From Deltaproteobacteria bacterium (GTDB lineage Bacteria; Myxococcota; JACPTQ01), in NCBI GenBank assembly GCA_016192705.1, contig JACPTQ010000055.1, positions 21,014-85,013 on the forward strand: DNA of 64,000 nt, written 5' to 3'. Numbering within the stretch: position 1 is the first letter of the stretch; every line of letters begins with the position of its first letter. This document shows positions 1-64,000 of the stretch, in pieces. The notes below the pieces were generated by a model, which had not been told where the DNA came from, searched no databases, and saw only the letters and a program-made list of their open reading frames with translations. The translations under genes were made by a program, and so were the position numbers.

Positions 1-535
1 TCTCGTAGATCTCACCGAGCTCAACCCGCTGATACTGTGCCCGCGTCAAAAAATTTGTGTTCTCCGCCTGAAGCCACTGAATCGCCTCTTGCAACGACGT
101 GAGCTTTTCATTGTTCGAGCGCAAGTTCGCCACAACTCGCTTCGACGCGCGGTCATGCTCAATCTTCTTCTCGATGCGCTCCAGCATCTTTTTCACGACG
201 TCAAGATCCTCGAACGGTTTCACGAGGATATCGAACGCCCCGTTTCGAACGGCGGCAACGGCGTCATTCAAACTCGCGTACGCCGACATCATGACCATCT
301 CGATTTCAGGCCACCGCTGCTTAACGATTCGCAACAGCTCGGTCCCAAGCATCCCGCCCATCCGCAAGTCGGAAAGGATGATGTCGAAGCGCTCCTTCTC
401 AAGAATGGCCAGCGCGGCTTCGCCGTTTTCCGCCGATTTTGTGGCGACGCCTTCGATCTCGAAATAACCCTCGAGGAAGGTCCGGTAAGTTTCCTCGTCG
501 TCAACAATGAGAACTTTGAGATCTTTTGTTGCCAT
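1..535 (-). CDS. Response regulator, receiver domain plus coiled coil (partial at window edge)
   Basis: Reading back from ATG at 535 gives a CheY-like receiver: acidic pair D12/D13 after the LKVLIV strand, phosphoacceptor D56 in ILSDLRMGG, a switch Ser in MMSAYAS and the invariant Lys in ILVKPFED. After about residue 120 the chain turns into a charged coiled coil (KKIEHDRASKR and on) that runs off base 1, so the C-terminal output region, if any, is not visible. The start lies 30 nt beyond the stop of the histidine kinase on the same strand, so the two form a kinase-regulator operon and this is very likely its partner. The coiled coil suggests dimerisation or an effector outside the window. 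Confidence 0.9.
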   Translation of the reverse strand, partial: MATKDLKVLIVDDEETYRTFLEGYFEIEGVATKSAENGEAALAILEKERFDIILSDLRMGGMLGTELLRIVKQRWPEIEMVMMSAYASLNDAVAAVRNGAFDILVKPFEDLDVVKKMLERIEKKIEHDRASKRVVANLRSNNEKLTSLQEAIQWLQAENTNFLTRAQYQRVELGEIYE

Positions 536-565
536 GTTCGTTCTGTCGCGCCCGCAGCTTAGATT

Positions 566-2476
566 CTACGACGTTGGCGGCAAACTTGTCGCGGCCAAAC
601 CACTTTTTTCTTCGACCCCCGGTGTCACCAAGTTATCGCCGGTCGCGGCCCCGTCCCATAACGGAAACTTTAGCCGAAAAGTCGTCCCGACGTTGACGGT
701 GCTGTCAACATCGATCGTTCCGTTATGCGCCTTCACGATGCCGAGCGTCACCGACAACCCAAGCCCCGTCCCCTTTCCCGGCTCCTTGCTTGTAAAAAAC
801 GGATCGAAGATTCGCGATACATTCTCAGGCGGAATCCCGCAACCCGTATCGGCAACTCTAATCTCCGCCGTTCCGCCGTCCGCAGCGCGCGTAGAAACGG
901 TTATCTTGCCACCGCCCGACTTCTCCATCGCCTGCGCCGCGTTGACAAGCAGATTGATGAGAACCTGTTCAAGTTGGTTAAACGCGCCGCGAATATCCGG
1001 AAGCGCCACATCAAGCTCGCGAAACACCTTGACGCCCATCGTCGCGAGCTGATGCGCAACGAGCGTCATCGCATCTTCCGCAACCTTGTTGAGTGAAATC
1101 TTCTCGAACTTAACCTCCTCCTTACGCGCAAACTTGAGCAAGCTGTCGATGATCTCCTTGGTGCGCTTCCCTTCTTTTTCGATCAACTTGAGATAGCGCG
1201 TCACTTGATGGTCTTCGGCAAGAACCCGCTGCCCGAGCTGCGCGAAACCGATGATTCCCGCGAGCGGATTCTTCAGCTCGTGCGTGATTCCCGCGGACAT
1301 GCGCCCAAGCGCCGAAAGCTTCTCGGACTGGATCAGCTCCATGCGCGCCTGTTCGAGCTTCGTGTCGCGCTGCACAAGCCCCTCCTGCATCTGTTTGAAC
1401 GCGGTCGATAGAACGCCAACCTCATTCTTTGCGCGAACATCAATATCGACGTGGAAATCGCCCTTCGCGATGGCGTGGCTCGCGAGTGTCAGGCGCTCGA
1501 TGGGATTCACAATGGAACGCGCGAAGAAGAGCGCCACGATCGCGGCAACAATAAACACAGCGGCGACGATCAGCACGGCTTTCTGCGTAAGCCCCTCGAG
1601 CGCGTCGGTCGCCAACTTCTTTGAGAATTCGACAATCACCGCGGCATCCGTTCCGGAAAGCGGGGCGAGCGCCCCAATGACATCACGATCTCCGACGCGA
1701 TAGCTCTTCGTGATCGCGGCACCTGTACCGTCGCCAGCTGCGTCGCCACCCCGAGGGCTCGTTCGAAATACCTCCGCGAGCGGATTCGAGACAACCGACC
1801 CCACCTGAACCGACGCCGTCTTGAGCAGGGCCGAACCGGTCCGGTCGATGATGGTTCGCTCGGAGCCGATGCGCCCCTCGTGCCGCGCCACGTCTATGTT
1901 CGCAAGCAAAAAAATCGTCGCCGCGCGAGTCGCGCTCTCGGCTCGGTCGGTTTTCCCGGCTGCGCCACGCGGGACGATCGTCATGCGAACAGGGATGTTG
2001 GCGCGAAACCAAAGGAGGGGACGATCGCCGACGCCTGGAAAGGCGCCCAAATCAAGAAACCCCGGCTTAATCGGGCGGCTTGCCGTCCGTTCAACGAATC
2101 CAGCGAACGAATTTGATGGGACCCCCAGACGCTTTTCGAAATCGGCACGTATCCGCACCATCGGCGTCTCGGACTCCAGTCGAAGTGACACGGCGAAAAA
2201 GTTCTTTTGGGCGTCGAAGCGGCCCGCCACAAACTCTTCAAAACGCTCCTTTGAATCGATCACCCTGCGTTCGACGATGAGGCGCTGCAGCTCGACGATC
2301 TTCGACAACTCTGCTTTGAGCTGCATGGCAAAATTGGAGGCGTCGTCTTGCGCGAACGAATCGATGTCGCGGACCTTGTCCGACATGAATTCGCGAAGAC
2401 CGAACCAAAACACAATGGCAAGCGGCGCAAAAATTAGGAGGATCATGATGAGAAGAAGGCGGAGACGAATCGACAT
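566..2476 (-). CDS. Membrane sensor histidine kinase (HAMP-HisKA-HATPase)
   Basis: 636 residues. A first membrane helix (about 7-27) and a second (about 298-320) bracket a roughly 270-residue extracytoplasmic sensor region. A HAMP linker follows (about 320-375), then the H box SAGITHELKNPLAG with phosphoacceptor H399, the N box with N512, the G1 box DTGCGIPP (about 543-550) and the G2 box GKGTGLGLS. This is an NtrB/AtoS-like orthodox kinase that autophosphorylates on H399 and passes phosphate to the receiver encoded directly downstream. The sensor domain is not recognised, so the stimulus is unknown. The last 30 residues after the ATPase core look like a disordered tail. Confidence 0.93.
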   Translation of the reverse strand: MSIRLRLLLIMILLIFAPLAIVFWFGLREFMSDKVRDIDSFAQDDASNFAMQLKAELSKIVELQRLIVERRVIDSKERFEEFVAGRFDAQKNFFAVSLRLESETPMVRIRADFEKRLGVPSNSFAGFVERTASRPIKPGFLDLGAFPGVGDRPLLWFRANIPVRMTIVPRGAAGKTDRAESATRAATIFLLANIDVARHEGRIGSERTIIDRTGSALLKTASVQVGSVVSNPLAEVFRTSPRGGDAAGDGTGAAITKSYRVGDRDVIGALAPLSGTDAAVIVEFSKKLATDALEGLTQKAVLIVAAVFIVAAIVALFFARSIVNPIERLTLASHAIAKGDFHVDIDVRAKNEVGVLSTAFKQMQEGLVQRDTKLEQARMELIQSEKLSALGRMSAGITHELKNPLAGIIGFAQLGQRVLAEDHQVTRYLKLIEKEGKRTKEIIDSLLKFARKEEVKFEKISLNKVAEDAMTLVAHQLATMGVKVFRELDVALPDIRGAFNQLEQVLINLLVNAAQAMEKSGGGKITVSTRAADGGTAEIRVADTGCGIPPENVSRIFDPFFTSKEPGKGTGLGLSVTLGIVKAHNGTIDVDSTVNVGTTFRLKFPLWDGAATGDNLVTPGVEEKSGLAATSLPPTS

Positions 2477-2547
2477 GGACGGATCTGAGCGTACGGGCGA
2501 CGGTGGACTTGTGTCAAACGTTTGACGCGCGCCAACCGCGCCGATGG

Positions 2548-3096
2548 CTACAGACTTCCGGCTTTTCCCGAGCTCGGCGCGACGGCGCCACCCTTTCGGC
2601 CGGCCCGGATGTCGCGCTCCCCGAGCCCGGCGCGCTCCATGACGCGGCGATGAACGAAAATCGGCGCAGCGGCGCCAAGCGCCAGCGCGATTGAGTCGCT
2701 CGGTCGAGCGTCGAGGTTGAGCGTTTCCTTACCGTGCTTCAAAAAGACACGCCCGAGAAACGTATCCTTTTTGAGGTCTTCGATCTGAACGCGAACAACG
2801 GACGCCTGTAAAACACCGAGCATCCGTTCGAGGAGGTCGTGTGTGAGCGGCCGTGGCGCGGCGCGCTTCGCGAGGCGAAGCGAGATGGCAAGCGCTTCGC
2901 TCGGACCGACCCAAACCGGCAGGACCTTGGTCCCATTTTTTTCGCGTAAAAGAACGACGTGATGGCCTGGCGGCGACTCCGTTGTCACGACATCAACGAC
3001 GGTCGATTCTACGAATTCGCTGTTCTTACTTTTCTGCGCGGAATCAGGCGCCCCGGAAACGACCATTACAATGAAGAGGAGTATGGACCCCATCAA
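2548..3096 (-). CDS. BFN (bifunctional nuclease, DUF151) domain protein
   Basis: 182 residues with a short hydrophobic N-terminus (MMGSILLFIVMVVSGA) that looks like a signal peptide, then a BFN/DUF151 domain from about residue 35. Family hallmarks visible are VLPVWVGPSEALAI, the THDLLERML helix and LDARPSDSIALAL. Plant and Thermotoga members gave the family its name, but the nuclease role is not settled for bacterial proteins. An exported copy is somewhat unusual. The start is ATG at 3096 or the adjacent ATG. It is followed by the kinase gene after 71 nt on the same strand. Confidence 0.85.
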   Translation of the reverse strand: MMGSILLFIVMVVSGAPDSAQKSKNSEFVESTVVDVVTTESPPGHHVVLLREKNGTKVLPVWVGPSEALAISLRLAKRAAPRPLTHDLLERMLGVLQASVVRVQIEDLKKDTFLGRVFLKHGKETLNLDARPSDSIALALGAAAPIFVHRRVMERAGLGERDIRAGRKGGAVAPSSGKAGSL

Positions 3097-3194
3097 GAGA
3101 GAGTATAGCAGAGGAGACGCCCTTAATGCTTGCCGACGCGTTGACAGGACCCTGGGAGCTTGTTAAACGTCCTCGCCCCCGGGTTTGGAGCAGT

Positions 3195-3267
3195 GGGCCG
3201 TTAGCTCAGTCGGTAGAGCACCAGCCTTTTAAGCTGAGGGTCCCCGGTTCAATTCCGGGACGGCTCA
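3195..3267 (+). tRNA. tRNA-Lys (anticodon TTT)
   Basis: 73-nt cloverleaf: acceptor arm GGGCCGT pairs with ACGGCTC, D arm GCTC/GAGC, anticodon loop CTTTTAA with TTT at 3228-3230, T arm with GGTTCAATTCC, discriminator A. The 3' CCA is not encoded. It is followed after 11 nt by tRNA-Glu. Confidence 0.96.
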
Positions 3268-3278
3268 TTGAATTGTCT

Positions 3279-3352
3279 GTCCCCATCGTCTAGTCGGCCC
3301 AGGACACTAGCCTTTCACGTTAGTAACACGGGTTCAAATCCCGTTGGGGACG
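3279..3352 (+). tRNA. tRNA-Glu (anticodon TTC)
   Basis: 74-nt cloverleaf: acceptor GTCCCCA/TGGGGAC, anticodon stem CTAGC/GTTAG with loop CTTTCAC (TTC at 3314-3316), T arm GGGTTCAAATCCC, discriminator G. CCA is not encoded. The 3' third of this gene recurs in degenerate form about 100 nt downstream. Confidence 0.95.
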
Positions 3353-3375
3353 CTTTGCTCGAATGCTGCCGTATG

Positions 3376-3465
3376 CGGGATTTGATCTCGTAAGGGTACG
3401 CTCGCTCTCGATCGCGTTAGTTCAACGCGACTGCAAATCCCGTAGCGAACGCTTTGCTTGTATGC
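3376..3465 (+). repeat. Degenerate copy of the tRNA-Glu 3' end with inverted repeats
   Basis: Bases 3434-3465 repeat 3335-3366, which covers the tRNA-Glu T arm, the acceptor end and the flank. About 27 of 32 positions match; both contain CAAATCCCGT and CGCTTTGCT. The same stretch forms an inverted repeat, CGGGATTTG (3376-3384) with CAAATCCCG (3434-3442), enclosing a hairpin CGCGTT/AACGCG (3413-3429). No intact cloverleaf can be drawn. It may be a tRNA remnant, an old attachment-site scar or a processing/termination structure for the tRNA transcript. Confidence 0.55.
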
Positions 3466-3469
3466 AGTT

Positions 3470-4228
3470 TTAGCGTTTGAGCGCTCTGGAACCCGCGCGC
3501 GCGGCGGCCGCCAACAGATTCAGCGCCTGCACAGCGAAATCCCAACTCATGAGCGCGTCGCTGCCGAGTTTGCCGGCGAGCTCGTTCCAGTGGTGAATGA
3601 GCTCAAGCGTGATTTCATCGCCAATCAACTGGAGGTTCAGGTATGGCCAATGCTCGAGCTGCGCTGCGAACTCCGTGTCGGACGCCAGCGCCGCCGCGAA
3701 CGCAGCATCGGTGCTGTAAATGTCTATTCGTCGGTCGACGCCTGGCACACCGCTCTGTACCTTCTCACCGAGCGGCTTTCGGCGTTGCCACTCGACGTTC
3801 CCAAACACGCCCCACCAGTCGCGCTCGTAAAACGCAACAGGCGGGAGCGATGCGCCGTTCGTCTTCATCTCGAAAACAAACCGATGAAAGAACATCTGCC
3901 GGCCGAGCGACTCTGCCGTCTGGCCAATCCCCTTGCCGCGCATCAGGCTAAACGCGGCCCCGGCGAAATTGAAATCGAAATGCGCTTCGATGACCGCAGG
4001 ATAGCCCTGGAAACGCCCCTCCCACCGGTTCACGCTGACAGCCGCGAATCCAGTCTTCGCCCCGGGACCCTTTTGAAACACGGCCGCGTCGCTTTGTCCC
4101 TTTCTCGCCCTACGAAGAACCAGCGGGATGACGATAATTGCAATGAGCGCCACGACGCCGATCGCGATGTAGGGGCCGTATTTCATCGCAGCATCAAGCA
4201 CGGACGACGTTGTCTCCAGGGTCGGCAT
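3470..4228 (-). CDS. Membrane-anchored protein of unknown function
   Basis: 252 residues. One membrane helix near residues 18-40 (YGPYIAIGVVALIAIIVIPL) is followed by a short basic stretch and a soluble domain of about 200 residues rich in Trp and Phe, with no motif I recognise. The orientation is probably N-out or signal-anchor. The start codon at 4228 lies 4 nt past the stop of the methyltransferase gene on the same strand, so they are likely co-transcribed. No function is assigned. Confidence 0.75.
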   Translation of the reverse strand: MPTLETTSSVLDAAMKYGPYIAIGVVALIAIIVIPLVLRRARKGQSDAAVFQKGPGAKTGFAAVSVNRWEGRFQGYPAVIEAHFDFNFAGAAFSLMRGKGIGQTAESLGRQMFFHRFVFEMKTNGASLPPVAFYERDWWGVFGNVEWQRRKPLGEKVQSGVPGVDRRIDIYSTDAAFAAALASDTEFAAQLEHWPYLNLQLIGDEITLELIHHWNELAGKLGSDALMSWDFAVQALNLLAAAARAGSRALKR

Positions 4229-4232
4229 CCCA

Positions 4233-5036
4233 TCACACCTTGGTCGCGCGCGACATCAAGTACTCCTGCCGAACAACGTTGTCCTCCAAGTACTTCGCGA
4301 CGAGCTCATGATACTCGGTGCGAAACGCAGCCATTCGGTCGCGATCGGACGCGAGAAGTTCAACGACTTTTCGCCCGCCTGCGGTCGTACGCTCGGTCGA
4401 CTCGCGATGATGGCCCGGGCTAAGCGCCGGAAAGAGCATCACGCCGCGCTCAAACGACAAGTCCTTCACCGCGCCTCCACACCACGCGCGAACGTTTTCT
4501 TCTTTTCCCCAAAGCGGCGGCGGCGTCACACCGGGCGGTGGCGCCGGCAAGTACCGTCCAAAGAGTGCGAACATTTGACCCATAAAATGATCCGGCGGCC
4601 ATGTCGAAAACGCGATCGTTCCGCCCGGCTTGAGCACGCGCAGCATCTCGCCGAGCGCAACCTCCGGTCGCGGCGCAAACATATGCCCGAACTGGCTGAC
4701 AACGACGTCAAACGCCGCATCACCGAACGGCAGCTTCTCGGCATCGCCTTCTCGCCACGCGATTTCGACCCCCGCGATTCGGCTGTTCTCGTGCGCCCGC
4801 TCGAGGAGCTCGGGCGTCAAATCGAGACCCGCAACGCGAGCGCCCTTCCGCGCAGCCGTAACGGCGACGACACCTGTTCCGCATCCCACGTCAAGCACGG
4901 TCTGCCCCGCCCGAACGCCAGCAAACCGAACAAGATTCGCCGCGGTCGGTGTTGTCAGATTCTCGAGCGGCGCGAAAAACGCCCAGCCCACGCGCTGAGT
5001 CGCTTTGAACGTTTCAAGCACGTCTTGTTGAACCAT
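4233..5036 (-). CDS. Class I SAM-dependent methyltransferase (UbiE/Methyltransf_11 type)
   Basis: 267 residues from ATG at 5036, chosen because GGAGG sits 5 nt upstream; the frame is open to 5087 but nothing upstream is needed. Motif I is VLDVGCGTG (residues 47-55), the acidic end of strand 2 is in VAGLDLTPELL, motif II is near FDVVVSQFGHMF, and motif III is LRVLKPGGTIAFSTW. This matches small-molecule methyltransferases of the UbiE/COQ5-like group. The substrate cannot be deduced. It precedes the membrane-anchored unknown protein by 4 nt. Confidence 0.88.
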   Translation of the reverse strand: MVQQDVLETFKATQRVGWAFFAPLENLTTPTAANLVRFAGVRAGQTVLDVGCGTGVVAVTAARKGARVAGLDLTPELLERAHENSRIAGVEIAWREGDAEKLPFGDAAFDVVVSQFGHMFAPRPEVALGEMLRVLKPGGTIAFSTWPPDHFMGQMFALFGRYLPAPPPGVTPPPLWGKEENVRAWCGGAVKDLSFERGVMLFPALSPGHHRESTERTTAGGRKVVELLASDRDRMAAFRTEYHELVAKYLEDNVVRQEYLMSRATKV

Positions 5037-5203
5037 TTTGTCCTCCGCGGCCAACATAACTGACCCCATCGGTCTACAACAACCCACATTCTTCTGATAA
5101 GACGATTCAGAATCATCTGAAATTCTAGCCTTCTAAACGGCCAGAGCCCGTTTCTCTTATGAAAACCTTCGGCACGCCCCGTGAATCTTTGGTACTCTTT
5201 AAT

Positions 5204-5221
5204 CAGGCGCCTTAGCGCCTG
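5204..5221 (+). promoter_or_regulatory. Perfect 7-bp hairpin in the leader of the helical secreted protein
   Basis: CAGGCGC (5204-5210), loop CTTA, GCGCCTG (5215-5221). It lies 10 nt before the GGAGG ribosome-binding site of the gene starting at 5243. There is no T run, so it is not a typical terminator. It could be an operator or an mRNA stability element. Confidence 0.4.
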
Positions 5222-5242
5222 CTGTCTGGTCGGAGGTGTTTC

Positions 5243-7036
5243 GTGAGAGTTTATTCATCCTTCGGAAGAATCGGCGTCGCCCTCGCGATCGGCCTCAGTG
5301 CGACAGTTGTCGATGTTGGAACCGAACAGTCCAAAGGTGGTTCATCCACGTTGTCGGTTGGAGTCCTGCGCGACGCAAACGCGAGTCGCCTAAGCCGGGG
5401 CATTCGACGCGCGCGGCGCCAAGCCGAACGCGCTGGTCGTAGAATCCGGCGCGCGGGCGAGGAGGCGGCGCGAGACACCGCTCACGCTGCGCGTGCCGCG
5501 GGCGAGGCGATCAAGGAAGGAGCGGAAAAGCTCGGACAAAACGTGACGCACGCGGCCGCAAAGGTCGCAAAGAAGCTTAAGGAGTTCAGCGAAGCCGTGG
5601 GTTCCGCCGTGACGCGCGTCGCGGACTTCGTGAAGGAAGGATTTGATAAACTCCTGAGTCTCCTCGGCGATGTTTGGGACAAGGTCGTCGACTGGATCAA
5701 GGAGAAGGCGACCGCGTATATCCGCAACGCAGTCCAAGACGCCAAAGCGGCGATCCAGCGGATATTTGGCGGCGCCAAAGAGAAAGTGATTTCGAGAGCG
5801 CGCGAACTGCTGCGAAAGGGATTGCGGTCGGTCGCCGAACACGCCGTAAAGCCATCGTGGAAAACGATGCAGACCCTCCGAAAGCTCGTGAAGAACAACG
5901 GCTCGATCGACGAGACCGCGGTGCGAAAGACTCTCACCGCGCAGGCGCTCGATGTGTTGGGCGATCACGCAATGCCAATGGTCCGCGCCACGGTCGCCGA
6001 CGCGTTCGCGCTCTTCAAAGCCCCGCTGGATGCCGCCGTGAACGGCGTCGCGTCGTCGCTCGGCTCCATCCCACTCGCCGGTGGGCCGGTCTTCTCAGCG
6101 GTGGTCTTCACGTACGATCTCGCGGTCAACGAGCTTCTCGGTTTTATCGCGAAGGGCCTTGCGGGCGCCGCGCTTAAGCCGCTTCTCAACGAGATTGCCG
6201 GTGAAGCGGTTACCCGCGCACTAAAACCGGTCAGCGACGCCGTTACGAGAATGGTCCAGGGCGCCGCAAAAACCATTCAGGCCAGAGCCGCACTCCCCGT
6301 CGCAATCGACAAGCCTACGATCGCGAAGCCAGGTGCGGATATTGATCGCGCGATCGACGAATTCGAGCAGCGCAACCCACCGGTCATTAGAAAGGTCGCG
6401 CGCCCATCGGATAAGCCGTGGTGGAAGTTGGCCGAGAAAATCTGGGACAAAGTGATCGACTGGATGGAGGATCAGCTCAAGAAGGCGATGAAATTCGTGA
6501 AGGACAAGGCCCTCTCAAAGATCCGCGAGTACTTCGATCAGATCAAGGACAAAGCCATCGCCGCGGCCCAAAAGCTCGTTCAGAAAGCGATCGAGGGAAT
6601 GCTCGGACGCATGGTCGAGGATATTCCATACGAACGGCTCGAAGCGATCGCAGCACAGTTCGCGAAAAAGAACGTCGACGCCGAGCGCGCGAGCGCGATG
6701 GTCAGCGACCTCATCGAGTCGCTTGCGCGACCGTTTGTTCGTGCGCGCATGATCGAGGTACTCGACAAGGTCCTCGCGTCGTTGAAGGGCATCTTCGACG
6801 GCTACATGAAGGCGTTCGGATCGGCGGTGTCGGAGGTCCCGCTTGTGGGCGGCGCCGTGGGCGGCGTTATTCTCATCGCTTACTCAATGCTCAAGGAAAA
6901 AACGATGGCGTTCATTGTCGACAAACTCCTCGACCTCGCGCAAAAGCTCGTGAAGCCCATGATCCGTGCGCTGGTCAAACCGTTCACACCCACGCTCGTC
7001 GATCGCATTCGCCAGATCAACGCGCTCGCGCGCTGA
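5243..7036 (+). CDS. Secreted amphipathic-helical protein with an internal duplication
   Basis: 597 residues from GTG at 5243, with GGAGG 6 nt upstream. A short hydrophobic N-terminus (residues 8-22) suggests export. The rest is almost entirely Lys/Ala-rich amphipathic helix. Two copies of one module are visible: WDKVVDW (145-151) and SIPLAGG (275-281), then WDKVIDW (401-407) and EVPLVGG (531-537). Spacing from Trp to the Pro of PLxGG is exactly 132 residues in both, and the modules are offset by 256 residues. The PLxGG segment is followed each time by a hydrophobic helix. A related segment occurs in the protein at 42972-44273. No known domain is recognised; membrane-active or structural roles are guesses. 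Confidence 0.82.
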   Translation: MRVYSSFGRIGVALAIGLSATVVDVGTEQSKGGSSTLSVGVLRDANASRLSRGIRRARRQAERAGRRIRRAGEEAARDTAHAARAAGEAIKEGAEKLGQNVTHAAAKVAKKLKEFSEAVGSAVTRVADFVKEGFDKLLSLLGDVWDKVVDWIKEKATAYIRNAVQDAKAAIQRIFGGAKEKVISRARELLRKGLRSVAEHAVKPSWKTMQTLRKLVKNNGSIDETAVRKTLTAQALDVLGDHAMPMVRATVADAFALFKAPLDAAVNGVASSLGSIPLAGGPVFSAVVFTYDLAVNELLGFIAKGLAGAALKPLLNEIAGEAVTRALKPVSDAVTRMVQGAAKTIQARAALPVAIDKPTIAKPGADIDRAIDEFEQRNPPVIRKVARPSDKPWWKLAEKIWDKVIDWMEDQLKKAMKFVKDKALSKIREYFDQIKDKAIAAAQKLVQKAIEGMLGRMVEDIPYERLEAIAAQFAKKNVDAERASAMVSDLIESLARPFVRARMIEVLDKVLASLKGIFDGYMKAFGSAVSEVPLVGGAVGGVILIAYSMLKEKTMAFIVDKLLDLAQKLVKPMIRALVKPFTPTLVDRIRQINALAR

Positions 7037-7048
7037 CGAATTTATTTC

Positions 7049-7077
7049 TTGCAATCGTCCAGGTTTTCCGGCAATAT
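7049..7077 (+). promoter_or_regulatory. Possible sigma70-type promoter for the GH1 gene
   Basis: TTGCAA (7049-7054), 17-nt spacer, CAATAT (7072-7077), 25 nt upstream of the chosen TTG start and just beyond the previous gene's stop. The match to consensus is moderate only. Confidence 0.3.
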
Positions 7078-7101
7078 AGGCGTTTCACCTTGGAGTCGTC
7101 G

Positions 7102-8655
7102 TTGAACGAACCGCGAATAAAATATCTCGGCTTCGCAGCCGCGCTTGCTTTGTTTGCATGCGGCGAAGCGAAACAACAGGGCGAAAAAGTGACGCGCGGG
7201 TTTCCATCGACGTTCTTATTCGGCGCAGCGACGGCTGGTTTTCAGGTCGACATGGGTTGCCCGACGTTGTCGCCCGCAGAGTGCGCGGATCCCAATTCCG
7301 ATTGGTACGAATGGACAACGTCGCCGACCATCCGATCGGCGCCCGACATGTTCTTGTCGGGAGAATCGCCGGCGGTCGTTGGGCCAGGGCATTGGGAACT
7401 TTTTGAAAACGACTTTGACCTCTTGAAGAACGATCTCAAAGGCAACGCGTACCGCATGAGCCTTGAGTGGAGCCGGATTTTCCCACGCGCCACGGACGGC
7501 GTCGAAGGGTACGACGCGCTCAAGGCAATCGCGAATGGCGCGGCCATCGCGCGTTATCATCAAATGTTCGCGGCGCTCAAGGCGCGGGATCTCAAGCCAC
7601 TCGTCACCATCCATCACTACACACTGCCGACGTGGATTCACGACGGCGTCGGCTGCCACGTTTCGCTGCGCGACTGCACGCGGCGCGGATGGCTCGATCG
7701 CGAGCGCATCGTGCGCGAAATCGCGAAGTACGCGGGATTCGTCGCGCGTGAATTCGGCGGCGAAGTCGACCTTTGGGCGACGCTCAACGAGCCGTTTGCG
7801 GTAATTCTTGCGGGGTTCATTCAGCCATCGAAGGACCGCACGAACCCACCGGGCCTTTTTCTGCACCTGACCGAAGCGAAAGCGGCCTTCTGGGCGATGG
7901 TCGAGGCGCACGCGCGTATGGTCGACGCGGTTCGCGCAAACGACGTGGTTGACGCCGACGGCGATGGACGCGCGGCGCGAATTGGCGTCGTCTACGCCAT
8001 GTCGCCGGTGCGCCCACTCGCAGCCGACAAACCAGCGGATGTCTCGGCCGCGAAGAATCTGTTCTACCTTTACAACGAAGTCTTTTTGAACGCAGTTGCG
8101 AAGGGCGAGGTAGACGCCGATTGGAATGGCCGACGGGTGAAGCGGGCGGACCTCGACGGGCGGCTCGACTGGCTTGGGATCAACTATTACGGCGGGACGG
8201 CCGTCGAGGGACTGGGCACGTCGCCGGTGCCCGGGATGTCGCCCCTCTTCACGGCAAATCCGTTTTCGATTCGCGTCTTCGAAGAGAACCCGGAGGGGCT
8301 TGTCGAAGTCATCCGCGTGGGCGCAGCGCTTGGCGTTCCCGTCATGATCACCGAAAACGGAATCCCAGATCCCAACGACGATGGGACGGGGCCACGCACG
8401 ATCGCCACGCACTTAGCGGCCGTTGAGCGCGCGATCGCCGAGGGGCTCCCGGTCGAGGGGTATTTCTATTGGTCTTTAATGGATAACTTTGAATGGAACC
8501 ACGGGATGTCGATGAAATTTGGCCTCTACGCAATCAACCCCGCGGATCCCACCAAGCGTCGCGTGGCGCGAAAGGGTGTTGCCACATTTCGCGACATCGC
8601 CGCCCTGCGCGACGTGCCGGACGCGATGCGCGCGCAATACGGCATTGCGCGATAA
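7102..8655 (+). CDS. Glycoside hydrolase family 1 (beta-glucosidase-like) lipoprotein
   Basis: 517 residues. TTG at 7102 is chosen because GGAG lies 6 nt upstream and the product then begins with a lipoprotein signal ending ALALFAC (Cys20). The catalytic domain is a GH1 TIM barrel: FLFGAATAGFQV near the start, acid/base Glu in TLNEPF (E230), nucleophile Glu in ITENG (E418), and the C-terminal YWSLMDNFEW signature. It should cleave beta-linked glucosides or galactosides outside the cytoplasm, anchored to a membrane. GH1 enzymes are usually cytoplasmic and unanchored, so the lipobox is notable. Codons between 6418 and 7102 in this frame are only open frame overlapping the upstream gene. Confidence 0.9.
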   Translation: MNEPRIKYLGFAAALALFACGEAKQQGEKVTRGFPSTFLFGAATAGFQVDMGCPTLSPAECADPNSDWYEWTTSPTIRSAPDMFLSGESPAVVGPGHWELFENDFDLLKNDLKGNAYRMSLEWSRIFPRATDGVEGYDALKAIANGAAIARYHQMFAALKARDLKPLVTIHHYTLPTWIHDGVGCHVSLRDCTRRGWLDRERIVREIAKYAGFVAREFGGEVDLWATLNEPFAVILAGFIQPSKDRTNPPGLFLHLTEAKAAFWAMVEAHARMVDAVRANDVVDADGDGRAARIGVVYAMSPVRPLAADKPADVSAAKNLFYLYNEVFLNAVAKGEVDADWNGRRVKRADLDGRLDWLGINYYGGTAVEGLGTSPVPGMSPLFTANPFSIRVFEENPEGLVEVIRVGAALGVPVMITENGIPDPNDDGTGPRTIATHLAAVERAIAEGLPVEGYFYWSLMDNFEWNHGMSMKFGLYAINPADPTKRRVARKGVATFRDIAALRDVPDAMRAQYGIAR

Positions 8656-8689
8656 CGCGCGCGAACGTGAATTCAACAAGCTGTGCGAT

Positions 8690-10180
8690 CTACGATGGCG
8701 ACGCGGGTGGCACGTCGGATACAGGCGCTGCGTCTGACGCCCCATTGTCGTCGTCGTACAATTTTGCCTTCAAGAAAAGATAAAACGTCTGGATGATCGA
8801 CGCGATTGGCACCGAGAGCAGCGCGCCCGTGACGCCGTACAAGTGTTGGCCCGCAAGAAGCGCAAAAATAACCACGACCGGATTCATCTGGGCGCTCTTG
8901 CCAACGATGCGCGGATTCAAAACGTTCGCCTCGATGAAATGAATGAGGAGAATCCAAACCACAACGAAAATGGCGAGATAAGGCGACTGCGTGAGCGCGA
9001 AAAGAACAGCCGGCGCACCGCTGATGATCATACCGAAGATGGGAATAAGGCTCATCACAGTCGCGAGGACCGAGAGGATGGCCGCGAACTTGACGGGCTC
9101 GCCGTAAACGATTGCAACGCCAAAAAGCCCGAGCGCGGTCAAGACGCCGTTCAAGAGGCAGACGACGATTTGGCCGCGAATGACGCCGGAGAGCCCGCTG
9201 TCGAGGCGCGCGATGACGCGATCGTAGTCGTCGCCATGACGCGCGGGAACAAGCGACCGCAAGAACGCATGGATGCGGTCTGCGCCGATCGACATGAACG
9301 CCGCGATCATCAGCGTGATCACAATGCCCACAACGGCGTCGAAGACGTTTGAGACGATTTTTTGACCGACCACAATGTAGTCGCCCACATGCTCAGCGGC
9401 GCTTTCGACCAGATCGTGAATGCCCTTCTCGACCGCGCGCTCGAGATCAAACCCCTTTTCGCGCGCGCCCTTCTTGATCGGCTTCGACGGATCGCGCGGC
9501 GTGATCAAGATTCGATTGTCAGAGTCCTTTTTGATCTCGAACGCCACATCGCGCAGACGAATCGCCCAGCCCTGCTTCGCGGGCGTCACGATGAACGTCG
9601 CCCCCTCCTCGGCGGCCCGCGAAAGCGCCGCCTCACGCGCCTTCACGGCGGCCGGGTCAGGCGCGACCGCTGCACGCAGCGCTTCTTCGCGCGCCCGCTC
9701 GCCCGCCTTCATCCACTCGTCGGCCCACGGCGGTGCGACACGCTCCGATTTCGTCGCATCGACCGGCGCCTCCTCGTTCGTCGGAGGAAAATTCGACCGA
9801 ATAAACTCCTGTATCTTCTTGTTCCACACGGGGACGTGAACCGTCTTCAATTCGTTCACGAACTTTTTTGTCTCGGGGATAAGTTTTCCGATTTCGTTAA
9901 CAACGAGCGGAATGAACTGCGTCGAAAAAACGGTGAGCGCGCCAAGAAATACGGCGTACACCGCAATGATGGCGAGCCACCGTGGCACGAGGCGACGCCC
10001 CGAGCGGATCCGCGACGCGCGGCGGACCAAGGGTTCAATCATGTAGGCGATGAAGAGCCCCAAAATGAACGGGAGCAACACCCCGCGCGCAACAACAAGG
10101 AGCGTGAGAAAAAGGAGGGCCGATAGGGCGATGAAGGTGTACTGCCGAATGCGGCGACGCGCGGCGAGCGGTTCAGTCAC
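8690..10180 (-). CDS. AI-2E family transporter (PerM-like) with a large soluble insertion
   Basis: 496 residues. N-terminal hydrophobic helices (about 13-50 and 67-95) and a C-terminal block of membrane helices from about residue 260 match the AI-2E exporter/PerM superfamily, including GLFIAYMIEPLVRR near the start and the GLSGVIRGQ helix followed by VCLLNGVLTALG. Between them sits a hydrophilic, charged region of roughly 150 residues (about 105-255), longer than the usual family member of about 350 residues. Family members export varied small molecules or act in Na+/H+ exchange; the substrate here is unknown. It is convergent with the GH1 gene, 34 nt apart. Confidence 0.85.
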   Translation of the reverse strand: MTEPLAARRRIRQYTFIALSALLFLTLLVVARGVLLPFILGLFIAYMIEPLVRRASRIRSGRRLVPRWLAIIAVYAVFLGALTVFSTQFIPLVVNEIGKLIPETKKFVNELKTVHVPVWNKKIQEFIRSNFPPTNEEAPVDATKSERVAPPWADEWMKAGERAREEALRAAVAPDPAAVKAREAALSRAAEEGATFIVTPAKQGWAIRLRDVAFEIKKDSDNRILITPRDPSKPIKKGAREKGFDLERAVEKGIHDLVESAAEHVGDYIVVGQKIVSNVFDAVVGIVITLMIAAFMSIGADRIHAFLRSLVPARHGDDYDRVIARLDSGLSGVIRGQIVVCLLNGVLTALGLFGVAIVYGEPVKFAAILSVLATVMSLIPIFGMIISGAPAVLFALTQSPYLAIFVVVWILLIHFIEANVLNPRIVGKSAQMNPVVVIFALLAGQHLYGVTGALLSVPIASIIQTFYLFLKAKLYDDDNGASDAAPVSDVPPASPS

Positions 10181-10229
10181 GAGAAACGAGTAACACGCGG
10201 GGGCGAGGCATCACAACCGTTCGCGGCTT

Positions 10230-10348
10230 TCACCATTTGTGAAAAACGAAAAACACCGCGATGGCGATAAAGCCAAACCCAACGAGCAGCCGCACCACGC
10301 GGACGTCATAAAAATATTAGAGACGGTGAGGAGCGCGACGGTTTTCAT
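10230..10348 (-). pseudogene. Remnant of a DUF486 membrane protein gene (internal deletion, frameshift)
   Basis: ATG at 10348 opens MKTVALLTVSNIFMTSAW, which resembles the first helix of DUF486 proteins (family pattern roughly LLxLSNVFMTFAWYxHLK). After Trp the reading frame becomes unrelated. In the next frame, ending at TGA 10230-10232, DNA encodes VRLLVGFGFIAIAVFFVF followed by HKW, which resembles the last helix of the same family. A normal member is about 110 residues, so some 70 codons appear deleted from the middle and the two ends are out of frame. It lies directly downstream of sctQ. The alternative is a chance hydrophobic stretch. Confidence 0.55.
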
Positions 10349-10370
10349 TTCGCGATGCGCGACACGGCGA

Positions 10371-11510
10371 CTAACGCTCGAGACGCGTGAGCCGAACGCC
10401 AAGCTCGCCATCTACGTCGACGAGTTCACCGGCTCCAATTACCGCGCCATTCGCAGTTACGACGACCGGTTCGTCCTGATTGCGGCCGAGCATGATCGTC
10501 TCGCCAATGTGCAGCGCCGCTGCTGCCGCGGCCGTCATCTCAACCCGCGCAATCTCGACCGCCAGCGTAACGGGCACGCGATGCAGGATGGCCGTCGACG
10601 AATCGTCAACGGCTGGCACCTGAGCGCGACTGTCGCCTGCGGTCGTGGATTCATTCGCCATGTGCGGCATTATACGAGCGATTGCGAATCGCCAAAAGCC
10701 CGGCGTTCCCGCGCGTTCCGCTCGACCCGCAAACGCCGCGATTGGCGCACGACCAAACGCGACCGTCGCTTCGCCCTCCCACGCGTCGATGAGGGCGCGA
10801 CGGCCTCGCGGCGACACGGAATGCAGCAAAATGACATCGCCCAACCGAAAGTGGCGCAGCTCCTCCGCGTCAAAACCGAGACGCGCAATTTCAAGCTTAG
10901 CCGCTGTGGGAACGCCGGCGAGGATCCGAGACGAGATGGGCGAATCGTTGGGGAACGGGGAGTTCGTGGGAAGGTGCGCCCGCAATAGTGACTCTCGTCC
11001 CGCAAGGTTAAGTGTCCAAACGGCGCGCGTGTGAGGTTGCGACAAAAACAATTCGCCCGGATGCGCGGCGGACGAAACGCCAGAAAGGAAGAGAGGAGCA
11101 CCCGCGGCGGGCCTTGCGGCGTCGAGCGCTCGCAAGAAGACATACGAAAGGAGTCCACGCTGAATCGCGGAAAGGGGCGCGCCGAGGAGCGGAGACGTCC
11201 CATCGCCACCGAGTAAGCGATCGACGATCTCAAGGGCCGTACGATTATCGAATTCGACAACGACTGGGATTGCCGCACGTCCCACACTGAAGCGCGCCAA
11301 AACCATGTGGGGGGTTGGTTCGAAAGGCGCAGCAGCCTCCGATCGCAGATAACGGAGCGCGACTGGGACGCGCAGATCGCGCGAGAGGCGCGCGACGACC
11401 TGCTCCGCTTGGCACTCCGCGATCGAATGAAACGCGCGCGCGGCCATCGCTTCCCCCGCGGCTTCTGCGCGGGTCAGACGCCGTTTCGCGAGCTGCGTTC
11501 GTGGAATCAC
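10371..11510 (-). CDS. sctQ: Type III secretion C-ring protein SctQ (YscQ/FliM-FliN SpoA family)
   Basis: 379 residues. The C-terminal 75 residues form a typical SpoA (FliN-like) fold: VPVTLAVEIARVEMTAAAAAAL, then IMLGRNQDEPVVVTANG and AGELVDVDGELGVRLTRL at the end. A second, weaker SpoA-like segment lies around residues 215-270 (RLGFDAEELRHFRLGDVILL). SctQ forms the cytoplasmic pods of the sorting platform that bind SctK, SctL and the ATPase complex. It is the last gene of the cluster, overlapping sctP by 4 nt. The export-gate genes that usually follow sctQ are not present. Confidence 0.85.
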   Translation of the reverse strand: MIPRTQLAKRRLTRAEAAGEAMAARAFHSIAECQAEQVVARLSRDLRVPVALRYLRSEAAAPFEPTPHMVLARFSVGRAAIPVVVEFDNRTALEIVDRLLGGDGTSPLLGAPLSAIQRGLLSYVFLRALDAARPAAGAPLFLSGVSSAAHPGELFLSQPHTRAVWTLNLAGRESLLRAHLPTNSPFPNDSPISSRILAGVPTAAKLEIARLGFDAEELRHFRLGDVILLHSVSPRGRRALIDAWEGEATVAFGRAPIAAFAGRAERAGTPGFWRFAIARIMPHMANESTTAGDSRAQVPAVDDSSTAILHRVPVTLAVEIARVEMTAAAAAALHIGETIMLGRNQDEPVVVTANGAVIGAGELVDVDGELGVRLTRLER

Positions 11511-12433
11511 CGGTTCGCGCTCCCGCTATCGCGACGGAGCGCTCCGCGCACGCGCCGTCGATAGTCAACCGCCGCAAATCGAATTCCAGCGGACTCAAGC
11601 CCCGCCGCAAGGTCGTCAAATTTCGCGCGAATGGCGTCTAGCGCAGATTCGTTCTCGCTCTCGAACGCGAGTGAGAGCCTTCCTCCGTCCGATGTCACAT
11701 GAAATGAGAGAGCACCCAAAACACCCGCGCGAAGCTCGATTCGAACGTCAAATCGCCTCTGAAAATGCCCGAATCGCACGGCGCGTACAATCCCATCTAC
11801 AACGAGTTCCGCCCACGGACGTCTTTCGCGCGCTGCGATCGACGCGGGAAGTGCGAATTCCGCCGGTCGCAGGCGCGCGTTCAAGAACTCAGACGCCGCT
11901 TGGCTTTCAAGCGGAGAGTCGTTCGACCGGTCGTCGCCCCCGGCACCTGCGTCGCCGCCGTTTGTCATCGACGACGCGTCGCCATCCAACTGGCCACCGT
12001 TCCGATCAACGGCCCCCGCGCCTTTCTCGTTATCCGCAATCGCCCGCGCACCCGCACCCGAATCCGAATCCGCAGATAACTCCGCATCCGTATTCCTATT
12101 CGCACTCGTTGTCGCACCTCTGCTGGTAATCGCCCCCGCCTCCGTCCCCGCACGAACCTCCGCTCCAGCACCCGCTTCCGCGCTCTCTTCCTTACCCGCA
12201 TTCGCCTCACTGTGCTTCATCGCTCTGTGCCCGCGCTGTGCCTCTGTGGTTGCATTCTCTTTTCCTGCATCCGCATCCGCGCCATCCACCACTCGGCCCG
12301 CTCCCCGTTGCACCACGTCGCGAAACCCGCGCGCATCCGCCTCGCGACGACGTGCGCGCTCGACTCGTCGTTTTTCTGCTTCCGCGACACTCGCCGTCTC
12401 ACCGTCGCCTCGACCGTCGTTCGATACCTTCAT
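11507..12433 (-). CDS. sctP: Type III secretion needle-length regulator-like protein SctP (YscP/FliK-like)
   Basis: 308 residues from the ATG at 12433, which overlaps the sctO stop as ATGA; the frame is open further up but that part lies inside sctO. Residues 1 to about 180 are low-complexity Gly/Ala/Asp/Glu/Arg. The last 110 residues are folded and resemble the FliK/YscP C-terminal domain: RPWAELVVDGIVRAVR, then FDVRIELRAGVLGALSFHV and GRLSLAFESENESALDAIR. In FliK/YscP the disordered part acts as ruler and the C-terminal domain switches substrate specificity. Position between sctO and sctQ supports the call. Part of the linker matches a dispersed repeat (see 12215-12262). Confidence 0.72.
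   Translation of the reverse strand: MKVSNDGRGDGETASVAEAEKRRVERARRREADARGFRDVVQRGAGRVVDGADADAGKENATTEAQRGHRAMKHSEANAGKEESAEAGAGAEVRAGTEAGAITSRGATTSANRNTDAELSADSDSGAGARAIADNEKGAGAVDRNGGQLDGDASSMTNGGDAGAGGDDRSNDSPLESQAASEFLNARLRPAEFALPASIAARERRPWAELVVDGIVRAVRFGHFQRRFDVRIELRAGVLGALSFHVTSDGGRLSLAFESENESALDAIRAKFDDLAAGLESAGIRFAAVDYRRRVRGALRRDSGSANR
12215..12262. repeat. Dispersed 'CTCTGTG' type repeat inside the sctP linker
   Basis: Plus-strand CGCTCTGTGCCCGCGCTGTG and CCTCTGTGGTT resemble a widespread family of short genomic repeats built of (T)CTCTGTG units. In the sctP frame it reads ATTEAQRGHRAMKHS, the peptide signature commonly produced by such repeats. It sits in the disordered linker and keeps the frame. 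Confidence 0.4.
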
Positions 12434-12879
12434 CGCGACCGCGACCCCCCGCGAACGTGTTGTGCCGTCGCCAAATCGTCGAGCGCCGTCTCTACCTTTC
12501 GCGCCCGACCCCGCGCGTCCTCCGCTTCCCACGTCGCCTTGAGCCTCTCAATCGCCTTGAGCGCAACCGACGCGTCCTTAAAGACCTGCTCAGCCTTTCG
12601 CGCCGCTTCATCTGCGCGCTCCAAATCCCGAACCGCATCTTCCACTTCGGCTCGTCGTCGCTTAATGAACGCTTCATTTGACGCGAGGCGCGCCAACATT
12701 CCCCGCGACGCCGTCTCTAATCGGCCGCTCAGCGCCGCCTTGAGATTCAGCCGCGCCGCGCGCAACTCCTCGCGACACCGCTCCACGACGTTTCGCGCCG
12801 CGACAAACGCGCGCTCCGTTTCACGCGCAGCCCGCTCGCGCAACTCGAACAGTTTTTGCTGCGGAAACTTCGACGCCAC
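12430..12879 (-). CDS. sctO: Type III secretion stalk protein SctO (YscO/FliJ-like coiled coil)
   Basis: 149 residues, almost wholly one long Arg/Glu/Ala-rich helical hairpin (FELRERAARETERAFVAARN, RLETASRGMLARLASNEAF, AVRDLERADEAARKAEQVF). This is the size and build of SctO/FliJ, the coiled coil that inserts into the SctN hexamer like the gamma subunit of F1 and couples it to SctV. Position between sctN (3 nt upstream) and sctP (4-nt overlap) is the conserved one. Sequence similarity in this family is always weak, so the call rests on size, coiled coil and order. Confidence 0.78.
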   Translation of the reverse strand: MASKFPQQKLFELRERAARETERAFVAARNVVERCREELRAARLNLKAALSGRLETASRGMLARLASNEAFIKRRRAEVEDAVRDLERADEAARKAEQVFKDASVALKAIERLKATWEAEDARGRARKVETALDDLATAQHVRGGSRSR

Positions 12880-12882
12880 GGC

Positions 12883-14205
12883 CTACGCCTCGCCAATTCC
12901 TCGCGCGAGCTCGGTCAACGTCACGTCAAATGCCGCGGGCCGATCGAGCGGCTGCGTCAAAAACGACTCGATCTCGTGAATTCGCTCGATCGCCTCGTCG
13001 GTCTTGCGATCGGTGCCGCGCGCGTAGGCGCCCAAAACGATGAGGTCGCGGTGTTTCTCGTACGCGGCCAGAAGCGCGCGCACGCGTCCGGCCGACGCGA
13101 GGTGTTCGGCAGACGCGACCGATGTCATCACGCGCGACAGCGATTGCAGGACATCGATCGCAGGCCAGTGGTTACGCTCAGCGAGTGCACGAGACAAAAC
13201 GATGTGTCCATCGAGAATACCGCGCACTTCGTCGGCTATCGGCTCTTCCATGTCGCCACCCGCAACGAGCACGGTGTAAATCGCCGTGATGGAGCCAGCC
13301 TCGGAATTCCCCGTTCGCTCGAGGAGGCGCGGCAACATCGAGAAGACCGACGGCGGGTACCCTTGTCGAGCGGGCGGTTCGCCGGCCGCAAGCCCAACTT
13401 CACGCTGGGCGCGCGCAAGCCGCGTGACGGAGTCGAGCATAAACAACACGCGCTTTCCCGCGTCGCGAAAATATTCCGCGATCGCTGTTGCCACAAACGC
13501 CGAGCGCAGGCGCACGAGTGGCGGCTCATCCGACGTTGCGACCACCACAACCGATCGCCGCAACCCTTCGTCGCCCAGCGCTTCCTCGACGAACTCGCGC
13601 ACCTCGCGCCCCCGCTCACCGACCAACGCGACGACGTTGACGTCCGACGAGGCGAAGCGCGCGATTTGCCCGAGGAGTGTGCTCTTCCCGACGCCCGCGC
13701 CCGCAAAGAGTCCCATGCGTTGGCCCTCGCCGAGCGTACAGAGCGCGTCGATCGCGCGAATGCCCGTCTCAAACGGCTTTGACACGCGGCGCCGCGACAA
13801 CGGATCGGGTGGCGCACGATCGACGCTCCATCGCGTGCCGCAGGCCCCTCCAACCGGCGGGCCGCCGTCGATCGGCGTACCCAAGCCGTTCACAACGCGC
13901 CCCAGCAAATCATCGCCCACCGCGACATCAAGCGGCGCCCCACATCGCCGAACCATCGAATCGGGTCCAACGCCAGCCAGGTCGCCGAGCGGCATCAGGA
14001 GTGCTTCCTCGCCTCGAAACCCAACGATCTCCGCCGAAAGTCGCGACTCACCGCAACCAATCTCGCAAAGGTCCCCGACACGCGCGTTGGGCACCGTCGC
14101 GCGCGCAAGACACCCAACAACTTCGGTGACGAACCCCTCAACCTCAACCGTCGCCGCAGCGCGAACACGCGCGAGCGCCTCGCCCAAAAGGCCGCTACCG
14201 TCCAC
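12883..14205 (-). CDS. sctN: Type III secretion ATPase SctN
   Basis: 440 residues of the F1-beta/FliI/YscN family. Walker A is GAGVGKST (169-176), Walker B is in RVLFMLDSVTRLARAQREV, and GVGPDSMVRRCG and NGLGTPIDGGPP are family signatures; PDSMV is typical of FliI/SctN rather than F1 subunits. The hexamer unloads chaperones and unfolds substrates at the base of the injectisome. A flagellar FliI is the alternative. Neighbouring SctI and lipoprotein SctJ, and the absence of flagellar genes, favour the non-flagellar system. It overlaps sctL by 11 nt. Confidence 0.92.
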   Translation of the reverse strand: MDGSGLLGEALARVRAAATVEVEGFVTEVVGCLARATVPNARVGDLCEIGCGESRLSAEIVGFRGEEALLMPLGDLAGVGPDSMVRRCGAPLDVAVGDDLLGRVVNGLGTPIDGGPPVGGACGTRWSVDRAPPDPLSRRRVSKPFETGIRAIDALCTLGEGQRMGLFAGAGVGKSTLLGQIARFASSDVNVVALVGERGREVREFVEEALGDEGLRRSVVVVATSDEPPLVRLRSAFVATAIAEYFRDAGKRVLFMLDSVTRLARAQREVGLAAGEPPARQGYPPSVFSMLPRLLERTGNSEAGSITAIYTVLVAGGDMEEPIADEVRGILDGHIVLSRALAERNHWPAIDVLQSLSRVMTSVASAEHLASAGRVRALLAAYEKHRDLIVLGAYARGTDRKTDEAIERIHEIESFLTQPLDRPAAFDVTLTELARGIGEA

Positions 14206-14707
14206 GACGAACCGCTTCCGCGAGCCGTGCGAGCTGGGTTTCTACCCGCGCGTCCGCCCGAAATGTGCGCCCTGTCACCACACAACCGCCTCGCTCAATC
14301 GACGCGTCTTCAACGACGCGACATCCTTGCGCCGCGTTCCGCGCCGCCTCGCCGTCGGCCGGGTGTACGCGAATCTCGACGCCCTCGCGACGACGAACGT
14401 CCACCATGAGCTCGGCGACAAGCGCGGCCACAGTCTCGCGCGACTCCGTCAGCTCGTGCCGCACGACCCGGCGCGCGACCTCAATCGCGACCTCCGCGGT
14501 CGCCTCGCTGAGCGCCGCCGAGAGCGTGTCGCCCTCGCGAACCAGCGATGCGATTTGCGCCGCGACTTCGTCCCGAGCCCGCTCAATCCCCGCGGCGTAC
14601 CCCTCGGCCTTCGCCACCTCGCGCGCTTTCTCAGCCGCCTCAACGATTTCACGCGCGCGCTTTTTCGCGTCGTACACCTCGCCGTCGATCACCCGCCTTT
14701 CACTCAC
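14195..14707 (-). CDS. sctL: Type III secretion stator protein SctL (YscL/FliH)
   Basis: 170 residues from GTG at 14707, chosen because GGGGAGG lies 5 nt upstream; the frame also runs back into the previous gene. N-terminal half is a charged helix (YDAKKRAREIVEAAEKARE). The C-terminal half has the V-type ATPase E/FliH-like fold with VVRHELTESRETVAALVAEL, VEIRVHPADGEAAR and the closing ERGGCVVTGRTF-RADARVETQLARL, which matches the conserved 'GGCxxxT...iDAxletqL' end of SctL. It dimerises and links SctN to SctQ. Confidence 0.88.
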   Translation of the reverse strand: MSERRVIDGEVYDAKKRAREIVEAAEKAREVAKAEGYAAGIERARDEVAAQIASLVREGDTLSAALSEATAEVAIEVARRVVRHELTESRETVAALVAELMVDVRRREGVEIRVHPADGEAARNAAQGCRVVEDASIERGGCVVTGRTFRADARVETQLARLAEAVRRGR

Positions 14708-14987
14708 CGTCGCCTCCCCAAAGAACCGCCCACCGCGCCACCGCTGGCGCAATCGCGCGTCCCGTCACGTCCGCGCCAAGCACGCGCGCGAGAATCTCGC
14801 CGTTTACCCGTGGCGCAAAGGCCGCTCGAGCGACACGCTCCAACTCGTTTGTCGCGGCGATTCGATCATACGTACCGCCCAAAACAACGCGCCGCTCCGA
14901 CGGCAAGAAGCGCAAGAGCCGCGCGCGATCCGCGTCCCCGATGAACGCGAACGCCGCCACGCGGAGGGCGTGATCCTCGGCCGTCAC
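14700..14987 (-). CDS. Small protein in the SctK position of the type III cluster
   Basis: 95 residues between sctJ (ATGA overlap) and sctL (8-nt overlap), which is where YscK/SctK is encoded in related systems. The sequence is helical (ADRARLLRFLPSERRVVLGG, RIAATNELERVARAAFAPRV) and lacks a signal peptide or membrane helix. Known SctK proteins are about 200 residues, so this is either a shortened SctK or an unrelated adaptor. The assignment rests on position only. Confidence 0.6.
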   Translation of the reverse strand: MTAEDHALRVAAFAFIGDADRARLLRFLPSERRVVLGGTYDRIAATNELERVARAAFAPRVNGEILARVLGADVTGRAIAPAVARWAVLWGGDGE

Positions 14988-15745
14988 GTGTCAACCCTCG
15001 CCGCACGCAGGCGCATCACGAGCCACAGCGCAATTCCCGACAGCGACACGATGAGGCCAATCGTCACGACGAGAACCACCAACAGCGCGGTCGCAGAACC
15101 GCTGCTCACGCTAAACGGCCCAACCTGTTCCATCGCCGATCGCGCGGCCTCTCGATGGGCGACCGTCACCCGCACGACCTCGACGGCGTCCGCCCGAAGC
15201 CCCGGAACAGCCGCCGCAACGAGCCGCTTCACCGCATCGGTCTCAAGCCCGCGCGCCCCGTCCGCGACACGCTCCTTCACGACGACCGACGCGCTCACCG
15301 GCTTCGCCGCATCGCCCCCTATCGCCTTTGCTTCATCGACAGCGACATGAACCCGTGCGTCGATGACGCTCGGCACCGCACGCAGCATGTTCGCAAGTTT
15401 TCCGGACAGTGCGTGCAGAAAGAGCGCTCGCTCTTCAGCCGCCGACGGGACGAGTCCTCCTTTTTGAAACACTTCACCGAACTCGCGGTCGCGGCGCCTC
15501 GGCAACTCATTCTCCTTCAGCACGCGCCACGCGCGCGTGGCATCCCCTTTCGGCACCTTGACCACCCACTCGGCATCCTTCGCGCCCTCGCCTCTTTTCT
15601 TGCCGGCTGCAATCCCAGCTTCATCGAGCACGACAATGATTTCATTCGCCGCGTCCTCACTTAGGTCGTGACGCAGTTCGACGCTGCACGCAACTCCCGC
15701 GCTCCCCAACACGACCATCCATCCAAATCTCCACGCGTTTCGCAT
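14984..15745 (-). CDS. sctJ: Type III secretion inner-ring lipoprotein SctJ (YscJ/PrgK)
   Basis: 253 residues. A lipoprotein signal ending GSAGVAC at about residue 20 is followed by the YscJ/FliF ring-building motif: VELRHDLSEDAANEIIVVLD, WVVKVPKGDATRAWRVLKEN and EERALFLHALSGKLANMLRA, then VPSVIDARVHVAVDE. A second small domain (KPVSASVVVKERV, DAVKRLVAAAVPGLRADAVEVV) and a C-terminal membrane helix (about 222-245) complete the SctJ layout. The lipid anchor plus single C-terminal helix separates it from flagellar FliF. It forms the inner-membrane ring with SctD, which is not in the window. Confidence 0.93.
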   Translation of the reverse strand: MRNAWRFGWMVVLGSAGVACSVELRHDLSEDAANEIIVVLDEAGIAAGKKRGEGAKDAEWVVKVPKGDATRAWRVLKENELPRRRDREFGEVFQKGGLVPSAAEERALFLHALSGKLANMLRAVPSVIDARVHVAVDEAKAIGGDAAKPVSASVVVKERVADGARGLETDAVKRLVAAAVPGLRADAVEVVRVTVAHREAARSAMEQVGPFSVSSGSATALLVVLVVTIGLIVSLSGIALWLVMRLRAARVDT

Positions 15746-15752
15746 GATCGCC

Positions 15753-16070
15753 TCACCCCACTTGCGTGTTCATCGCTTGCTTGACGCCGCTCGACAACTT
15801 CTCGACGAGCCGCGCCGCAAGGTCAAGCTCCGCCGAGAATCTATAAATCCCCGCTTGTACCGCCAACATCTCGGTGCCGCTCAGCTTCCGCCCCGAAAAC
15901 GCCTCGCGCATCGCCACCGCCATCTTTTCCTGTCCTTCGGCAACCTCTTTGATAAAGTTCCCGATCCCTTTAACAGCATCCACGCCTCCGGCGGCACCGT
16001 TTTTTACGCGCCCGATATCTGAACCATTGGCAACGCCACATTGGGCCATGTTCACAATTGGACCGATCAT
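15753..16070 (-). CDS. sctI: Type III secretion inner-rod protein SctI (YscI/PrgJ family)
   Basis: About 105 residues. Three in-frame ATGs lie at 16085, 16073 and 16070; a GGAGG located between the first and second favours 16070 or 16073. The C-terminal half has the YscI/HrpB pattern: SGRKLSGTEMLAVQAGIYRF, then SAELDLAARLVEKLSSGVKQ and a terminal MNTQVG, matching the family's 'LSPeelL.lQ....s.evel..kvvsk...gv..LlrtQ'. It polymerises at the base of the needle. First gene of the sct run, directly upstream of sctJ (7 nt). Confidence 0.82.
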   Translation of the reverse strand: MIGPIVNMAQCGVANGSDIGRVKNGAAGGVDAVKGIGNFIKEVAEGQEKMAVAMREAFSGRKLSGTEMLAVQAGIYRFSAELDLAARLVEKLSSGVKQAMNTQVG

Positions 16071-16156
16071 CATGGGACCTCCCATGATAAGGTTATCGAC
16101 AATTCACCGCGATCTGTTGCGTTCCCGCGCGTCGGCCACATCTGGGGTGCCGCTTG

Positions 16157-16786
16157 TCATCTCGCCACGGCGCCAATCCCGCGTCCAATCATCGCTTGAA
16201 TCGCCGCGACCATCCCCGCGGGTTTGCTCGTGTCGAACCCACCCAGCTCTAAACGCCGACTGATCTGCAACATGGCGAATCCATGAATCGCCGACCACGC
16301 CGTAAGCGCAACATCGCGGGCCGACCAATCGGTTGCGATGACCCCACCCTTCTGGCACTCCGTCACCGCGTTAACCAAGATCGCAAACGTTTCGTTCGCA
16401 TGTTTGAGAGCGAGCGATTCACCGGGCCCTTCGTACGGATCGGGGCCAAACATCACTTGAAAGTACGACGGATTGTCGATGGCAAAAGCGACGTAAGCCT
16501 GGCCGATTTCAAGGAGGCGAACGAGCGCTTCGCCCTCAGAAACCGCGTCACGACGCGCGCGCATCATTTCTTCGAGCAATCGAAATCCTTCTTGGGCAAC
16601 CGCATCGAGGAGCGCCGCCTTATCCGCGAAATGCCTGTAAGGCGCGGCATGCGTAACGCCGGCCCGCCGCGCAGCCTCCCGAAGCGTCAAGCCCCGGGGC
16701 CCCTTTTTCGCGATGAGCGCAAGCGCCGCCTTAATGAGCGCGGGTCGAAGATTTCCGTGGTGATACGCTTTTTTCTTTGTGGTCAT
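16157..16786 (-). CDS. TetR/AcrR family transcriptional regulator
   Basis: 209 residues. The N-terminal TetR helix-turn-helix spans about 12-58 (ALIKAALALIAKKGPRGLTL, REAARRAGVTHAAPYRHFAD, KAALLDAVA). The C-terminal domain with YVAFAIDNPSYFQVMFGPDP and WSAIHGFAMLQ matches the WHG/TetR_C_33 group. It lies 86 nt upstream of sctI and 6 nt downstream of a lipoprotein gene, all on one strand, so it may govern the lipoprotein or the secretion cluster; no operator could be assigned to it. Confidence 0.9.
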   Translation of the reverse strand: MTTKKKAYHHGNLRPALIKAALALIAKKGPRGLTLREAARRAGVTHAAPYRHFADKAALLDAVAQEGFRLLEEMMRARRDAVSEGEALVRLLEIGQAYVAFAIDNPSYFQVMFGPDPYEGPGESLALKHANETFAILVNAVTECQKGGVIATDWSARDVALTAWSAIHGFAMLQISRRLELGGFDTSKPAGMVAAIQAMIGRGIGAVAR

Positions 16787-16792
16787 TCCGAT

Positions 16793-17257
16793 TTACCGCC
16801 GCCGCCGAATGGGACCGATATCCGGTGGCGCGATGTACCATCGGCCATCGATCTGAACGAGAAAATACTCGCGTTCGCGTCGCAGCTCGTCCTGAGGCGG
16901 AAAACGCGCGTTGCTGTGCTGAAAGATCGACGCCTCGCGCACGAGCGCGGTCGCGCGATCGCCGTGCATCCGAATATCGACGAGCTGGACTTCGTATTTC
17001 TGGAGCGTCATCGAAAGCGCCAGCGCAATGCGAAGCCTGTTCTCAACCTCGGCCGGAAGCGACGGAGGAAAAAACGAACGCGCACGCAAGGCGCGGTCAG
17101 CGGGGTTCTCTTGAGGGCGAGGTTGCAACGCCTGCACAAAGCCCGCAAGCGCGTCGCGCGGAGTCGGGGCACCGCCGTCAGAGCCCGAGCATGACGCGAA
17201 ACCGACGACGGAAGAGGCCAACAACAAGAGGAGAGCAGCCTGAGCATGCGAAATCAT
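16793..17257 (-). CDS. Predicted lipoprotein of unknown function
   Basis: 154 residues from ATG at 17257, which places a clean lipoprotein signal at the N-terminus (MISHAQAALLLLLASSVVGF then ASC lipobox). The mature part has DALAGFVQALQPRP, a helical middle, and a C-terminal beta segment ending REYFLVQIDGRWYIAPP, a build reminiscent of NTF2-like/DUF4878 lipoproteins. A similar plan recurs in the lipoprotein at 50447-50896 (SPEGVLRQFLAA ... DGRWRVVVPL). The frame extends to 17293 but that would bury the signal peptide. It is divergent from fmdB. Confidence 0.8.
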   Translation of the reverse strand: MISHAQAALLLLLASSVVGFASCSGSDGGAPTPRDALAGFVQALQPRPQENPADRALRARSFFPPSLPAEVENRLRIALALSMTLQKYEVQLVDIRMHGDRATALVREASIFQHSNARFPPQDELRREREYFLVQIDGRWYIAPPDIGPIRRRR

Positions 17258-17286
17258 TGGGGCTTCGTACCAGAAACGAGCGAAGA

Positions 17287-17333
17287 TTGACAAGTCCCGC
17301 TTGCGCCCTTATCTTCACAGGGATTGTGAAGAT
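17287..17333 (+). promoter_or_regulatory. Promoter with overlapping 9-bp palindromic operator upstream of fmdB
   Basis: -35 TTGACA (17287-17292), 17-nt spacer, -10 TATCTT (17310-17315). Overlapping the -10 is a perfect inverted repeat ATCTTCACA (17311-17319), GGGAT, TGTGAAGAT (17325-17333). The predicted start of transcription (about 17322) falls inside the palindrome, the position of a repressor operator; the 3' half could alternatively form a leader hairpin just before the GGGAGGA ribosome-binding site (17334-17340). Confidence 0.7.
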
Positions 17334-17344
17334 GGGAGGATACT

Positions 17345-17674
17345 ATGCCGATCTATGAATACCGGTGTTCAGAGTGTCATGCCGAGTTTGAGGTGTGGCA
17401 GAAAATATCGGACAAGCCGGTCCATAAGTGCGCGAAGTGCGGGAGCCGGAAAGTGTCGAAGCTCATTTCGCAGACGTCATTTCAGCTTAAGGGGACGGGC
17501 TGGTACGTGACCGACTACGCGAAAAAGGGCGGCGGGACGGGCGCTTCGTCGACGTCTTCAAAAGAGAAGGAAAAAGTGGGGGACGCAAAGACGGAGAGTA
17601 AATCGTCGGCGTGCGGTGCAAGTGAAGGCGGATGCGGGGCGGGCGCGTGCGGGCCAAAGAAGGACGGGAAGTGA
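17345..17674 (+). CDS. FmdB family zinc-ribbon protein
   Basis: 109 residues. The N-terminal 45 residues are the FmdB/CxxC regulatory zinc ribbon: [20 protein letters not shown] with paired cysteines C8/C11 and C29/C32, then [20 protein letters not shown]. The C-terminal half is a Ser/Lys/Gly-rich tail ending in a second Cys-rich patch ([15 protein letters not shown]) that may bind metal. FmdB proteins are proposed regulators, named from a formamidase operon; their biochemical role is not established. Strong ribosome-binding site GGGAGGA 4 nt upstream. Confidence 0.9.
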
Positions 17675-17734
17675 TCGCGCCGTCGTAAGGGGAAAGACGA
17701 CCGCGGGCCGTCAGCGAAAAAGAGGGGCGGAGTT

Positions 17735-18250
17735 TTGGAGCTGCGAACCTTTACGAATGAAGAGATCGCGCGCGTCGAGTGCGTCTCAGTTGTCGCCGAG
17801 GAGCTGACGAGCGATGCGCTGCGGGTCGCCGATTTTGCGTCGCCGACTTTCACGTACGATATTCAAACCGCTGCCGCCCACGAAGATGAATTCGCTGCGA
17901 TTTTGCCACGCCGCGCGCTGGCCGAGGTTCGCCGCGTGGTGCGATTCCCGTTCGGGAACGATCGGCGCCGCGACCCGCGATTTCGACTCGTTTTAAACGA
18001 TCCTCGAATCCTCGCCGTTGCGGATCGACACCCGGGCGCCTTGGACGCCGTGCTCCTCTTTGTGCTGACGCACGAGCTCATTCACATTATTCGATTCGCC
18101 ACGTTTCGCCGTGAGTTCGAAGCCTCTCGGGCGGCGCGACGGCAAGAGGAGTCTTTGGTTAATGCGATGACGGAACACGTGCTCGATCGAAGCGCCGTTC
18201 GAAAATCGTTTCAAGGGCTCGCGGGCATTCTCGAACGATTTCGCATTTGA
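17735..18250 (+). CDS. Putative HExxH zinc metallopeptidase
   Basis: 171 residues from TTG at 17735, which has a purine-rich GGGGCGGAG just upstream. The HELIH motif (H113, E114, H117) lies in FVLTHELIHIIRF, and ESLVNAMTEHVLD about 30 residues later could supply a third zinc ligand. There is no signal peptide. The family is not recognised beyond the gluzincin-like motif. It follows fmdB by 60 nt and is convergent with the next gene, only 6 nt apart. Confidence 0.75.
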   Translation: MELRTFTNEEIARVECVSVVAEELTSDALRVADFASPTFTYDIQTAAAHEDEFAAILPRRALAEVRRVVRFPFGNDRRRDPRFRLVLNDPRILAVADRHPGALDAVLLFVLTHELIHIIRFATFRREFEASRAARRQEESLVNAMTEHVLDRSAVRKSFQGLAGILERFRI

Positions 18251-18256
18251 CACACT

Positions 18257-18721
18257 TCACAGTCCGGAAGTGAAGAGCCACTGCCCACCCACGCGTTCGA
18301 GCTCGAAGCGATTGTCGTCCGTCTTCACGTGCCAACCCACTTTGTCCTTATGCGTGTACTGGCACTGCATTTCCCAGCGGTACTCGATCCGCGCGCGGCT
18401 CCCCGAAAACTCGACGCGCCCAACAACCACTTGTAGTCGCAGCGCGCGAACCTTCGCGAACCGGTCGCGCAGAACCCGCTTGAGTCCCTCGTGCCCATAA
18501 TCATCGGCCGCTCCGGGCGTGCCACCGTCTTCTTTGTAATCCTTGGACGCAAGCGCGAGGAGCCCATCTACGTCGCGCGCCTCCATCGCTCGCCTGTACT
18601 TCTCGACGACCGACACGATCGACCGATTGTCAGGCGTGTCGGCGAGTTTTGTTCCCGGGATGAGCTTCGCACCGCACCCCATCGCGAGCATCGCCGCGAG
18701 TGACAAGAATACCGTTTTCAT
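18257..18721 (-). CDS. Lipoprotein with NTF2/SnoaL-like domain
   Basis: 154 residues. The signal MKTVFLSLAAMLAMGC has a lipobox at Cys16. The mature domain has the cone-shaped NTF2-like pattern: a first helix VVEKYRRAMEARDVDGLLAL, ASKDYKEDG, a helix GLKRVLRDRFAK, and beta strands ending RFELERVGGQWLFTSGL. Such domains serve as enzymes or ligand-binding accessories; no catalytic residues are evident. Its start overlaps the ddl stop by ATGA, so it is translated with ddl. Confidence 0.82.
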   Translation of the reverse strand: MKTVFLSLAAMLAMGCGAKLIPGTKLADTPDNRSIVSVVEKYRRAMEARDVDGLLALASKDYKEDGGTPGAADDYGHEGLKRVLRDRFAKVRALRLQVVVGRVEFSGSRARIEYRWEMQCQYTHKDKVGWHVKTDDNRFELERVGGQWLFTSGL

Positions 18722-19716
18722 TCGGCCACCCGAGCCGCCACGTCAAGCGACGGAATGAGCTCGCCAAGACGCGCAGGCCGACGAAACTGCACAACCCCAC
18801 CGAGCGCCGCGCCCCAAAGCAGTCCCTCGCAAAGATCGCCAAAGGAAATGCTTCTGGCCGCAGCAAGTTTCGGAATGAGCGATGTCTCGGTCATTCCGGG
18901 AAGCGTGTTGAGCTCAAGGACCCATTCGTTACCGCCGTCGCTGACGATAAAATCGACGCGCGTTACGCCGCCGCAACCGAGCGCGCGGTGCGCCTGCTCC
19001 GCGAGTCGCAAAACACCCTCGCGGCGCGTCTCTGAAAGTCGAGGCGGGATATGGTATTCGCTGCCCCCGGGCGTGTATTTCGACGCGTAGTCGTAGAACG
19101 CGCCAAGCTTCGGAACGATTTCGACGGCGCCGATCGCCTCGCCGTCCAGCACACCCACCGAGACCTCCATCCCTGGGATGTATTTTTCGACGAGCACTTC
19201 GTTGTCAAACGTGAGGGCGACGCGCACGGCGTCTTCGAGCTCCTCGGGCGTTCCGGCGATGCGGCCGCCGACACTCGACCCCTCGGCCACCGGCTTCACG
19301 AACACGGGAAGGCTTCGCGAACGCGCGCGCGCCGAAAGTTGTTCAATATCGTCACGTCGAATCGTGTAGTAAGGCGGCGTCGGGATGTTGTAGAGCCGAA
19401 AAACCTCTTTCGCTTTCGCTTTATTCATCGCGAGCGCACTCGAAAGCAGGTCCGACCCCGTGTACGGACTGCGCTGCAGTTCGAGCAGCCCTTGGATGCA
19501 ACCGTCCTCGCCGAACTTTCCGTGCAACGCGTTGAACGCGATTTCGATCTTCTCGGCGCGCAGGCGACCATCGATGTCAGGGCCAACGTCGATCCCGACA
19601 GCATCAAACCCGCGCTCGACGAGGGCCTTCTGGACCGCGGCGCCCGTTCGAAGCGAGACCTCGCGTTCGACGGAAAGCCCCCCCATCAGAACCCCAATTC
19701 GTTTACCCTTAATCAC
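18718..19716 (-). CDS. ddl: D-alanine--D-alanine ligase
   Basis: 332 residues. N-terminal GVLMGGLSVEREVSLRTG, central ALHGKFGEDGCIQGLLEL, and the ATP-grasp signatures PVFVKPVAEGSSVGG, RVDFIVSD and ELNTLPGMTETSLIPKLAA are all present, the last being the Mg/dipeptide site of Ddl. It ligates two D-Ala residues for peptidoglycan precursor synthesis in the cytoplasm. Start is GTG at 19716 with AAAGGTG upstream. It overlaps the downstream lipoprotein gene by 4 nt. Confidence 0.95.
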   Translation of the reverse strand: MIKGKRIGVLMGGLSVEREVSLRTGAAVQKALVERGFDAVGIDVGPDIDGRLRAEKIEIAFNALHGKFGEDGCIQGLLELQRSPYTGSDLLSSALAMNKAKAKEVFRLYNIPTPPYYTIRRDDIEQLSARARSRSLPVFVKPVAEGSSVGGRIAGTPEELEDAVRVALTFDNEVLVEKYIPGMEVSVGVLDGEAIGAVEIVPKLGAFYDYASKYTPGGSEYHIPPRLSETRREGVLRLAEQAHRALGCGGVTRVDFIVSDGGNEWVLELNTLPGMTETSLIPKLAAARSISFGDLCEGLLWGAALGGVVQFRRPARLGELIPSLDVAARVAE

Positions 19717-19830
19717 AATTCACCTTTCTGCGCGGGATGGCCGACCGAGTCCCCCCGCGCGCACGTTCACTGTGCCGGAGTTCCACCTTAACTCTCAAGT
19801 TTTTGCAAGTGAAAACTTCCACACCATGGT

Positions 19831-20607
19831 ATGACGCGCGAAATGTCGATTCGATCTCGGGTTTTACCGGTGCTTCCGCTCGCTCTGTACTCAAAAGCGG
19901 TCGGCTGGATGGCGGCGCGTCGTTGGCCGCGGCCGGTTGTTTCGGCCGCCATTCGCGCGTTTGCGCGAAAGTTCGGCGTCGATACCTCCGAGGCGGCACA
20001 GGACATCGGCGAATTTGAAACTTTTCAGGACTTCTTCTCGCGGCAGCTTCGCCCGAACGCGCGCCCGATCGATCGCGCGGCGACGCTTGTCTCGCCAGCC
20101 GACGGGCTTGTCGTTTCGGCGGATCGCGTGCACGCCGGATCGACCGTCCAAGCCAAGGGGATTTCGTACGATGTCGGCACATTCATCGGCGAGCCCGCGA
20201 AACTTGAAAACGGGCATCAAGTGACCATCTACTTGTCACCGCGCGATTACCATCGCGTTCACGTGCCGTGCGCCGGGGCGATCGTCGGCGTGCGGCGATT
20301 CGCCGGGAGGCGCCTCCCGGTCGGCGTCGCCTATGCAGCGTCGATTCCACACCTCTTTGAAGAGAATGAGCGCGCGGTTTTTTCAATTAAAACGACGGCC
20401 GGCGTCGTCGCGGTTGTCATGGTTGGCGCAACGGGCGTCAGCGCGATTCGGGCGAGCGTTTCGGTCGGCGATCGCGTCGAGCCGGGCGACGAGCTCGGCG
20501 TTTTCTTGCTCGGTTCAACGGTCGTCACGATTTGGGACGCCGCGGTCGGCGATGCATCGAGCGTGGCCGCGGGTGACGTTGTGCGCGTGGGTCAACGGAT
20601 CGTTTGA
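19831..20607 (+). CDS. psd: Phosphatidylserine decarboxylase proenzyme
   Basis: 258 residues. Family landmarks are FETFQDFFSRQLRPNARPI, the SPADG segment, LSPRDYHRVHVPCAG with the conserved His, and FLLGSTVV, where self-cleavage before Ser229 creates the pyruvoyl group. It converts phosphatidylserine to phosphatidylethanolamine at the inner membrane. No clear ribosome-binding site precedes ATG 19831; ATG 19843 is an alternative. It stands divergent from ddl with 114 nt between. Confidence 0.94.
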   Translation: MTREMSIRSRVLPVLPLALYSKAVGWMAARRWPRPVVSAAIRAFARKFGVDTSEAAQDIGEFETFQDFFSRQLRPNARPIDRAATLVSPADGLVVSADRVHAGSTVQAKGISYDVGTFIGEPAKLENGHQVTIYLSPRDYHRVHVPCAGAIVGVRRFAGRRLPVGVAYAASIPHLFEENERAVFSIKTTAGVVAVVMVGATGVSAIRASVSVGDRVEPGDELGVFLLGSTVVTIWDAAVGDASSVAAGDVVRVGQRIV

Positions 20608-20639
20608 GTGGTATATTTCGTTCAGTTGGATAATTCGCG

Positions 20640-22334
20640 ATGAAGTGCCCGTCTTGTAAGTTCGCCCGCGACGAAGAGTTTGAGTACTGCCCGTCGTGCG
20701 GCACGCGCGCCGAAAACCCAGCGTCCGATCTCGTCGAGCTCGCGCCCGGCACACTTCTCGGCGGACTGTACCGGATCGAGGCTGCGATAGGTCACGGCGG
20801 AATGGGCGCGGTTTACCGAGGCGTCGACGTGGAGCTTCGACGCGCCGTCGCGATCAAAGTTCTCCCGTCAAAATTCCACGACGATGCCGAACTGGTCGAT
20901 CGGTTCAAACGCGAGGCGCGCGCGGCCGCGGCGCTTGACCACCCGCATATCGTGCCCATTTACGCGGTCGGTTCGTCGACGGGAATCCACTACTTCGTCA
21001 TGAAGTTGATTCCGGGCATGACGCTCACAAAGCTCGTGCGCACAACGCCGCTGCCGCCGGGAAGCGCCGTACAGATCCTCGTGCAAGCGTGCGACGCGCT
21101 CGAGGCAATTCACCGCGCCGGATTTGTGCACCGTGACGTCAAGTCATCGAACCTCATGATCGATGCGGGCGGGCATGTTTGGCTCCTTGATTTCGGTGTG
21201 TTGAAGGCGACCGAAGGGAACACGGAGCTGACGCGGTCGGGGCTCGTGATGGGGACGCCGCACTATATTTCGCCAGAGCAGGCGCGTGACTCGAAGCGGG
21301 TCGACCACCGAACCGACATTTATGCGCTGGGCGTTGTGATGTACGAGGTGTTTACGGGGCGACTGCCGTTCACAGGCGCGACGTCGCTCGAGATCGTGAT
21401 GAAGGGGATCTCCGAAACGCCGCCACCGGTTCGTGAGGTGAATCCGGCGATTCCGGTTGGACTCGCGCGCGTTGTCGAGAGGGCGATGGCAAAAGACCGC
21501 GAGAAGAGGCCGCAGAGCGCGGCGGCGCTGAAAGCGGAATTGATCGCGGCCATGCGCGAGACGGGAATTGAGCTGGCGCCACCGGGTATTTTTCCGGTTG
21601 CCATCGTCGGCGGGTCGCATCGCGTCGATTCGGCGACGGCGTTTGAGAGGACGGCGATGCCCGCGATCGTCACGACGCTGAGCTCGGGGGCTGGGGAAAA
21701 AAACCGGTCTAAGAAAACACGCGCACCGCGGGGCTGGATGCCTTGGGTGGCAAGCGCCGCGGTGCTTGTTGTGGCGGGTCTCGTCAGCCTTTTTGCAAGT
21801 GGCGTGTTTGAGCGGAACAGAGCCGCGCCTGCTGCCGCATCCGCTCCCGCTCCCGCACCCGCGCCTACCGCCTCCGCTCCCGCACCCGCCTCCGCTCCCG
21901 CACCCGCGCCCGCACCCGCGCCCGCACCCGCGCCCGCGCCCGCCTCTGCTCCCATTCGCCGCGCGCCCGTTCCCGCACGCCCCACGGCGCGACCGACTGA
22001 AGCACAACCAGCCATGGGTTCCTTTCGCGTGGAGGCGCCGCGACTCGCACTCCCCGAAGCGAGCGCAACCCCACGGCGCACCGAGTCACTTCGAGCCACG
22101 GCGCCCAAAGATGGGATTTTGCGTGTCGAGGTTCGCGGCGAGGGAAAATCGATTTGGGGATACCTCTATGTCGACGACGTCGATCAGCGCGAGGCTCCGC
22201 GTTCGATCACCCTTGCCCCTGGCTGGCATACCGTCCGCGTCGAAAGCCCCGGCTACGAGCCGAGCCAAAAGCGGGTTCTCATCAAGCCCGGTGAATCGGA
22301 GACCGCCACATTCTTCCTGAGGCGCGAGCGCTGA
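20640..22334 (+). CDS. Hanks-type Ser/Thr protein kinase with N-terminal zinc ribbon and C-terminal PEGA domain
   Basis: 564 residues. Residues 3-20 form a zinc ribbon (CPSC...CPSC; C3, C6, C17, C20). The kinase domain (about 44-300) has GHGGMGAVYRG, the ATP Lys in VAIKVLP, the catalytic loop HRDVKSSN, DFG in LLDFGV and the APE equivalent SPEQARD. One membrane helix follows (about 366-386), then a Pro/Ala-rich linker of about 60 residues, and a PEGA-like domain closing the protein (PRSITLAPGWHTVRVESPGY). Signalling kinase of the kind abundant in myxobacteria, with the PEGA domain outside the membrane. Partner unknown. Confidence 0.93.
   Translation: MKCPSCKFARDEEFEYCPSCGTRAENPASDLVELAPGTLLGGLYRIEAAIGHGGMGAVYRGVDVELRRAVAIKVLPSKFHDDAELVDRFKREARAAAALDHPHIVPIYAVGSSTGIHYFVMKLIPGMTLTKLVRTTPLPPGSAVQILVQACDALEAIHRAGFVHRDVKSSNLMIDAGGHVWLLDFGVLKATEGNTELTRSGLVMGTPHYISPEQARDSKRVDHRTDIYALGVVMYEVFTGRLPFTGATSLEIVMKGISETPPPVREVNPAIPVGLARVVERAMAKDREKRPQSAAALKAELIAAMRETGIELAPPGIFPVAIVGGSHRVDSATAFERTAMPAIVTTLSSGAGEKNRSKKTRAPRGWMPWVASAAVLVVAGLVSLFASGVFERNRAAPAAASAPAPAPAPTASAPAPASAPAPAPAPAPAPAPAPASAPIRRAPVPARPTARPTEAQPAMGSFRVEAPRLALPEASATPRRTESLRATAPKDGILRVEVRGEGKSIWGYLYVDDVDQREAPRSITLAPGWHTVRVESPGYEPSQKRVLIKPGESETATFFLRRER
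21837..21955. repeat. Pro/Ala-coding tandem microrepeat in the kinase linker
   Basis: Runs of CCCGCACCCGCG and close variants, six-base unit, encode the APAPAP linker between membrane helix and PEGA domain. Such repeats are prone to length change, which would alter linker length without changing frame. Confidence 0.75.
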
Positions 22335-22440
22335 CAACGACCTTTATCCGGCGTAACCGAATGTAAGCCGATGTTCTCTAAAACCATCCAACGACCGTGA
22401 ACGCCAGGAACTCGGGCGTCTTCTATTTTCGATCGCACTT

Positions 22441-22728
22441 GTGACGAAAGGATTTGAAAAGGGTCCGATCGAGGTGTCGCCGGTACTCCGCCGTTTTCTC
22501 GATGGCGAACGAACAAAGCCGCTTAACGCCTTCACCCTTGTTGGTTCGGGATTTCACTTTACGGGAAAGATCCCCGCGAGAATCGTTCGCGTCGAGCGCC
22601 AACCGTATGGCTATGGCTTCGTTGTCGTCGAGCGCGCTTCGGGCGGCTTCATCGTCAACATGTTTCCTGCGGTGCGCTACAGGGAGAGTTCGAAGTCGAA
22701 TGATGTGCGGCGACGGACGACGCGATGA
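22441..22728 (+). CDS. Small hypothetical protein
   Basis: 95 residues from GTG at 22441. Codon choice in the middle looks coding, with G/C third positions and FTLVGSGFHFTGKIPARIVR then GYGFVVVERASGGFIVNMF suggesting a small beta-rich fold. There is no evident ribosome-binding site and no recognised family. A competing frame on the other strand over the same bases has a poorer composition. It sits alone between the kinase and a membrane protein gene. Confidence 0.5.
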   Translation: MTKGFEKGPIEVSPVLRRFLDGERTKPLNAFTLVGSGFHFTGKIPARIVRVERQPYGYGFVVVERASGGFIVNMFPAVRYRESSKSNDVRRRTTR

Positions 22729-22873
22729 TGTGCGAAATATTTGCGAACGAAAGTTCTCGGCTGCGTTAGAAGACTGTCGCAACCGCGATTCGTAAGGGCC
22801 CACCCACGCGCGGACGGTTGAAACGCGCCGCGATTTCGCTCAACATGAGGCCCACTGAAGGGCCTTACGTTAA

Positions 22874-23905
22874 ATGACTCAGCCAGCCCATTGGATCGCG
22901 ATACTCGTCATCACCTGCGTCGGGATTTCGGCCGGTCCCGCCCGCGCGTCTGACGCCGACCTACAGCGGGGGATTTCGCGATACGAAAAGAGCGACTTTG
23001 ATGGCGCTCTTGAGGCACTCCGAAGACTCGCGGGTCGACCCGGAAATCCGGCGACGCGTGCCCGAGCTTACCTTTATATCGGGCTCTCACTCGCTGCGCG
23101 CGGAGGTCCGGAATCGTCCGATGTGCGGTTCAATTTTAGACGCGCCCTCGAGATCGACGCGACGGTTTCGCTCGACCCGGCGCGATTCCCGCCATCGCTC
23201 GTCGATGCGTTCGAGGATACGCGCAAGGGTGTCCGCGGGACATTGGTTGTTGAGTGTGACCGCGCCAATGCGATCGTCGAAGTCGCGGGCGAATCAAAGA
23301 CGCGGTGCGGATTCCCGGTTCGCGTTCGGGTTGGAGTCCACCGGGTTCTCGTGTCGTCCGCGGACGTTCCACGACAGGCTGACGTTGTTGTACGGGCCAA
23401 CGCAACGACGACGGTGCGTGTCACGTTTGGCCCCGAGCCCCCTCCGTCTGCGTCGACGAAATCGCCAGATTCAGCGAAGCCCCATTCATCATCGGTCGTA
23501 ACAACGCTCACAGTTCAACCCGAGCCGCGTGGCCGACCCGTGAAGGAGATCGTTGGGATCGCTTTGGTTGCGTTCGCGGGCGCCGCGACCGCCGCGGGAG
23601 CGGTTCTCGGCATCCTCGCGAATGAATCAAGAAGCGATTTCGAAAATCGCAAGGGGACCGGAACACTCACGGTCAGCGACGCGCTCGCTCTCGAATCCAA
23701 AACGTCAGCGCGCGCCACGGCGGCAAATATACTCTTCGTAAGCGCGGGAGCGACGGCCGTGGGGGGCGTGGTGTTACTCCTTCTCGGAAAGCCATCACCG
23801 GCGAAGCACAACGCGAGCGGATTTCAGGGAATCGAATTGAAAATCGCGCAGCCAGCACCGGGCGGCGGTGCCGCTCCCGTCATTGCAGGCCGGTGGTCGT
23901 TTTGA
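22874..23905 (+). CDS. Exported TPR-like / PEGA-like membrane protein
   Basis: 343 residues. Signal peptide about 1-25 (ending AGPARAS). Residues 26-110 look like TPR helices (LQRGISRYEKSDFDGALEAL, RAYLYIGLSLAARG). A beta domain follows (GTLVVECDRANAIVEVAGES, VRVGVHRVLVSSADV), resembling PEGA/carboxypeptidase-regulatory repeats. Two hydrophobic helices near residues 225-247 and 282-305 flank a short loop. This layout is common in myxobacterial proteins encoded near Ser/Thr kinases; function unknown. ATG 22874 has GGGCC upstream but no good ribosome-binding site. The next gene follows after 17 nt. Confidence 0.78.
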   Translation: MTQPAHWIAILVITCVGISAGPARASDADLQRGISRYEKSDFDGALEALRRLAGRPGNPATRARAYLYIGLSLAARGGPESSDVRFNFRRALEIDATVSLDPARFPPSLVDAFEDTRKGVRGTLVVECDRANAIVEVAGESKTRCGFPVRVRVGVHRVLVSSADVPRQADVVVRANATTTVRVTFGPEPPPSASTKSPDSAKPHSSSVVTTLTVQPEPRGRPVKEIVGIALVAFAGAATAAGAVLGILANESRSDFENRKGTGTLTVSDALALESKTSARATAANILFVSAGATAVGGVVLLLLGKPSPAKHNASGFQGIELKIAQPAPGGGAAPVIAGRWSF

Positions 23906-23922
23906 TTACGCGCTTGGAAATC

Positions 23923-25431
23923 ATGATTGCGTTGAAGGCCGCCGTCGCCGTCGGATTTTGCTCGCTCGCATGTAAGGGGACCGTCAACTGGGACGGGTGT
24001 CGGCTTCTCTATGTTGAGGGTGGACCGCTCTGCCCGGCTGGGTGCGTCTGCGTCGACGCAGACGGTGGGCTCGTCGTCGGACCCGACGCGGGCGGTGATG
24101 CGGATGGCGCCGTGGGATCGGACGGAGGTGGCGATGGTGGGTCAACTCCCGACGCGGGGGTGAGTGGCGACGCTGGGTTGGACGCGGGAGCGGGGGCAAC
24201 AGACGGAGGTACAACAAGCGACGCAGGTGGGTCGACTTTCGTCGGTTTCATTCGCGTCTCGCGATGCGCGAGCGACGCCGGAAACGCGTGTGACCTGCTC
24301 GGCGAGACGCTCTCGGACACAGTGGTCTCGAACGGCGATACGCTCCAGGTCGACTCGGTGACTCTAGCCGACGCCGGCGTTTTCCGACTCGTCTTCGATC
24401 CCGCGTTCGGCGGGACGATTACGAAATGGTACGACCTCGAGGATGACCCATCCGCGACGGATAACCTCGCCTCCAATGGCAATTCCAACTCGGCGGGCAT
24501 CGCTTACGCGTTAACCGACTTCTGGGTCCATGCCTCAGCTGATCTCGTCGCGGGCATCGATTCGTGCGAACCCGATAGTCTGACGCATCTGACGCTCCTC
24601 GAAGCATCGGCAGTTCGCGCACGAATTCGGTCAACGTCACATCCGTCACGAAAATTCGGTGGTGGCCCCACTTGCCAACCGGGAGGCACACCAACGCACA
24701 ACATCGATTGGCAAGTGAAGCGCGATTACACGATCTATGCGTCGGGACAAGTTTTCATTGAAACTGTTGTTACGCATTCGACCGGCGAAACGCCTCCGGC
24801 GCGCATCGCAGTCGCGACTCGGTACGGCGGCGACTGGCAGGCCTACTTTTTCCCAGAGGATGGCGGCTCGAATCCCACCCTCGTTGACCCAGACTTATCT
24901 TGCACGACGAATACGCGTGCGGCGTGGATGGCGATCTTCTCGTCGTTGACCCCTCGAACCCTCGCCGTCCTCGGGTCCGTTCCGAATGCGACGGGGTACG
25001 GTTGTGACGATGAGACTGGGAAATACACGACCATTTACCACAACTTTAATGACAACGAATTCCCGAGCAGCGCGTCGTGGAGCGCAACGCAGCTCCTCCT
25101 CATCCGCCCCGCAAACCTTTACGCGAGCAGCGGTGCCGGCATCACCGAGCGCTTCCGCGACCTCGAAGCGCGAAAAACAGTCGACGCGGGTTTCGACGCG
25201 CGGGAGGGCGCCTTCGTGACGGCAACGCCTTCGTTCACATTAACGATTCCACAGGGGATAACAGTCCACACGCCGGTTGTGCGCTACGCTGGTGCTTGCT
25301 CTGCGGTCGATGGTGGCACGACGAACATCCAGACTTTCGCGAAAACAGACGGCGGCTGCGTCGCGCAAATCTTCCCGCCCGACGGCATATTCACGGCGGG
25401 TCAAACGCTAAGCTTGACCTTTGTTCCCTGA
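23923..25431 (+). CDS. Surface lipoprotein with Asp/Gly/Ala linker and a beta-rich domain
   Basis: 502 residues from ATG 23923, which gives a lipoprotein signal ending FCSLAC. A Cys-containing segment (GCRLLYVEGGPLCPAGCVCV) is followed by about 60 residues of Asp/Gly/Ala (DAG-type) linker, and then a 380-residue domain of beta strands with few charges. The visible traits, GGTITKWYDLEDD and YTIYASGQVFIETVVTHS, resemble lyase/mutarotase-like jelly rolls but no catalytic signature is clear. DAG linkers are typical of Myxococcota lipoproteins. The frame is open from 23893, inside the preceding gene. Confidence 0.78.
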   Translation: MIALKAAVAVGFCSLACKGTVNWDGCRLLYVEGGPLCPAGCVCVDADGGLVVGPDAGGDADGAVGSDGGGDGGSTPDAGVSGDAGLDAGAGATDGGTTSDAGGSTFVGFIRVSRCASDAGNACDLLGETLSDTVVSNGDTLQVDSVTLADAGVFRLVFDPAFGGTITKWYDLEDDPSATDNLASNGNSNSAGIAYALTDFWVHASADLVAGIDSCEPDSLTHLTLLEASAVRARIRSTSHPSRKFGGGPTCQPGGTPTHNIDWQVKRDYTIYASGQVFIETVVTHSTGETPPARIAVATRYGGDWQAYFFPEDGGSNPTLVDPDLSCTTNTRAAWMAIFSSLTPRTLAVLGSVPNATGYGCDDETGKYTTIYHNFNDNEFPSSASWSATQLLLIRPANLYASSGAGITERFRDLEARKTVDAGFDAREGAFVTATPSFTLTIPQGITVHTPVVRYAGACSAVDGGTTNIQTFAKTDGGCVAQIFPPDGIFTAGQTLSLTFVP

Positions 25432-25457
25432 TGCCTCCTTTTGATCTCTGCACCAGC

Positions 25458-26864
25458 TCACGACAAAGCAACAAGCTCGGGTTCAGCGATCGATGAATCT
25501 TGAGGCGAAAACCCGAGGACCGAAAAGAGCGCATCCTGAATCCCAGTGACCGTAACGACTTGAACTCCGCAGGAATCAAGTGGCGCGCCGTTTTTCGGCA
25601 ATACCGCTTTCGAAAACCCGAGTTGCGCCGCTTCGCGGAGCCGTGCCTCGACGCGCTGGCACGAGCGCACCTCGCCTGCGAGGCCGACTTCACCCCACGC
25701 AACCGTTCCAAGATCCACCGGGACGTCCAAAAGGCTCGAACAAACCGCCAGCACCACACCAAGATCCGTGGCCGGCTCCGAAATCTGAAATCCACCCACG
25801 ACGTTAACAAAAACGTCCCTGTCGCTAAGGACGAGATTCGCGCGGCGCTCAAGAACCGCGAGCAACAACGAGAGGCGAATCGGGTCGATTCCCACTGCAA
25901 GTCGTTTGGGCGGACCGTGCGACGGCGACTTCGAGACCAGCGCCTGGACCTCGACCAAAAGCGGTCGCGCGCCCTCAGCCGATGGAATCACCAAAGATCC
26001 CGCGACATGACCAGGACGCTCCGCAATGAGAGCGAGCGAAGGATTTGACACTGGCGACAGTCCACCCCCCGTCATCTCAAACATTGCAAACTCGTTCGTC
26101 GCCCCAAACCGATTCTTAACAGCGCGCAACATGCGATACCCTTTTCCCGCATCGCCCTCGAAAGTGAGGACCGTATCGACGATGTGCTCAAGAACCTTGG
26201 GCCCCGCGACCGACCCGTCCTTGGTTACGTGCCCCACGACAATCACGGCAATTCCCGTCGATTTCGCGAGCCGCACCAATCTACCCGCAATTTCGCGAAC
26301 TTGCGTAACGCCACCCGATGCCCCCGGCACCCGCTCACTCACCAACGTCTGAATAGAGTCGACAAGGAGCAGATGGGGGCGCTCGGCCGCAACCGTCGCC
26401 AAGATTCGTTCAACGTCGGTCTCCGCGAGCAAAAAGAAACCGGGCGCACGGATCCCCAACCGCTCGGCCCGCGCGCGAACCTGGGCCGCAGATTCCTCGC
26501 CCGAAACGTAAAGAGTTTTCGCGGGAGTTGCGGCAATTCCGGCCCCGATTTGAAGGAGAAGCGTCGACTTCCCGATGCCCGGCTCACCGGTTAAAAGCGA
26601 CACCGAACCCAACGTTAGGCCGCCGCCAAGCACAGCATCGATTTCCGGTGATGCTGTTGAAAGACGTTCCCCTTCATCTTCGGCGCACCCGTCGAGTGCG
26701 GCGACATCCACAGGCGCCGCGGGCCCGGCATCATGACGAGCTCCCGCGCACTCCTCCGAGAAGCTATTCCACGCCTCACAATGCGGGCACCGGCCCTGCC
26801 ATTTCGGCGACACCACGCCGCAACTATCGCAGACAAAAACCTGTCGCCGCTTCATGTCCGACAT
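25458..26864 (-). CDS. radA: DNA repair protein RadA
   Basis: 468 residues. The N-terminal C4 zinc finger is CDSCGVVSPKWQGRCPHCEA. The RecA-like core has Walker A GEPGIGKST, Walker B in LLLVDSIQTL, and the RadA-specific KNRFG motif. The C-terminal Lon-like domain ends in FSVLGFSP. RadA is a hexameric helicase that promotes branch migration during recombination. Start ATG 26864 lies 60 nt beyond the ssb stop; the two form the end of a minus-strand maintenance operon. Confidence 0.96.
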   Translation of the reverse strand: MSDMKRRQVFVCDSCGVVSPKWQGRCPHCEAWNSFSEECAGARHDAGPAAPVDVAALDGCAEDEGERLSTASPEIDAVLGGGLTLGSVSLLTGEPGIGKSTLLLQIGAGIAATPAKTLYVSGEESAAQVRARAERLGIRAPGFFLLAETDVERILATVAAERPHLLLVDSIQTLVSERVPGASGGVTQVREIAGRLVRLAKSTGIAVIVVGHVTKDGSVAGPKVLEHIVDTVLTFEGDAGKGYRMLRAVKNRFGATNEFAMFEMTGGGLSPVSNPSLALIAERPGHVAGSLVIPSAEGARPLLVEVQALVSKSPSHGPPKRLAVGIDPIRLSLLLAVLERRANLVLSDRDVFVNVVGGFQISEPATDLGVVLAVCSSLLDVPVDLGTVAWGEVGLAGEVRSCQRVEARLREAAQLGFSKAVLPKNGAPLDSCGVQVVTVTGIQDALFSVLGFSPQDSSIAEPELVALS

Positions 26865-26924
26865 CCTCCCGAAACAATCCTCAGGTAACTGTAGTTCGTG
26901 AAATCGTTGGGAGCACCAAGTCCT

Positions 26925-27383
26925 TTATGCCGCTTTCCGGGGCGCAAGCCCCTCGCGAGGCGACCCTTCAAAGAGATCTCGACTCTCGCCCAACGGGGTC
27001 TGGGCTTTGGCCTTCGGCACAGCGACACCTGATTGCGTCTCAACACGCCGAACCCCTTTCCCATCAAGCATTCGAATGACGTCCCCCACGATCTCCGTTG
27101 TGCGATGCTTCTTCCCGTCCTTATCGATCCATTCACTTGTCCGAATCCGCCCTTCAACATAAACGAGCGACCCCCGCTTGAGGTAATCGCGCGAAATCTC
27201 CGCGAGGCGCCCGAACAACGTTATGCGGTGCCACTCCGTCCGTTCCTTGCGCTCGGCTCCCGAACCACTCCACTCATTTGTCGCAACCCGAAGCTGCGCA
27301 ATGGGCGCTCCCGCCTTTGTTGCTCGCATTTCAGGATCAAACCCGAGCCGCCCCAAAATCAGTGCCTTGTTCACGTCTGACAT
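26925..27383 (-). CDS. ssb: Single-stranded DNA-binding protein (short-tail paralogue)
   Basis: 152 residues from ATG 27383, preceded by GAGGAGG. The OB-fold is clear: VNKALILGRLGFDPEMRATK, LRVATNEWSGSGAERKERTE, WHRITLFGRLAE and YVEGRIRTSEWIDKDGKKHR. The C-terminus (EGLAPRKAA) lacks the acidic DDDIPF-type tip used to bind partner proteins, so this may be a specialised SSB rather than the main one. The frame is open back to 27560 through two palindromic repeats, but that part is low in coding character. Confidence 0.9.
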   Translation of the reverse strand: MSDVNKALILGRLGFDPEMRATKAGAPIAQLRVATNEWSGSGAERKERTEWHRITLFGRLAEISRDYLKRGSLVYVEGRIRTSEWIDKDGKKHRTTEIVGDVIRMLDGKGVRRVETQSGVAVPKAKAQTPLGESRDLFEGSPREGLAPRKAA

Positions 27384-27522
27384 CGTCTCGTCCTCCTCGT
27401 TCACGAGCATCCGCAATTGCGCGGCGCCGGCACCAACGACGGAAAGCGAGGACTGTGCCATCACAGCACCACTCAAAAACCCAAGAAAACGTGCGATCCC
27501 TGATCGCTCGGGCGCGTCCCAT

Positions 27523-27558
27523 GAGCGATATTCGCTCAACGCCGAGCGATATTCGCTC
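27523..27558 (-). promoter_or_regulatory. Tandem 18-nt repeats, each a palindrome, upstream of ssb
   Basis: On the minus strand GTTGAGCGAATATCGCTC occurs twice, 21 bp apart start to start, i.e. two helical turns. Each contains GAGCGA-N3-TCGCTC. They lie 140-175 nt upstream of the ssb start and just after the stop of the ExbD-like gene. Two operators on one helix face is the likely reading; the regulator is unknown. Confidence 0.55.
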
Positions 27559-27576
27559 AACCGACTTCAATTCTTG

Positions 27577-28314
27577 CTAACGAAAGAGGCCGGGACGAAA
27601 CACCGCTTGCGAGAACCCGAGCGCCCGCGCGCACGCCCGCACCTTCAGCATCTCCCGAAACGAAATCGCGTCTTCAGCCATGATCGCGAGGTTCTGCTCG
27701 CTCGAAAACACTTCGCGAATCGACCTGAGCGCGCCAATCCACTCTCGTCCCGTGGCCTTCAGATGCTGCGCAATCCGCCCGCTCGGGTGCGTGTACACCG
27801 CGTACCCGCGACGCGTCAGCCAAATCGTCGGGTACGCCGACCACTTGATCCCTCGATGCCGCGCAAGCGACTTCACGATCACCTTCGAAACCGAAACAAG
27901 ACCTCCGTCACCAGCGTGTCCGCACCCGCTGCCGCAACCGCCCCCGCTTCCGCTACCGCATCCCCGTCCGATCCCCTCCACATGAACCCGGTCGGCCCCC
28001 GCAAGCTCCAGCGTCACCATCGCCCTCGCCACGACGCCCCACGCGACCCCCGGCTCCGCGCGCATCTCGGCCGTCACAATTTCGCCCACGCCCCGCATCG
28101 CCTCGCGTGCCGCACGAAAAACCGGCCGCGCCACCTCATCCAGCCGTCGAACAACAAGCCCCTCGAGCTCACCCGCGCCCAGCCGCCCCGCGTCGAGCCC
28201 CACCACGCGCGAGCCTTGCCACGTCACCGCGCTCTTCGACACCTCAACGACCGGCGCCGCACCGAACACCGCCGCGGCCGTTACAAGAAACGCCCCGCCC
28301 GACGCCAGCATCAC
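27577..28314 (-). CDS. ExbD-like periplasmic domain protein, two half-repeats
   Basis: 245 residues. N-terminal hydrophobic helix (about 4-20). Residues 60-115 contain GVAWGVVARAMVTLELAGAD followed by RVHVEG, and residues 200-242 contain NLAIMAEDAISFREMLKVRA then CARALGFSQAVFR. Both fit the ExbD/TolR periplasmic pattern 'aD..vpy..vv.vmd.ar.aGf..v.l'. Between them lies a Gly/Cys-rich insert (GRGCGSGSGGGCGSGCG). The classical ExbD membrane Asp motif is absent. It may be a motor-accessory protein. Overlaps the upstream gene by ATGA. Confidence 0.65.
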   Translation of the reverse strand: MMLASGGAFLVTAAAVFGAAPVVEVSKSAVTWQGSRVVGLDAGRLGAGELEGLVVRRLDEVARPVFRAAREAMRGVGEIVTAEMRAEPGVAWGVVARAMVTLELAGADRVHVEGIGRGCGSGSGGGCGSGCGHAGDGGLVSVSKVIVKSLARHRGIKWSAYPTIWLTRRGYAVYTHPSGRIAQHLKATGREWIGALRSIREVFSSEQNLAIMAEDAISFREMLKVRACARALGFSQAVFRPGLFR

Positions 28315-29825
28315 GCGCTCACGTGCTCAACGTCTTTCGCCGACTTTGGAAGAATTGCGCGAAGCGCGCGCCGGAGCACACTCTGACCCGCATCGCCAGA
28401 AGCGCCTTCGCCTTTGACCACGCAAAGCCGACCTCGTCCAAACCGAAACTCGTCAAACACGTCGTTCGTCGCCACACTCCGCTTGAGCGCCGCGCGGAAC
28501 TCACCGAACGGCTTAAGCGCCGCCGAAAGCCACGGAACGCGCAGTCCAACCACCACAGTCCGCCCATCCCGCACAAGCGCGTCGATCACCCGCCACGTCC
28601 CGACCGAAATGAAATCGAACGTCGGCACAACGACCAGCGCCGCCTCGACACGGCGAATCGCGGCAACCGACGCCTCGACCTCGACCCACGGCACGCCACA
28701 CGCCGCAAAGGCCGACGCCCAGCCCGCGCGCGCCTCTCGCGTCGCCGCCGGAACATCGTCCAAGAACCCGAACTCATCCCAACGCATTCCGTTTGATTCC
28801 GCATCGCCTGCGGCCGGCACCGCGACACCTGAGCGCGTCGATATCCACTCAAGGCGTGCGTACTCTCGCGGCATAGCGAAAGCCACGCGGCCCCCCATCG
28901 CCGAATCTCCAGTCTCCGGCGCGCCCTCAATCGCAACATGGTCAAAGAATCGTCGCAATTCCTCGAGCGAAACCGGCACCGCCGCATCCGAGACGACGCA
29001 GGCCCATTTGACGTCACCCCTCGTCAGCGCGGCGCCCTCAAGGGTCTTGGCAAAAGCCTCCTTGAGCCGCACTGCGCCCCATAAGCGGTAATACTCTTGG
29101 TAGGCGGCCCAATCAAAATGCGCAGGAAGGTCGCCAGGCGCGCGCGGCACGAACTCGGTTGGCGGCACCACGGACGAAAACGTCGCGTACGTTGTGCCGT
29201 ACTCGTCGTTGAGCTCGCGAATGTCACCATAACGACCCTCGAGAAACGTCCAATAGAGCGCCCGCGAAGCCGGGTGATAGTCCGCGTCGAATGGGCCAAG
29301 GGCTGCGAGCGCCCGAAGAACGCCGCCGCAATCGACCGTCACACGAAGTCCCGCCGAAATCGCCTCCGACGCAACAGCGCCCACGGCATCGAGGAACGCC
29401 GTGCGCTCACGAAGACCTTCAGTCGACGCCGCCGACGGCACGAACCGCGTCGCGTCGCCAGGGACTCGAACCAGCGCACCCCGAGCGTCCTCGGCAAAAA
29501 GCGACCGCCGCGCCCCAAGACGCGCCGGCAGATCGATTGGCACCGCGCGGCTGCCGCCGATTCGCAAACAGATGCGAGCCCCGCGCGCCCGACCGAGGTC
29601 AAGGAGGCGCCTCAGCCCAAGTGAGCCGGTCGAAAAATCGAAACGCCCCGGCGCCACCTCATGCGTGACCCACGAAACCGGGAGCACAACGAGGCCACGA
29701 TTCCCCTTGGACGTGGCGTCGAGCGTTGCGCCCCAAAGCGATGAATCGACGGTTGAATAGACAAACTCATTGGACCAGTCGCCGGCCAAGTCGTTACCGC
29801 CATTCCTTGCGGCGGCCTTCGTCAT
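28311..29825 (-). CDS. GH42-like (beta-galactosidase-type) TIM-barrel protein, probably non-catalytic
   Basis: 504 residues, no signal peptide. Residues 47-90 (LPVSWVTHEVAPGRFDFSTG, LRRLLDLGRARGARICLRIG) resemble the first barrel strands of GH42/GH35 enzymes, and TFLEGRYGDIRELNDEYGT (193-211) strongly resembles the GH42 stretch 'F..WL..kYg.i..LN.aWgT'. Just before it, the strand that should end in Asn-Glu reads VTVDCGG, so the acid/base Glu seems missing. The second half has a Rossmann-like segment (ALVVVPTFDFISVGTWRVID) like the GH42 trimerisation domain. It overlaps both neighbours by 4 nt. Confidence 0.65.
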   Translation of the reverse strand: MTKAAARNGGNDLAGDWSNEFVYSTVDSSLWGATLDATSKGNRGLVVLPVSWVTHEVAPGRFDFSTGSLGLRRLLDLGRARGARICLRIGGSRAVPIDLPARLGARRSLFAEDARGALVRVPGDATRFVPSAASTEGLRERTAFLDAVGAVASEAISAGLRVTVDCGGVLRALAALGPFDADYHPASRALYWTFLEGRYGDIRELNDEYGTTYATFSSVVPPTEFVPRAPGDLPAHFDWAAYQEYYRLWGAVRLKEAFAKTLEGAALTRGDVKWACVVSDAAVPVSLEELRRFFDHVAIEGAPETGDSAMGGRVAFAMPREYARLEWISTRSGVAVPAAGDAESNGMRWDEFGFLDDVPAATREARAGWASAFAACGVPWVEVEASVAAIRRVEAALVVVPTFDFISVGTWRVIDALVRDGRTVVVGLRVPWLSAALKPFGEFRAALKRSVATNDVFDEFRFGRGRLCVVKGEGASGDAGQSVLRRALRAILPKSAKDVEHVSA

Positions 29826-30676
29826 GGCCTCGCGGCGGACGGAATTCGCGCTCGAAGCACCACAGAGTCGCCATCGCTCGACACGGTCGCGCCCTCTACA
29901 AACGGCTTCGCGAGCTTCACCTCGGGGCGATCGCTCGGCGCCAGCATGAATCCGAGCTTCACAACTTGCAGCATTCCCTGAATATACTCCGCAAGCCGCC
30001 GCGCACTTGCGGGATCCGCCTTCGCGACAACCTCAACAATGAGCTCGCTCCCAAGCGCCGCGGTCACAACGAGTGCGCGAATCGCTTGCACCGCGTCGGT
30101 GACCTCGCGCGGCAACGGAATCATGCCCCCAATCGATTTTCCGATGTCGTTCCAACCTTTGAAAACGAACCGCACCGACTTGTCAGCGTGCTCACGAAGC
30201 GCGTCGATAAGCGGCGAACGCTCCTTTCGCGTCGACGCCGCCATCGCGCGCAGCGTCACCCCGGCCGAGCCAGCGACGAGAAACCCTTTCTCCTTGGCGA
30301 TTTCCCAGTTTCCGGGCCCCGTCGTTGGCAACTTAACGCCATCACCCGGCTGCATGACAAGCCCCGCGCCGCCCCCCGACAAAAAAAAGATCGTGACGGG
30401 CTTCGTCCCGACGCGTTTCTTTAAGTCGGCAACCGAAATCCCCCCAAGATCGACCCGTGGGTTTGCGAGCAACGCCGCGACGAGCGGGTGATCGAGAACC
30501 TTGGGGTCGACTTCGCCAACCCCAATGGCGTCCGCAGGTACGTAACGGAGCGCGCCGAGACCCGCGGCCCCCGTGCCGCGCCCGCCCGACGTCGCCGCGC
30601 AGCCGAATGGACATAGACCGATGAACGAGCCAAGCGCAGCGAGTCGAAAAATCGTCGCGCCCAAACCGACTTTCAT
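29822..30676 (-). CDS. Predicted lipoprotein of unknown function
   Basis: 284 residues. The N-terminal hydrophobic stretch ends in GLCPFGC, a fair lipobox, followed by a Gly/Thr-rich linker. The mature part has [40 protein letters not shown] and a helical middle, consistent with a two-domain alpha/beta fold, but no family is recognised. Many Myxococcota carry similar proteins starting with 'vPadA..v..vd' that resemble DUF3352-type domains; this is a loose resemblance. ATGA overlaps join it to pnp upstream and the GH42-like gene downstream. Confidence 0.72.
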
Positions 30677-32775
30677 TGGCGGGCTTCCTCATGCGCCTTG
30701 GCCGCCATCGCCTCGCGCCGCGACAGCCGAATCTTCCCGTCGCGGTCGACGTTAATGACCTTCACGAGCGTCTCATCGCCCTCACGCAGCACGTCCGTCA
30801 CCTTCGCAACGCGCTTTGTGTCGAGCTCCGAGATGTGGCACATCCCGTCGATCCCCGGCAAAATCTCGATAAACGCCCCGAAATCCGCAATGCGCCGCAC
30901 CGTCCCGAGGTAGGTCTTACCGACCTCCGCCTCCTGCGTGAGGCTCTTGATAATCCTCAGCGCCTTCTCAGCCGCGATGCCGTCGGCCGACGCGATCTTC
31001 ACGGTTCCGTTGTCCTCGACGTCGATGACACACCCCGTCTCCTCGATGATTCCGCGAATCACCTTGCCGCCCGGCCCGATCACCGACTTGATCTGCTCGG
31101 GCTTAATCTGCACGGTCACGATGCGAGGCGCCGTCGCCGACAGCTCGGGTCGCGGCGCCGCAATCGCTTCCGCCATCTTGCCCAAAATGTGAAGCCGCCC
31201 ATCGCGCGCCTGATAAAGCGCCTGCTCGAGCACCGCACGCGACACGCCCCCAACCTTGTTGTCCATCTGCAGCGCGGTCACGCCGTCCTTCGTGCCGCAC
31301 ACTTTGAAGTCCATGTCGCCCAAGTGGTCTTCGTCGCCCAAAATATCCGACAAAACCGCCATGCGGTCGCCTTCTTTGATAAGGCCCATCGCAATCCCCG
31401 CAACGGGCGCTTTGACCGGCACGCCGCAATCCATGAGCGACAAACTTGCGCCGCAGACCGACGCCATCGAGCTCGACCCGTTCGATTCCAAAATTTCCGA
31501 CACGATGCGGACGGTGTACGGAAACGCCCCGTAGTCGGGCATCACGCGCGAAATCGCCCGCTCGGCAAGCGCCCCGTGCCCAATCTCGCGCCGCCCCGGC
31601 GATCGCAGCGGCTTCACCTCGCCGACCGAAAACGGCGGAAAGTTGTAATGCAGCATGAATCGCTTTGTGTGTTCGCCGGTCAAAAGTTCGATCCGCTGCT
31701 CATCCTGGCTCGTTCCGAGCGTCGTCGTCACGATCGCCTGCGTCTCACCGCGCTGAAACAGCCCCGACCCATGGGTCCGCGGCAAAAGGCCCACTTCGCA
31801 CGTGATCGGCCGAATATCTTTCGTCCCGCGTCCGTCGATCCGCCGCCCCTCGGCCAAAATCATCTCGCGCACGTAGTGCTTCTTGAAGCTGTCGATCGCC
31901 CCCGCGACTTCCTTCTCACGCCCCGCGAACTCCGCCGCGAGCGCCGCTTTCGCCGCCGTCTCAACTTCGTGGAGCTTTGCGTACCGCGGAAGCTTCTCGC
32001 GAAACGCATAGGCCGCGAGGATTCCAGGCCCCGCGACCTCCTTCACTCGCTTCGCAAGCGCCTCGTCCTTGGCCGGTGGCGCGAACGCCATCTTCGGCTT
32101 CCCAACCGCCTCGCGAATCCGCTCGATAAGCGCCAAGACCGGCTGCACCGCATCGTGCCCGAAAAGCAGCGCGTCGATCATCACCTCTTCGCTGATGTTC
32201 TTGCCGCCCCCCTCGACCATGACGATCGAGTCTTTCGTTGCGACCATCGTGATGTCGATGTCGCACTCTTCGCACTCTTTATAGGTGGGGTTCGCAACAA
32301 ATCGCCCGCCGATGCGCCCGACGCGCACGCCCGCCGTCGGCCCCGCCCAGGGGATATCGCTCACGTGAAGCGCGACCGACGCGCCGATCGACGCGAGCGT
32401 GTCGGGGTTCACATCGAGGTCGGCCGACAAAACCGTCGCGATCACCTGCGTTTCGTTTTTGTACCCCTTCGGGAAAAGCGGACGAATCGGGCGATCGTTA
32501 AGCCGCGACGTCAAAACTTCCTTCTCGGTCGGGCGCCCTTCGCGCTTAAAAAAACCACCCGGGATCTTCCCAGCCGCAAACGTCTTCTCGATGTAATCGA
32601 CGGTCAGCGGGAAAAAATCGAGCCCTTCGCGCGGCTGCTTCGCCGCGCACGCCGTGACGAGAACAACGGTGTCGCCCGCCCGCACGAGCGCCGAACCGTT
32701 CGCTTGGCGCGCAAGGCGCCCCACCTCGATGACAATCTCCGTCGCCCCGAGCTTCACTGACTCTTTAACAATCAT
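30673..32775 (-). CDS. pnp: Polynucleotide phosphorylase (PNPase)
   Basis: 700 residues, the normal length. Two RNase PH domains (about 10-145 and 310-545; [53 protein letters not shown]) flank an alpha-helical domain. A KH domain with [10 protein letters not shown] and an S1 domain ([20 protein letters not shown]) follow. It degrades RNA 3'-5' using phosphate and is a core degradosome component. rpsO lies directly upstream, the ancestral order. Its stop overlaps the start of the next gene. Confidence 0.98.
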
Positions 32776-32821
32776 GATTTCTCCTTACTTTGGCGCCCCG
32801 TGGCAGAAACGGACGTCGGCG

Positions 32822-32852
32822 GCCCAACTCCCGAAACGGCTGGGCTCTTTTT
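32822..32852 (+). terminator. Stem-loop with T-run in the rpsO-pnp gap, oriented on the plus strand
   Basis: GCCCAAC (32822-32828) pairs with GCTGGGC (32839-32845; one G-T), followed by TCTTTTT. As an intrinsic terminator it would act on plus-strand transcripts, antisense to rpsO-pnp, although no plus-strand gene is present. On the minus strand the same stem is a candidate processing hairpin between rpsO and pnp, comparable to the RNase III site there in enterobacteria. Confidence 0.4.
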
Positions 32853-32861
32853 AACGGCCTG

Positions 32862-33131
32862 CTACTTACGGATACCGAGGTCTTGAATGACCTTGTGATA
32901 GCGGTCGATGTCCTTTTTCACGAGGTAGTTCAAGAGCCTGCGGCGCGCGCTAACGATTTTGAGAAGGCCGCGTCGCGAGTGATGGTCCTTGACGTGCGTT
33001 TGAAAATGGTGCGTGAGCCCGTTGATCCGCTCGGTCAAAAGCGCGATCTGAACTTCGGGCGACCCCGTGTCGGTCCCGTGCTTCTGATACTTCGTGATAA
33101 CTTCCGACTTTTTCTCTGCCAAGAGCGTCAT
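32862..33131 (-). CDS. rpsO: 30S ribosomal protein S15
   Basis: 89 residues, full length. Signatures are [20 protein letters not shown] and [20 protein letters not shown], ending [13 protein letters not shown]15 binds 16S rRNA early in 30S assembly. A good promoter lies 43-72 nt upstream. pnp follows on the same strand after 86 nt. Confidence 0.98.
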
Positions 33132-33173
33132 GTCTTCTAACCTTTCGCTTCCTTCATTCCTTTAGAGCGCGGG

Positions 33174-33203
33174 AGTTTAGGCCGGCGCCACCGCGAAAGT
33201 CAA
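33174..33203 (-). promoter_or_regulatory. Sigma70-type promoter for rpsO
   Basis: Minus strand: -35 TTGACT (33203-33198), 18-nt spacer, -10 TAAACT (33179-33174). Predicted start about 33167, leaving a leader of roughly 36 nt to the rpsO ATG at 33131. Confidence 0.65.
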
Positions 33204-33246
33204 CAGTGAATTCGCTGCGTTGCCGCCGCCACAGTGTGAATCCCGT

Positions 33247-33873
33247 TCACGGGACGCGGAGCACAAAAATAACGCGTTGAACCAAGTAACATTTGCAGCC
33301 GCGAATCCAGGGTGCGATGAAACGGCTTGTCAACGACATCGACTCGACGGTGAGCCCGGCGTCAGCAAAAACAGCCCGCCACGCGTCGGCCGACCGCGCG
33401 TCCTCAACGGTCGACGTTCCAAAGGCCCGCTGGTGCCCCGCGCAAAGGCAGCGGTCAAAGTGCGAGGCGATTGAATCTTCAAAGACGTAGAGGCGACGCC
33501 GCGTGACGCGCATGAGCTCTCGCACGAGTCCAAGCTGACGCGTTGCGGGAACATGGTGCAAAACGAACGCAATTATCGCGGAATCGAACGATTTCTCGGG
33601 AAATGGGATGGTGCGCCCGTCGTACACAATGCTCGCGCCGAATCGGTTTTCATTTGCGAGGTCGATGCAGGTGACGTCGATCGTCGTGTCGCTTTGCCGG
33701 AGCCACTCGGCGTTCAGCCCGTCGCCCGCGCCCAAATCGAGGAATCGTGTTTCATCCCTCGCGCGATGTCGTTCGATCGTGCGCGGCACAAGGCGATGCT
33801 GCGCGCGAAGGTAGACCGCAACGCACGCGGCAATCGCGACGCCCGCGCCGAAAACAAGGCCGACGGTTCCCAT
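33247..33873 (-). CDS. Membrane-anchored class I SAM methyltransferase
   Basis: 208 residues from ATG 33873, with GGGAGGT 8 nt upstream. The N-terminus is a membrane helix (GTVGLVFGAGVAIAACVAVY). The Rossmann core has FLDLGAGDG (motif I), VTCIDLANEN, and FDSAIIAFVLHHVP with LVRELMRVTRRRLYVFED, the Methyltransf_11 order. The C-terminal 60 residues keep the pattern of small-molecule or lipid methyltransferases. Substrate unknown; the anchor suggests a lipid-soluble one. The open frame continues to 34047 but overlaps nothing functional there. Confidence 0.8.
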   Translation of the reverse strand: MGTVGLVFGAGVAIAACVAVYLRAQHRLVPRTIERHRARDETRFLDLGAGDGLNAEWLRQSDTTIDVTCIDLANENRFGASIVYDGRTIPFPEKSFDSAIIAFVLHHVPATRQLGLVRELMRVTRRRLYVFEDSIASHFDRCLCAGHQRAFGTSTVEDARSADAWRAVFADAGLTVESMSLTSRFIAPWIRGCKCYLVQRVIFVLRVP

Positions 33874-33950
33874 GAAGCACGACCTCCCATCGTGGTTCGT
33901 AGGCTTGCGATAACGAAATCTAGAGCAAGAGGTTTGCCAGCGGCGGTCGA

Positions 33951-36116
33951 CTAGAAGCGCACATTCGCGCCCGCCGCGAACGACCAGGTGAAGCGCTGCG
34001 CGTCGTCCTTGAACGCGAGCATGATGCCCGGCCCCGTGTCGAACCAAAACCCGAATTTGCGCGTGTGGTCATATTCGACGCCAATTGCCGCGCGCGGGTG
34101 GAGCGCGAAGTTCGAGCCACCGCCCATGACGAGCCCGCCGTTCCACATGAAGTAGGGCTTCCACTGGCCTTTCATGAAGTAGTAACGCATGCCGTACCCC
34201 AAGATGAATTCCGTCGAATCGACGTACGCGTTCGCGCCGATGCCGATGCGGATGATGTGCTGCCACGTTTTGCCGAACCCCAAAAGAAGAGTCGGCACGT
34301 AGCCGACACGGCTGTTGTCGGGCGGCGTTATTTTCGAGCCCATGACGTATGGAATGTTGAGCGCCTCGAAGCCGAGGAGCGTTTGGCCCGCGTGCGAGAG
34401 GTCGACGTTGTCTTCGACTTTTGTCGGTGGCGGTTCCGTGACGGTCGTCGTCGGCCCGGGCGGAGGTGGCGTGGGCGGCGTCGGCTTCCCGGTCGAGTCG
34501 AACGAAAGCCCATAAACCGTCGTGCCGCGCGAGTCATCGGCGAAAACGACGCGAATGCCGACCGAGAAAGCACCCCAGCCGGCTCGCGTGAGCGCAAACG
34601 TCGGCGACTCTTTTGGCGTGACGGTCACGATGCGTGGGTTAAACGTCGGGTGCAAAAGGTACGTCACCCACTTGACCTTCGCGCGCACCGCCTCGGGCGC
34701 CTTCATCTCGAGCGTCCATCGGAAGCTCCGGCCATCCGCCATCGGCTCCGCGGTGTTCGCGAACTTCACTTGCCGGCCAAGCTGCTCGACGAGCGGGCGC
34801 GCCGTCTCGGCCGGCTTTTTGAACGCGAGGGTGTGCTTTCCCGACGCCTTCGAGCCGTCGTTAAACTCGACTTCGATGCCGATGCCAAAAGTTCCCCAGC
34901 CCGTGTTGCTGTATGCGAACGTTGCGCTTTCGGCGCGCGTCACCGTCACGACGGGGTTCGGGAAGCTCGGGTGCAAGCGGTAGACGACCTTCGCAATTTC
35001 CGCCGCGACATCTGCGCCCGATGTCAGCGCAATCGTCCACCGGAACTGGTTTTGACCGAGATACTCCGACCTGTTGCCAAAGGCGAGGCGCGACGCGAAC
35101 TTCTCCGCGAGCGACTTTTCGACCGGCTTGATATCGACGACGGGCGCCTCAGCAACGGCGAACTGCACCAGCGGCAAATAAATGTAATTGGCCATTTCCC
35201 AAAACTGCGCGCGCGCGACCCACAAGTAGCCGCCCGAACCCCAGCCCTGCCCCCACGAATTCAAGATTTGGTAGGCGTCGTGTTTCGGGTCCCAGCCCGC
35301 GAGAACGACGGCGTGCTTGCCGTGAACGCCGTTGAATCCCGCGGTCGAGCCGGCCCAAACGCCATTGTTGCCGCGCGTTTCGTCTTTGAGTCGAGCGCCT
35401 TGCTGCCACACCGCGGGCGTGTTGATCGAAACGAGCAAAGGGCGCTTATCGGCCGCGACCGCCGCGACGATCTTTTCGTGCGTCCGCGCGGGATCGCCCA
35501 TCTCGCCCGCGCGCCCACGCGCGTAAACCCCGAGGAGCTGAAAGCCCCGCGGCGCAACGCGAATTCTTGCCGCGTCGGACAAAACCGAATCGGACGGCGG
35601 CTCGTATTTGCACCCGCTGTAACCCGCAGCGTAACGCCACGTTGCCTCGCGTGGAACACCGCGCGTGCGAAGCGGTTCGTCGTAATCGCCGTACCACGTG
35701 CCGCGCTTACAAAACTCCGAAAAGAGGAGCGCCGGGTTGCCGCGGTAAAGGTCGTTGTTGCGCGCGACCTCTTCGTAGAGGAAGCGCGCGGAGAGGCGTT
35801 CGCGCGGCGCGATGAGGCCCTGGCGAGCCGCATGGTACGAAAGCACCGACGCCAAGGCCCAGGCGCTGCAACTCGCCCAACCCTGCTGGTCGCCGGGCGG
35901 CGGCATCTCGAGCTCAGTTGTCGCACTCGCGTCAGAAAGCGGCGCGCGCGGGAAATCGGAGAGGCGATACGGCGTCAGCGAGTGAAAGTAAAAGTCCTCG
36001 TTATAAACGATCGGTGCTGCAGCGGGCGCGGGCACTTCGCTCTTGGGGGACGCTGGCGCCGGGAGAAACGAGAGGACGAGGGCGACGAAAAAAACATTGC
36101 GATGGGCGGCAGTCAT
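33951..36116 (-). CDS. Papain-like protease fused to two pYEATS domains and a C-terminal beta-barrel
   Basis: 721 residues. Signal peptide about 1-22. The C1-type peptidase domain (about 40-315) has the active Cys in QQGWASCSAWALA (C83), His in HGKHAVVLAGW (H268) and Asn in LNSWGQGWGSGGYLWV (N286). Two pYEATS domains follow (about 338-432 and 443-540), each with an aromatic W.i.l strand, YRLHPSFPNP or YLLHPTFNPR, and TGWGTFGIGI or AGWGAFSVGI. A Pro-rich linker (541-565) leads to a region of alternating beta strands ending in Phe (570-721), like an outer-membrane barrel. The combination is discussed in the findings. Confidence 0.88.
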   Translation of the reverse strand: MTAAHRNVFFVALVLSFLPAPASPKSEVPAPAAAPIVYNEDFYFHSLTPYRLSDFPRAPLSDASATTELEMPPPGDQQGWASCSAWALASVLSYHAARQGLIAPRERLSARFLYEEVARNNDLYRGNPALLFSEFCKRGTWYGDYDEPLRTRGVPREATWRYAAGYSGCKYEPPSDSVLSDAARIRVAPRGFQLLGVYARGRAGEMGDPARTHEKIVAAVAADKRPLLVSINTPAVWQQGARLKDETRGNNGVWAGSTAGFNGVHGKHAVVLAGWDPKHDAYQILNSWGQGWGSGGYLWVARAQFWEMANYIYLPLVQFAVAEAPVVDIKPVEKSLAEKFASRLAFGNRSEYLGQNQFRWTIALTSGADVAAEIAKVVYRLHPSFPNPVVTVTRAESATFAYSNTGWGTFGIGIEVEFNDGSKASGKHTLAFKKPAETARPLVEQLGRQVKFANTAEPMADGRSFRWTLEMKAPEAVRAKVKWVTYLLHPTFNPRIVTVTPKESPTFALTRAGWGAFSVGIRVVFADDSRGTTVYGLSFDSTGKPTPPTPPPPGPTTTVTEPPPTKVEDNVDLSHAGQTLLGFEALNIPYVMGSKITPPDNSRVGYVPTLLLGFGKTWQHIIRIGIGANAYVDSTEFILGYGMRYYFMKGQWKPYFMWNGGLVMGGGSNFALHPRAAIGVEYDHTRKFGFWFDTGPGIMLAFKDDAQRFTWSFAAGANVRF

Positions 36117-36189
36117 GTGGCGAGATTAGCGCGACCCGGGCCGCGAGGGAATGGATGAGTGAAATGAATAAGTTGAGGACTCGGCGCGT

Positions 36190-36712
36190 CTGAATCCCAA
36201 GTCGCCGGATAAGCGATTCGTTCGCTCGTGAGCGTGAGGGTCGACAGGAGCCCGCTTCGGCGCGCCGACGTCCTCGGGTCTGCTTTGAGACGTGCGATTG
36301 ATTCGCAGTTCAGAGGCATGCGAAAGCTCGGTGGTCCTAGCCGATATTGCGCTGCAGACCCTGCGGAGGCCCGCCTCTGCGGCGCCCCTGCCGACCCTAC
36401 GCAAGTCCGGGCGGACCGCTTTCCGGAGACGTATTTTCTGGGCTTGAGGGTGGTACGAAGAGTTTACCCCCTGGGTGTCGGCTGACGATCGATCGACCCC
36501 CAAGTCTCTCAACCGCCGTTGCGAGGGAACGGCCGGTTCCTGGTTGGGCGGGCGGGGATTGGGCAAGCTGAGGCTCGCGTCCGCAGGGGATGAGGTGCCG
36601 ATGGGGCGTGGAATTGCCGTTCTCGTCATGTTTGATTCATTTCGTACAGGCTCACATCTAATGTCAGACCCGAGGTCTTCCGCGAGCCGGATGGCCGCTA
36701 ACCGGGAATCAG
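36190..36712. repeat. Dispersed intergenic repeat, copy A
   Basis: This fills most of the gene-free stretch 36117-36801. Read on the minus strand it matches copy B (49200-49746) over nearly its whole length, about three quarters identical by eye, including CTCATCCCCTGCGGACGCGA and GCAGGGTCTGCAGCGCAATA. Both ends carry GTCCTCGGGTCTG or a one-mismatch form in inverted orientation (36270-36282 and 36665-36677). Termini read CTGAATCCC at the left and CGGGAATCAGG at the right. Apparent reading frames through it are not conserved as protein. A toxin-antitoxin pair begins about 90 nt beyond. Confidence 0.8.
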
Positions 36713-36765
36713 GTTCTGAATGGCACGTCGATCAAAACGCTGGCGGCGTGTCGGTAGAAGCTGAG

Positions 36766-36801
36766 TTGACACGTAGCTATACACATAGCTATCATATATG
36801 C
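36766..36801 (+). promoter_or_regulatory. Leaderless promoter with tandem operator repeats for the toxin-antitoxin pair
   Basis: -35 TTGACA (36766-36771), 18-nt spacer, -10 TATCAT (36790-36795); the start codon at 36802 coincides with the expected transcription start, and no ribosome-binding site is present. The spacer holds two tandem 12-mers, ACACGTAGCTAT (36769-36780) and ACACATAGCTAT (36781-36792), each centred on the palindrome TAGCTA, as expected for binding by the antitoxin. Confidence 0.7.
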
Positions 36802-37077
36802 ATGAAAAGCGTAAACGCTCTCGAAGTGAGGCAGGCTCTCGGCAAGATTCTCGACCGGCTCGATCGCGACGGCGAGCCGATCATCGTTAAAAAAGGGCGG
36901 GAGGAGAGGGCGGTGCTCGTCCCGCTCAAGCTGTTTCTGGAGAGGTTCGTGGACAAGACGGTCCACGAAGAACGGCTGCGACTCGCGCGCCAGTTCTTGG
37001 TTCAACAGCGGGCGAAGACGCGGAAGGGCCCGCCCGCCGAGGTCCTCGTGCGACAACTGCGCGGACCGCTTCCGTGA
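36802..37077 (+). CDS. Type II antitoxin, Phd/YefM-VapB-like
   Basis: 91 residues. The N-terminal MKSVNALEVRQALGKILDRL with GEPIIVKKGREERAVLVPL follows the Phd/YefM DNA-binding fold ('vsa.elr..l..ll..v..gepv.itr.gk..avlvs'). The C-terminal 45 residues are a basic helix expected to wrap around the toxin. The frame overlaps the toxin start (GTGA), typical of translational coupling. The frame stays open into repeat A, but the promoter places the start at 36802. Confidence 0.85.
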   Translation: MKSVNALEVRQALGKILDRLDRDGEPIIVKKGREERAVLVPLKLFLERFVDKTVHEERLRLARQFLVQQRAKTRKGPPAEVLVRQLRGPLP

Positions 37078-37484
37078 CGGAAATCCCGGACGCCTCGGTC
37101 GCGATCAAGTGGTTCGTGCGCGAGGGTGAAACGGGCCTCGAAGCCGCGGACGAGGTCCACGGGCGTGTGGTCGTCTCCGCGGACCGATTCGCCGTACCGA
37201 CCCTCTTCGTTTATGAAGTCGCGGCAACCCTTTGCCGCCGGATCGCCTTGGAAAACGACCTCAAGACCAACCTTCGCCTTCTCTGGGCACTCGCAATTCC
37301 GGCCGTAGCCCCCGACGAGGCCCTCATGGCGCTCGCTGCGGAGATCGCGTTCAAACATCGCGTCTCAGGTTATGACGCGGCTTACATCGCTCTCGCGGTT
37401 CACCTGCGTGGCACGTGGCTTACGTTCGACGCCGAAGCGTTTCGGCGCGTCAGATCGCTCGGCGTCGCGCGGCTCTTGAGATGA
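37074..37484 (+). CDS. PIN-domain toxin (VapC-like ribonuclease)
   Basis: 136 residues from GTG 37074. The four PIN acidic residues are visible: Asp in IPDASVAIKWF, Glu in VYEVAATL, Asp in VSGYDAAYIALA and Asp in WLTFDAEAF. VapC toxins cleave tRNA or rRNA when free of antitoxin. Pairing a PIN toxin with a Phd-like antitoxin is common. It is convergent with the HD hydrolase gene, only 2 nt apart. Confidence 0.93.
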   Translation: MTEIPDASVAIKWFVREGETGLEAADEVHGRVVVSADRFAVPTLFVYEVAATLCRRIALENDLKTNLRLLWALAIPAVAPDEALMALAAEIAFKHRVSGYDAAYIALAVHLRGTWLTFDAEAFRRVRSLGVARLLR

Positions 37485-37486
37485 AT

Positions 37487-38737
37487 TCAGCGCTTCGCCG
37501 ACGCACAGAAGGCGGCAACGGCGTCGCGGTGCGCGCGGTCGACGTAAAGGCGCGTTTCGCGAATGGGGCGCAGCGACGCGATGAGGCTCGACGCGGCGCG
37601 AAGAGGGACAAACGTGCCATCGGCTTTGCGGCGCATGGTGAGGCTCGCCGTTGCGTCGCCGACGAGATCCATTTCGATCGTCTCGATAAAGAGCGGCACA
37701 CCGCCGAACTTCGCGCGCACGGAGCCGACAAGGTCGTCGAAGGCTCGCACCTCGTCGTTGGATGCGAAGTCGCTTGTTTGCGCGACAAGACGAAGCGGGT
37801 CGCGACGCAAGATTCGCCGGGCCGCCTCGTGCTCTGCGGACTCGCTGTTCGTCGCAAGTACCTGCCGCATCGCGACCATGACCGCCGCATCGTCCCACGC
37901 GAGATACGCGTCGAGCGCATCGGGATAACGACCACCGGGGAGCAGCGCCTCCATAAACGTCGCGAGCTCGTGCCCAAACGCGCGCGAAACGGGGTGAAAG
38001 TAAACTTGGAGAAACATAAAGTTTCGCGCAAGCAGCATCGCCTCGGCGACGTGAAGTCCGCCCTCGTCGATCGCGAGATGCGGCGCACCATCTTCAGAAA
38101 CGCGAATCGTGAGCATGTGAATGAGGCGTTCGTGATCGAAGCGGCCATTGGGGACACCGGTGTAGTGCGAATCGCGAAGGAGGTAGTCCATGCGATCGGC
38201 GTCGAGATCACCCGAAAGAAACTGATGAAGGAACGGTTCGCGTTCGCCGCCACGCACGAGCGACGCAACTTCGGCGGCGCCAAAACCGTGCGGGTGCCCG
38301 CACGCGGCGATGAGCGCGGCGATCGGCTCGGCCTCGATGATTCGGATGGTGAAGTCTTCGTGCGACTGGCCACCCGGGAGGAGGTGCTCGGCGGTGTGCG
38401 AAAACGGCGCGTGGCCGATGTCGTGTAACAGCGCGGCGAGGCGAAGGAGCGCGCGGCGACGGGCAACATCGTCGTCGTTCCAGGCGAGAATCGTCGTGAC
38501 GTCGCGGCCATGGCGCGCCATGACGGCATCAAAGAGGCGCGTCGCCGACTGCATAACGCCGATCGCGTGCTGGAAGCGCGAGTGTTCGGCGCCAGGGTAA
38601 ACGTACGACGTGAGGCCGAGTTGGCGAATCGCGCGGAGACGCTGAAACGGCTCGGAGTCGACGAGGACGCGCTCGGCGAGCGTGAGCCCGACGAATCCGT
38701 GGATTGGGTCGCGCAAGTGATGAAGTCGGTCTCGCAT
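37487..38737 (-). CDS. HD-domain phosphohydrolase (SAMHD1/YwfO-like)
   Basis: 416 residues. Near the N-terminus is DPIHGFVGLT, then the metal-binding series HSRFQHAIGVM (first His), LLHDIGHAPFSHTAEH (HD) and LDADRMDYLLRDSHYTGV (last Asp), the order seen in dNTP triphosphohydrolases of the SAMHD1/YwfO group. It probably removes triphosphate from dNTPs. The C-terminal 120 residues are the usual helical extension. A defence role is possible for such enzymes but nothing nearby demonstrates it. Confidence 0.9.
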   Translation of the reverse strand: MRDRLHHLRDPIHGFVGLTLAERVLVDSEPFQRLRAIRQLGLTSYVYPGAEHSRFQHAIGVMQSATRLFDAVMARHGRDVTTILAWNDDDVARRRALLRLAALLHDIGHAPFSHTAEHLLPGGQSHEDFTIRIIEAEPIAALIAACGHPHGFGAAEVASLVRGGEREPFLHQFLSGDLDADRMDYLLRDSHYTGVPNGRFDHERLIHMLTIRVSEDGAPHLAIDEGGLHVAEAMLLARNFMFLQVYFHPVSRAFGHELATFMEALLPGGRYPDALDAYLAWDDAAVMVAMRQVLATNSESAEHEAARRILRRDPLRLVAQTSDFASNDEVRAFDDLVGSVRAKFGGVPLFIETIEMDLVGDATASLTMRRKADGTFVPLRAASSLIASLRPIRETRLYVDRAHRDAVAAFCASAKR

Positions 38738-38769
38738 GCGGAGTGAGCATACACCGCGAAGGAATTAAG

Positions 38770-40134
38770 TCACGCGATCCAGATCGATTTGATGTTCGTG
38801 AATTCGCGGATGCCGATTTCGTCGAGTTCGCGGCCGAAGCCCGAGCGCTTGATGCCGCCGAACGCGAGGCGCGGGTCGGATTTCACGAGGCCGTTCACAA
38901 AGACGCACCCCGCCTCGATTTGGCGAGCGATGCGCTCACCGCGCGCACGGTCAGCGGTCCAGATCGACGCGCCGAGACCAAAGCGCGAAGCGTTGGCGAG
39001 TGCGATGGCGTGCGATTCATCGCGCGCACGAACAACGGCGGCAACCGGCCCAAACGTCTCTTCGTCAAAAGCCGACATCCCGGGTTCGACCGCCGCAAGA
39101 ATTGTCGCTGGGTAAAATGCGCCGGGGCCCGCCGGAACTTCGCCACCACAAACAACGCGCGCGCCACGCGCCACGGAACGCGTCACCTGCGCGTGCAACT
39201 CATCACGAAGGTCGCGTCGCGCCTGAGGACCGACGGCCGTTTCACGCGCGAGCGGGTCTCCCACGCGTCGCGCGTTCATCTCCAACGTGAAGCGCGACAT
39301 GAACGCGTCATGCACGGCGTCGACCACGATGAACCGCTTCGCCGCAATGCACGACTGTCCGCTGTTTAAGAGGCGCGCATCGGTCGCCACGCAAGCGGCC
39401 TTTGCGACATCGGCGTCTTCAAGAACAATAAACGGGTCGCTGCCGCCAAGCTCGAGCACGCACTTCTTGATGGCGCGCCCAGCGGCTGACGCGACACTCG
39501 CCCCCGCGGCCTCACTCCCCGTGAGCGTCACTGCGGCGATCCGCGCGTCGTCGATGAGGCGTGGCACCGCTTCGGCGCCGACAAGCAGCGTCTGAAAAAC
39601 ACCATTCGGGAAACCCGCATCGCGCATCAGTTTCGCAATCGCTAGCGCCGAGGCCGGAACGTTCGACGCGTGCTTCAGCAGCATCGCGTTCCCCGCCATG
39701 AGTGCGGGTGCCGCCGCACGAAAGACCTGCCAAAATGGAAAATTCCATGGCATCACGGCAAGGACGACACCGAGCGGCTCGAACGCGACGAAGCAGCGCG
39801 ACGCATCGGTCGCACGCGGCGCGTCCTTCAGCAGCGCCTCCGCGTGCTCCGCATAGTGCTCGCACACCCACGCGCACTTCTCGACCTCGGCTTCGCCTTG
39901 CGCGACCGGCTTTCCCATTTCGAGCGCCATCGCCCGCGCGTGATCCACTTTCGACGCTCGAAGGAGCCGCGCAACGTCGCGCATCGGCCGCGCACGCTCA
40001 TCAAACGATCGCCACCGCCAATCGCCGGCGCCGCGCTCCGCCGCCGCGAGCGCTCGCTCGATTTCGCCCTCGTCCGCCGCGCGATACGACGCGATGACGT
40101 CGCCCGTCACGGGATTAACGGAGCGGATCGGCAT
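38770..40134 (-). CDS. NAD(P)-dependent aldehyde dehydrogenase (succinate-semialdehyde type)
   Basis: 454 residues. ALDH motifs present are VMPWNFPFWQVFRAAAPALM, ASNVPASALAIAKLM, TGSEAAGASVASAAGR, catalytic Glu in CVLELGGSDPFIV, catalytic Cys in NSGQSCIAAKRF, and FGGIKRSGFGRELDEIGI. The start SVNPVTGDVIASYRAADEGE matches the short, GabD/YneI-like class of succinate-semialdehyde dehydrogenases. It oxidises the semialdehyde to succinate in the cytoplasm. The product is complete. It is followed by a lipoprotein gene 12 nt upstream on the same strand. Confidence 0.92.
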   Translation of the reverse strand: MPIRSVNPVTGDVIASYRAADEGEIERALAAAERGAGDWRWRSFDERARPMRDVARLLRASKVDHARAMALEMGKPVAQGEAEVEKCAWVCEHYAEHAEALLKDAPRATDASRCFVAFEPLGVVLAVMPWNFPFWQVFRAAAPALMAGNAMLLKHASNVPASALAIAKLMRDAGFPNGVFQTLLVGAEAVPRLIDDARIAAVTLTGSEAAGASVASAAGRAIKKCVLELGGSDPFIVLEDADVAKAACVATDARLLNSGQSCIAAKRFIVVDAVHDAFMSRFTLEMNARRVGDPLARETAVGPQARRDLRDELHAQVTRSVARGARVVCGGEVPAGPGAFYPATILAAVEPGMSAFDEETFGPVAAVVRARDESHAIALANASRFGLGASIWTADRARGERIARQIEAGCVFVNGLVKSDPRLAFGGIKRSGFGRELDEIGIREFTNIKSIWIA

Positions 40135-40146
40135 ACGGCTTCGCCC

Positions 40147-41136
40147 TTAAGGTTCGCGCAGTTGGATTTTTCCCATCGCCTGCTTGCACGCCTCACGAAC
40201 CGGGTAAACGCGAACGCCATAAATCCGCCCGTCGCCGCCGCGTCGCTCTTGGACAACGTTGTATCCGTCTGAATCTGAAACAATCCTCAACTTCTTAAGC
40301 ACCGACGCATCGCCCGTGCTCGCAAGGTTCGCGCACGCGAGCCGCCGGGAATCCGCGCGGTCGGCCGCGAGGAGCCCCACCCCAAGCGCCCGCCCCTCCT
40401 TCATGCATTTCGCCTCGGTGAAGTAAAAAAGTATGCCCGCGCGCAACAGTTCATCGGCGTCGGCAAGCGCCGCGGAAAGCACGCCGCAGTGATCGAGATG
40501 CCCGCCTTCGACGAGCCAATTACCGATGTGGTTCGCCGCGTACGACATCATCTTGATTCGAAGGAAGCGCCGACCCTTGTGTGTCTTCGCGTACTTCACG
40601 AATTCCGCGACAACCGGCACGCCATCTTTCTCGAGCGACTGCAAGAGCTTCACGCCTTCGCCGCCTTTGCCGTAGTCGCCCCTGTGTGCGAGGTTCTCGA
40701 AAATCGCGGCGAAGTTGTTGCATTTCACAAACCTCCGCGCCCATTTGGCGTAATGGTCCGCGTGGCTCTCGCCCGAAATCCATCCAGCCTCCTCGTATCG
40801 TTTCACAACGGTTGCGCAGTTCCCGTCGTCTTTGTCGCCCGCAAGCGCTTTGATTTCGCGGCACGCCTGCCCTCGCGCGCGCCGATTCGCGAGAATCTTC
40901 ATCTGCACGGAGTTCGGCGCGTTCATTGGCACCGCACTGCTTTGGGGATCTCCGAGCGAGTCGTCGTCGCAAAGCTTTTGGAGCGCCGCAACGTCCTTGT
41001 TCGCCTGAGCTTCTTTTAGCTCCTTCTGTGCGTCGCGCGTGCTGCTGCCGCCGCCGCCGCCCCCGCCCTTTAGTAACGCACAGCCAGTTGCCAGAAACGA
41101 TGCCATCAGCACCACCAAGAGAATCGAGCGCTTCAT
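40147..41136 (-). CDS. Predicted lipoprotein of unknown function
   Basis: 329 residues from ATG 41136, preceded by GGAGG. Signal MKRSILLVVLMASFLATGC has a lipobox at Cys19, followed by LLKGGGGGGGSS, a flexible tether. The mature part is helical with repeated Cys (KLCDDDSL, REIKALAGDKDDGNCATVVK, ALADADELLRAGILFYFTEA) suggestive of HEAT/TPR-like solenoid. Not recognised. It probably shares a transcript with the ALDH gene, 12 nt away. Confidence 0.8.
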   Translation of the reverse strand: MKRSILLVVLMASFLATGCALLKGGGGGGGSSTRDAQKELKEAQANKDVAALQKLCDDDSLGDPQSSAVPMNAPNSVQMKILANRRARGQACREIKALAGDKDDGNCATVVKRYEEAGWISGESHADHYAKWARRFVKCNNFAAIFENLAHRGDYGKGGEGVKLLQSLEKDGVPVVAEFVKYAKTHKGRRFLRIKMMSYAANHIGNWLVEGGHLDHCGVLSAALADADELLRAGILFYFTEAKCMKEGRALGVGLLAADRADSRRLACANLASTGDASVLKKLRIVSDSDGYNVVQERRGGDGRIYGVRVYPVREACKQAMGKIQLREP

Positions 41137-41207
41137 TGATTCACCTCCGCTGCAGCGGCGTATCGCTCCACCATCGCTTGCCGCGCGAATGAACCTTAAG
41201 GCCGCGA

Positions 41208-42935
41208 TCAACGGCGGTCAAGTTTGGGCGACAAAAAATCGGCGGCCCAAGCGCCCAACGTTTCGCCAAGATGCCGCTCGAATTTTTTTTCGGCCGCCAT
41301 GAGCGGCGTGACGGTTGAGCCGTGTGCGCCCTCATGAAGATCGACGGTCGCCGCCTCGGTCGTTCCATTCGCAAACTCCACGCGGACGGTCGCGCCCATC
41401 GGCATTTTCCCGCGCGAGAGGTCGCGCTCACCCAAGTCGTACGCGCCGCGCGCACGAAACCGCCGCGCAACACCCGGCAACGCTAGCGCGATCTTCGCGA
41501 CCCGCGCCCACGGGCGTTCGCTCCGTCCCGAAAACGACGGCACCGACGGGAAGTAAGCCTTTGCGGCGCGCCACGCCTTCGCGATGGCAAGCGGCGACGC
41601 GCCAATAAGCCCCACGAGGTCGAGCATTGCGTCGATGTTCTGAAGCACCGCGAGCGAATGGTCGAGCGAATGGCGAACGGTGATGCATCGATTCCATTCG
41701 CCAATTCCCGTCGCCGACGCCGAGAGCGCCTCCGCTCCGAGATCGCGCACATCGAGGTCGCCCTTCATCAGCGTGAGCGCCACCGTGAGCGCCAGCGAAA
41801 AGTTAACGCGATTCGGCGTGAGAGCCGACTCGCCGAGGAGCGCACTGTGCGCATCGACCGCGCAGCCGAGCAGATTTGCATCTACCGAGACGGCCCGAAC
41901 ATCGCGAAACGCAAGCGGGCCGTGCTTTTGCGCGATATCGCGCGCGGCCTGGATCGCCGTTTGAAAATACCAGCACGCGGGCCACGCCTTGACCGAGAGC
42001 GTATCGAACAGCCATGCGCGCCCAAACCCAGTGAGGGCGTTGGGCGCGGAGAGAGTCGTAAAGCGTTGAAAGAACCCGTGAGCGTTGTCAAAAGCGTCGC
42101 GCGCCGCGGTGATGCCGGCTCGAGCGAGCTGTGCACAGTCGAGCCCCGTAAGCGCGGGCAGCGCCGTGATGAAAAGCTTTGCGTCGAGCGGCGACAAAAA
42201 CGCGGGCCAAAGCGGGGCTGGTGGCGCAAGGAGCGCGAGGCCGATGGCGTTCGCCGTTGCGTCAGCGTCGAGGCCCCAAACTTTCGCGGCGGCAATGGCG
42301 GCACCCACTTGATGAAGGTACGGGAGCATCTGGCCGTTTTGCGGGCCAAAAAACGTCGCGAGCCCGAGGCGCCCCATCACTTCGACCGCCGCAACTTGAG
42401 CAACGACGGCACGTTCGTGTGCCGCACGCTCCGTGAGCGGGTTGCCTCCCGCGGCCTCGACGAGCGCCCACGGCAACGCCGCCGCCGTTTGCCCCGTGTG
42501 CCCCACGAGCACGATTTCGTCGTAATCAAACGCCGTCGCAAGCGCCCCCGTCGCGAGCACCACGCCTCGCACGTCCATCCGCTCGCCCGTCGGCACAAAC
42601 GTCGCCCCTCTCCGCGCCCCCGCGCCCGCTGGGGATTTCGACGCCAAGGCGCTAAGGCGCAAAGGCGCAACACCAGAGGCATCTTCGCATTGCGTCTCTG
42701 CGTCTTTGCGTTGAAACTCATTCTCCCCCCGCGCGACCGCCAAAATCTTCCCCGCGCACGGCAGCGCCATCCCCGCCGCCGCACCGCCCCAGACCGACAG
42801 GCGTTGCGCCCGCGCCCGCTCGACGATGCGCCCCGGCAAATCCTCAAACCGCAACCCCGCGACCCACTTCGCAATTCGCTCCACCGTCGTCAACATTTGA
42901 GACGTAGAGGTAGCGAACCCAAACGACTGAATCAA
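41208..42935 (-). CDS. MmgE/PrpD family protein with an in-frame repeat insertion
   Basis: 575 residues. The family fold (2-methylcitrate dehydratase PrpD, aconitate decarboxylase) is visible in TGALATAFDYDEIVLVGHTG, LGLATFFGPQNGQMLPYLHQ, VGAAIAAAKVWGLDADATAN and KAWPACWYFQTAIQAARDIA. After residue 70 there is a charged stretch (NEFQRKDAETQCEDASGV and on) that coincides with a palindromic DNA repeat and has no counterpart in the family. The usual length is about 450. The start at 42935 (ATG) is uncertain; ATG 42896 would also serve. Substrate unknown. Confidence 0.83.
   Translation of the reverse strand: MIQSFGFATSTSQMLTTVERIAKWVAGLRFEDLPGRIVERARAQRLSVWGGAAAGMALPCAGKILAVARGENEFQRKDAETQCEDASGVAPLRLSALASKSPAGAGARRGATFVPTGERMDVRGVVLATGALATAFDYDEIVLVGHTGQTAAALPWALVEAAGGNPLTERAAHERAVVAQVAAVEVMGRLGLATFFGPQNGQMLPYLHQVGAAIAAAKVWGLDADATANAIGLALLAPPAPLWPAFLSPLDAKLFITALPALTGLDCAQLARAGITAARDAFDNAHGFFQRFTTLSAPNALTGFGRAWLFDTLSVKAWPACWYFQTAIQAARDIAQKHGPLAFRDVRAVSVDANLLGCAVDAHSALLGESALTPNRVNFSLALTVALTLMKGDLDVRDLGAEALSASATGIGEWNRCITVRHSLDHSLAVLQNIDAMLDLVGLIGASPLAIAKAWRAAKAYFPSVPSFSGRSERPWARVAKIALALPGVARRFRARGAYDLGERDLSRGKMPMGATVRVEFANGTTEAATVDLHEGAHGSTVTPLMAAEKKFERHLGETLGAWAADFLSPKLDRR
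42636..42716. repeat. 81-bp palindromic repeat (MITE-like) inside the MmgE/PrpD gene
   Basis: Left arm 42636-42662 and the reverse complement of right arm 42690-42716 agree at about 21 of 27 positions, with units of ACGC/AAGGCGC and GACGCAGAGACGC type. The pattern resembles a widespread bacterial repeat family read in one frame as 'FNAKTQRR'. Its length is exactly 27 codons, so the host frame is kept. Confidence 0.7.
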
Positions 42936-42971
42936 GCGCGGGATATGATTGAAAGTAGAAAAGCGCGGGCG

Positions 42972-44273
42972 TTACTTGGCGAGCTTCTGCGCCATGTTGC
43001 GATATTGACCGAGGTTCACGCGGCTTTTCACGAGCTGCATCATCTTTTGGAATACCCCGTTTATCTTTGCGATGAGCGTGTTAACCGCCGTGACGCCACC
43101 TCGCCCCGCCTTCGCACCTGCCGCGAGCGCCTTCTTAATGGTGTCGCGCGCGCCGTTCAACGTGCTCGTGAAAAAGTTCTTGAGCTGCTTCCCGATTTCG
43201 CCCGAAGCCGTCTCAGTTAGAAAACCGAGTACCGTGTCGAGAACCACCGTCGCCGCGCCCGCGAGGAGTCCACCCGCGCCCGGCACCGAACCCAGCGCCG
43301 CGACGAGCGCCTGTCCGCCCGTCTTGATTCCGGCCGTCAGCATGTCGAGCGCTTTCTTAACCAGCCCCCCCGCGTGCGCCCAAGCGACGCCAAACCCCGC
43401 GTCACGAACCCACTCCATCAACACGTCAAACGCCGCGTCGACCATCTCGCCCTTCTCAAGTTTGTCCAGAAACCCAAGAAACGCGTTGAGTCCCGATTGC
43501 CCTTGCTGCATTAGCTTATTGAGCCCGTCCATAATCTTGCTGCCGACGAGCCGATTGACCGTCTGGTCGACAAGCCAGGTAATGGCGCCGTTCGCCGCCC
43601 CCTCAATCATCCCAAGCGCTGGGTTAAGAACGTTGTTGTCCACCCACGTTGTCAACGCCTTGATCGCGCCCCCAACGAGCCCCATGACCTTGCTGTTGAG
43701 GTCCCGCTTCGCGTTGTCGAAAGCGCTCGACGCCCACTTACCCAAGTCTTCCCACCCCTTCTTCGCGGCATTGACCATTTTTTGGCCTTCGCGAGCGGCC
43801 GCGTCCATGACGCACCTGACAATGTTCTTGTCGATGTTGCAGCCGAACGGCTTGAGAGACCCAAGCCAGTTGAACGCGTTTTTCCCCGCCTTCTCGGCCT
43901 GGTTCCAAATACACCGCCCGAGATTCCCATCGAGCCGACATCCAAAGAGCTGAATGTTTCGCGTCCAGTCGAACGCCCGCTTCCCCTGCTCGATACCCTT
44001 CCGAATTCCCTCTTGCAGCTTTTCACCGAGCTCGCGCATCGCCCGTCCACCCGCATCGCGAATACAACCAAACCAGCGGTCGCGACAGCTCCCGTTCATG
44101 TTGAGAAGGCACGCACCACCGACATCGACGGTGCAGTCCATGATCGTAAGGTTCCACTGACCGTTCCATCCAAACCAGGTGTTGATCGCGTGCGCTCGCG
44201 GCGTGGCGACGGCGAATGCGCCCGTGCCGATCGCGATCGCGAGCATCGGTCGAAGCAAACTGCTTTTCCTCAT
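42972..44273 (-). CDS. Secreted Cys-repeat / amphipathic-helical protein
   Basis: 433 residues. Signal peptide 1-29 (GTGAFAVATPRAHA). The N-terminal part has eight Cys: C47/C55, C63/C70, C112/C121 and C145/C154. The last two pairs sit in a 33-residue repeat with FGCRLDGNLGRC and FGCNIDKNIVRC. Residues 170-433 are long amphipathic helices with a GSVPGAGG segment (328-335) followed by a hydrophobic helix, matching the PLxGG module of the protein at 5243-7036. GGGAGGA precedes the ATG. No known domain; disulphide-linked exported protein likely. Confidence 0.82.
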   Translation of the reverse strand: MRKSSLLRPMLAIAIGTGAFAVATPRAHAINTWFGWNGQWNLTIMDCTVDVGGACLLNMNGSCRDRWFGCIRDAGGRAMRELGEKLQEGIRKGIEQGKRAFDWTRNIQLFGCRLDGNLGRCIWNQAEKAGKNAFNWLGSLKPFGCNIDKNIVRCVMDAAAREGQKMVNAAKKGWEDLGKWASSAFDNAKRDLNSKVMGLVGGAIKALTTWVDNNVLNPALGMIEGAANGAITWLVDQTVNRLVGSKIMDGLNKLMQQGQSGLNAFLGFLDKLEKGEMVDAAFDVLMEWVRDAGFGVAWAHAGGLVKKALDMLTAGIKTGGQALVAALGSVPGAGGLLAGAATVVLDTVLGFLTETASGEIGKQLKNFFTSTLNGARDTIKKALAAGAKAGRGGVTAVNTLIAKINGVFQKMMQLVKSRVNLGQYRNMAQKLAK

Positions 44274-44438
44274 CGGTCGTCCTCCCTTTCGTTGTCTAAC
44301 ATTTGACGATCCCCAAACAGTTTTTATTCATTCACGCGGCCGTGTGGTGACGGGTGGGATTTTGTGTGTGCGCCAAGCCCCGCGCATTGACCTGACACAG
44401 CGCGTGACGATAGCCTTCGTCCCTTTTCGGGGTGAATC

Positions 44439-45752
44439 ATGATTCGTTTTCGCGCCGTCGGTCTCGTCCTCGCGCTCACCGGGTGCATGAGCGCCGCCTC
44501 CGCGCGCAGCGATTCGGGCGTCAAGCTCGCCGCAGACGCGAAGGATTTTGCCGCACGCCGCGCGCGCCTCCTCGAGCGCCTGCCCGTCGGCAGCATCGCT
44601 CTTCTTTTCGGTAAGCCGTCTATTGCCGACAACGAAAAACAAGACTCGGACTTCTATTACTTAACGGGCGTCGAGGACGAGGGCGCCGTCATCGTTTTCG
44701 ACAAAACCGAACGCCGCGCAAAGTTAGCCGCGGGCAAGCTGGGCGGCGAAATTCTTTTTCTCAAGCCGCGCGATCCCGAGGCCGAACGCTGGACCGGTGA
44801 ACGCGAATCGGCCGGCGAGAGCACGGGGCAAAAACTCGGTTTTCGCTTTGTCCTGCGCACCGACAGCTTCGCCGAAACGCTCAAAGACCTCGCGCTCGTC
44901 GCCCGCGAAATCGCGCACATCGGCCGCATCGCAACGCACGAAAAGCCAGTCCCCAAGGAGATGTCGATCGCGCGCGCCCTCGTCGACCGAATTCCCGGCC
45001 TCGCGTTGTCGAATCACCACACGCTCATTCGCGACCTTCGCGCGCTCAAGACGCCGTACGAAATCGAACAGATGCGACGCGCGATCGCCGCAACGCACGC
45101 GGGGTTCAAAGCCGCCTTCCAAACCGCACGCGCGGGCTTGACCGAGGACGCCCTCAAGAACGCCATCGAATCGGGCTTTCGCGGAGCCGGCACGCGCGAC
45201 CTCGCGTTCCCATCGATCATCGGCTCCGGCATTAACTCGACCATCCTCCACTACCGCGGCGGCACGCGCGCACTCGCGGACGGCGACCTCGTCGTCGTTG
45301 ACATCGGCGCCGAGTGGAAACGCTACGCGGCCGACGTGACGCGCACGATTCCCGTCTCGGGAAAATTCACCGACGAGCAGCGAAAAATCTACGACACGGT
45401 GCTCGCCGCCCAGCGCGCGGCGATCGCCAAAGTGAAACCGGGCGCGCGAATCCGGGAGGACATCCACGCCGCTGCGTACGCGGTCATTGCAAAAGCAGGT
45501 TACGCGCAAACCTTTATTCACGGGACGAGCCACTTCGTTGGCCTCGATGTGCACGACGTCGGCGACTACCGCGGACCGCTCAAGCCAGGGATGGTCATCA
45601 CCGTCGAGCCCGGGATTTATTTGCGCGAAAAAAAATTCGGCGTTCGAATCGAAGACATGGTTCTCGTGACCGACGACGGATGCGAAGTGCTTTCGGACGC
45701 AATCCCCAAAGACGCCGCGGCGATCGAAGCGGCGCTGAAAAAGCAGCAATGA
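44439..45752 (+). CDS. Xaa-Pro aminopeptidase (M24 family), lipoprotein
   Basis: 437 residues. A lipoprotein signal ends in LALTGC (Cys16). N-terminal creatinase-type domain (about 36-200) includes FYYLTGVEDEGAVIVFDKTE. The M24 metal ligands are all present: Asp in VVDIGAEW, Asp in YAADVTRTIPV, His in IHGTSHFVGLDVHDVGDY, Glu in VITVEPGIYL and Glu in GVRIEDMVLV. It removes the N-terminal residue from peptides with Pro in second position, here outside the cytoplasm. CGGGGTGA precedes the start. Convergent with the next gene, 2 nt apart. Confidence 0.93.
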   Translation: MIRFRAVGLVLALTGCMSAASARSDSGVKLAADAKDFAARRARLLERLPVGSIALLFGKPSIADNEKQDSDFYYLTGVEDEGAVIVFDKTERRAKLAAGKLGGEILFLKPRDPEAERWTGERESAGESTGQKLGFRFVLRTDSFAETLKDLALVAREIAHIGRIATHEKPVPKEMSIARALVDRIPGLALSNHHTLIRDLRALKTPYEIEQMRRAIAATHAGFKAAFQTARAGLTEDALKNAIESGFRGAGTRDLAFPSIIGSGINSTILHYRGGTRALADGDLVVVDIGAEWKRYAADVTRTIPVSGKFTDEQRKIYDTVLAAQRAAIAKVKPGARIREDIHAAAYAVIAKAGYAQTFIHGTSHFVGLDVHDVGDYRGPLKPGMVITVEPGIYLREKKFGVRIEDMVLVTDDGCEVLSDAIPKDAAAIEAALKKQQ

Positions 45753-45754
45753 CC

Positions 45755-48700
45755 TTACGGGCCAACATCGAACACCAATATGCGCCCATTCCCCATGTCA
45801 GACGCGAAAAGCCAACGCCCGGTCGGGTCGATTGCGAGGGGCCCAGGGAATAGCAGCTTCGACGACGACAGTCCGCCCGCGTCGCCGCCCAACGAGTATT
45901 GGCCGATGACGTTCATCGCGGCGACACCGGTCGCGAGCATCGCACCGTCAAACACGAGAATCCGGTTGTTTCGTGGGTCTGAGACAAAGAGCCGTTTGTA
46001 AACGGTGTCGTAAGCGACGCCCTCCGGATCGTTCATTCCCGTCGCCCCGCCAGAGGGCGCGCCGGCGTCGAAATCGGGCTGGCCGATGACGATCGTCGCG
46101 GCCTGTCCATTTGCGAGCGACGTCGCATCGAAGACCATCACGCGGTTGTTCGATTCATCGGCAACGAAAAGTCGCTTCGTGACAGGGTCGTACGCGACCG
46201 CTTCTGGACTCCACAGTTTCGTCGCGCTCGTCCCCGGATCGTCGGTGACAAAATCGGTTTGTCCGAGTACCGCGATCGCCGATTCGCCCGCGTCGATCGA
46301 AGCGACATCGAAGACCATCACGCGATGGTGGCCCGTATCGACGACGAACAATCGGCCGCCGTCCGAATCGAGGGCGAGCCCGGTCGGTCCGTTAAACCCC
46401 GACGCCGAGAGAGCTTCGGCGCCCGCGTCAAAACTCGGTTGGCCGAGAACAGCGATTGCCGCAAGTCCGTTCACGAGCGCGCTCGTTGAAAAGACGAGGA
46501 CGCGGTTGTTTGGGTTGTCAGCCACAAAGAGGCGGTCGGTCAGGAAATCGAACACGACAGCGTTTGGGCCATCGAACCGAGCGGCGCCGAGACCCGGCTC
46601 GCAGTGCAAAAAGTCGGGTTGTCCGAGAACCCAATTCGCGCTCGCGCTTGGAAGGCCCGCATCATCGATGGAAAAGACGAGGACGCGGCTGTTATATCCG
46701 TCGACGGCAAAGAATCGCCGCGCCCCGAGATCGATGGCTAACCCGCGCGAACCGTCTTGGAAACTCGCGCGACCAGGACCGTTCTCGCACGCGGAATCGA
46801 AGATCGGGTTTCCGGCGTCGGGCGAGTCGGCATGGCCGATGGCGTCGATTGCGCTTTCGCCGTTGGTGAGAGTTGCGACATCGAAGACCACAACGCGCGA
46901 ATTGTTTTGGTCGGCGACGTAGAGCCGCCCGCCGTCGGCGTCGAGCGCTATGCGGCGCGGCGCTGAAAGCGTCGAGGCAGTGGTCCCCGCAAAACCCGCG
47001 TCAAACACCGGTTGCCCGAGGACCGCAATCGCCGCCTCGCCATCGTCGACTGTCCCAACCGCGAACACGAGGACTCGGTGGTTCGTCGAATCGGCGACAT
47101 AAAGTCGGTCGCTGATTACGTCGAGCGCAAGACCCGATGGGTTGCTCATTTGCGTGGCCGAAATCCCCGCATCGCCCGACGTGAGATTCGGTTGTCCGAG
47201 AACATTTGACGCCGCCATGCCGTTTGAGATGCTTGCGTCGAACTCGTACGCGACGACCCGGTGATTCCCGCGGTCGGCGACGAAGAGCCGGCTTCGGCTC
47301 GGATCAAACGCGACATCGGCTGGGTCACGAAGCTCCGTCGCGGACGCACCTCCCGTGTTTGTGGCGAACGTCGGCTGGCCGAGAACATTCACCGCAAGCA
47401 TCCCATTCGTGAACGGGCCAACAAAGATCATGACGCGGTTGTTGCCATTGTCGGCGACGAAAAGACGAAGCGTTATAGGGTCATACGCAAGCCCCGACGG
47501 GTAACCGAGCCGATCTTGAAACGTCGCCGCGGCGCTGCCGTCGAAATCTGCTTGCCCGAGAACAACGGTCGCCGGTTCACCGGAAGTTAGCGTCGAGACT
47601 TCGTATACAAGGACGCGGCTGTTTGAGCGGTCCGCGACAAAGAGACGCTCGTTTGCGGAATCATACGCGAGCCCCGACGGAGCGGTCATCGTCGACGCCG
47701 AAACACCCCCGTCCGCGCAGTCGGTGAGAGACGGTCGCCCCAAAACAAAGTCCGCGGCGTAATCGGTGAATCGGTTGGTCATGGACAGCTGGTGCGCGAC
47801 GACACGACCGTTGTCACGATCGGCGACAAAGAGCCGGTTTGACGCGGGCGCGAAGAGGACAGCGCTTGGCGACGAAAGCGTCAACTCGGATGGCCGCGAG
47901 GCGCAGTTTTCGGTGAACGACGGTTGCCCGATGACGGCCGAGGCTGGAAAGAGACTCGAATGAACAACGCCACTGTCGCTTGTTCCAGCGTTTCCGGCGA
48001 AATCGGTCGCGCTCGCGGTCACAACGTGAAAGAAGCGGGTCGTGACGAACGACGTACTCCACCATACGCTGCCCGCTTCCCATCCGCCGTCCGGGTAAAA
48101 GCCCTCGTACGCAATAATGCCGGTGTCGGCACCAACGTTAACGCGAACACTCGCAATGGGCGTCGCCGAGTCCAATGCGAAACCCGAGATCGGCGCAAGA
48201 GTCCCGTACGGTGCGATTGGCGTCATCATTTCGATCGTTACGGTTGGTGCCGTCAAATCAACCAACCACGAAAAAATCGCGTCACTCGGATCGACGTTCC
48301 CCGCGAGATCGATCGCGTGCACCGCGAGGGAATGACTGCCCTCCCCGAGCCCAAGAACCGTGTGCGTCGAGGCGCACGTTGCAGGCGACGCGTCGTCGAG
48401 CGTGCAAACGAAAGTGCACGGCGGATCGCTGCACGCAAGTGAGAATGTTGGCGACGGGACGTTTGAAAGTTGCGCAGGACCGCCGTCAAAGCTCGTGTCG
48501 GGCGCAGTCGTGTCGATGGTCCACGAATAAACCGACGCATCGCTCGCGTTCCCCAGGCTGTCGGTTGCCTGCACGATAAAGGTGTGTGTACCATCCGCGA
48601 GTCCCTGCCAAGAACTCTGCGAAAAGCACGTGATCGCCGCATTCGCGTTGTACGCGCAAGAAATCGTCGCCGACAAATCATTCGTCGTGAAATTGATCGT

Positions 48701-49093
48701 CGCGGTCGTTGCGTTGGTGTACGCGGCCGGGCCGCTCGTGAACGTGACGGTCGGCGCCGTCGTGTCGATCGTCCATGTGTAAGTTGCGGGGGTTGTGTCG
48801 GCGACTCCAGAACCGTTCGTTGCGCGAACCGAAAGCGTGTGCGCGCCCTCGGCGAGCCCGGAGAGTTGAAGCGGCGAGACGCACGCGCCTTCTGCGCCTT
48901 CATCGACCTTACAGGTGAATGTGCAGGCGCTCGGCACCGCGTCAACGCAAAAAAACGAAAAAGTTGCGATCGTCGATTTTGTCGCCGCGGACGGCGTTGA
49001 CGAGAAAGCCGTCTCAGGCGGCGCCGCGAGCGGGCTTGTGCGAACGCATGCGGCCCAAAGGAGGCACGACAGACCGGCCGACACTCCAGCCAT
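45755..49093 (-). CDS. Ig-like / NHL-repeat lipoprotein (two six-bladed propellers)
   Basis: 1112 residues. Lipoprotein signal ends LLWAAC (Cys16). Residues about 25-370 hold three Ig-like domains with the linker TYTWTIDTTAP or close variants, and a fourth irregular one. From 370 to the end come twelve NHL units of about 60 residues, each with (V/I)LGQP.F, P.GLAYD and RLFVADR.N.RVLVF. Twelve units fit two six-bladed beta propellers. The sequence ends inside the last blade, suggesting ring closure within this copy. Surface-exposed binding or adhesion is the likely role; no enzymatic motif is seen. Confidence 0.9.
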   Translation of the reverse strand: MAGVSAGLSCLLWAACVRTSPLAAPPETAFSSTPSAATKSTIATFSFFCVDAVPSACTFTCKVDEGAEGACVSPLQLSGLAEGAHTLSVRATNGSGVADTTPATYTWTIDTTAPTVTFTSGPAAYTNATTATINFTTNDLSATISCAYNANAAITCFSQSSWQGLADGTHTFIVQATDSLGNASDASVYSWTIDTTAPDTSFDGGPAQLSNVPSPTFSLACSDPPCTFVCTLDDASPATCASTHTVLGLGEGSHSLAVHAIDLAGNVDPSDAIFSWLVDLTAPTVTIEMMTPIAPYGTLAPISGFALDSATPIASVRVNVGADTGIIAYEGFYPDGGWEAGSVWWSTSFVTTRFFHVVTASATDFAGNAGTSDSGVVHSSLFPASAVIGQPSFTENCASRPSELTLSSPSAVLFAPASNRLFVADRDNGRVVAHQLSMTNRFTDYAADFVLGRPSLTDCADGGVSASTMTAPSGLAYDSANERLFVADRSNSRVLVYEVSTLTSGEPATVVLGQADFDGSAAATFQDRLGYPSGLAYDPITLRLFVADNGNNRVMIFVGPFTNGMLAVNVLGQPTFATNTGGASATELRDPADVAFDPSRSRLFVADRGNHRVVAYEFDASISNGMAASNVLGQPNLTSGDAGISATQMSNPSGLALDVISDRLYVADSTNHRVLVFAVGTVDDGEAAIAVLGQPVFDAGFAGTTASTLSAPRRIALDADGGRLYVADQNNSRVVVFDVATLTNGESAIDAIGHADSPDAGNPIFDSACENGPGRASFQDGSRGLAIDLGARRFFAVDGYNSRVLVFSIDDAGLPSASANWVLGQPDFLHCEPGLGAARFDGPNAVVFDFLTDRLFVADNPNNRVLVFSTSALVNGLAAIAVLGQPSFDAGAEALSASGFNGPTGLALDSDGGRLFVVDTGHHRVMVFDVASIDAGESAIAVLGQTDFVTDDPGTSATKLWSPEAVAYDPVTKRLFVADESNNRVMVFDATSLANGQAATIVIGQPDFDAGAPSGGATGMNDPEGVAYDTVYKRLFVSDPRNNRILVFDGAMLATGVAAMNVIGQYSLGGDAGGLSSSKLLFPGPLAIDPTGRWLFASDMGNGRILVFDVGP

Positions 49094-49199
49094 TCGCCAA
49101 CCACCGCTAACTCGTCGCGCGTCGAACCTCGTCGCTCATCGCCTCCCTTCCCTCTCCTAAAGATAGCATGCGGCTCACGCCAAAGCGGAATGCAACACC

Positions 49200-49746
49200 C
49201 TGATTCCCGAATAACGGCCAAGATTTGCGTGGGCGGGCGGGGTTGGGGCGCGCGCCGGCTCGCGAAAGTCCTCGGGTCTGACGTGAACTGGGAGTCTGCG
49301 CGAAATGAATCAGACATCACGAGAACGGCAATGCCGTGCCCAGCCGGCACCTCATCCCCTGCGGACGCGAGCCGCCGCTTGCCCAATCCCCGCCCGCCAA
49401 ACCAGAAACCGGCCGTTTCGCTGGAACGGCGGTTGAGAGACTTGAGGGTCGATCGTACGCTGGCCGACGCTCAACGAGTGAACGCTTCGTACTGCCCTCC
49501 AGCCTTAGAAAGATTTCCCTGGGAAGCGGTCCGCGCGGATTTGCGTAGGGTCGAGGGGCGCCGCGCAGGCGCGCCTCCGCAGGGTCTGCAGCGCAATATC
49601 GCTTGGAATCTGGGAGTCTTCGCACGCCATAAAACGGTGGCTCGATCGCTCGTTCGCATTCAGACCCGAGGACGTCGGCGCGCCGAAGCGGCGCCCCTGT
49701 CGACCCTACGCACGGAAAATGACTGGCCGCTAAACCGGGAATCGAG
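49200..49746. repeat. Dispersed intergenic repeat, copy B, with terminal inverted repeats
   Basis: It fills most of the gene-free stretch 49094-49848. Ends are inverted repeats: left 49200-49222, right 49723-49746, both containing GGCCG(T/C)TA and CGGGAATC read outward. Subterminal inverted copies of GTCCTCGGGTCTG lie at 49268-49280 and 49661-49673. Immediately outside each end is the 16-mer GCGGAATGCAACACCC (49185-49200 and 49749-49764), like a long target-site duplication. It is inverted relative to copy A. No transposase is encoded. Confidence 0.82.
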
Positions 49747-49848
49747 GTGCGGAATGCAACACCCCCTTTACGCGACGCGGGTTTTATGACGCGCGGGTGC
49801 GCCGTTTCTGCTACGATGCAATCGGGACCTAGGAACGGGGGTGCTGGC

Positions 49849-50442
49849 ATGGATGTTCGAATCCTCGTTGTTGATGACGACAAAGACACGTGCGAATACA
49901 TGAAGGACCTTTTGGCGCTCGAGGGGTTCAAGGTCGAGACGCTGAGCGAGCCCGAGCAAACGGTTCCGAAGTTACGCGAGGGCAAGCACCAAATGGTCCT
50001 CCTCGACCTCATGATGCCGGGGACGTCGGGGCTTCAGGTGCTTGAGCAGATTCGCGAATACGACAAAAACATCGCGACGATGATCCTCACGGGTTACCCG
50101 ACGCTCGAGACCGCGGTCGACGCGATGAAGCTCGAGGCGTGCGACTACATCAAAAAGCCGTTTGAGGTCGATGAGTTTCGTCGGGCGATACGCGCGGCGC
50201 TTGAGAAACACGGCGTTCTCCTCTCGCCCGAAGAGGATCTTCATCGTTCGATCGGCCGTATCATTCGCCAGCTTCGCGAGGAGCAGGGCCTAAAACTCCG
50301 TCACCTCGCGAGCCGCACGGGTCTTTCGGTTTCGCTGTTGTCGCAGATTGAACGCGCCGAAAGCAGCGCGTCGGTGTCGTCGCTCTTTAAGATCGCCATC
50401 GCCCTCAACCACAAAATGAGCGAATTCTTCGGCGATTTCTAG
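49849..50442 (+). CDS. Response regulator: receiver fused to an XRE-type HTH
   Basis: 197 residues from ATG 49849, with a GGGGGT box upstream. The receiver has D9/D10/D11, phosphoacceptor D53 in VLLDLMMPG, a switch Thr in MILTGYP and Lys in YIKKPFE. After a short linker an XRE/Cro helix-turn-helix follows (about 140-190): LKLRHLASRTGLSVSLLSQI then ERAESSASVSSLFKIAIAL. Output domains of this kind are uncommon in response regulators, which usually carry winged-helix, NarL or Fis HTHs. It probably binds DNA as a dimer on phosphorylation. No cognate kinase is adjacent. Confidence 0.92.
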   Translation: MDVRILVVDDDKDTCEYMKDLLALEGFKVETLSEPEQTVPKLREGKHQMVLLDLMMPGTSGLQVLEQIREYDKNIATMILTGYPTLETAVDAMKLEACDYIKKPFEVDEFRRAIRAALEKHGVLLSPEEDLHRSIGRIIRQLREEQGLKLRHLASRTGLSVSLLSQIERAESSASVSSLFKIAIALNHKMSEFFGDF

Positions 50443-50446
50443 CGCC

Positions 50447-50896
50447 TCAGCGCGCTTCGACGAGCGGAATGCGCGACGCCGGGTCGAGCGGCACAACGAC
50501 GCGCCAACGCCCATCTTCGCGAACCAGCGTGACGTTTGTTGAGCCCCCCTTTGCGAGCGCGACGCGCAAAACGACGCGGGTCGACGCTTCCTCGATCGTG
50601 GCCGGCCGTTCGCCGGCGGCAACTTGGATTTGAAGGACGTCGATGAGATCGCGCGCGCTTTTGTTGACGGCACCTTGCGAGAGCACGCGAAGCCGCGACG
50701 CTTCGTTTTCAAGAATAAGGCGGGACTCGGCCGCTAGCAGCTCCCAACGCTTCTCCGACGCGCGCGGACCGTCGCTTGCCGCAAGGAATTGGCGAAGCAC
50801 GCCCTCGGGCGAATCGTTGCGCGAGGAACACGCGAACAGAGCAAGCACGGCGGCACCAGCCACAAAGAACCCTCTAAGGTGCGACGACCGGCTCAT
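50447..50896 (-). CDS. Small predicted lipoprotein
   Basis: 149 residues. Signal ends VLALFAC (Cys23). The mature part begins SPEGVLRQFLAASDGPRASE and ends STNVTLVREDGRWRVVVPLD, the helix-then-beta plan of DUF4878/NTF2-like lipoproteins and similar to the product of 16793-17257. Function unknown. It is convergent with the regulator gene, 4 nt apart, and lies just downstream of the RCC1 protein gene. Confidence 0.8.
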   Translation of the reverse strand: MSRSSHLRGFFVAGAAVLALFACSSRNDSPEGVLRQFLAASDGPRASEKRWELLAAESRLILENEASRLRVLSQGAVNKSARDLIDVLQIQVAAGERPATIEEASTRVVLRVALAKGGSTNVTLVREDGRWRVVVPLDPASRIPLVEAR

Positions 50897-50920
50897 CCCT
50901 GAAACTCTACCACGACCCCA

Positions 50921-53701
50921 TTAGAACCCAATGACCGAGCGCGGATAGGCCGTGTATTCAGCCGACGCTTCGCCAAAATCGTCGTAACCCCAACAGTGAA
51001 TCCCATAATACGTCGAGAGCCCACAGACGTGGAGCAAGCCAACCGAAACGCTTCGAAACGAAGCCCCCTCGATTTGCGCTGGCACATAGACCGGTGTCGT
51101 CGTGCCGGTTCCCGACTGCCCGTAGTAATTCTTTCCCCAACAGTACGCCTCGCCCGTCGTCTTCCACGCGCAAAAGTCGTCCGCGCTTCCCGATATCCCT
51201 TGAACGCCGCTCGTCAGATTCGCCATCGGAAGAGGGCTCGGGTAAGAACCGCCGTCTGGCAGCACCGTGTATCCCCAGCACTGCACGGCGCCCGCGGCGA
51301 CGGCACACGACGTCGCGTTACCAACCACCACGTCGGTGACACCCGACAGCGTACTCACCGAAACCGGGCTCCATCGCGGAGTCCCCGAGGTGTTATCACC
51401 CACCTGTCCCCAGTTGTTGTACCCCCAACATCGAAGCGAGCCGTTTTCAAGCACCGCGCAGGCGTGGCTTCCGCCGAGCGCTATCTTGGCGACGCCACTC
51501 GCTAGGCCCACGACCGGGGTCAAACTGAGGACGCCCATCCCCGCGTCGTTCCCGTTTCCAAGCTGGCCCTGCGAATTAACGCCGCGGCACCACGCACCGC
51601 CAACCTCATCGATGACGCAGGTGTTGTACCCCGTCGCCACGACCGACTTGACACCGGCGTCAAACCCGACAAGGAACGGGCTCAAATACGATCCGCCGTC
51701 CGTCTCGTTACTGCCCCAACAGTAGAGGTTTCCTCGGCCCAGGCCGCCGTCAGCAATCGCGCAGGTCCGCTGTTCGGATGGCGACACGGTTGCAACGCCA
51801 CCGAGCACGGCGACCGGCACGGTCGAATCGCTTCCCGCATCACCGAGCTGCTGACGGTTGTTCCGTCCCCAACACTTGACGAGCTTATCGGTCGTGATGG
51901 CGCACGTGTGGTCGGTTCCGGCCCCGACGTCGATCGCCCCCTCCTCCAAGCCGACGACCAGCGTAGGGGTCGAACTGGCGTCGATCGTCCCATTGCCGAG
52001 CTGACCGTAAAAGTTTCCCCCCCAACACCAGAGGCGACGATCGACGCCAACGGCGCAAACGTGCCACGAGGCGCTCGCAACCGCCGCTATTCCACCGTCG
52101 AAACCACGAACCAGCGTCGGGAAGAGCCGATTGCCGCCCGCGTCGCCGTCTCCTATCTGACCCACGGAATTCGACCCCCAGCATTTGAGCCCGCCGGAAT
52201 CCGTGATCGCACACGTCTGAAACGAACCCGCGGCCAATCGGCGCTCCTCTGGGCTCTGCTCGACGTAAGTCATCGGCGCCGGCGAGCAGGCGCTCCGGTT
52301 TCCCGCGTCGTCGGTCACCGCAGCATAGAGGGTCGTCGTCGACCCGCGCGCGTCGGTGACGATGAGCCCCGCGTCGCCAAACTGTTCCGCCGAACCCGCG
52401 GCGAGAAAACCCGCATCGCAAGCCGACGCCGTATAAACCGCAACGGCGCCTCCGGGTTCAGCTTGGCCAACGACCGCCGGGTATCGCCAGCGCGCAGGCG
52501 ACGATGGGCGAGTTTGCGTGAAGGTCGGTGCGGCTGGAACGCTTGAGTCCTCCGTGTAAATGAAGGGTCCTTGGCAAAGGCCCGCGTTTCCAAAACCGTC
52601 GGTCACCCGGACAAAAAAACCGGTTGTCGTGTTGTCATCCACACCCGATAAAGCGATCCCACCGTTCGCAAATGCCGCCGCCACCGCGGCCCCAACTTCT
52701 CCCACGCACCCGCCATCGCGATAGACGCGCACGGTGCTTCCGGGGTCCGAATAACCGGTCATGGAGGGCGCGTTGTTATTCGCGGGCGGCGCTGGAACGA
52801 AGGCGACCACCGCGGCGTCGGGCAGGATGGTGCTTGAGTGGGTGAAGCTGACGCCGGTTCCGCACCCAGAGCGGTTTCCCGCGTCGTCGGTCGCGTTCGC
52901 AAAAAACGTGGTCGTGGTGTTTTCCGTGACGGAAACCGCGATGCCGCCGTCGTATTGAAAAGTGGTGGCCGAGCCGCTCCCAAGAACGCCGCCGTCACAC
53001 GCGCTGTCGGCGTAGATTCGAACAAACGACAACGGCTCGACGACGCCAGAAACGCGCGGCGACATCGTATTCGCGGGGGATGCTGGAATCGTCGTGAGCG
53101 CACTCGGTGGATCGGGCGCCGTGCTGTCTTCGACGTAAACCGGTCCCGTGGCGCACGTCGACGCGTTCCCCGCGACGTCGGTTTGGTTTGCGAAGAGAGT
53201 CGTCAAGGAGTTGGCGTTTACGGGCACCGAAACCGAAAACGCGCCCTGTGTGTTCGCGGTCCCCTGGCCGATGAGAAGTGTACAGATGGCGTTTGAATAG
53301 ACCCTGACCGTGGCGTTCGATTCGGCAGTTCCGCTGACGGTTGGATTTGTGTTGTTTGCCGGCGGCAACGGACTCACCGAAAGGCCCGTCGGCGGCGATG
53401 GCGCGGTCGAATCCTCGACGTAAGTCACGGACGTAGACGAACAGGGCGATGCGCGCGCCTGCGAATCGGTCGCCTTGGCGTAAAACGTCGTGGTCGTATT
53501 GTCGAGAACAGCGACTTCGAAGCCGGCGCCGGAAAAGGTCGAACCCGACCCGGCCGCGAGGATCGACGACGTACACGTGGCGTTTGAGTAAAGGGAAACC
53601 GTCACCGCTGGATCAGCGACCCCCTTCACTCTTGGCGCATTCGCGGTCGAGGGCGACACCGGGCTCGTCGAAAGCACCTGGGGCGCCGGGATGGAGTTCA
53701 C
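50921..53701 (-). CDS. Ig-like / RCC1-repeat protein, separated from its signal peptide by an in-frame TGA
   Basis: 926 residues. Five Ig-like repeats of about 95 residues come first (each with PP.N..P.V.G.a.p...V.vY....C, TTTTFYA.ATD, YVEDSTAP). About nine RCC1-type units follow, each with CWG.N..GQ.G and sites such as RTCAIADGG. There is no signal peptide in this frame; the only one is in the open frame immediately upstream (53732-54211), in register with this one across a single TGA. The predicted start GTG 53701 has no convincing ribosome-binding site. Extracellular binding protein or broken half of one. Confidence 0.82.
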   Translation of the reverse strand: MNSIPAPQVLSTSPVSPSTANAPRVKGVADPAVTVSLYSNATCTSSILAAGSGSTFSGAGFEVAVLDNTTTTFYAKATDSQARASPCSSTSVTYVEDSTAPSPPTGLSVSPLPPANNTNPTVSGTAESNATVRVYSNAICTLLIGQGTANTQGAFSVSVPVNANSLTTLFANQTDVAGNASTCATGPVYVEDSTAPDPPSALTTIPASPANTMSPRVSGVVEPLSFVRIYADSACDGGVLGSGSATTFQYDGGIAVSVTENTTTTFFANATDDAGNRSGCGTGVSFTHSSTILPDAAVVAFVPAPPANNNAPSMTGYSDPGSTVRVYRDGGCVGEVGAAVAAAFANGGIALSGVDDNTTTGFFVRVTDGFGNAGLCQGPFIYTEDSSVPAAPTFTQTRPSSPARWRYPAVVGQAEPGGAVAVYTASACDAGFLAAGSAEQFGDAGLIVTDARGSTTTLYAAVTDDAGNRSACSPAPMTYVEQSPEERRLAAGSFQTCAITDSGGLKCWGSNSVGQIGDGDAGGNRLFPTLVRGFDGGIAAVASASWHVCAVGVDRRLWCWGGNFYGQLGNGTIDASSTPTLVVGLEEGAIDVGAGTDHTCAITTDKLVKCWGRNNRQQLGDAGSDSTVPVAVLGGVATVSPSEQRTCAIADGGLGRGNLYCWGSNETDGGSYLSPFLVGFDAGVKSVVATGYNTCVIDEVGGAWCRGVNSQGQLGNGNDAGMGVLSLTPVVGLASGVAKIALGGSHACAVLENGSLRCWGYNNWGQVGDNTSGTPRWSPVSVSTLSGVTDVVVGNATSCAVAAGAVQCWGYTVLPDGGSYPSPLPMANLTSGVQGISGSADDFCAWKTTGEAYCWGKNYYGQSGTGTTTPVYVPAQIEGASFRSVSVGLLHVCGLSTYYGIHCWGYDDFGEASAEYTAYPRSVIGF

Positions 53702-53731
53702 GCAGGTCTCACCGGGTGTGCACGCGAAGGA

Positions 53732-54211
53732 TCAGAGCGCCGTCTTCAGCGCCGACGCGGAAAGGGTGATCGGTTGCCCATCCGTCAACGATTCCACAGA
53801 CGTCGTCGCCTGCTTCGAGCCCTCGAGAACAGCCGTGCATTTCACGGCGAGCGCGACCTGCGAATCGGCCTCGCTGCGAAAGATAAACTCAAACTCGCGG
53901 CCGGTAAACGGGTTCACCCCAAACGTCACCACATATTCGATTGCGCCGTCGCCATCGTTGTCCTTCGCTTCCGCCGTGTAGCGATGCCCGCCCTGGCTGA
54001 GTGACTGCTCCGCCGATGCGGCGAGCGTGAGCGCCCCTCCATCCGGGCCATCGAGGACGAGCTTCAGCCCGTTGACAAGCGCGGTGTCGAAGTCGGTGGC
54101 GAGAACCACGCGAATGCGAAGTCCGTTCACATTCGTCTTGGCGCACGAAACAGCGGCCACGAACGCCACCCAGAGCGGCATCCCGCGGAGCGCGCGACGA
54201 ATCTGGACCAT
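53732..54211 (-). CDS. N-terminal lipoprotein part of the RCC1 protein, ending at an in-frame TGA
   Basis: 159 residues. Lipoprotein signal ends FVAAVSC (ATG at 54181 also usable). The mature part includes LKLVLDGPDGGALTLAASAE and VTFGVNPFTGREFEFIFRSE, an OmpA/Ig-like beta domain, and ends ASALKTAL at TGA 53734-53732. Beyond the TGA the same frame continues SFACTPGETCVN straight into the 926-residue protein. As a stand-alone gene it would be a small lipoprotein; as part of a fusion it supplies export. Confidence 0.72.
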   Translation of the reverse strand: MVQIRRALRGMPLWVAFVAAVSCAKTNVNGLRIRVVLATDFDTALVNGLKLVLDGPDGGALTLAASAEQSLSQGGHRYTAEAKDNDGDGAIEYVVTFGVNPFTGREFEFIFRSEADSQVALAVKCTAVLEGSKQATTSVESLTDGQPITLSASALKTAL

Positions 54212-54272
54212 CGCACTAGATTCTAGGGGTTGCGATCGGCGTATTCAAGGAACGGGCGCCCCGTCGCTCGGG

Positions 54273-55205
54273 TCATTTCTTCGAGGTTGGCTCGCTAAAC
54301 CAGAGCGATGCAACAACCGAAATGACGAGAACGCCGCCGATCGCCATCAGCGAAATCTCGATCGGAATCTTGATGAGATCGACGATAAGCATCTTGACGC
54401 CAACAAACGTGAGCACGACGGCGAGGCCAACTTTGAGGAATCGGAAGCGGTCCATCATTCCAGCGAGCAAAAAGTAAAGCGAGCGCAAACCGAGGATCGC
54501 GCAGATGTTCGACGTGTAGACGATGAACGGGTCGGTCGTGACGGCGAAAATGGCGGGGATTGAGTCGACCGCGAAGAGAACGTCGGTGCCTTCGATCATG
54601 ACGAGCGCAACGAGAAGAAGCGTCGCAACGCGGCGGCCGTCACGGCGAACGATGAAGGCGCCTCCGACAAACTCGGGGATGGTCGGGATGATGCGGCGCA
54701 CCGCGCGAACGAAGAAACTTTTTTCGGGGTCAACGGAGTCTTCGTCGTCGTGCAGGAAGAGTTTAACGCCGGTGAAAACGAGGAACGCACCGAAAACGTA
54801 CAGGACGAAGTGGAACTGTTGAACGAGCGCGGAGCCAAGAACGATGAAAACCGCGCGGAGAACGAGCGCGCCGAGAATGCCCCAAAAGAGGAGGCGATGC
54901 TGATGTTCGGCGGGAACGCGGAAAAACGTCATGATGACGAGGATGACGAAGAGATTGTCGACCGAGAGGGACAGTTCGAGAACGTACCCCGTGAGGTATT
55001 CGAGCGCGCGGTCTTTGCCGAACCAGTGGTAGACGAGGCCCGCGAAGGCGAGCGAAAGCGACACGAAAATAGTCGCGGCGATGAGGGCTTTGCGAAACGT
55101 CATCGGCTTCGCATCGCGATTCAAAACGCCGAGGTCGATGACGAGGATCGCGAGAACACCGAGCGTGAAGGCGATCCAAAGTGCGGGTGAGCCGACGGAA
55201 GTCAT
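54273..55205 (-). CDS. TerC family integral membrane protein (Alx-like)
   Basis: 310 residues from ATG 55205. About eight membrane helices and the family motif ELSLSVDNLFVILVIMTFF, then HRLLFWGILGALVLRAVFI, IEGTDVLFAVDSIPAIFAVT and LGLRSLYFLLAGMMDRFRFL, mark it as TerC/Alx. Members transport or handle manganese and are linked to metal and pH stress. The frame is open to 55397 but the upstream part overlaps purE. It follows purE by 13 nt on the same strand. Confidence 0.93.
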   Translation of the reverse strand: MTSVGSPALWIAFTLGVLAILVIDLGVLNRDAKPMTFRKALIAATIFVSLSLAFAGLVYHWFGKDRALEYLTGYVLELSLSVDNLFVILVIMTFFRVPAEHQHRLLFWGILGALVLRAVFIVLGSALVQQFHFVLYVFGAFLVFTGVKLFLHDDEDSVDPEKSFFVRAVRRIIPTIPEFVGGAFIVRRDGRRVATLLLVALVMIEGTDVLFAVDSIPAIFAVTTDPFIVYTSNICAILGLRSLYFLLAGMMDRFRFLKVGLAVVLTFVGVKMLIVDLIKIPIEISLMAIGGVLVISVVASLWFSEPTSKK

Positions 55206-55218
55206 GGTGTTCGCGTCG

Positions 55219-55731
55219 TTAGCGTTTCCGTTTCGTCTTGTTCGATGGCGCTCCCGCAACAAAGTAACGGGCACGGTCCGTTGCCGCGGCATCATCAAGC
55301 GCCTTTCGGAGCCGGGCGTCGTGGAGCGCAAGAATGCGCGCGGCGAGGATGGCGGCGTTTTTGACGCCGTCGATGCCAACCGTTGCAACGGGAACACCGG
55401 GCGGCATTTGAACCGTGGACAAAAGCGCGTCGAGCCCGTTCAGAATGCCAGCGGCGAGCGGCACGCCGATGACGGGCAGATGCGTGTGCGCGGCGACGAC
55501 GCCCGCAAGGTGCGCGGCCATTCCGGCGCAGGCGATGATGACGCGAATTCCGCGCGATTCGGCGGTCCGAACGTACGCAAGCGTCTCTTCGGGTGTTCGG
55601 TGCGCGGAGAGAGCGCGGACTTCGGCCGGCACGCCCAGCGACTCCAAAACGTCGGCGGCTTTCGAGACCACCGGCAGGTCGCTCGGGCTTCCCGTCAAGA
55701 TTCCAACAATCGGTCGCGCAGACGCTTTCAC
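55219..55731 (-). CDS. purE: N5-carboxyaminoimidazole ribonucleotide mutase
   Basis: 170 residues from GTG 55731, with GGAGAGG upstream. Class I PurE motifs: [20 protein letters not shown], the catalytic His in [32 protein letters not shown] and [20 protein letters not shown] then [10 protein letters not shown]. It rearranges N5-CAIR to CAIR in purine synthesis. The expected GAAGH of the middle motif reads ACAGMAAH, an acceptable variant. PurK is not in the window. Confidence 0.92.
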
Positions 55732-55826
55732 GGCCTCTCCGTTCTTGTGGTTCGCTCCTTTGTATGAGGAGAAGGCTTGACCGCGCAAGTGCGCGAGGGA
55801 ACCATGCGGGACGTGGACTCATTCCA

Positions 55827-56127
55827 GAGAAACGATTATTGCCACGCAAGCACGGGCGCGGTCTGGGCTCGCTTCAGCTCGCGAACGTCCTCGGGTCTGC
55901 TTCCGCACACGATGCCCTTCGCGCAATCGAATGGTTCACGGCGTCAGAGATCCGAGCCTTCACGGCACCCCAGACCCTGCACAAAGGTGCGCTGCGGGCT
56001 CCGTTCCGTCGCCCTCGCGATTCTGTTCGCGTCGGCAAGCCACAGGCTTGCCAACGATTGCTCACAGAATACGCGAGCTTCCGCTCCGCCAGTCCACGCC
56101 CGCGCTTGCCGCTCCCAATCGTTTCTC
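55827..56127. repeat. Inverted-repeat-bounded intergenic element, copy C
   Basis: It accounts for most of the gene-free gap 55732-56193. The ends are inverted repeats of about 40 nt: left starts GAGAAACGATT at 55827, right ends AATCGTTTCTC at 56127, with further matches inward (CAAGC, GGGCG, CTGG). Inside lie GTCCTCGGGTCTG (55887-55899), the core shared with copies A and B, and a perfect 8-bp hairpin GGCAAGCC-ACA-GGCTTGCC (56034-56052). No gene is encoded. It lies between divergent purE and mutS2. Confidence 0.7.
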
Positions 56128-56193
56128 GAAAATGGTCGCGGATAGGCCTGTGGACGGATCGAAGGCTGTTTCGCACCGCATCAAGTTTTGGGA

Positions 56194-58611
56194 ATGAGAG
56201 GAGACGTGGGTTTCGAGTTTTGCGACAAAAAGACGCTCACCGACCTTGAGTGGGGCGCGGTGTGTGAGGCACTCGCAAGTAGGGCGCGGACCGAGGCGGG
56301 TCGGGCGGCGGCGCTCGCGACGGGCTTCGCGACAACCCGCGTCGAAGTCGAACGGGCGCTCGCGCTGGCCGACGAGGCACGGGGCGTTCTCGCGCGAGAA
56401 GGCGATCCGCCGTTTGGTGGCGTTTGCGACCTCGGTGCGGTGCTGCTTCGCGCGGAGCATGGCCAGGTGCTCGAGCCCGCCGAGCTGCTCGCCGTCGCGT
56501 CAACGCTCGCGGCCGCTCATGCCGTTCGGGATTATTTGGCGCTTGCGCAAGGGATCGCCGCGTTGCTCTGGGAGGTGGGCCAGCGGCTTGTGCCGATGCC
56601 GCAGCTGGAGGCGCGGCTCACGCGGTCGATCGACGCCGAAGGAAAAGTCGCCGACGATGCGAGCCCCGAACTTCTGCGCGCGCGGGCCGACGCTCGCAAA
56701 GAAAAATCGCGCGTCATGGGTCGCTTGGAGACAATTCTCCAATCACCGGATTACGTGCCCTACTTGCAGGATTCGTTTTTCACCGTGCGCGACGATCGAT
56801 TTGTCGTGCCGCTCAAAGCATCGGCGAAAAACCGGTTCGGCGGCGTTCTCCACAACGCTTCGCAAACGGGCGAGACGTTTTTTGTCGAGCCGACCGAAAT
56901 CGTCGAGCTGAACAATGCGCTTCGCGTCGCCGAGGCCGCGGCCGCGCACGAGGCGTATCGCGTGCTTCTCGAGCTTTCGCAGGCGGTTTCGGAGGCGTCG
57001 GGGGCGCTCGCGGAAAACGCAACGATTTTAACGACGCTCGATACGACGTTCGCAAAGGCGGCGCTCGCGGATGCCCAGAGCGGCGCAAGTCCCGCGTTCA
57101 CCGACGGCGGCGACATCGATCTCCCCGCGGCGCGACACCCGATCCTCGCGCTCACGCTTCCCGAGCGCGGACGAAACGTCGTCGCGAACAGCGTACACAT
57201 CGCCCGCGGCTCGGCGCTTATCGTGTCGGGACAAAACGCGGGCGGAAAAACCGTTGTGCTCAAAACGGTTGGGCTTGTCGCGCTCATGGCGCACGCGGGA
57301 ATTCCCGTCCCATGCGGCGCAGGCGCAACTCTCCCGATTCTGCGCAGCGTTCGGAGCGACATCGCCGACGAGCAGAGCCTCGCGAGCGATTTGTCCACTT
57401 TTTCTGGTCAGGTCGAGCGAGTCCGCGCCGTTCTTGAAGATGCGGCGCCCGGCCACCTCGTCCTCTTTGACGAAATCATGGCGGGAACAGAGCCGGGACA
57501 AGGCGCGGCGCTCGCGCAAGCGTGTCTTGAGGCGTTCGTCGAACGCGGCGCGATGGTCGTCGCGACGACGCACCACGACCGGCTGAAGACCGTGTCTGCG
57601 TCGGATGCGCGCTTCGTGAATGCCGCGGTTGGCGTCGACCCGAAAACGCAGCGGCCGACGTATGCGCTGACGATGGGCGTTCCGGGCGCATCGGGTGCGT
57701 TTGAAACCGCGCGGCACGTCGGTCTCAGCGAAGCGATTGTCGCGCGGGCGGTCGCGCTGACGGGGGAATCGGGGCAAAGCCTGGATCGGCTGCTCTCGGA
57801 GTTGCAGCAAAAATCGGCGGACATCGATCGAATACGCGAAACACTGACGCGACAAACGGAGGCCGCGGCGATTGCGGCAAAAGCCGCTTTGGCGGCGCGC
57901 GCGACGGCTGAGCGAGAGCGAGATGCGGCGACGCGCGCGGCAAGAAGCGAAGTCGTGGCGAGCGTTCGGGAAGCGCAAGAGAAACTTGCCGCGGAGATTC
58001 GTTCGTTGCAACGACAAGGCGGGGCCGCGGAGGCGATGTCGCCGCGGGATCGCGCACAAGCGGTCGAACGGGCGCGAAAATTGACCGACGAGATCGAGGC
58101 GAGCGTTCGTTCGCGCGAGGACAGAGAGGCGAAGGATCGTTTTGCGGTTGGCGATCGGGTGCACGTGGCGACGCTTCGGCGTGACGGTGTCGTCGAGGCG
58201 CTCGACGAAAACCGCGGGCGCGCCGACGTGCGTATTGGCGGACTTCGGACAACCGTTCGCATCGCGGACCTTGAGGCGGCGTCAACGGCGAAGGCGCAAA
58301 ATGAAAAAGCGACCCCCGCATCGCGTCCCGCGCACGCGCATGCGGCTCTGCCGGTTGCGGAACAGCTTTCAGAGCGCCTCGACCTTCGCGGCCTTCGCGT
58401 CGACGAAGCGCTCGCAGAGCTCGAGCGCCGTCTCGATCGCGCATACGGCGCGGGTGACGCCACGATCGCGGTGTTGCACGGACACGGCACGGGGGCACTC
58501 AAGAGCGCTGTGCGTGAAGCGGTTGAGCGGAGCCCCATCGTTCGTCGCATTCGCGCGGGCGAGACGCATGAAGGCGGCGACGCCGTGACGATCATCGAGC
58601 TGAAAGGCTGA
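56194..58611 (+). CDS. mutS2: Endonuclease MutS2
   Basis: About 805 residues from ATG 56194; GTG 56206 is an alternative. It lacks the MutS mismatch-recognition domain and starts with the core domain (LTDLEWGAVCEALASRART). The ATPase has Walker A GQNAGGKTVVLKT and later DEQSLASDLSTFSGQVER with LVLFDEIMAGTEPGQGAAL. A coiled coil (about 520-640) precedes the C-terminal Smr nuclease domain: LDLRGLRVDEALAELERRL, VLHGHGTGALKSAVREAV. It limits homologous recombination and rescues stalled ribosomes in some species. tsaD follows after 1 nt. Confidence 0.95.
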   Translation: MRGDVGFEFCDKKTLTDLEWGAVCEALASRARTEAGRAAALATGFATTRVEVERALALADEARGVLAREGDPPFGGVCDLGAVLLRAEHGQVLEPAELLAVASTLAAAHAVRDYLALAQGIAALLWEVGQRLVPMPQLEARLTRSIDAEGKVADDASPELLRARADARKEKSRVMGRLETILQSPDYVPYLQDSFFTVRDDRFVVPLKASAKNRFGGVLHNASQTGETFFVEPTEIVELNNALRVAEAAAAHEAYRVLLELSQAVSEASGALAENATILTTLDTTFAKAALADAQSGASPAFTDGGDIDLPAARHPILALTLPERGRNVVANSVHIARGSALIVSGQNAGGKTVVLKTVGLVALMAHAGIPVPCGAGATLPILRSVRSDIADEQSLASDLSTFSGQVERVRAVLEDAAPGHLVLFDEIMAGTEPGQGAALAQACLEAFVERGAMVVATTHHDRLKTVSASDARFVNAAVGVDPKTQRPTYALTMGVPGASGAFETARHVGLSEAIVARAVALTGESGQSLDRLLSELQQKSADIDRIRETLTRQTEAAAIAAKAALAARATAERERDAATRAARSEVVASVREAQEKLAAEIRSLQRQGGAAEAMSPRDRAQAVERARKLTDEIEASVRSREDREAKDRFAVGDRVHVATLRRDGVVEALDENRGRADVRIGGLRTTVRIADLEAASTAKAQNEKATPASRPAHAHAALPVAEQLSERLDLRGLRVDEALAELERRLDRAYGAGDATIAVLHGHGTGALKSAVREAVERSPIVRRIRAGETHEGGDAVTIIELKG

Positions 58612-58612
58612 A

Positions 58613-59632
58613 ATGAAAATTCTCGCCATCGAATCGTCGTGCGACGACTCCGCGGTTGCGATCGTTGACGCGACGGAGCGCCGCCTGTCGATTCGCGCGA
58701 GCCGCGTCCATTCGCAAAACGTGCTCCACGCACCATTCGGCGGCGTTGTCCCCGAAATCGCCTCGCGAAGCCACGTCGAAATGATGACCCCCCTCGTGCG
58801 CGACACGCTCTCCGACGCGGGCGCGACGCTCGCGAACATCGACGCGTTCGCCGTGACGTACGGCCCCGGCCTCGTCGGCTCGCTCCTCGTCGGCCTCCAA
58901 ACCGCGAAAGCGCTCGCCTACGCCGCGAAAAAGCCGTTCATCGGCGTCCACCACCTCGAAGGCCACATCGCCGCGATCACGCTTGATCGCGACGACCCGC
59001 CCGCGCCGCCTTTCCTCGCGCTCGTCGCATCGGGCGGTCACACGGCGCTCTATTTTGTACGCGCATGGGGCGACTACGAAACCGTCGGGCAAACGCGCGA
59101 TGACGCCGCCGGCGAAGCGTTCGACAAAGGCGCGAAGCTGCTTGGGCTCGGCTACCCGGGCGGCCCCGCGATTGAGAGAGCCGCAGTGAGTGGAAACGAC
59201 GCCGCGATCGCACTGCCACGTGCACTCCCCGCGCGTGACTCGTTCGACTTCAGCTTTAGCGGGCTCAAAACTGCGCTGTGGCAACACGTCCAAAAACACG
59301 GCGTCCCGACGGGCGCCGCGCTCGCCGACGCCGCCGCAAGCCTCGAAGCCGCCATCGTCGACGCGCTCGTAAAAAAAACCGTAACCGCCGCGCGCCGAAA
59401 AAACGCGCCGCGCAGCGTTCTCGCGGGGGGCGTCGCCGCGAACACGCGTCTTCGCGCCCTGCTCACGCGCACCGCTGCCGCGTATGCCATCGCCGTCGAA
59501 TTGCCCCCAAAGCCGCTCTGCACCGACAACGCCGCGATGATCGCCGCCGCCGCCGCACCCCGCCTCGCCGCGGGCGAATCGTCACCCCTCGACCTAAACG
59601 CCGTCCCGACGCTCCCATTGGGTTCCCGCTGA
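58613..59632 (+). CDS. tsaD: tRNA N6-adenosine threonylcarbamoyltransferase
   Basis: 339 residues. ASKHA-fold landmarks are LAIESSCDDSAVAIVD, PEIASRSHVEMMTPLVRDTL, the metal-binding histidines in GVHHLEGHIAAI, VASGGHTALYFV, FDFSFSGLKTALW and the C-terminal CTDNAAMIAAA. With TsaB/TsaE it transfers threonylcarbamoyl to A37 of ANN-decoding tRNAs. The start follows the mutS2 stop by one base (TGAAATG), so the two are cotranscribed. Confidence 0.97.
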   Translation: MKILAIESSCDDSAVAIVDATERRLSIRASRVHSQNVLHAPFGGVVPEIASRSHVEMMTPLVRDTLSDAGATLANIDAFAVTYGPGLVGSLLVGLQTAKALAYAAKKPFIGVHHLEGHIAAITLDRDDPPAPPFLALVASGGHTALYFVRAWGDYETVGQTRDDAAGEAFDKGAKLLGLGYPGGPAIERAAVSGNDAAIALPRALPARDSFDFSFSGLKTALWQHVQKHGVPTGAALADAAASLEAAIVDALVKKTVTAARRKNAPRSVLAGGVAANTRLRALLTRTAAAYAIAVELPPKPLCTDNAAMIAAAAAPRLAAGESSPLDLNAVPTLPLGSR

Positions 59633-59661
59633 CGCCCCCGTCCGTTGCAGCGCCCGACGAA

Positions 59662-61662
59662 TCAGGGCGCCTGCCCCTCCTTGCGCCGCAGGTGCAGCAG
59701 CTGACCGTTCGGGCTGGTCGCGACAAGCGCATACCTTTGAAAGAGCTCATTCGGTGGAGGCGGTTTCAGAATTTGGAATTTCTGTCGGACGAGGTCAACG
59801 AAGCTGCGTTCCACGAAGACGGTTTCGGGCGGACGTTTGATAATCTCGTCGAACAGGGCGCGCCCATCCTCAATAAGAAAATAACCCGCGAGCGGTGGTC
59901 CGCCGATCGCGGAACGAAGTGAATTCTCCGCATAGTAGACCGAGGCGTGGTGCGCAAGAATGGTGCACTTGCGTCCGCGTGCCGCTTGACTCCCGATAAA
60001 CGCCGAGTTGGCTGCGACAGGCGAAAGCGGTTTCCCGCTCAACTTAATGTGCTCCTTGATCCCGGCCAGAAGCGTCGGAACCGCCCGGATCGTTCGGTCG
60101 GTGAGTCCCGCCCCAACGAAGAGCGCCGCGACCACCACAGACAAACCCAGTGGCCCTTTGAGGCGCCCGTCGCGAATCGCCTCCACCGCAACGTCCGCGA
60201 ACAAAAACAGAATCAGGACCGACGGCCACAACAGCGCGGTCAGAACGGGATCGAGAGACCGTCCCTGGTAATACGCGAAGAGTCCACATCCCATGATGGC
60301 GATGGGAAACAACGCCGCAATCGCATCGTTCTTGATGAATCCCATCCGCTCAGCGAAACCGAGGCAAAAGGCCGCAACCATGAGGAGCGCGACGAGCTGC
60401 CACGGATGAAGCGCGTGCGGGATTGGGGCCATGAAGTAGCCGAGAGACACAAAGAGTTTTTGGTAGTGGAACATTGCGGACAGATCGGGGAATCGACCAG
60501 CCCGAACGCACAAAAGCGCTACGTAAAGAAGGATGACCCCCGCCGTTACCGCGACACTTAATCCCAATCGACGAAGAATGCCGCGTCGCAGCGTCGGATC
60601 GCGCCAACCGGTAAAAAGTTCCGACGATGCGAGCACGAGCCAAGCGCCCCAAACCGGAAGCCCTGAATCAAGATTCCAAAGGAGCCCAATTCCGCAAAAG
60701 ATCGAGAAGACGATAACTTTCTTGGGGCTTTGAGAGGCTTGCCACCAAGGGATCATTCCAACGAAGAGCGCAGGGAACAAAAAACGAACGGGCCAATACT
60801 GGAAATACCGGTCGACATCTTGCGGGGGCCACACACTTGCGTCGCCACTGCCCGCAGCAGAAACCAGCGCTATCGAGAAAAGTACAAAGAGCGCAGGGTT
60901 TCGTAGGCGCCGATACGCAAAGAAGATAATGGCCGTCAGAGAAACGGTTTGAAGCACCCCCATGACGATCGTGAAAGATGAAACCGAAAGTCCCACGAGC
61001 CAAAACAACGGTGCGAGAAGATCTCCGTAGAGCCCGTAAAAAGGGACAAAATCGACCAGCGGCACGTTGCCTGCGTAGCTTTGCGCGGCACCGAAAAGGA
61101 CCGTTTCGAAATGGTCCATGTACCGTCCCACGTAGAGAACCTGATCGACACCGTACCCTCGGAAAGCGCCGGCCAAAACGGCGAGAAGGACGCAAAGCGC
61201 GAACAGAACGCGACGTGCGGTAACCCTTCGAAGAACGGTCTTCGGCCATATCATCGCGAAAATTCCCGCGACGACGGCGACTCCAATGACGACGAGCTGC
61301 CGTGCACCGACTCCCGCGGGCGGACCGATAAACTGACTGACAAACGGCTGATCCGCGAGCCAAATGGCAAGAGGCAAGAGGAGGGCTGCCAAAACAACCG
61401 CCGCTCCCGGGTGTGACAAGGTCGCCGAAACCCAGCCACCGCGGAATCGCCGCGTCACAACTCTAAACGCGAACCAAGTCGCGATCGGTAGCGCCAACAA
61501 TACAACGTAATAGATTCGGCGCTCGGTTGGTTCGGGACGAAACTCATTTGGTTGAACGACTAAGGATGCGTCGAGGGCCGGACCAGGATCTTTTTGTAGG
61601 ATCGCGTAAAGGATGAAGACAACGGCGATGAGCAACGCGCCCGTGAGCACGACGTGCGCCAA
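59662..61662 (-). CDS. Polytopic membrane protein, possibly a GT-C-type glycosyltransferase
   Basis: About 666 residues from TTG 61662; the frame stays open to 61914 inside the Rrf2 gene but has no ATG/GTG/TTG with a good site there. Roughly twelve to thirteen membrane helices span the first 500 residues, with loops such as GYGVDQVLYVGRYMDHFETV and PQDVDRYFQYWPVRF, then a soluble C-terminal domain of about 160 residues with FIGSQAARGRKCTILAHHAS and LIEDGRALFDEIIKRPPE. The layout resembles PMT/ArnT-like glycosyltransferases. No defining motif could be confirmed. The start is uncertain. Confidence 0.72.
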   Translation of the reverse strand: MAHVVLTGALLIAVVFILYAILQKDPGPALDASLVVQPNEFRPEPTERRIYYVVLLALPIATWFAFRVVTRRFRGGWVSATLSHPGAAVVLAALLLPLAIWLADQPFVSQFIGPPAGVGARQLVVIGVAVVAGIFAMIWPKTVLRRVTARRVLFALCVLLAVLAGAFRGYGVDQVLYVGRYMDHFETVLFGAAQSYAGNVPLVDFVPFYGLYGDLLAPLFWLVGLSVSSFTIVMGVLQTVSLTAIIFFAYRRLRNPALFVLFSIALVSAAGSGDASVWPPQDVDRYFQYWPVRFLFPALFVGMIPWWQASQSPKKVIVFSIFCGIGLLWNLDSGLPVWGAWLVLASSELFTGWRDPTLRRGILRRLGLSVAVTAGVILLYVALLCVRAGRFPDLSAMFHYQKLFVSLGYFMAPIPHALHPWQLVALLMVAAFCLGFAERMGFIKNDAIAALFPIAIMGCGLFAYYQGRSLDPVLTALLWPSVLILFLFADVAVEAIRDGRLKGPLGLSVVVAALFVGAGLTDRTIRAVPTLLAGIKEHIKLSGKPLSPVAANSAFIGSQAARGRKCTILAHHASVYYAENSLRSAIGGPPLAGYFLIEDGRALFDEIIKRPPETVFVERSFVDLVRQKFQILKPPPPNELFQRYALVATSPNGQLLHLRRKEGQAP

Positions 61663-61706
61663 CGCGATCCCATATTTTTGGACGGGTGATTCCGTGTCTG
61701 TCGGCT

Positions 61707-62198
61707 TTACGACGCGCGCGACGCGAGCCGCAGCGATCCGCTGGAAACGCCCCTTTCGGCGTCGACGACCTTCTGCGAAATCGGGAACGGCGTCGCAAGT
61801 TGCGCGAGCTTCGCCTCGCGAAACACCTCGAGCATTCGCTCTTGCCCGCGATGCCACACGTTCACGAGCGTGCAATCCTGCCCGAACGCGCAGCTGTCGC
61901 GCGAATAGAGGCACACGTTGATCGCAACGGGTCCCTCGACCGCCTCGATGACGTCAAGGAACGAAACGTCGTTTCCCGATTTCAATAGGCTGTAGCCGCC
62001 CTTTGGGCCGCGCACAGACCGAACGATGCCGGCGTCGGCAAGCTCCTTGAGGATTTTCGCGAGAAAGTCAGCCGGAACACGAATCAGACGCGCCAACTCC
62101 TTGAAGGTCACGACGCGCGCATCTTTGATCGAGGCGAGGTAGACGGCGGCTCGAAGCGCGTAATCAGCTTTTCGGGTGATTTGAAGGACGTTTTGCAT
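61707..62198 (-). CDS. Rrf2 family transcriptional regulator (Fe-S type)
   Basis: 163 residues. The winged helix has ITRKADYALRAAVYLASIKD, LARLIRVPADFLAKILKELA and GIVRSVRGPKGGYSLLK. Three cysteines, C96, C103 and C109 (C-x6-C-x5-C), are placed as in IscR/NsrR/RsrR and should bind an Fe-S cluster. It likely senses NO, iron or Fe-S status. A promoter with an imperfect palindrome over the -10 precedes it, suggesting autorepression. Its stop overlaps the open upstream part of the membrane protein frame. Confidence 0.92.
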   Translation of the reverse strand: MQNVLQITRKADYALRAAVYLASIKDARVVTFKELARLIRVPADFLAKILKELADAGIVRSVRGPKGGYSLLKSGNDVSFLDVIEAVEGPVAINVCLYSRDSCAFGQDCTLVNVWHRGQERMLEVFREAKLAQLATPFPISQKVVDAERGVSSGSLRLASRAS

Positions 62199-62230
62199 GG
62201 TGTGGCGACTCCTTCTCCGACGGAATTCGT

Positions 62231-62272
62231 CTATCTCTATTGAGGATAGGAGCGTTGAAGATGACCTGTCAA
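62231..62272 (-). promoter_or_regulatory. Promoter with palindromic operator for the Rrf2 gene
   Basis: Minus strand: -35 TTGACA (62272-62267), 18-nt spacer, -10 TATCCT (62248-62243). Overlapping the -10 is CTATCTCTATTGAGGATAG (62231-62249), an imperfect palindrome with CTATC/GATAG arms, well placed for autorepression by an Rrf2 dimer. Confidence 0.55.
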
Positions 62273-62290
62273 GTCGGGCTTAAAGGGGGG

Positions 62291-62320
62291 TTGACAGTTG
62301 GTTTCGATCATCTGTACACT
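62291..62320 (+). promoter_or_regulatory. Sigma70-type promoter for the exbB-exbD operon
   Basis: -35 TTGACA (62291-62296), 18-nt spacer, -10 TACACT (62315-62320); expected start about 62327, leader about 77 nt. It is divergent from the Rrf2 promoter; the two -35 boxes are only 18 bp apart. Confidence 0.6.
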
Positions 62321-62328
62321 TTCGTCTT

Positions 62329-62368
62329 TTCGGATGCGAAGAGGCGGGTGTTTCGCCTTCGCACCGAA
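62329..62368 (+). promoter_or_regulatory. Bulged long hairpin at the 5' end of the exbB leader
   Basis: TTCGG, TGCGAA and GGCG (62329-62346) pair with CGCC, TTCGCA and CCGAA (62354-62368), fifteen pairs with one- and two-base bulges and a 7-nt loop. It begins within a few bases of the predicted transcription start and ends 23 nt before the AGGGAGGT site. Candidate mRNA-protecting structure or regulatory leader. Confidence 0.5.
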
Positions 62369-62403
62369 GGACAAGAGAAAGAAAGGTCGCAGGGAGGTTA
62401 TTC

Positions 62404-63450
62404 ATGTCGCAGTCACGGCAACGGAAGGCGTTTTTTGGGGCGCTTGTGGGCGTCGCAGCGGTCGCGGTGATGGGGGCTGCCGGTTCGGCGCTCGCCAATT
62501 CGAAGACCCTAGAGACAAAATACCGGACGGCGATTGCGCAGGCACCCGCGGCGGCTCCGGCTCCTGCGGCAGCGCCGGCTGCGGCTCCTGCGGGAGCGGT
62601 GGCCCCAGCGCCAACGGGTGCGGCTCCAGCAGCAGCACCGGGTGCGGCTCCGGCAGCACCGACAGGCGCACCCGCTCCGGCGGCGGCTGCAGCGGCGGCT
62701 CCGGCACCGGCTGTGGCAGCGCCAGCGGCGGCTGAAGGCGAAGAAAAGAAGCAAAATGTTTTCGGCTTCCTTTGGACGCACTTTAAGGAAGGCGGCATCT
62801 TCATCATGTCGCTTATTCTCATCTGCCTCGTCATCGGGTTGTCGTTCATCATCGACCGGATGGTGGTGCTCATGGGCGCCGGGATCAACAAGGAAGAGTT
62901 CGTCCGCACCATTCAGAAGCACCTGTTCCAGGGGCAGCTCGACCAGGCGATTAAGGTTTGTTCAAGCTACGACAAGCCGATGTCGCGCATCGTAAAGGCT
63001 GGCCTTCTTCGTGTGAAGGGGACGGATGCGGAAGTCCAAGCCGCGATGGACGAGGCTTCGCTCGGCGAGCTGCCAAAGCTCGAAAAGCGAACGGGGTATC
63101 TCGCCATGATCGGCAACATCACGACGCTCTTGGGACTCGTCGGAACGATCGCGGGTCTTATCGACGTTTTCGGTGGTATCTCTGGCAAGAACATTCAGGG
63201 CGCTGAGAAGGCGTCGATTCTCGCGGGCGGTATCAAGGAAGCGTTGAACTGCACGTTCTTCGGGTTGTTCGTCGCGGTGCTCGCGCTCCTCTTCTTCGCA
63301 TTCCTTCAGGGTCGGACGCAGGCGCTCATCGACGACATCAACGACGCGTCGGTTCGCGTGCTCAACCTCGTTGTGGCGAATCGCGACAAGTTGCGCTCGG
63401 CGCCAGCGGGCGATGAGTTGGTCGGGATCCAGGGCGAGCCGCGGGCGTAG
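62404..63450 (+). CDS. MotA/TolQ/ExbB proton-channel family protein
   Basis: 348 residues, with AGGGAGGT 5 nt before ATG. A signal-like helix (1-31) is followed by about 70 residues of Ala/Pro-rich linker, then the ExbB-type core: first membrane helix about 130-150 (IFIMSLILICLVIGLSFIID), cytoplasmic domain (VKAGLLRVKGTDAEVQAAMD), and the conserved GNITTLLGLVGTIAGLIDVF and GIKEALNCTFFGLFVAVLAL helices. It converts proton flow to work on the partner ExbD; in myxobacteria such sets drive gliding (AglR/GltR-like) as well as uptake. First gene of an operon with two ExbD-like genes. Confidence 0.93.
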   Translation: MSQSRQRKAFFGALVGVAAVAVMGAAGSALANSKTLETKYRTAIAQAPAAAPAPAAAPAAAPAGAVAPAPTGAAPAAAPGAAPAAPTGAPAPAAAAAAAPAPAVAAPAAAEGEEKKQNVFGFLWTHFKEGGIFIMSLILICLVIGLSFIIDRMVVLMGAGINKEEFVRTIQKHLFQGQLDQAIKVCSSYDKPMSRIVKAGLLRVKGTDAEVQAAMDEASLGELPKLEKRTGYLAMIGNITTLLGLVGTIAGLIDVFGGISGKNIQGAEKASILAGGIKEALNCTFFGLFVAVLALLFFAFLQGRTQALIDDINDASVRVLNLVVANRDKLRSAPAGDELVGIQGEPRA

Positions 63451-63463
63451 GCGGGAGTAAGAC

Positions 63464-63964
63464 GTGGCGATATCTGGCGACGTAGGAGGCGGACATGGGC
63501 GAAAAGCCATCAACGCCGAAATCAACCTCGTTCCATTCATAGACCTGATGTCGTGCCTCATCACGTTCTTGATTAACACAGCCGTGTGGATCGAGATCGG
63601 CCGGATCGACGTCGACAACAAGGTCGGCGTTGGTTCGGGAGAAGGTGAGAAGCCAGCCGATGAGGCGATGCTCTCGCTGACGGTTCGGCGCGACGGTTTT
63701 TTAGTCGAGGCGAAATGGGGCATTAAGAATCCAGACGGGACGGTGACGCCGCAGCTCACCGCCGACCCGATTCGAAAGACCCCGGTCGACACATACGACT
63801 GGGACGAGCTGAAAAAGAAGCTCAAGGACCTGAAGACGAAGTTTAGAGCGAAGACCGACATTCTCGTGAAGTCGGAAGACAAGATTGAGTACTCGACATT
63901 TATTCAGGCGATGGATGAGTGCTTGGTGGCCGATTTTCCAAACATCAGCGTGTCAGGAGTTTAG
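63464..63964 (+). CDS. ExbD/TolR family biopolymer transport protein
   Basis: 166 residues. The helix AEINLVPFIDLMSCLITFLI carries the ion-conducting Asp of ExbD. The periplasmic domain (about 75-166) has MLSLTVRRDGFLVEAKWG, DELKKKLKDLKTKFRAKTDI and a final FIQAMDECLVADFPNISVSG. It forms the stator with the upstream ExbB-like protein and transmits force to an envelope partner. 13 nt after exbB. Confidence 0.92.
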   Translation: MAISGDVGGGHGRKAINAEINLVPFIDLMSCLITFLINTAVWIEIGRIDVDNKVGVGSGEGEKPADEAMLSLTVRRDGFLVEAKWGIKNPDGTVTPQLTADPIRKTPVDTYDWDELKKKLKDLKTKFRAKTDILVKSEDKIEYSTFIQAMDECLVADFPNISVSGV

Positions 63965-63966
63965 CC

Positions 63967-64000
63967 GTGCCGATCACAAAACCCGGACATACGCTCGGAC
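63967..64000 (+). CDS. Start of a further operon gene, possibly a second ExbD (partial)
   Basis: GTG 63967 follows an AGGAG box by 7 nt, just after the ExbD stop, and opens MPITKPGHTLG before the window ends. By position it is probably a second ExbD/TolR subunit, as ExbB-ExbD-ExbD trios are common in this group. Only 11 codons are visible. Confidence 0.5.
   Translation, partial: MPITKPGHTLG

Follow-up and report, generated by a model that had tools for sequence, protein, structure and literature searches.

Human YEATS family domains read acyl-lysine marks. The pYEATS family (PF20305) comprises prokaryotic relatives of eukaryotic YEATS (PF03366; Yaf9, YEATS2, GAS41 and AF9), and a paper on pYEATS by Burroughs and Aravind reportedly links these domains to conflict systems. 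In AF9 the cage that holds acetyl-lysine is formed by Phe28, His56, Ser58, Phe59, Tyr78 and Phe81 (PMC8022399). Whether bacteria have acyl-lysine readers, YEATS included, is a question posed in 2021 by a review on lysine acylation in bacteria (PMC8556138).

The window, a stretch of 64,000 nucleotides from a Deltaproteobacteria bacterium assembly (phylum Myxococcota), holds the sole pYEATS gene of its genome. The gene was read as one open reading frame with its stop, and its ATG is the sole plausible start, as the frame is closed by a TAA four codons 5′ of it. The 721-aa product runs from a signal peptide through a C1 peptidase domain, two pYEATS domains and a Pro/Thr-rich linker to a C-terminal domain:

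33951..36116, minus strand: complete coding sequence, 721 aa (ORF and translation)
36042..36116, minus strand: signal peptide, residues 1-25, MTAAHRNVFFVALVLSFLPAPAS... (sequence; AlphaFold helix 3-16)
35142..36005, minus strand: C1 papain-like peptidase, about residues 38-325 (Pfam PF00112; phmmer)
35868..35870, minus strand: catalytic Cys83 in DQQGWASCSAW, where Q77 is the oxyanion Gln (motif alignment, position check)
35313..35315, minus strand: catalytic His268 in GKHAVVLAGWD (Pfam, position check)
35259..35261, minus strand: catalytic Asn286 in NSWG (Pfam, position check)
34818..35093, minus strand: pYEATS domain 1, residues 342-433, motif H382 S384 F385 / W407 F410 (Pfam, AlphaFold, PDB profile)
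34497..34775, minus strand: pYEATS domain 2, residues 448-540, motif H489 T491 F492 / W514 F517 (Pfam, AlphaFold, PDB profile)
34401..34484, minus strand: Pro/Thr-rich linker, residues 545-572 (sequence; disordered in the AlphaFold model)
33954..34400, minus strand: C-terminal domain, probably an 8-strand outer-membrane protein (OMP) barrel, residues 573-721, end FTWSFAAGANVRF (paralogue L004; hhalign)

The signal peptide proposed in the earlier note has n, h and c regions and an A-x-A in sequence, with the lipobox Cys absent; the mature protein contains three cysteines (83, 136, 169). Downstream on the same strand lie a methyltransferase gene (33247-33873), rpsO (32862-33131) and pnp (30673-32775), the last two named from their own sequences. 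On the upstream side, in divergent orientation, a Phd/YefM antitoxin gene is paired with a PIN toxin gene (36475-37484). Because the listed antitoxin ORF is extended far at its N-terminus, the position where it really begins is probably close to 36800. The 721-aa protein has no NCBIfam match, and no relative of the whole protein was found by searching the genome contigs or by tblastn of the plasmid and phage collections.

Pfam Peptidase_C1 (PF00112) is matched above cut-off by the whole protein (1.1e-5) and by the N-terminal part searched alone (3.1e-6), with the match spanning only the His/Asn half of the domain. The complete C1 triad described in the earlier note (C83, H268, N286) is borne out: the residue numbers are right by position and in C1 order, and the oxyanion Q77 is in place as well, six residues ahead of C83 as in papain. 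By phmmer the domain resembles exported bacterial C1s (1e-14 to 1e-11). It is very diverged, with a branch length of 3.45 in our C1 tree, and its AlphaFold pLDDT is mostly <50 on a shallow alignment. The gap between signal peptide and C83 is too short for an inhibitory propeptide of the usual length. The earlier note's reading of the protein as a papain-like (C1) protease is supported, and proteolytic activity is predicted.

Both pYEATS domains are true YEATS folds. The pair was recognised from motifs in the earlier note, and Pfam PF20305 now matches over two stretches at 3.3e-32 (110.6 bits against a curated cut-off of 26.9), while the YEATS family is matched over its cut-off at 1.1e-26; a profile built here, with these sequences among its members, gives each copy an i-E of about 1e-37. 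AlphaFold pLDDT is about 82-97 across both domains, and the best Foldseek matches in the PDB are the human YEATS domains of GAS41, YEATS2, ENL and AF9 (probability 1.00), several of the matched structures having been solved with acyl-lysine peptides. A seven-domain pYEATS profile searched against the PDB found Yaf9 (5.7e-14) and YEATS2 (3.3e-11). Five positions of the AF9 cage were compared, and the spacing of His56, Ser58, Phe59, Tyr78 and Phe81 is present in both copies, with W replacing Y in each and T replacing S in copy 2. The pocket motif is intact in both copies, which supports the earlier view of these domains as the probable binding module. The literature searched gave no ligand for any pYEATS.

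The C-terminal domain is probably an outer-membrane barrel, for which eight amphipathic strands, counted by eye, are predicted; its end FTWSFAAGANVRF appears to resemble a BAM beta-signal. One paralogue of the module occurs in the same genome (L004, G000:C70:20662-21195), and the two modules are 67-72% identical; a dN of 0.17 against a dS of 2.0 shows strong constraint on their protein sequence. The L004 protein (ORF 1501-2382, minus strand) is an exported coiled-coil protein in which a signal peptide, a charged coiled coil, EEEKKKLEEDRRKLEEEKK, and a Pro-rich linker precede the same domain, and this copy on an unrelated exported passenger suggests that the barrel is a reusable anchor. An apparent glutamate racemase gene adjoins L004. 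A profile of the two modules found L178, a 191-residue exported protein from another genome of the phylum that itself matches OMP_b-brl (PF13505) at 5.3e-7. By hhalign, over 53-64 columns, the module aligns with L178 at E 4.4e-5 (probability 69) and with a four-member OMP_b-brl-like profile at E 2.6e-7 (probability 93). The barrel of the earlier note is likely on these lines: the paralogue, the constraint on both copies, the OMP_b-brl relatives and the terminal FTWSFAAGANVRF. The PF13505 profile does not match the domain directly. Single-sequence AlphaFold of the domain alone gave pLDDT 41.7, too low to speak for or against a barrel. In the full-length model pLDDT is <50 over nearly all of the domain; both models show strands, at pLDDT <60. 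A crude amphipathicity test was not above shuffles (409 of 2000 as high). When other enzyme-barrel fusions were sought in the window's genome, only ordinary OMPs came up.

Relatives were sought in 84,980 species genomes with a DNA pattern that describes the pYEATS core; the scan yielded 114 stretches, with pYEATS by profile in 88 ORFs. PF20305 matched 89/89 ORFs scanned (query included); TIR was found in 18 of these, Peptidase_C1 in four and caspase in two, counts that are biased because the pattern selects an intact motif. A signal peptide or membrane anchor lies ahead of pYEATS in 29/88 ORFs by a rough test that missed some, for example those cut at contig ends, and exported pYEATS is therefore a common class. 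The exported pYEATS found by pattern are often in tandem pairs, and in 9/12 exported tandem proteins both copies keep the pocket motif, which the pattern required once per locus. PF20305 occurs in 5/195 genomes of the phylum, with C1 solely in that of the window. One viral pattern match, L156, was rejected as not a pYEATS.

The pYEATS closest to the query (41% identity) are L057 (4127-4705, minus strand) and L085 (450-1031, plus strand), mutually similar membrane-anchored proteins of Anammoxibacter and a Pseudomonadota MAG. In two Bacteroidota (L151, 1625-7050; L087, 2-1053) a small membrane-protein gene adjoins the exported pYEATS gene; L151 also encodes a C1 protein that lacks a signal peptide and, further downstream, a possibly patatin-like ORF. 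A Patatin-POTRA-Omp85 protein is encoded near the exported tandem pYEATS gene of a Calditrichaceae MAG (L138, 1831-4563, plus strand).

Exported pYEATS are repeatedly tied to cysteine peptidases of two unrelated families. C1 followed by three YEATS-like domains, barrel-free, was found in L117 (a Spirochaetes MAG; complete, 593 aa), L146 (Spirochaetota; ends at a contig end), L150+L107 (Phycisphaera; a single gene) and L171 (Planctomycetota), with the signal peptide visible in L117 and L150; L061 (Phycisphaerae) shows these repeats too, at the end of a contig. The first repeat lacks the pocket motif in all the Spirochaetota and Planctomycetota C1 proteins, and the last retains it in all five C1+pYEATS relatives, under a search pattern that required the motif once per locus. 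Partly by the same design, the motif is present in at least one domain of every exported peptidase+pYEATS protein. In three Planctomycetota proteins of about 1240-1290 aa (L193, L194, L195) an exported, related C1 precedes a long series of YEATS-like repeats, all degenerate. Their full-sequence E values run from 1e-14 to 1e-32, where a shuffled control gave 3.4, and the repeats escape Pfam pYEATS. An exported caspase (C14) is joined to pYEATS in two Desulfobacterota (L074, 2507-4249, plus strand; L189, 115-1734, plus strand), L189 also having a PEGA domain. The earlier note had taken an exported pYEATS-protease to be without precedent, which these C1 and caspase proteins contradict, and a unique C1+pYEATS architecture was rejected once L117, L146, L150/L107 and L171 were found. 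Its claim of a novel arrangement holds in the narrower form that C1+pYEATS+barrel was found in one genome only, the single representative of its order. In the literature searched, exported peptidase+pYEATS proteins seem to have received little description.

In the C1 tree the four C1+pYEATS fusions form a supported clade (98/97), and the query falls outside, its branch very long and weakly supported. In the pYEATS tree the two query domains are mutual sisters (SH-aLRT 92-93) and group with the single-domain membrane-anchored L057 and L085 (97-98), apart from the C1 fusions. The trees suggest an internal pYEATS duplication and a separate assembly of C1+pYEATS in the query. Two independent fusion origins looked likely from the trees, but AU tests do not reject a common clade of query and fusions (p-AU 0.26 for C1, 0.40 for pYEATS), so there may have been one origin or two.

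Our main reading, to which we give a probability of roughly 0.5, is of a periplasmic cysteine protease that is tethered to the outer membrane and holds its substrate or partner with the YEATS domains. The papain-like endopeptidase would be exported by Sec, the C-terminal 8-strand barrel would insert in the outer membrane, and the Pro-rich linker would suspend protease and YEATS domains in the periplasm. The YEATS domains, placed between enzyme and anchor, would be the recognition part, their conserved aromatic pocket holding, beside the active site, either a partner protein or an acylated lysine or similar group on some protein or peptide. Barrel insertion, topology, proteolytic activity and ligand binding are all steps that we infer.

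The strongest competing reading takes the YEATS domains for simple Ig-like spacers, which would keep the protease at a set distance from its membrane anchor and bind no ligand. Spirochaetota and Planctomycetota C1 proteins have a first repeat that lacks the pocket motif, L193, L194 and L195 follow C1 with degenerate repeats only, and myxobacterial C1 relatives have other Ig-like tails at the same place; YEATS-like domains can thus also be plain Ig-like stalks, because repeats have lost the motif. Both query copies, however, keep every motif position, as do both copies in most exported tandem proteins and the last repeat of all five C1+pYEATS relatives (the latter two subject to the search bias noted above), and we consider the spacer explanation doubtful, if a serious one. 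Self-cleavage, in which the peptidase frees the YEATS part from the barrel, would suit the length of the Pro/Thr linker that separates the two, but no cleavage site or homologous case was found and a protease of this kind is also present in relatives that have no barrel, which makes this barely credible.

The side of the membrane on which the protease lies would follow from the barrel. Even-stranded OMP barrels of the OmpA/OmpX type have both termini in the periplasm, so eight strands would place the protease and YEATS domains there, and an anchored protease that faces the periplasm is more probable than the surface-anchored one of the earlier note. A surface protease, with the barrel anchoring or exporting protease and YEATS domains as in an autotransporter, would have the classical autotransporter order of N-terminal passenger and C-terminal barrel, and many myxobacteria are predatory. 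Against it, the C-terminal domain of about 150 residues fits 8 strands rather than the 12 or so of an autotransporter, has no Pfam match to the autotransporter barrel profile (about 270 residues) and is nearest to OMP_b-brl, an even-stranded family with both termini periplasmic; we regard it as improbable. We think it very unlikely that the protein belongs to a conflict system, acting in the envelope as a sensor protease directed at phage or competitors, in the manner of the cytoplasmic pYEATS-TIR proteins. TIR occurs among the pYEATS ORFs, exported caspase+pYEATS exists and the Phd/PIN pair adjoins the gene, but PADLOC did not match the protein and, in the neighbours tested, gave no more than weak mad2 and dGTPase matches and no defence system. 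The gene lies beside methyltransferase, rpsO and pnp. Around other exported pYEATS genes, families recur only as chance pairs, none of them defence. The conflict-system role repeated in the earlier note thus finds no defence context here.

Returning to the tethered periplasmic protease, bacteria seem to aim or hold proteases with reader-like domains outside the cytoplasm, because barrel-free relatives occur in two other phyla. We think it rather unlikely that these are true acyl-lysine-type YEATS readers, with the query as a periplasmic 'read-and-cut' protease and the barrel-free relatives likewise. The query and its relatives are nevertheless concrete acyl-lysine reader candidates with the pocket motif intact, in a compartment where such reading is not expected, and the candidate reader is physically joined to an enzyme with an easily assayed output, cleavage. 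Exported pYEATS proteins make up a class of some size, distinct from the TIR-linked proteins of the cytoplasm.

The two YEATS domains of the 721-aa protein have the fold, length and H-x-[ST]-F and G-W-G-x-F motifs of pYEATS and of eukaryotic YEATS. Compared with other pYEATS proteins, many of which are cytoplasmic (18/89 with TIR), the 721-aa protein is exported. The Spirochaetota and Planctomycetota C1+pYEATS proteins (27-29% identity to the query overall) likewise have an exported papain-like domain and then tandem pYEATS, but with three repeats, the first degenerate, and no barrel. L074 and L189 also join an exported cysteine peptidase to pYEATS, though of family C14, with one pYEATS and no barrel. 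The nearest C1 domains by phmmer, from the exported myxobacterial C1s L008, L009 and L011, share the GDQG.Q.SC region and a beta-rich C-terminal module; they have an Ig-like tail and, unlike the query, neither pYEATS nor barrel. The small barrels of OMP_b-brl resemble the C-terminal domain in length and profile, whereas that of the 721-aa protein is fused to a protease and has no direct PF13505 match. The parts are individually of known kinds, and the three-part protein is a new variation on them.
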